From a bacterium (GTDB lineage Bacteria; Cyanobacteriota; Vampirovibrionia; Gastranaerophilales; Gastranaerophilaceae): a stretch of 16,206 nucleotides of DNA. Within the stretch, counting starts at the first letter, position 1; every line of letters begins with the position of its first letter. Made by a program: the position numbers and the translations under genes. The stretch is taken from assembly GCA_024408905.1 (NCBI GenBank), contig JAKSUP010000008.1, forward strand, positions 1 through 16,206. Direction: 5' to 3'. The notes below the pieces were generated by a model. The model ran no database searches, was not told where the DNA came from, and worked only from the letters and a program-made list of their open reading frames with translations. This document shows, in pieces, positions 1 to 16,206 of the stretch.

Positions 1-540
1 TTCTCCCTTTTTTCCAACATTTACGGATAAATTCATTGGTGACACAGTACCATTTATATTTACAGCTGTGATATTATCTTCAGCAGTAATTTTAACATTT
101 TCACCATCAACAAAGCTTCTCATTTCCGTATTGTCTTTTGCACGTGTGAATTTTGACTTAACTACCGGTTTGCCTTCTTTTAGCCCACTTACAGATGTAG
201 CAGAACTCATTATTTCTTTATCACCATTTTTTACCGTAAATTTTGCAATTGTAAATCCCTGTTTTGATTGTTTAGCACCAACTTTAACGATAGCTTCCGG
301 ATATTTTTGTGCTACTTTATCAATTTCTTCAAAAGCCTTGCCAAAGCCCCCTAAAGAACTTAAAACATCAGTGGCTTTTTTGCCTTTACCACCTAGTAAA
401 TTCCCGATTTCTTCTCCAATTGCCTTTGGATGTTCTTTTAGCATCTTTGTTACATCTGTGATTTTAACTTCTGCCCCAACAGCTTTTCCACTTTGAAGTG
501 CTTTTTTTAGTGTACCTAATAACAATTTTTCAATTCCCAT
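1..540 (-). CDS. Hypothetical protein, N-terminal 180 residues (runs off the left edge)
   Basis: The reverse strand is open from an ATG at 540 down to the window edge, giving 180 codons without a stop, so the gene is incomplete at its C-terminus. An AAGGAG ribosome site with ATATT-type spacing precedes the ATG (complement of about 546-552) and fixes the start. The protein begins MGIEKLLLGTLKKALQSGKA, has no signal peptide, and its first 90 residues look helical with a Gly/Lys-rich stretch (GNLLGGKGKK). From about residue 100 the sequence becomes beta-rich and polar (KFTVKNGDKEIMSSATSVSG). I do not recognise the family and assign no function. It diverges from the small XRE regulator at 824, and the two palindromes between them make it a plausible target of that regulator. 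Confidence 0.8.
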   Translation of the reverse strand, partial: MGIEKLLLGTLKKALQSGKAVGAEVKITDVTKMLKEHPKAIGEEIGNLLGGKGKKATDVLSSLGGFGKAFEEIDKVAQKYPEAIVKVGAKQSKQGFTIAKFTVKNGDKEIMSSATSVSGLKEGKPVVKSKFTRAKDNTEMRSFVDGENVKITAEDNITAVNINGTVSPMNLSVNVGKKGE

Positions 541-693
541 AATATTTCTCCTTTTTTTTATTTAATTGCGTACAAACTTTTATAAACGTTCTCTAATATC
601 CCCGTTTATTCTTTTTTGTCCCAGTGTTTAGAATTCTAATCCCGTGTTGTATTTATATAAAGTAAATATTGAACTAAAAATTGCTTAGTTTTC

Positions 694-708
694 TGATGAA
701 TTACATCA
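694..708. promoter_or_regulatory. Palindromic operator-like site 1
   Basis: The sequence TGATGAATTACATCA has perfect 5-bp inverted arms (TGATG/CATCA). It matches the site at 799-813 at 13 of 15 positions. The centre-to-centre distance is 105 bp, about ten helical turns, so two bound dimers could face the same side of the DNA. The likely ligand is the XRE protein encoded at 824; this is inference from proximity and symmetry. Confidence 0.5.
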
Positions 709-798
709 TATATTATTGAAATATAGATATAATAAGACATTACGGATTTACAAAACTTAATATATTATGATTTAAAGAATTGAATTTTGAATTAAAAA

Positions 799-813
799 TG
801 ATGTAATACATCA
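799..813. promoter_or_regulatory. Palindromic operator-like site 2
   Basis: The sequence TGATGTAATACATCA is a perfect palindrome with 7-bp arms around a central A. It ends one base before the AGAAGG ribosome site of the regulator gene at 824, so a bound protein would block the promoter or early elongation. This position is typical of autorepression by small XRE regulators. No convincing -35/-10 pair could be fixed in this AT-rich spacer. Confidence 0.55.
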
Positions 814-823
814 GAAGGCATAA

Positions 824-1153
824 ATGAATATAAAAAAAGAACTTGGTGAAAAAATTAAACGATTAAGGAAAAGAAGTGGATATACTCAAGAAAAACTTGC
901 AGAGCTAATTGATATTTCTCCTCGTAATTTAAGTAATATCGAACAGGGAATTACATTTGTTAAATCAGAGACTCTTGAAAATATTATTAAAGCTTTGAAT
1001 GTTACAACCGAGGAACTTTTTGCGAATGACCATATTAAATCGTCTGATGAATTAATTGATGAAATATGTTTAAGATTAAATAATATTAAAAAAGATAAGT
1101 ATTCTTTAGAAAAAATTTATAGAATTGTTAAATGTTTAACTGATGAATGTTAA
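824..1153 (+). CDS. XRE-family helix-turn-helix transcriptional regulator
   Basis: This 109-residue protein carries a Cro/C1-type helix-turn-helix at about residues 6-65. The recognisable run is GYTQEKLAELIDISPRNLSN followed by IEQG, then the helix SETLENIIKALNV, ending in the usual TTEELF. The C-terminal 40 residues (helical, Lys/Glu/Ile-rich) may mediate dimerisation. The ATG has an AGAAGG ribosome site about 5 bases upstream. It is transcribed away from the gene at 1-540 across a 283-bp spacer containing two matched 15-bp palindromes, one adjoining its ribosome site. This suggests a self-regulating, possibly divergently acting repressor. The domain family is clear; the regulon and signal are unknown. 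Confidence 0.9.
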   Translation: MNIKKELGEKIKRLRKRSGYTQEKLAELIDISPRNLSNIEQGITFVKSETLENIIKALNVTTEELFANDHIKSSDELIDEICLRLNNIKKDKYSLEKIYRIVKCLTDEC

Positions 1154-1170
1154 GACTATTAAAATTATTT

Positions 1171-1199
1171 TTAACATTTTGGTATCTTTGTTCTATTAT
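1171..1199 (+). promoter_or_regulatory. Sigma70-type promoter of the SurA-like/ssb/kinase/pdxA operon
   Basis: A TTAACA box (1171-1176) is followed after exactly 17 bp by TATTAT (1194-1199). Each hexamer matches the vegetative consensus at 5 of 6 positions. Transcription would start near 1206, leaving a leader of about 50 nt before the ATG at 1257. It lies directly downstream of the regulator gene's stop, so the operon probably has its own promoter. Confidence 0.6.
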
Positions 1200-1256
1200 A
1201 TAAGTAAGACTATCAGTTCTTATAAGTAATAAGAGTTTTATAAAAGGAGTATATAT

Positions 1257-2369
1257 ATGAAGAAAATTTTAACATGTGCAGCTTTGTCCGTAGCGTTGCT
1301 ATCAGGATGTACGTTTATGCATAAAGATAGTGAAATTATTAAAGTAAATGGTGAGGCAATCACTCAAAGCGAATTTGATACAGCAATAGATAGAGCAATA
1401 GACAATTCTCCTATGGCTGCATTTGGTGGTTCACAAAATTTGACTAAATCCGATGACAATCCGATGTACGTAATATTCAAAGATAGAGTAGTTAATGAAT
1501 TGATTATAAAAGCTTTGTTAGATCAAGAAATTCAAAAGCGTGGAATTAAGGTATCAAATGATGATATTGAGCAAGAAATGAAATCTGTTATTGATAAAGT
1601 TGGTTCTAAAGAACAATTAAATTCAATATTGAAAGAAAGAAAAGTCTCAAATGCACAATTTACTGAGGATTTAAAAACTCAAATTAAAATTAAAAAATTA
1701 ATTGATAGTATTCAAGAAGTTAAAGTTTCCGATTCTGAAGCAGAAAAATATTATAATTCACATAAAGCTATGTTCAAACAAGGCGAGCGTGTAAGAGCAT
1801 CTCATATCCTAATTTCAGCAGACATGTTAGAAACGATTAGAAACATTAGAGCTAAAAATAAGGATATTACCCCTGAAGAATTAAATAAAAAAGTCGAAGA
1901 GCATTTAGACGCACAAAAGAAAAAGGCTGAAAATATATTAGCTCAAGTTAAGGCTAATCCTAATAAATTTGAAGAAATCGCAAGAAAATCTTCAGATGAC
2001 AAAGTAAGTGGCGAACGTGGCGGCGAACTTGGTTATTTTGAAAGAGATAAAATGGTTCCTGAATTTTCAAAAGAAGCATTTTCTATGAAACCGAATACAA
2101 TTTCTGATAAATTAGTTCAAACACAATATGGTTATCATATTATCAAAGTGACAGACAGGGTTGAACCGGGTATTACACCATTTGCAAAAATAAAAGAAGA
2201 AATTAAATTCTACTTAACAACAGAACAGCAAGTTAAAGTTTTAAATAATCTAACTCAAGGCTTGATGAAAAATGCGAAAATTGACTATGTAAATGAATCA
2301 TATAAACCGGACGCTAATTTAGCAAAAAAAGTAGCAGAATTACAACAACAATCAAATAGCAAAAAGTAG
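1257..2369 (+). CDS. SurA/PrsA-like parvulin-type peptidyl-prolyl isomerase lipoprotein
   Basis: The 370-residue protein starts with a lipoprotein signal peptide: basic MKK, a hydrophobic stretch, and the lipobox LSGC with the lipidated cysteine at residue 18. A SurA_N-like chaperone segment follows (VNGEAITQSEFD, then long helices to about 170). A single parvulin domain spans about residues 176-300, with the signatures RASHILISA, GGELGYF and QYGYHIIKV. The domain has a roughly 35-residue charged helical insertion after its first strand. The expected role is assisting folding of exported proteins in the periplasm or at the outer membrane. An AAAGGAG ribosome site precedes the ATG. It is the first gene of a four-gene operon, 14 bp before ssb. 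E. coli SurA has two parvulin domains; this one has one, as in PrsA. The exact orthology is therefore open. Confidence 0.9.
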   Translation: MKKILTCAALSVALLSGCTFMHKDSEIIKVNGEAITQSEFDTAIDRAIDNSPMAAFGGSQNLTKSDDNPMYVIFKDRVVNELIIKALLDQEIQKRGIKVSNDDIEQEMKSVIDKVGSKEQLNSILKERKVSNAQFTEDLKTQIKIKKLIDSIQEVKVSDSEAEKYYNSHKAMFKQGERVRASHILISADMLETIRNIRAKNKDITPEELNKKVEEHLDAQKKKAENILAQVKANPNKFEEIARKSSDDKVSGERGGELGYFERDKMVPEFSKEAFSMKPNTISDKLVQTQYGYHIIKVTDRVEPGITPFAKIKEEIKFYLTTEQQVKVLNNLTQGLMKNAKIDYVNESYKPDANLAKKVAELQQQSNSKK

Positions 2370-2383
2370 ACAAGGAGATATAG

Positions 2384-2710
2384 ATGAATACAGCAACAAT
2401 AGTTGGCAGGGCAGGACAAGATGCTGAAATAAGATATTTTGAATCAGGAAAAGTAAAAACTAATTTTTCATTAGCAGTAAATCGTTGGGATTCAAAAAGT
2501 AAAGAAGAAGTTACCGATTGGTATAATATTGAGGTTTGGGATAAACAAGCCGAATTCGCCGGTGAGTATGTTAAGAAAGGCAGACAAGTTGTCGTTGATG
2601 GCAGAATTTCTGTTAACAAATGGACAGACCAATCAGGTGAAGAAAAAGAACGCTTTATAATAGTTGCGAATAATGTAAGATTATTGGGTTCAAAAAGAGA
2701 TTCTGAATAA
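2384..2710 (+). CDS. ssb: Single-stranded DNA-binding protein (short form)
   Basis: This 108-residue protein is an OB-fold SSB. The N-terminus MNTATIVGRAGQDAEIRYFE, the core TNFSLAVNRW, the DWYNIEVWDKQAEFAGEYV segment and the VDGRISVNKW strand follow the family order. SSB binds and protects single-stranded DNA in replication, repair and recombination. It stops just after the OB fold (SKRDSE) and has no long Gly/Gln-rich linker and no DDDIPF-type C-terminal tip, which classical SSBs use to recruit partners. An AAGGAGA ribosome site precedes the ATG. Its stop shares a base with the next gene's start (TAATG), so translation is probably coupled. It could be the only SSB or an accessory paralogue; a genome-wide check would settle that. 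Confidence 0.9.
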   Translation: MNTATIVGRAGQDAEIRYFESGKVKTNFSLAVNRWDSKSKEEVTDWYNIEVWDKQAEFAGEYVKKGRQVVVDGRISVNKWTDQSGEEKERFIIVANNVRLLGSKRDSE

Positions 2711-4014
2711 TGATATTTTCTGACTTAGTAGGTATAATTGCAGATGATTTGACAGGTGCAAATGATACGGCACTTCAATTTCAACAGCAAGGTGCTAATA
2801 CCAAAATTCTACTTGATATAGAAAGTGTTCCGAAGGTAAAAGCAGGCACTGAAGTTTGGGCACTATCGACTGAATCAAGGAATATCCCGTCTGGGGATGC
2901 TGTGATTAATGTAGGTAAAGCCGTAAAAGTTTTCACGGATAATTTTTCTTTTGATTATTATTACAAGAAAATTGATTCAACCTTGCGTGGAAATATTGCA
3001 ATGGAAACCCTTGCGATGTTGGACATTCTTCAATATGATGCAGCAATCGTAATTCCTGCGTTTCCACAAGAAGGCCGAATTACGGTTGGTGGATATCATT
3101 TAGCAAAAGGTGTCCCAATTGGTAGAACTGAAATGGCAATTGACCCCAAAGCACCTATTACAGAATCGCATGTTCCGACTCTGCTTCGTTCTCAAATTTT
3201 TGAAATGCTGGGTGATGTTGTAGGAACAATTGATTTGAAAACCATTTTGAATGGTGCCGGCCCGATTTTAATGCGAATTAACGAACTTATTGAAGAGGGT
3301 AAGCTTTTAATCGTAGCTGATGCTACAACATTAACAGATATTGAACAAATTGCATTGGCAGTCAAAAAATGTGAGAAAAAGATTTTGCCAACAGGTACTG
3401 CTGCAGGTGCTCAAGTTTTTGCAAAGTATTGGCTGGCAGGTGTTGAACAAGAGGAATCAGAAGTTCATACAGGCAAACTTCCAAAATTTATAGTATCAGG
3501 TACTGCAACACAAATTACAGCAAGACAAATTGTAAAATTAGAAAAATCCGAAGATTACAAAGATATTAAGTTTATTGCTTTAAAAACAAAAGATATCTTA
3601 GCCGGTGTTAATGATGAACTTGTAGAGAATGTTATATCAAACTTGCAAAATAATGGAACCGTTTGTGTTCATACGTCAAATTTAGTCGCAAATTTTGATG
3701 GTTTCTCTGATGTATCTTTGAATGCAGAATTGACAAAAGAAAAATTCGCAAGTTTGATAACAGATTATCTTGGCGAGTTAACAAAACGTGTTACCGATAG
3801 AATAAATGTAATATTGGTTACATTGGGTGGAGAAACTTCATACAAGTGTTGTAAAGCCATTAATTCTACTGAATTGCGTGTTGTAGACGAAGTTGCGCCT
3901 GCAATTTCTCTTTGCGCAGATTTGAATAATAAGTGGATTATTACAAAATCAGGGAATTTGGGTAATGCAAACACTTTGACAGAGATACTTAATTATTTGG
4001 TGCAACATGAGTGA
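2710..4014 (+). CDS. DUF1537 four-carbon acid sugar kinase (D-threonate/D-erythronate kinase type)
   Basis: The 434-residue protein matches the DUF1537 sugar kinase family in length and layout. The N-terminal substrate domain begins VGIIADDLTGANDTA (residues 7-21) and contains the family motif KKIDSTLRGN (86-95). The C-terminal nucleotide domain starts near FIVSGTATQITARQI and carries the LGGET glycine motif and a KSGNLG loop, where KSGNFG is more usual. Known members phosphorylate D-threonate, D-erythronate or related four-carbon acids at the 4-position with ATP in the cytoplasm. The gene starts in the ssb stop codon and overlaps the PdxA-family gene by 8 bp. This is the same kinase/dehydrogenase pair described for acid sugar catabolism. 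Family assignment is firm; the exact substrate is inferred. Confidence 0.88.
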   Translation: MIFSDLVGIIADDLTGANDTALQFQQQGANTKILLDIESVPKVKAGTEVWALSTESRNIPSGDAVINVGKAVKVFTDNFSFDYYYKKIDSTLRGNIAMETLAMLDILQYDAAIVIPAFPQEGRITVGGYHLAKGVPIGRTEMAIDPKAPITESHVPTLLRSQIFEMLGDVVGTIDLKTILNGAGPILMRINELIEEGKLLIVADATTLTDIEQIALAVKKCEKKILPTGTAAGAQVFAKYWLAGVEQEESEVHTGKLPKFIVSGTATQITARQIVKLEKSEDYKDIKFIALKTKDILAGVNDELVENVISNLQNNGTVCVHTSNLVANFDGFSDVSLNAELTKEKFASLITDYLGELTKRVTDRINVILVTLGGETSYKCCKAINSTELRVVDEVAPAISLCADLNNKWIITKSGNLGNANTLTEILNYLVQHE

Positions 4015-4942
4015 TTATTCTGAAAAAATTGCAATAACGACAGGCGATCCTAATGGCATTGGAGCCGAAATTACAATTAAAGCTTTAAACTTATTGAATT
4101 TGCCTTCAAATAATATTGTAATTATTTCAAATTCTAAAGTTTTGAATAACTATGGAAAATTAAATAATGACTATGAAATTATTGAAGTAGATTTTGATGG
4201 CAGAATTGAACAAGGTTGTGTTAGAGAAAATGCAGGAGATTTTGCGTTTAGATGTTTGCAAAAAGCTTGTGAAATTAAACCAAAATATATTGTTACAGCA
4301 CCGACCTCTAAAGAAGCTATGAATATTGCAGGCCACAATTATAGTGGGCAAACTGAGGTTCTTGAACACTTTTTGGCGCACGATGGTCAAAAAGCAGAAA
4401 TGCTTTTTGTGTCAAAAGATTTTCGAGTACTTTTATTGACCAGACATTGTGCCTTAAAAGATGTAAGTAAAACTATTACAAAAGAATATTTACTGGAAAA
4501 AATAGAACGCCTGAGAAGTTATTTTCAAAATAAACTTAATATAAGAAAACCGTCTTTCGCTCTGTGTGCATTAAACCCTCACTCCGGCGAGAACGGTTTG
4601 ATAGGTGAAGAAGAACAAAAAGTGATAATTCCAACTGTTGAATTATTAAGAGAGCGTGGAATAAATATTACTAACCCACTTCCTGCAGACACTCTTTTTG
4701 CAGATGGGATACATAAATATTTAAACAACGAAACTATGCCATACGATTGTTATATAGCGTGCTACCATGATCAAGGACTAATCCCTATAAAATCTATAGC
4801 CTTAGAAAAAACTGTAAATATGACAATAGGGTTGGATATAATTAGAACTTCCCCTAGTCACGGCACTGCTTTTGATATTGCAGGAAAAAATATAGCTAAT
4901 CCTGCTTCTATGATTGAGGCGATAAAAACCTGTATGTATTGA
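4007..4942 (+). CDS. PdxA-family dehydrogenase (probable 4-phospho-D-threonate/erythronate dehydrogenase)
   Basis: The 311-residue protein has the PdxA hallmarks: ITTGDPNGIGAEI at the N-terminus, APTSKEA and GHNYSGQTE (98-117), NPHSGENG (190-197), PLPADTLF and CYHDQGLIP (252-260), and RTSPSHGTAFDIAGK near the C-terminus. The three metal-binding histidines are present as His147 (LLLTRHCALKD), His192 and His254. PdxA oxidises 4-phosphohydroxy-L-threonine in vitamin B6 synthesis. The PdxA2 subgroup oxidises 4-phospho-D-threonate or -erythronate to dihydroxyacetone phosphate and CO2. The 8-bp overlap with the DUF1537 kinase favours the PdxA2 role. If the genome lacks a second pdxA, a role in pyridoxal phosphate synthesis should be reconsidered. 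It is the last gene of the operon. Confidence 0.88.
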   Translation: MSDYSEKIAITTGDPNGIGAEITIKALNLLNLPSNNIVIISNSKVLNNYGKLNNDYEIIEVDFDGRIEQGCVRENAGDFAFRCLQKACEIKPKYIVTAPTSKEAMNIAGHNYSGQTEVLEHFLAHDGQKAEMLFVSKDFRVLLLTRHCALKDVSKTITKEYLLEKIERLRSYFQNKLNIRKPSFALCALNPHSGENGLIGEEEQKVIIPTVELLRERGINITNPLPADTLFADGIHKYLNNETMPYDCYIACYHDQGLIPIKSIALEKTVNMTIGLDIIRTSPSHGTAFDIAGKNIANPASMIEAIKTCMY

Positions 4943-5005
4943 TTTTATTATATCTGAGAGAACTATTAAGATTTGTAACAAATTATTTTAACTCTGAAAT
5001 CGGCT

Positions 5006-5034
5006 ATCTTATATAAACTTTATATATATAAGAT
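5006..5034 (+). promoter_or_regulatory. AT-rich inverted repeat upstream of the OmpA-like gene
   Basis: ATCTTATATA (5006-5015) and TATATAAGAT (5025-5034) are perfect 10-bp inverted arms around a 9-base loop. The repeat lies 24 bp before the ATG at 5059, just ahead of the GAGG ribosome site. It could be an operator, or a leader hairpin if transcription starts upstream. A weak TTAACT-18-TATAAA promoter-like pair (4988-4993, 5012-5017) overlaps it. No T-run follows, so it is not an intrinsic terminator for pdxA. Confidence 0.35.
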
Positions 5035-5058
5035 GTAATATAAGACGAGGTAAGAGCT

Positions 5059-6483
5059 ATGAATGCTATGAACAACACAACAAGATACAGATTGTTAGGT
5101 ATCCCACATTTACCGTCTACAGTAGGAAGTGGTAAATCAGTTGTAAATAACTACACTATTAATAACTATAATAGTGGCAGATGTGGTTGTTATGGCAGCG
5201 CATTATTTGGCTACGGTTTTAACAATTGTGGCTGTGGCTTTGGCTTTGGTAATATTGGCAATTACTTCAAATTTGGTTTTGGCATGGGCTTGGCAAATCT
5301 TGCAACAGGCCTGCTTGGCTTCGGTGTAAACTGGCTAATGAATGGCATATCTACAGGAAACTGGAGATTGAATAATTGTGGCTACGGCATGGGCTATGGC
5401 TTTGGTAACGGCAGCTACTGGGGTGGCGGCTATTACACCCCTGGTACTGACGGAACAGAGCGAGGTGGAAGAGTTAAATCCAAAAACGATATAGATAACG
5501 CAAAATTTGCTCCACTAATTACAAAAATTAGAGGCTTAAAAAATGATAAAGATTTGACACCTGCAAAGATTCAAGCAGTATACAAAGAAATCTTAGATGA
5601 TATTAAAAACACAGATAACAATCATAAAGATTCAGATGTGGCAACATATCAAGCATTATTGAATGATTTGGATGATATCATAGCAGATAAAGGCTATACA
5701 GTAGATAAAAAAACGGGTGCTGTAACTGATCCAAATGCTCCTGTAGTTGAAAGTGACAATGAAGGAAACGGAAGTGCTATTCCTTTAACTAATGAGCAGA
5801 TAGAAGCTATAAAAGCAGCATCTACTCCAGACGAGTTGATCGATGAATTAGATGGCGTAGATTTAACAAAATTGTCTGATGATGATTTAGCTACTATAAA
5901 AGCTCAATTACAATCTGTTGTTGATGATTGTGATAATAAAGATGAATTGAATGGTTTATTAAATGCTGTTAAAGGTAATCCTACGTTAAAAGCGATTGTT
6001 CAAAAAAAGATAAATGAACTAGAAGAAGCAGAAAAAGCAAAAGAACCTAAAACGTTGAGTGACGATGATATCAAAGCTTTAGCAGTGAAGCTAAACGAAA
6101 TCGATGGTATTAAAGCTGAAGTAAAAGGAAAAGAAATTAAATTAACAGCTATTTTATTTGAACACGCAAGTGCAGACTTACAAAGTTCAGCAATAACAAA
6201 ATTAAATGCAATATTGGCTCAAATAAAAGGCACTGGATATAAATCAGTAGTATCTCACGGATATACAAATACTAAAGGTGATGACAAAGGATATGATAAT
6301 AAAGGTCTGAGTGATCGCAGAGCAAAAGCTGTATCAGAGTATTTGAACAAAAATGATGAAATAAATGACAATGATAATGCTTATATTGAAGTAGGTCACG
6401 GATCAGATAATGTAGTTAAAAAAGCAGATGATAATGAAGACTTCGATGCATCAAGAAGAACAGAAATTGTGATAACATTCTAA
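5059..6483 (+). CDS. OmpA-domain protein with Gly/Asn/Cys-rich N-terminus
   Basis: The 474-residue protein has three parts. Residues 30-130 are low complexity, rich in Gly, Asn, Phe and Tyr, with CxC pairs at Cys42/44 and Cys57/59 and a further Cys107. This segment contains a short hydrophobic stretch (GMGLANLATGLLGFGVNWLM) that could insert in a membrane. Residues 140-350 are acidic and mostly helical. The C-terminal 120 residues look OmpA-like: GYTNTKG, then NKGLSDRRAKAVSEYL, then RRTEIVITF at the very end. The family's peptidoglycan-contacting Asp in GHTD is replaced by Asn (GYTN), while the Arg of LSxRRA is kept. There is no recognisable signal peptide, so the export route is unclear. Its role may be envelope anchoring, but that is inference. 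A GAGG site precedes the ATG. Confidence 0.8.
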   Translation: MNAMNNTTRYRLLGIPHLPSTVGSGKSVVNNYTINNYNSGRCGCYGSALFGYGFNNCGCGFGFGNIGNYFKFGFGMGLANLATGLLGFGVNWLMNGISTGNWRLNNCGYGMGYGFGNGSYWGGGYYTPGTDGTERGGRVKSKNDIDNAKFAPLITKIRGLKNDKDLTPAKIQAVYKEILDDIKNTDNNHKDSDVATYQALLNDLDDIIADKGYTVDKKTGAVTDPNAPVVESDNEGNGSAIPLTNEQIEAIKAASTPDELIDELDGVDLTKLSDDDLATIKAQLQSVVDDCDNKDELNGLLNAVKGNPTLKAIVQKKINELEEAEKAKEPKTLSDDDIKALAVKLNEIDGIKAEVKGKEIKLTAILFEHASADLQSSAITKLNAILAQIKGTGYKSVVSHGYTNTKGDDKGYDNKGLSDRRAKAVSEYLNKNDEINDNDNAYIEVGHGSDNVVKKADDNEDFDASRRTEIVITF

Positions 6484-6548
6484 AAAACAAGATTAACAAA
6501 TTTATATAAATTTATATTAGATAATTTACTTAGTTAAAATAACAATAT

Positions 6549-6610
6549 GTCACCCTGAATTCATTTCAGGGTCTGTTGTTTAAAAAGAATTGTTATAGAT
6601 TGAGGTGACA
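6549..6610. repeat. Palindromic repeat element, TGTCACC termini
   Basis: This 62-bp segment is bounded by TGTCACC (6549-6555) and its inverse GGTGACA (6604-6610). It contains a hairpin with 8-bp arms ACCCTGAA/TTCAGGGT (6552-6559, 6565-6572) and a 5-base loop. Its first 27 bases align with the neighbouring element at 6619-6645 read on the other strand. This looks like a dispersed intergenic repeat, possibly a small non-autonomous element. It follows the OmpA-like gene and might also act as a weak terminator. Confidence 0.6.
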
Positions 6611-6618
6611 CGTTAATA

Positions 6619-6645
6619 AGATTCCGAAACCAGTTCGGAATGACA
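6619..6645 (-). repeat. Palindromic repeat element, TGTCATTCC type
   Basis: ATTCCGAA (6621-6628) and TTCGGAAT (6634-6641) form an 8-bp stem with a 5-base loop. Read on the minus strand it begins TGTCATTCCGAAC and ends GGAATCT, the same frame as TGTCACCCTGAAT...AGGGTCT at 6549-6575. The two differ mainly by paired changes in the stem, so the hairpin shape is conserved while its sequence varies. It is a member of the same dispersed family in inverted orientation. Confidence 0.6.
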
Positions 6646-6650
6646 TTAAT

Positions 6651-6854
6651 TTATACCTTCCAAAGTCCCTCTTTTATAAATGAATAGCGGGACTTTTTTT
6701 CTGGTTCAATTGTTGAGTTCTTAATATTTGCCAAAAAATCACCCAGATTGTGTTTAGGGTTTGATATGTACACATTCTTATTAACAGGACTAAGTATCTC
6801 GCCGGATGAGATTAGTCCAGTGACAACTTCCTCAGATGTTAATTCCTTATACAA
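6651..6854 (-). CDS. Small hypothetical protein, TTG start
   Basis: This 67-residue reading frame starts at a TTG (complement of 6852-6854) preceded by a perfect AGAGGAG ribosome site with 7-base spacing. That site is the main reason to accept it. The protein begins with YKELTSEEVVTGLISSGEIL and ends RYSFIKEGLWKV. It has no signal peptide or membrane segment, and I do not recognise it. It lies alone on the minus strand between two plus-strand genes and ends 5 bp from a palindromic repeat, so it may be the remnant of a longer gene. Codon use is ordinary for the window. Confidence 0.5.
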   Translation of the reverse strand: MYKELTSEEVVTGLISSGEILSPVNKNVYISNPKHNLGDFLANIKNSTIEPEKKSRYSFIKEGLWKV

Positions 6855-6925
6855 ACTTAAACTCCTCTGTATATTTTGATTTTAGCATTTAATTTTCATG
6901 TGTGCAATAAAAAATTCCACCTAAA

Positions 6926-6943
6926 GTTAGAGAAATTTCTAAC
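6926..6943. promoter_or_regulatory. Inverted repeat in the flagellin upstream region
   Basis: GTTAGA (6926-6931) and TCTAAC (6938-6943) are perfect 6-bp arms around GAAATT. The site lies about 180 bp before the flagellin ATG and about 70 bp before the small minus-strand gene's TTG. It could be an operator for either gene. The evidence is symmetry alone. Confidence 0.25.
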
Positions 6944-7044
6944 TATATTAGAATTTTATTTATCAATAAAAAGTTTTAGTATGTTAATGTGAAGGAATAA
7001 GGTTTATTTTATATTTACCCCACACCCACACAAATTAATATTTG

Positions 7045-7065
7045 ACGTGCAGCTAAGCTGCAGGT
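7045..7065. promoter_or_regulatory. GC-rich palindrome in the flagellin leader
   Basis: TGCAGCTAAGCTGCA (7048-7062) is a perfect palindrome with 7-bp arms around a single A. Pairing continues outside one mismatch (AC at 7045-7046 with GT at 7064-7065). It stands out as GC-rich in an AT-rich upstream region, 60 bp before the flagellin ATG. A TTGACG hexamer (7042-7047) overlaps its left edge and could be a -35 box, but the -10 at the right distance (TCGTAT) is poor. It is a candidate operator or leader hairpin for flagellin expression. Confidence 0.4.
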
Positions 7066-7122
7066 CGTATTGACGGTACAACTAAATCAAGGAAGAAAGC
7101 ATAAAGAAAAGGAGATTTTATT

Positions 7123-8211
7123 ATGGCTTCAATTACTATCAACACAAACCTTGCGTCATTGACAGCGCAAAGGAACTTGTCACAAGCAACTAGTGGTATG
7201 AATACTGCTATGGAAAGATTGTCAACAGGCTACAAAATTAACTCAGGTAAAGATGATGCAGCAGGTTCTTCTGTATCAACTTTGATGGAAGCACAAATTT
7301 CAGGTTATGACGTAGCAGAATCAAACGCAACAATGGGCTTGTCACTACTTGACACTGCAGAAGGTGTTTTAGGCATTGTTGGTGATTACTTGCAACGTAT
7401 CAGAGATTTGACGGAACAAGCAGCTAATGGTACTTACGGTACAGCTTCTATGAACGCAATTAAGACTGAAGTAGAACAAAGAATGTTAGAAATTAACCGT
7501 CTATGTTCAGTAATCGATTTCAACGGTATCAAATTATTAGATGGTACAAGTATTGCTGCAACCTCAGAAAACGGTGTTAACCTTCAAGTAAGTAACAACT
7601 CAGGTAAAAATAACATTATTAACTTGAAATATACAATATTTAAGGCTGCTACAATAACAGCTTTATTAATGTCAGGTAACGCAAAGAGTGATCACGTTGG
7701 AACAAAAGATCCTGACCAAGCTTGGTTTGAAAGAGGAACAACTGATACTGCGGCATTAAAGGCTCGTATTATGGGTGGTGAAACAACATCAGATGACAAT
7801 AGAAAATATAACTATGAAGAAAAAGGTTATACAAAAATTGATGGTCAAAACTATGATTGGCAAGATAATAAAACAGGAAGTCCTAACAAATCTTGTATTA
7901 CAGCTATTTGTGATGCTGTTTATACAGATGATGCAACTGCTCGTGAATTCTTACAATTCATTGATGATGCTATCGGAAACGTATCAGACAGAATATCTTT
8001 AATTGGTGCTTATATGAACCGTGTTGAATCTGCAGTTGACGCAATCGCCGTTCAAAAAGAAAACATTGTATCAGCTAATTCATCTATTAAAGATGCTGAT
8101 GTTGCAACTGAATCATCTAACTTTATTAAATATCAAATTTTGCAACAATCTTCAGCAACATTGTTGTCAACAGCAAACCAAACTCCACAAATTGCATTAA
8201 ACTTAATATAA
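7123..8211 (+). CDS. fliC: Flagellin
   Basis: The 362-residue protein is the flagellar filament subunit, exported through the flagellar type III apparatus, hence no signal peptide. The N-terminal D0/D1 region (1-145) has the typical TNLASLTAQRNLS start and the ERLSTGYKINSGKDDAAG block. The C-terminal D1/D0 region ends with a typical QILQQSSATLLSTANQTPQ tail. The central variable part (about 145-275) is short. The D1 contact residues that define TLR5-visible flagellins in Salmonella (Arg90, Leu94, Glu114) are matched by Arg92, Leu96 and Glu116. Three cysteines (128, 258, 263) are unusual for a flagellin. An AAAGGAG site precedes the ATG, and a strong terminator follows the stop. It is monocistronic; no other flagellar gene lies in the window. 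Confidence 0.96.
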   Translation: MASITINTNLASLTAQRNLSQATSGMNTAMERLSTGYKINSGKDDAAGSSVSTLMEAQISGYDVAESNATMGLSLLDTAEGVLGIVGDYLQRIRDLTEQAANGTYGTASMNAIKTEVEQRMLEINRLCSVIDFNGIKLLDGTSIAATSENGVNLQVSNNSGKNNIINLKYTIFKAATITALLMSGNAKSDHVGTKDPDQAWFERGTTDTAALKARIMGGETTSDDNRKYNYEEKGYTKIDGQNYDWQDNKTGSPNKSCITAICDAVYTDDATAREFLQFIDDAIGNVSDRISLIGAYMNRVESAVDAIAVQKENIVSANSSIKDADVATESSNFIKYQILQQSSATLLSTANQTPQIALNLI

Positions 8212-8231
8212 TTTTGGGAAGTTTATATAGT

Positions 8232-8268
8232 AATGAAGCCCCCGCCGGTGCGGGGGCTTCATTGTTTT
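8232..8268 (+). terminator. Intrinsic terminator between flagellin and the RNA methyltransferase gene
   Basis: AATGAAGCCCCCGC (8232-8245) pairs perfectly with 8250-8263 as a 14-bp stem closed by a CGGT loop, followed by GTTTT. It lies 20 bp after the flagellin stop. The same stem could act on the converging minus-strand operon, whose last stop codon overlaps its T-run, but the T-tract on that side is weak. Confidence 0.92.
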
Positions 8269-9019
8269 AATTCATAATTTTGTACGCAATTAAGCTTACA
8301 GATGTACTTAAATTTAACGATTCTACCGTATTTTTCATTTCTATTGTGATGTTTTTATTTGCAAACTCTTTTAGTTCCGTGCTTAATCCATTGGCTTCTG
8401 AACCGAACATCAATAAAACATTCTCTTTTGGTGTATATTCTTTTAAAGGTACAATATTTTCCCCTTTTGGTAGTGTTGCTATGCGTTCGTAATCTTTAAA
8501 ATATTTGTTTAAAATGTCGAAATCTTTAGTTGCGTAAATAGGTATTTTCCAAAGGTTTCCGACGGTTGAACGCACGCATTTAGGGTTATATAAGTCAATT
8601 GTATCGCCGTATAAAATAATAGCATCTATACCGAAAGCAACAGAGCTTCTTATAATTGTGCCGAGGTTCCCTGCATCTTTTATTCCTTCAAGTAAAATAA
8701 CTTTATTCGCGTGTTTTAAATCTGTGATATTTTGTGTTTTTTGTTTAGCAACAGCAACTATTGGTGGTGCAGTTTTTGTGTCAGAAATTTTTGATAAAAC
8801 AGCTTCTGTTGTTTTAATAATGATTTCTTCATTAATTCCGTTTATTTGTGTTTTAGTGTCACAAAATACTCTCACAAGCTCTATACCGGAATTAACAGCC
8901 TCGGTTACTCCATTCACACCATCTACCAAAAATAACTTCGTTTCTTCTCGGTATTTTTTTTGTAAAAGTTTTGCAGTTTCTTTTACTACTTCATTATTTA
9001 CGCTTGTAATTTCTATCAT
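8267..9019 (-). CDS. SpoU/TrmH-family RNA 2'-O-methyltransferase
   Basis: The 250-residue protein has an N-terminal substrate-binding domain (about 1-95) and a C-terminal SPOUT domain with the trefoil-knot motifs. Motif 1 is NLGTIIRSSVAFG (118-130) with the catalytic Arg124. Motif 2 is LLMFGSEANGLS (202-213) with Glu208. Motif 3 is ESLNLSTSVSLIAY (233-246). These enzymes methylate the 2'-hydroxyl of a ribose in 23S rRNA or tRNA using S-adenosylmethionine. The arrangement fits the RlmB/TsnR-like rRNA branch, but the target nucleotide cannot be read from sequence. Its ATG overlaps the stop of the upstream aminopeptidase gene by 4 bp (ATGA), so the two are translationally coupled. It is the last gene of the parvulin-aminopeptidase-methyltransferase operon. 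Confidence 0.92.
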   Translation of the reverse strand: MIEITSVNNEVVKETAKLLQKKYREETKLFLVDGVNGVTEAVNSGIELVRVFCDTKTQINGINEEIIIKTTEAVLSKISDTKTAPPIVAVAKQKTQNITDLKHANKVILLEGIKDAGNLGTIIRSSVAFGIDAIILYGDTIDLYNPKCVRSTVGNLWKIPIYATKDFDILNKYFKDYERIATLPKGENIVPLKEYTPKENVLLMFGSEANGLSTELKEFANKNITIEMKNTVESLNLSTSVSLIAYKIMN

Positions 9020-10515
9020 AATATTTCAAATTCCTTTAACCATAGTTGTTCTTGTTCTGTAAGCAAAGAATAGTCAATAAGTTTACCTTCAAATCCAATT
9101 TTGACAAAAGAACAATTCTTTCCGTTTTTTCTGTAGCAAGAATTTTCTAAACGTACACCGAAATATTCAGGATTGTAAAGTCCCGGCTCTATTGTATAAG
9201 TCATGTTATCCAAAAATTCAGTATGTGCAATTTCTGTTTTATTCAAAGCTGGTGGCGCTTCATGTACATTTATTCCTATTCCGTGTCCAAGACCATGCGA
9301 AAATGAAAAGCCTTCAATATTGTTGTCCAATATGCTGTGTGCTAAGGAATCTATCTCGTAACCTGTATTAAACGTAGAATTATAGCAATTTAAGAAAGTT
9401 TTTAAAACGGTTGTGTAGACTTTCTTTTGTAAGTCTGTCCCCTCGCCTTTGACAAAAACTCTTGTAATATCTGTTGCCAAACCACTTTTATAATACGCTC
9501 CACAATCTATTAATACCAAATCTCCATTTTTAAGTATCACGTCTTTTGATGCTTTTGAATAGTGCGCCAAGGCTGAATTTTGGTTAATAGCGACAATTGA
9601 TTTGAAGCTTAAAAGTTTTGCACCATATTTTAAGAACTCTTTATGTAATTGTTCTGAAATATCATATTCCGATAAATTTTCATTGTCTTCAATAAATTTG
9701 CGAATTGCACTAATAGCTTTATCTGTTGCTTCAAATGCTTTTTTATAAAGTTCAATTTCTTCATCTGTTTTAACTGATTTCAATTCTTTTATTTCAGAAA
9801 CTTTATGCACAGGATTTTTTATGAGCGAATATTCATAGGCATTTATTGAGTTTTTATCGACCTGTATTTCACCTTCATAATTCATTAAAAACTCTTTTGC
9901 TGTTTTATCGCTTGCAAACAATAATGGTGGATTTTTCCCGTCAATAAACAATTTTCCCCATACTTTTGATGTATAGTCTTTAGAAAAATCACGGCGTCCT
10001 GTTAAGTATGACACTTCTTCCAGATTCGTTATGTATGTAGGCATTGTTGGTGTATATGTTTTGGGTAAATAATTTACCTTTTCAATATTCTTGCTATCGT
10101 GTTGTTCTGTGTAATTATTAATCGGATCAAAATCTATAAGTTGGAATTTGACGTTTTTGTCCTCTAATAATTTTTTAAATTTCTCGAGTCTGCTTTGAGA
10201 GACCTTTGTTGCAACAATTGTAAATGTAGAATTATTTTCTATATGCTTTGCGATTTCTTCATCTTGTGATTGTCCGATGCTTAATTTTACAACATTTACA
10301 CCGTCTTTTGCTTCCATATCTGCTTGCGTGTGATATCTGCCGTCAACAAACAAGAATACTCCTAAAGGTGTAATTAAAGCATCACCGGTTGAACCTGAAA
10401 ACCCTGTAAGAGTATATCGTGCATTTTCTGACAACTCAGAATATTCTACCAAATATTTATTTGTAGAATTAACTAAAAGATAATCCGTCTTAAGATGTTG
10501 TAATAATTCGTTCAT
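9016..10515 (-). CDS. M24-family Xaa-Pro aminopeptidase (aminopeptidase P)
   Basis: The protein (499 residues from the ATG at 10515) removes N-terminal residues preceding proline in the cytoplasm. Two creatinase-like N-terminal domains start with YTLTGFSGSTGDALIT and FVDGRYHTQA and span to about residue 250. The C-terminal pita-bread domain holds all five metal ligands: the two Asp of LIDCGAYYKSGLATDITR, the His of GLGHGIGINVHE, the Glu of TIEPGLY and the Glu of VRLENS. The AHYS substrate histidine is also present. The domain layout resembles eukaryotic XPNPEP1 more than E. coli PepP. A TTG at 10530, in frame, would add five residues and overlap the parvulin gene by 11 bp. The ATG, 4 bp after the parvulin stop, is preferred but not certain. 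Its stop overlaps the methyltransferase start. Confidence 0.92.
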   Translation of the reverse strand: MNELLQHLKTDYLLVNSTNKYLVEYSELSENARYTLTGFSGSTGDALITPLGVFLFVDGRYHTQADMEAKDGVNVVKLSIGQSQDEEIAKHIENNSTFTIVATKVSQSRLEKFKKLLEDKNVKFQLIDFDPINNYTEQHDSKNIEKVNYLPKTYTPTMPTYITNLEEVSYLTGRRDFSKDYTSKVWGKLFIDGKNPPLLFASDKTAKEFLMNYEGEIQVDKNSINAYEYSLIKNPVHKVSEIKELKSVKTDEEIELYKKAFEATDKAISAIRKFIEDNENLSEYDISEQLHKEFLKYGAKLLSFKSIVAINQNSALAHYSKASKDVILKNGDLVLIDCGAYYKSGLATDITRVFVKGEGTDLQKKVYTTVLKTFLNCYNSTFNTGYEIDSLAHSILDNNIEGFSFSHGLGHGIGINVHEAPPALNKTEIAHTEFLDNMTYTIEPGLYNPEYFGVRLENSCYRKNGKNCSFVKIGFEGKLIDYSLLTEQEQLWLKEFEIL

Positions 10516-10519
10516 GTCC

Positions 10520-10798
10520 CTATTCGTCAATTCCTGTACATTTAATTAAGTGCCAACCGAATTGTGTTTCTACAGGAGCAGAAATTTCACCTTCTTTTAA
10601 TGCAAAAGCTGCGTCTTCGAACGGTTTAACCATCATACCTTTCCCGAACCATCTTAAATCACCACCGTCGCGTCCTGATGGGCATTTAGAATATTCTTTT
10701 GCCAAATCTTCAAACGCAACTCCATTTTCAATATCTAATAATAAATTTTCTGCTTGTTCTTTTGATTCAACTAATATGTGTCTTGCTCTATTTTTCAT
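10520..10798 (-). CDS. Stand-alone parvulin-type peptidyl-prolyl isomerase (PpiC-like)
   Basis: This 92-residue protein is a single parvulin domain with no signal peptide, the same size and layout as E. coli PpiC (93 residues). The family motifs appear in order: RARHILVESKEQA at the start, FEDLAKEYSKCPSGRDGGDL in the middle, WFGKGMMVKPFEDAAFALKE, and FGWHLIKCTG at the end. It is expected to speed cis-trans isomerisation of prolyl bonds in cytosolic proteins. An AAGGAG site with 6-base spacing precedes the ATG. It is followed 4 bp later by a proline-specific aminopeptidase, so two proline-directed activities sit in one operon. It is distinct from the exported parvulin lipoprotein at 1257. Confidence 0.93.
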   Translation of the reverse strand: MKNRARHILVESKEQAENLLLDIENGVAFEDLAKEYSKCPSGRDGGDLRWFGKGMMVKPFEDAAFALKEGEISAPVETQFGWHLIKCTGIDE

Positions 10799-10846
10799 AA
10801 TTTACTCCTTCTTTTTTTTAATCCATTTACTCCTTTTTATTTTAAC

Positions 10847-10883
10847 ATAAAAGCTGTAATGTATATTACATTACAGCTTTTAT
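10847..10883 (-). promoter_or_regulatory. Perfect 17-bp stem-loop upstream of the parvulin operon
   Basis: ATAAAAGCTGTAATGTA (10847-10863) is perfectly complementary to 10867-10883, with a 3-base TAT loop. It lies directly after the rplA terminator and about 50 bp before the parvulin ATG. Neither strand has a T-run after it, so it is not a normal intrinsic terminator. It may be an operator (the core TGTAAT/ATTACA is symmetric) or a 5' leader hairpin that stabilises the message. Confidence 0.5.
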
Positions 10884-10887
10884 CTTT

Positions 10888-10915
10888 AAAAAAAAGCCTG
10901 ACCAAATGGTCAGGC
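10888..10915 (-). terminator. Intrinsic terminator after rplA
   Basis: On the minus strand GCCTGACC pairs with GGTCAGGC through an ATTT loop (10896-10915), followed immediately by eight T residues (complement of 10888-10895). It lies 8 bp past the rplA stop and ends the rpmG-secE-nusG-rplK-rplA block. Confidence 0.95.
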
Positions 10916-10922
10916 ATTAATA

Positions 10923-11648
10923 TCAACCAACAATTTCTTTAACTTCGGATGCCAAGTTTTTAGAATCAACTTTAATACTTGGCCCCATAGTTGTTGTTAA
11001 GTACACAGACTTAACATAAGTACCTTTTGCAGAAGCAGGTTTTGCTCTTAAAACGGCATCTGCTAAAGTTCCGAAGTTTTTAACTAAGTCTTCGTTAGCA
11101 AATTGAACTTTACCGATAGGGCAGTGAATCATACCTTGCTTATCAGCTCTGAATTCAACTTTACCGGCTTTAGCATCTTTAACTGCTTTTGCGATATCTA
11201 ATGTTACAGTACCTGTTTTAGGGTTTGGCATTAAACCTTTAGGTCCTAAGACTCTACCAAGTTTACCTAACATACCCATGCAATCAGGTGTTGCAATTAA
11301 TGTATCAAATTCGAACCAACCATCTGCGATTTTATCGATGATATCTTCTGTACCATAGAAATCAGCACCTGCGTCTTTTGCTTCATTAACCTTAGGTCCT
11401 TTAGCGATAACGCAAACGCGAACTTCTTTACCTAAACCTGCAGGAAGTACAACAGTTGATCTGATTTGTTGATCAGCGTGTTTAACCTCGATACCTAATC
11501 TCATGTGACATTCAACTGTTTCGTTGAATTTTGCAACTTCTTTAGATACTTCTTGTAATTTTGTTAATGCTTCGCGACCACTTACCGGTTGAGTGAAATC
11601 AGCAAGTAGTTCTTGAAGTTTCTTTTGTTTTTTAGTTATTTTTGACAT
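10923..11648 (-). CDS. rplA: 50S ribosomal protein L1
   Basis: The protein is 241 residues from the ATG at 11648, close to the usual 230. It starts [18 protein letters not shown] and shows the L1 core: [14 protein letters not shown], a [14 protein letters not shown] segment (read here as [11 protein letters not shown] in the + 1 part of the domain), [31 protein letters not shown] and a C-terminal [14 protein letters not shown]1 binds 23S rRNA at the L1 stalk near the E site and, in many bacteria, represses its own operon through a mimic of that site in the mRNA. An in-frame ATG six codons upstream (11666) lies inside the conserved leader hairpin, while GGA-rich sequence precedes 11648, so the inner start is chosen. 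A terminator follows directly, so L10 and L7/L12 are not cotranscribed downstream. Confidence 0.96.
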
Positions 11649-11663
11649 TTTTTCTTTTCCTTT

Positions 11664-11694
11664 CATGGTACTAACGGGCTTTCACCCTTCCATT
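11664..11694 (-). promoter_or_regulatory. Structured RNA leader before rplA (copy 2 of a paired motif)
   Basis: The minus-strand RNA reads AUGG-AA-GGG-UGAAAG-CCC-GUUAGUA-CCAU. The outer stem AUGG/CCAU (11690-11693 with 11665-11668) and inner stem GGG/CCC flank an asymmetric loop of AA opposite GUUAGUA. It is followed by GAAAGGA. The same architecture, with different stem bases, occurs before rplK. It starts 3 bp after the rplK stop. It is a candidate translational control site, possibly bound by L1; the ligand is inference. Confidence 0.6.
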
Positions 11695-11696
11695 TA

Positions 11697-12122
11697 TTAA
11701 TCTTTAACAGTAACACCCATTGCTCTGCAAGAACCTGCAATCATTTTAACTGCAGCATCCATAGTTGTAGCGTTTAAATCGTTCATCTTGATTTTAGCTA
11801 TTTCTTCAAGCTGAGCTCTTGTGATTTCACCAACTTTAGTTTTGTTAGGAACACCTGAACCTTTAGGGATGTTCAAAGCTTTCTTAATCAAAACCGGAGC
11901 CGGAGGTGATTTGATTACAAATGTAAAACTTCTGTCTTCATAAACATCAATAATAACAGGGATAATATATCCTGCTTGAGATTCAGTTTTAGCATTGAAT
12001 TGTTTACAAAAATCCATGATGTTAACACCATGTTGACCCAAAGCCGGACCAACCGGAGGTGATGGATTTGCTTTACCTGCTTCAATTTGCAGTTTAATTT
12101 TTCCTACTACTTTTTTTGCCAT
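11697..12122 (-). CDS. rplK: 50S ribosomal protein L11
   Basis: From the ATG at 12122 the protein is 141 residues, exactly the usual L11 length. It starts [20 protein letters not shown], continues with the proline-rich [20 protein letters not shown] and the [12 protein letters not shown] segment, and has a C-terminal RNA-binding domain ending [13 protein letters not shown]11 binds the GTPase-associated region of 23S rRNA and takes part in factor binding and the stringent response. A longer frame from 12155 would begin inside the apical loop of the leader hairpin and is rejected, because a perfect AAAGGAG with 6-base spacing serves 12122. It lies between nusG and rplA, and its leader shares a structured motif with rplA's. 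Confidence 0.97.
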
Positions 12123-12135
12123 TTTGTTCTCCTTT

Positions 12136-12166
12136 CGTGGTGCTAACGGGGGCATCCCCTTCCACG
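12136..12166 (-). promoter_or_regulatory. Structured RNA leader before rplK (copy 1 of a paired motif)
   Basis: The minus-strand RNA reads CGUGG-AA-GGGG-AUG-CCCCC-GUUAGCA-CCACG. The outer stem CGUGG/CCACG (12162-12166 with 12136-12140) and inner stem GGGG/CCCC enclose the loop AA opposite GUUAGCA. GAAAGGAG follows at once and is the rplK ribosome site. Compared with the rplA copy, G-C in the outer stem becomes A-U with both partners changed, while the loop GUUAGYA and AA are conserved. That supports a real RNA fold. Confidence 0.62.
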
Positions 12167-12181
12167 TTATTTACTTAACTG

Positions 12182-12214
12182 TTCCCTCTCATTCGAGGGG
12201 TAAGGTGAGGTTTT
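12182..12214 (-). repeat. CCTCACC...GAGAGGGAA repeat, diverged copy
   Basis: On the minus strand this reads AAAACCTCACCTTACCCCTC, then GAATGAGAGGGAA. It is a shorter, diverged copy of the element at 12237-12273, in the same orientation and starting 55 bp away. Both sit in the nusG-rplK spacer, inside an operon of essential genes. Confidence 0.6.
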
Positions 12215-12236
12215 ATCCTCAATTCCTTTATTTTAT

Positions 12237-12273
12237 TTCCCTCTCCTAGGGAGAGAGTTAGGGTGAGGGTTTT
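12237..12273 (-). repeat. CCCTCACCC...GAGAGGGAA repeat
   Basis: On the minus strand it begins AAAACCCTCACCCTAACTC and ends CCTAGGAGAGGGAA, with an internal CTCTCC/GGAGAG hairpin. Related copies lie at 12182-12214 (same strand) and 13743-13775 (opposite strand). The sequence type is a common dispersed intergenic repeat. It is not followed by a T-run and should not stop transcription into rplK. Confidence 0.65.
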
Positions 12274-12283
12274 ACCCCTTTCC

Positions 12284-12892
12284 TTATAATTTTTGAATTT
12301 GTTTATATTCAAGTTCTACCGGAGTTTCACGACCAAAGATAGAAACCATAGCTCTAAGTTTAGCCTTGTCAGGATATACTTCGGTAATGTCACCAACGAA
12401 TTCAGCGAACGGACCTGAAATAATTCTAACTTTTTCTCCGACTTTAACATCCATTTCGATTTTTTGAGTTTGAGTTGTTGAACGGTGAATAATTTTCTTG
12501 ATTTCACTTTCTTTAGCCGGAATAGGTTTTTTAGCAGAGCCGACAAATTTTGTAACGCCTGCTGTGTGTCTAACTACGTACCAGCTATCTTCGTCCATAA
12601 TCATTTCTACAAGAACGTAACCAGGGAAGATTTTCTCTTCTTTTTCTTGCTTTCTGCCACCTTTAATTTGTGTAACAGTTTTTTGAGGAACTTCAACTCT
12701 AAAAATCTTGTCAGACATGTTCATGTATTCAATACGTTTTTCCAAGTTGCTTTTAACTTTGTTTTCGTAACCTGAATAAGTGTGAACAATGTACCAACGT
12801 TTTTGATTTTGTTTGTCAGAAGATTTGTTTGCAGATTCTGCAACTTCTTCCAATTGTTCTTCATTTAAGATGTTTTCTTCTTTTTCACTCAT
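12284..12892 (-). CDS. nusG: Transcription termination/antitermination factor NusG
   Basis: The 202-residue protein has an acidic lead of about 30 residues (EEQLEEVAESANKSSDKQNQ), then the NGN domain starting KRWYIVHTYSGYENKVKSNL and including FPGYVLVEM and the VRHTAGVTKFVG segment. The C-terminal KOW domain starts GEKVRIISGPFAEFVGDITE and ends with RETPVELEYKQIQKL. NusG binds the RNA polymerase clamp and coordinates pausing, Rho action and coupling to ribosomes. An AAAGGG ribosome site 8 bases before the ATG supports the start. The acidic N-terminal extension is longer than in E. coli NusG (181 residues). It sits between secE and rplK in the classical order. Confidence 0.97.
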   Translation of the reverse strand: MSEKEENILNEEQLEEVAESANKSSDKQNQKRWYIVHTYSGYENKVKSNLEKRIEYMNMSDKIFRVEVPQKTVTQIKGGRKQEKEEKIFPGYVLVEMIMDEDSWYVVRHTAGVTKFVGSAKKPIPAKESEIKKIIHRSTTQTQKIEMDVKVGEKVRIISGPFAEFVGDITEVYPDKAKLRAMVSIFGRETPVELEYKQIQKL

Positions 12893-12926
12893 TATTCTAA
12901 CCCTTTATTGGTTTGTAGATTCGTAA

Positions 12927-13133
12927 CTATTTTGTAAAAAGGCTTATGATTCCTTCTAAACCTTTATCAACGATAAATATAAAAACAGTAAAAATAGTAA
13001 CAATGCTAACTACAAAAATGGTTTCAACGATAACTTGATGTTTTTCCGGCCAAGTTATCTTACCCCACTCAATTTTAACGCCTTTTAAAAAATTGAGAAT
13101 ACTACCTTTTAAAATTTGAAAATTATCGTTCAT
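12927..13133 (-). CDS. secE: Preprotein translocase subunit SecE
   Basis: The protein is 68 residues from the ATG at 13133, a typical size for the single-membrane-span SecE of most bacteria. It has an amphipathic N-terminal helix (LKGSILNFLKGVKIEWGKIT), the conserved family core WGKITWPEK, and one membrane segment (VETIFVVSIVTIFTVFIFIV). SecE clamps SecY in the inner-membrane protein export channel. The frame stays open upstream to 13217, but that extension would run through tRNA-Trp and is rejected; AAAGGT with 7-base spacing serves 13133. Its neighbours tRNA-Trp upstream and nusG downstream confirm the assignment. Confidence 0.96.
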   Translation of the reverse strand: MNDNFQILKGSILNFLKGVKIEWGKITWPEKHQVIVETIFVVSIVTIFTVFIFIVDKGLEGIISLFTK

Positions 13134-13159
13134 CTTAGTTACCTTTAGTATTTTTAAAT

Positions 13160-13232
13160 CGCGCCCTGAAGGACTTGAACCCTCGACATCCGGTTTTGGA
13201 GACCGACGTTCTACCAACTGAACTAAGGACGC
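13160..13232 (-). tRNA. trnW: tRNA-Trp (anticodon CCA)
   Basis: The 73-base cloverleaf reads on the minus strand from GCGTCCTTAGTTCAGTTGG to GGGTTCAAGTCC and AGGGCGC-G. The acceptor stem GCGTCCT/AGGGCGC pairs fully with one T-G, the T-arm contains GGTTCAA, and the anticodon loop CTCCAAA gives CCA, decoding UGG. The discriminator base is G, as expected for tRNA-Trp. The 3' CCA is not encoded. It lies between rpmG and secE, a position common in many bacteria. Confidence 0.97.
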
Positions 13233-13248
13233 AAAATGAATAATTGAC

Positions 13249-13278
13249 TAAGTAAATAGACTAAAAGCTATTTACTTA
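13249..13278 (-). other. Inverted repeat between rpmG and tRNA-Trp
   Basis: TAAGTAAATAG (13249-13259) and CTATTTACTTA (13268-13278) are perfect 11-bp arms around an 8-base loop. In the transcript this stem separates the rpmG stop from the 5' end of tRNA-Trp. It may be an RNA-processing landmark that helps release the tRNA from the polycistronic message. There is no T-run, so it is probably not a terminator. Confidence 0.5.
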
Positions 13279-13291
13279 ATCATAGACATTC

Positions 13292-13459
13292 TTATTTTGT
13301 TTCCTTGTGTACAGTGTGTTTTTTACAAGTTGGACAATATTTGTTTAATTCCATTCTTTCTTTAGAAGTTTTCTTGTTTTTAACTGTAGTGTAGTTTCTT
13401 TCTTTGCAATCTTCACAAGCAAGAACTACCATTCTGTCATTTTTACCTTTAATACCCAT
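13292..13459 (-). CDS. rpmG: 50S ribosomal protein L33
   Basis: This 55-residue protein starts [20 protein letters not shown] and ends [15 protein letters not shown]. Four cysteines in two CxxC pairs (15/18 and 42/45) form the zinc ribbon of the C+ type of L33. The segment [20 protein letters not shown] is typical of the family. The ATG at 13459 is preceded by AAGGA with about 8-base spacing. It is the first gene of the block leading into tRNA-Trp, secE, nusG, rplK and rplA, the same order found in many bacterial lineages. Confidence 0.96.
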
Positions 13460-13513
13460 TTTTGAATTCCTTATATTTCCTTGTTTTTAGCTATTTTTAG
13501 ACCTTTTTAAAAG

Positions 13514-13535
13514 AGAATGTGAAACTTCACATTCT
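13514..13535 (-). promoter_or_regulatory. Leader hairpin upstream of rpmG
   Basis: AGAATGTGAA (13514-13523) and TTCACATTCT (13526-13535) are perfect 10-bp arms around two bases. In the minus-strand transcript the stem is followed by CUUUU, so it could act as a weak attenuator in the leader, or simply stabilise the 5' end. It lies about 55 bases before the rpmG ATG and 25 bases after the predicted start of transcription. Confidence 0.4.
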
Positions 13536-13558
13536 TTTATAAATCGGCGTATGGGTAA

Positions 13559-13587
13559 ATTTTAAAATAAACATGTTTAAATTGCAA
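13559..13587 (-). promoter_or_regulatory. Sigma70-type promoter of the rpmG-secE-nusG-rplKA block
   Basis: On the minus strand TTGCAA (13587-13582) is followed after 17 bp by TAAAAT (13564-13559), matching the vegetative consensus at 4 and 5 of 6 positions. The predicted start near 13552 leaves a leader of about 90 bases before the rpmG ATG, containing the hairpin at 13514-13535. No other pair of comparable quality was seen upstream. Confidence 0.6.
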
Positions 13588-13630
13588 ACCGTTTGTGAAG
13601 TTTTTTAAAGGGATAACACAGTAAAAGGAT

Positions 13631-13652
13631 AAAAAAAAAAAAAAAGGGGGGG
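13631..13652. repeat. A15-G7 homopolymer junction
   Basis: Fifteen A residues (13631-13645) run straight into seven G residues (13646-13652). The tract lies upstream of the rpmG promoter, between genes transcribed on the minus strand. Such tracts are prone to length change by slippage and to sequencing error; no coding frame depends on it. Confidence 0.8.
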
Positions 13653-13679
13653 AATATTACCCTCTTATAGTAAGAGATG

Positions 13680-13734
13680 AAAGAATCCAGTCAATAACAA
13701 GCTGGATCTTTCGGACAGAGTCCTCAGGATGACA
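13680..13734 (-). repeat. TGTCATCCTGAGG-type palindromic repeat
   Basis: On the minus strand it begins TGTCATCCTGAGGACTCTG and continues to a hairpin with arms GATCCAG and CTGGATT. The start has the same TGTCA frame as the elements at 6549 and 6619, so it belongs to that wider family. It lies between the EF-hand protein's terminator and the rpmG promoter. Confidence 0.55.
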
Positions 13735-13742
13735 ATTTATTA

Positions 13743-13775
13743 CCCCTCACCTAACCTCTCCCCAGGAGAGGAAAA
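13743..13775 (+). repeat. CCCTCACC...GAGAGG repeat
   Basis: CCCTCACCTAACCTCTCCCC followed by AGGAGAGGAAAA matches the minus-strand elements at 12182-12214 and 12237-12273. It is the third copy in the window, in inverse orientation. Confidence 0.6.
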
Positions 13776-13776
13776 T

Positions 13777-13817
13777 TATATCTGCCCCAATAGGGAAGTA
13801 CCCGAAGGGGGTAGGGG
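13777..13817 (+). repeat. TATATCTGCCCC...GGTAGGGG repeat
   Basis: This 41-bp segment starts TATATCTGCCC, has GGGAAGTACCC in the middle and ends GGGTAGGGG. It aligns over its full length with the minus-strand element at 16008-16048, sharing the start, middle and end blocks. It is part of a cluster of unrelated repeat types in the 13460-14033 gene-free spacer. Confidence 0.65.
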
Positions 13818-13846
13818 ATTCTGCAGAACAACAGAAAATAATTGTT

Positions 13847-13916
13847 GGGTTTCACCAAACCTACGCAACTCCTTCTCCAAGGGAGAGCGAATTTCTGTAC
13901 AAGTTCGGCATGACAG
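13847..13916 (-). repeat. GTAGGTTTGG/AAACCCAAC repeat and flanking palindromic remnants
   Basis: On the minus strand 13847-13871 contains GCGTAGGTTTGGTGAAACCC, ending in AACAA. This resembles the GTAGGTTGGG...AAACCCAAC repeat that is widespread in bacterial intergenic DNA. Next to it, TCTCC and GGGAG form a small hairpin, and TGTCATGCCGAAC (complement of 13904-13916) resembles the TGTCA family start. The stretch reads as a graveyard of partial repeats. I see no gene in it. Confidence 0.45.
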
Positions 13917-13980
13917 ATTATAATATCCTCGCTCTAGTTACATCGCTTCGTGGTCTCTCCTGAATTAGGCGAGGAAACAG

Positions 13981-14010
13981 AAAGCGACCTCGCATTTGCG
14001 AGGTCGCTTT
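13981..14010 (-). terminator. Intrinsic terminator after the EF-hand protein gene
   Basis: AAAGCGACCTCGC (13981-13993) pairs perfectly with 13998-14010 as a 13-bp GC-rich stem with a 4-base loop. It lies 23 bp past the minus-strand stop at 14034. The tail on the minus strand is only TTTCTGTTT, so it may be a stem-dominated terminator. Confidence 0.8.
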
Positions 14011-14033
14011 TGCTATTGTGTGTTTTTTAATAA

Positions 14034-15845
14034 TTATAACTTGACGTTAGTTCCTGCTAATTTATTATATTCTGCAATAATATCATCTACAAGTAGTTTG
14101 AAAGATATATCATACGTGTAGTGATTGCCTCCTTTGTAATTACATCCACTTTGTATACCGGATTTTTTATTATCTCTGATTTTATCAGCAATAGTCGTTC
14201 CGAATGATATCTCACTGTATTTGTCATAATTTCTATGATCTATATTATCATTATTTCTATTACCTTTTTCAACAGTGAAGTCACTCTTGTATCTGTTGAT
14301 TACATTGTATCCGGCTTGTTTAAGAAGATCTGTATCCAGACCTGAATCAGCAAAAGCTAAACTTAAGGCATCTATAATTGAACTTGCAAGTTCAGAGAGT
14401 TTGTTTTCTGCAATTGCTTCATCATCGCCAGGTTTATTACAATCACGTCTGTTAGTGTATAGTTCTACTACAGAATCACTATTGTATATCTCTGCAAAAG
14501 TGTAGTTGTTAATATTTACATTATTACCCAGTGGTCCATAAATATCCAAACCTGCTAAGCTAAATCTGTGGTCTTTTAATTTCGGATCGTCTAATAATTT
14601 ATCGCTGTAGTCTGTTGTATCCTTATAGTCATTGTTTGTACTCTTTGCGTCTTTAACAAAAATGATGTAAGTTCTTTTTGCGACTTCTGTTCCCAATGAA
14701 TCGAGTACAGAAACTGTAACCCATTCATTTTGTGTTGCGTTTTGTTTTACTCCGATTGTACATTCGCCTGACGTAGCATCAGGACAAATTACATTTAAGC
14801 CGTTACTGTGAGTTATGTTATAAGAATATTTGTGTGAATCTTCGTTTTCTTTACCGATATCAAAGTTTGCATAAATGACGTCACCTAAGACAACAGGTGT
14901 ATAACTGCCATTGTTGTTATCCAAGCCTCTAATGGTGATGTTTTTATCTTTTGATATTTCCGAATCTGTATCAGTTTCATCAAGGCAATATATGCTTAAT
15001 TCAGCATCTTCTGATCCATCATCACCGGATACACCATTACGTATCATATTTTCTACTGCTGTTAGGTAGCTATTTCTAAGTGCATCTTCTTGTAGTTCGC
15101 CATTGCTTACAAATTTACCACCGGCTACTAAGTTTAATTGATTTTGGATAATTGATTCTAAATTTGCTTGAAGTAATGCTTCAAGATTATTTTGCCCACT
15201 ATATTTTGATTTTATTTCTTCCAAGCTTGTATTTCTTAAAACATTATCAGCTTTGTCAAGAAGAACTAAATTTTTAAATCCATTGGTTTCTTTGAATTTT
15301 GCTACCATATCCTCAACATTAATATCTTCCGGTTTAATCTTGCCCTCGCAAGCGTTATCAATATATGGTGCTAAAAATTCATTTACGCTGGTTGTTACTT
15401 GGGTAGGGAATTTTGAATAAATTCCGGTAACTGCTTGATCTTTGAAAATTGCATCTCTTACTTTATCTAATTCTTGGCTAACATTCCAATAGTTTTCAAT
15501 AGCTTTACTAGCCTCATCACTTTCTTGAGTTGTTAAAGCATATTTATTTCTGACGTTAGTTTTTTCGCCTTTATCATTAATGATTACGTCAGTAGAAACA
15601 TTTGTATCAAACTTTTTAAAATACTGGCTGATGATATCATCACCAATAGAATGATCTAAGTCTATTGCGTGTACCATTTTAGTAAATTCATACATGGTGA
15701 TATTGCCATCAGAGTTACCGTATTCACTATCAGCCAAATCTCGCCAATCTTTTTTGCCATCGTTGTTTGTATCTACTTCTGAAGTTTGTGTATAAAGTAG
15801 TTTGTAAAGATCTCCGATGTTTCCTGTAGGATTAACGCTTGTCAT
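14034..15845 (-). CDS. Large hypothetical protein with EF-hand-like N-terminus, sigma28-type promoter
   Basis: The 603-residue protein has no signal peptide. Near its N-terminus two EF-hand-like loops occur in tandem: DTNNDGKKDWRD (25-36) and YGNSDGNITMYE (42-53). The first has Asp, not Glu, at position 12, and the second lacks the first Asp, so calcium binding is likely but not assured. Helical segments follow to about 290. A beta-rich part (about 300-405, with YSYNITHSNGLNVICPD and EWVTVSVLDSLGTEVAKR) resembles a bacterial Ig-like sandwich. The C-terminal 200 residues are unrecognised. AAAGGAG with 8-base spacing precedes the ATG. A near-consensus flagellar sigma28 promoter lies 43-70 bp upstream, and a terminator follows, so it is a single-gene unit. 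It may be a flagellum-associated or flagellum-exported surface protein; that is inference. Confidence 0.85.
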   Translation of the reverse strand: MTSVNPTGNIGDLYKLLYTQTSEVDTNNDGKKDWRDLADSEYGNSDGNITMYEFTKMVHAIDLDHSIGDDIISQYFKKFDTNVSTDVIINDKGEKTNVRNKYALTTQESDEASKAIENYWNVSQELDKVRDAIFKDQAVTGIYSKFPTQVTTSVNEFLAPYIDNACEGKIKPEDINVEDMVAKFKETNGFKNLVLLDKADNVLRNTSLEEIKSKYSGQNNLEALLQANLESIIQNQLNLVAGGKFVSNGELQEDALRNSYLTAVENMIRNGVSGDDGSEDAELSIYCLDETDTDSEISKDKNITIRGLDNNNGSYTPVVLGDVIYANFDIGKENEDSHKYSYNITHSNGLNVICPDATSGECTIGVKQNATQNEWVTVSVLDSLGTEVAKRTYIIFVKDAKSTNNDYKDTTDYSDKLLDDPKLKDHRFSLAGLDIYGPLGNNVNINNYTFAEIYNSDSVVELYTNRRDCNKPGDDEAIAENKLSELASSIIDALSLAFADSGLDTDLLKQAGYNVINRYKSDFTVEKGNRNNDNIDHRNYDKYSEISFGTTIADKIRDNKKSGIQSGCNYKGGNHYTYDISFKLLVDDIIAEYNKLAGTNVKL

Positions 15846-15887
15846 AATTCGTACTCCTTTTTCCCTTTTCTTGTTTCTTTGTCATGT

Positions 15888-15915
15888 ATAACGGCACATT
15901 TTGCTAAAAACTTTA
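15888..15915 (-). promoter_or_regulatory. Sigma28 (FliA/SigD)-type promoter
   Basis: On the minus strand TAAAGTTT (15915-15908) is followed by GCCGTTAT (15895-15888). From the TAAA core the spacing is 16 bp, within the TAAA-N15/16-GCCGATAW pattern known for flagellar sigma factors. The -10 element matches GCCGATAT at 7 of 8 positions and the -35 matches TAAAGTTT fully. Transcription would start near 15880, 35 bases before the ATG at 15845. Confidence 0.65.
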
Positions 15916-16007
15916 ATGTTTTATGAGAATTTGTTACAAAACTTTACAATAATGTGACAAAATCTGTAAGTGTGAGTGGAAATATTTACTTCTTAATATA
16001 TTATTTA

Positions 16008-16048
16008 CCCCTACCCACTGATGGGTACTTCCCCCAAGGGCAGATATA
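16008..16048 (-). repeat. TATATCTGCCC...GGTAGGGG repeat, inverse copy
   Basis: On the minus strand it starts TATATCTGCCC, contains GGGGGAAGTACCC and ends GTGGGTAGGGG, matching the plus-strand copy at 13777-13817. The two copies flank the EF-hand protein gene in inverse orientation, about 2.2 kb apart. Confidence 0.65.
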
Positions 16049-16114
16049 CGACAATTCGCCACCAATGGGAGATGTTGCTTGCGACAGAGGGGGATTAGTT
16101 TTGTTACAATGAAG

Positions 16115-16157
16115 AACCCCCTTCGGTGCTACGCACCACTTCCCCCTCGGGGCAGAT
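16115..16157 (-). repeat. TCTGCCCCGAGGGGGAAGT repeat with GGTGC hairpin
   Basis: On the minus strand it starts ATCTGCCCCGAGGGGGAAGT and ends CCGAAGGGGGTT, so it shares the CTGCCC...GGGAAGT start and a G-run end with 16008-16048. The middle is replaced by a GGTGC/GCACC hairpin. Between the two (about 16049-16097) lies another GC-rich segment, reading CTAATCCCCCTCTGTCGC on the minus strand. No gene is visible from 15916 to the window end. Confidence 0.55.
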
Positions 16158-16206
16158 TAAGATACTTTATTGACATTTACCCCTGTTCAAAGTTAATAAA
16201 ATTCTG

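Follow-up and report, generated by a model that had tools for sequence, protein, structure and literature searches.

Organisation of the L11-L1 locus

The window, that is the whole stretch of 16,206 nucleotides analysed here, comes from a gut bacterium of the Gastranaerophilaceae, the nearest named records being Candidatus Gastranaerophilales. On its reverse strand it carries secE, nusG, rplK and rplA, and two irregular hairpins adjoin the starts of rplK and rplA (Table 1). The rplA product aligns with solved bacterial L1 chains. Measured from the 4-bp outer stem, the hairpins lie 14 nt (rplK) and 16 nt (rplA) from the ATG, and 14 nt is also the commonest distance in relatives (120 of the 157 rplK sites found with the written signature described below, duplicates and pattern-chosen loci included). 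The first pair of the rplA hairpin stands 3 nt past the rplK stop codon, within a gap of 48 nt between rplK stop and rplA start, against 3 nt in Escherichia coli.

Table 1. Features of the window and the basis of their assignment
Feature	Position	Strand	Basis or remark
Flagellin gene	7123-8211		PF00669 + PF00700
Terminator-like hairpin and T run, 3' of rplA	10896-10915	-
rplA, ribosomal protein L1, presumed repressor	10923-11648 (ATG 11648-11646)	-	PF00687
AAAGGA, Shine-Dalgarno-like, 3' of the rplA hairpin	11658-11663	-	read from sequence
Putative L1-type operator hairpin 5' of rplA	11664-11694	-	fold, pattern, covariance model
rplK, ribosomal protein L11	11697-12122 (ATG 12122-12120)	-	PF03946 + PF00298
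AAAGGAG, Shine-Dalgarno-like, directly 3' of the rplK hairpin	12129-12135	-	read from sequence
Putative L1-type operator hairpin 5' of rplK	12136-12166	-	fold, pattern, covariance model
nusG	12284-12892	-	PF02357; upstream gene
secE	12927-13133	-	PF00584; upstream gene

Some other features of the window deserve mention in their own right. The gap between nusG and rplK (12170-12283) holds CCTCACC-CTCTCCC/GGAGAGGG-like stretches that resemble two worn copies of a repeat; a repeat tool reported no repeat of at least 12 nt there. Between the flagellin gene and a convergent ORF (8267-9019) lies a very stable hairpin, GAAGCCCCCGCCGGUGCGGGGGCUUC (8228-8263), perhaps a two-way terminator. The ORF at 5059-6483 combines a Gly/Asn-rich N-terminal part with a C-terminal OmpA-family domain.

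Two hairpins of common architecture

The rplK hairpin consists of a 5-bp outer stem CGUGG/CCACG, a 5' loop AA, an inner stem GGGG/CCCC capped by the tetraloop AUGC, and a 3' loop GUUAGCA. In the rplA hairpin, flanked by A on its 5' side and G on its 3' side, a 4-bp outer stem AUGG/CCAU encloses the same AA, an inner stem GGGU/GCCC with the loop GAAA, and the 3' loop GUUAGUA. Both thus follow one plan, with an outer stem NUGG/CCAN, AA on the 5' side, an inner stem closed by G-C, a variable tip and a 3' strand of 7 nt, and they correspond to the irregular stem-loop with internal bulge by which L1 sites are described in a review (PMC10931766). The first-pass annotation had drawn twin hairpins of a single architecture just before both ribosome-binding sites, and the predicted fold agrees with this drawing. 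The minimum free energies are -12.5 kcal/mol for the rplK hairpin (in a 53-nt context) and -7.1 kcal/mol for the rplA hairpin; z-scores against shuffles are modest (-1.8 and -1.5), which is to be expected of hairpins that measure about 30 nt. Over the collected loci, pattern-chosen ones included, the mean energies of the two sites are equal (-8.84 and -8.83), the rplK site being the more stable in 75 of 116 pairs.

A start codon in the apical loop of the rplK hairpin would make L11 longer by 11 residues. It is in frame here and, by eye, out of frame in relatives, and we treat it as chance.

Specificity of the motif in the genome and in the phylum

The search pattern TGGAAG-N(3-30)-GTTAGYACCA matched twice in the window and in none of 200 dinucleotide shuffles. 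The whole 1.71 Mb assembly likewise gave two matches, both of them these leaders. We also built a covariance model, R1, from family sequences only, the two window leaders included. It scores these two members of its own training set at 38.0 bits (rplK) and 38.1 bits (rplA), and in the 1.71 Mb genome it retrieved only the same two sites at E up to 10, with 150 of the 292 first-look candidates scored.

In the draw of 194 genomes from the phylum, the pattern was present in 32. Thirteen pattern loci from genomes outside the family (L003-L015) are without rplA by tblastn and look like chance. Among 97 genomes of the family, R1 found two or more matches in 58, one in 29 and none in 10 under stricter filters. 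Five R1 places, all from genomes with matches on more than one contig, were inspected: two (L236, L238) precede rplA or rplK, and the other three (L234, L235, L237) stand before neither gene and seem to be chance matches. Off-operon R1 matches in three genomes (G244 C4, G233 C26, G232 C99) were rejected as operators after inspection, as were weak matches in L144 (12.6 bits) and L145 (12.9 bits), which are some 240 nt distant from the rplK start, in what reads like the last part of a different gene. A search of Rfam 15 with the window, eleven relatives and the E. coli locus matched no L1 leader, and the release apparently includes no L1-leader family; its weak matches over the leaders (SAM-II, 21 bits; Clostridiales-2, 19.8 bits) are far below the gathering scores and were rejected.

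Conservation within the Gastranaerophilaceae

The loci compared comprised the 30 best rplA loci of the phylum search, 80 named loci, 20 further family loci and one locus of G303, to which were added 24 from further genera within the family (24 of the 26 genomes gave a match) and 40 from outside it. Sixteen family loci from the pattern search (L016-L031) were left out of the counts because they had been chosen by the motif itself. The final counts leave out L001-L031 altogether and, with the initial 400 nt of rplA used to remove duplicates, refer to 135 distinct family loci. L1 itself was found in 189 of the 194 genomes, always as a single match.

With a written signature, the motif was found before rplA in 132 of the 135 loci, before rplK in 118 of the 127 that reach far enough upstream, and before both genes in 117 of those 127. 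Reading the misses by eye recovered all three rplA sites and seven of nine rplK sites, which brings the totals to 135/135 and 125/127. The two loci without an rplK hairpin, L216 (genome G198) and L226 (G203), have unrelated sequence between nusG and rplK; two other genomes of the genus of G203 showed two matches at the usual spacing. As background, the signature matched 81 of 6800 leaders after shuffling and none of 174 windows taken from within rplA. Of the unique family leaders, a strict structural scanner passed 69 of 112 for rplK and 93 of 119 for rplA, against about 1.4% of shuffles. It misses many true sites because their inner stem is bulged, and the signature counts, with the misses read by eye, were used for this reason. 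Loss of the stems or of the loop in relatives would have told against the first-pass annotation; on examination, almost every locus retains the stems and the core of the loop.

In three loci (L054, L057, L061) about 50 extra bases, including a second Shine-Dalgarno-like sequence, follow the rplA hairpin and its Shine-Dalgarno sequence, so that the putative operator lies 67-69 nt from the rplA start.

Covariation and conserved loop letters

Compensatory change was analysed on an alignment (A1) of 33 sequences, short and diverse, drawn from the signature list. In A1, 97.6% of cells are paired against 81.1% in shuffles, the covariation score is 0.372 against 0.100, and 46 cells are changed on both sides against a shuffled mean of 13.3; in each case none of 500 shuffles was as high. 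Controls in which the partner was shifted by 1 to 3 columns lost the signal, and the true pairing stands far above them. Two of the five summary measures, the number of pairs with a change on both sides and further pair types, were not above shuffles. The covariation bears out the view that the stems are kept as a selected RNA fold. A resemblance of the two leaders by chance might be entertained for a motif of only some 30 nt. Yet the empty dinucleotide shuffles, the two matches in the genome and this covariation leave it a negligible probability, and the conservation in the family already refutes it.

The signature fixes UGG, AG, ACC(A) and mostly CG before the loop, and constancy at these letters is partly by construction. 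Outer pairs 2-4 and the inner closing pair are invariant in A1, which is uninformative because most of their letters are so fixed. In loci that the signature missed, UGG/CCA does change to CGG/CCG: by eye, both leaders of L221 and the rplK leader of L231 have outer stems GCGG/CCGC, and the rplA leader of L228 has CGG/CCG.

The signature leaves positions 3 and 4 of the 3' loop free. Of 114 unique sites before rplA, 109 have U at position 3 and 112 have A at position 4; of 88 unique sites before rplK, the numbers are 69 and 63. Most sites have U or C at position 2, and positions 5 and 6 vary. The kept loop is thus approximately GYUANNA, more strictly so at rplA than at rplK. This retains the core of the GUUAGYA put forward from the window alone, whereas its fixed "GY" dissolves into two free positions in the family. 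The change of the outer stem as a pair (GUGG/CCAC against AUGG/CCAU) is similarly real without being strictly kept: the outermost pair is G-C in 87 of 88 unique rplK sites, while the 114 unique rplA sites have A-U in 63, a mismatched A-C in 29 and G-C in 15. As for the 5' AA, it proved typical of the family (in the signature list, 86 of 88 unique sites before rplK and 101 of 114 before rplA), but outside the family GA mostly takes its place. GA occurs in 13 of the 114 rplA sites; it is kept in rplA of several divergent genera of the family and, by eye, in rplK of L224 and L231.

The tip tolerates insertions of up to about 90 nt (total span up to 123 nt) with both halves of the hairpin intact. 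Long inserts in the tip of the rplA hairpin, some like tandem or inverted repeats, are seen in L026, L029, L031, several of L089-L104, L202 and L207, and this tip looks like a place that tolerates insertions. In one genus (g14, L187-L193), the rplA hairpin of six of seven loci (not L190) is extended by about 35-40 nt in which certain segments recur, and all seven have GAUAUYA as 3' loop instead of GYUANNA.

These patterns also bear on whether a protein is involved at all. Lying directly upstream of the Shine-Dalgarno sequence, the hairpins might act by structure alone, setting a basal translation rate or shielding the ribosome-binding site as a thermosensor. We hold this to be very unlikely: the Shine-Dalgarno sequence is outside the stem, and unpaired loop letters are kept where the signature would let them vary, while the tip changes freely, which points to a ligand that reads the internal loop.

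Resemblance to L1-binding RNAs

L1 represses translation of rplK-rplA through hairpins of this kind, and in E. coli it acts on the rplK leader (PMC10931766). The E. coli leader reads GGG-GA-GCCUC-UCA-GAGGC-GUUAUUA-CCC, and its 3' loop, GUUAUUA, fits the GYUANNA pattern of the family. In the 3.1 kb E. coli operon locus, the best R1 match is this rplK-leader site (13.3 bits, E 0.022; next best E 1.4); taken alone the match is weak, with E 0.7 in a search of 42 sources. E. coli and most Cyanobacteria have GA as 5' loop where the window has AA, and we treat GA as typical rather than defining. The 3' loop shared with the E. coli rplK-leader site and with rplA leaders of Cyanobacteria agrees with the tentative assignment of the hairpins to the L1-operator type made in the first-pass annotation.

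The other natural reference is the L1 stalk of 23S rRNA. The 23S rRNA of the genome itself was looked for and not found, and the comparison within the family rests on one stalk, that of G303, the sole find by pattern in 383 genomes. It reads GUGG-GA-GAC...GUC-(12 nt)-CCAC. Helices 76-78 thus share with the leaders the order of parts and a 3' strand that begins with G and ends with A, but this strand has 12 nt instead of 7. R1 gave them 8.4 bits (E 1.0, third-ranked in that search), which is not significant. Since the stalk has GA, the shift of the leaders to AA is not mirrored there.

A side observation was made in the same family, where the 23S rRNA gene of G200 (L183, about 3514-3900) is interrupted near GTAACTATAACGGTCCTAAGGT, the interruption leading into a reading frame that contains, by eye, VGFVDGEGCFSISI, like a LAGLIDADG homing endonuclease. 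A 23S intron is the probable explanation; the end of the contig comes before any second exon, and the interrupted 23S shows no stalk.

Both genes having their own hairpin, with small recurrent differences between the sites such as the outermost pair, one may ask whether L11 recognises the rplK hairpin and L1 the rplA hairpin, each protein controlling its own gene. The rRNA target of L11 is the GTPase-centre RNA, and the two hairpins share loops and closing pairs; R1, built from both, scores them equally. Moreover, Cyanobacteria have the motif ahead of rplA and E. coli has it ahead of rplK, at the positions that the review assigns to L1 sites (PMC10931766). Such a division of labour seems highly improbable to us, and we retain L1 as the candidate ligand of both hairpins.

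Sites outside the family

Outside the Gastranaerophilaceae, a hairpin of this kind stands before rplA in 37 of the 40 loci read, typically as GGGG-GA-stem-GYUANN(N)A-CCCC or with NUGG-GA. A relaxed scan gave a candidate in 35 of the 40, among which that of L151 and the span given for L170 were spurious; by eye, L152, L170, L174 and L179 were added to reach 37. On reading, no hairpin was seen in the rplA leaders of L150 and L151, and that of L173 looks broken. The rplK leaders of these loci are at chance level for the motif (1 of 40 by the strict scanner, against about 1.5% of shuffles). A placement before rplA only agrees with the position given for the cyanobacterial L1 site (Fu et al. 2013, as reported in PMC10931766).

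A proposed model of L1 feedback at two operators

The fold, its covariation, the position of the hairpins, their conservation and their likeness to the E. coli site are all observed, and together they make it very probable, on sequence grounds, that both hairpins are autogenous operators for ribosomal protein L1. We infer the following mode of action. L1 made in excess over free 23S rRNA would bind the internal-loop motif of the mRNA hairpins and clamp the outer stem, whose 3' strand directly abuts the Shine-Dalgarno sequence. The clamped stem would block 30S loading at both rplK and rplA. New 23S rRNA would offer an L1 site competing the protein away, and translation would then resume.

The rplA site may be the older one, shared with Cyanobacteria and the rest of the phylum sample, and the rplK site appears to be a gain in the Gastranaerophilaceae, missing again in two genomes (L216, L226); the polarity of this putative gain is taken from presence and absence, with only three genomes to represent the class beyond the family. 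Two operators would make sense with a cistron gap of 48 nt, since the short gap of E. coli lets one site serve both genes by translational coupling.

With one site per gene, rplK and rplA might be controlled separately, as the first-pass annotation had proposed. The two sites could also act in series: where the rplA hairpin begins at the rplK stop codon, a ribosome finishing rplK would hold the rplA hairpin open, and L1 would seize it only after rplK translation has stopped. The closeness of the rplA hairpin to the rplK stop codon in the window fits this possibility, as do the 72 among 131 distinct family loci in which this distance does not exceed 7 nt. However, the distance is greater in the other 59 and reaches 174 nt; of the 44 closest relatives (L1 identity at least 89%), only 7 stay within 7 nt, and the ribosome-footprint argument is itself conjectural. 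We consider control in series possible but doubtful. A still broader scenario joins three elements: a rplK operator gained on top of the ancestral rplA one, a drift of both from GA to AA, and, in operons whose rplA hairpin adjoins the rplK stop codon like that of the window, a two-step switch by which translation of rplK would decide on the closure of rplA by L1. We regard this combination as somewhat less probable again. Autogenous control by L1 at both hairpins, in series or not, is the reading that we carry forward.

Among the papers listed by literature searches, none reported L1 leaders in Gastranaerophilales or Melainabacteria, prior mention being possible in the key comparative papers (Fu et al. 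2013; Mikhaylina et al. 2021), and a catalogue of ribosomal leaders (PMC7247131) makes no mention of uL1 or uL11. Our results would thus describe a known kind of L1 switch in a group for which we met no earlier description: ordinary ribosomal-protein autoregulation, real and well conserved. They extend L1 feedback control, as predicted here, to the Gastranaerophilaceae and place a change in site number near one branch, with rplA only in the Cyanobacteria and other relatives read versus both genes in this family. This offers a natural way to test why some bacteria have one L1 operator and others two. An RNA family, seemingly missing from Rfam 15, could also be seeded with the alignment and the model.

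Comparison with known L1 operators

The E. coli L1 operator was reportedly located in the rplK (L11) leader by Thomas and Nomura in 1987, as cited in PMC10931766 and PMC6431027. Like the hairpins described here, it lies just before the rplK ribosome-binding site and has a G-rich outer stem, a 5' loop of 2 nt, an inner stem and then a 3' loop of 7 nt. It differs in being single, before rplK with rplA closely behind, in its 5' loop GA and in its outer stem GGG/CCC. The cyanobacterial site shares the type of hairpin before rplA and differs by the absence of one before rplK. A streptococcal transcriptome paper (PMC6431027) describes a conserved 5' UTR of rplK-rplA that folds like that of E. coli. 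The first-pass annotation had taken control through one mRNA site as the known precedent, but for Firmicutes, Thermus thermophilus and Thermotoga maritima the review already reports twin L1 sites, with rplK and rplA each preceded by one (PMC10931766). The placement before both rplK and rplA is the same as in the Gastranaerophilaceae, in different phyla, the likeness being one of placement.
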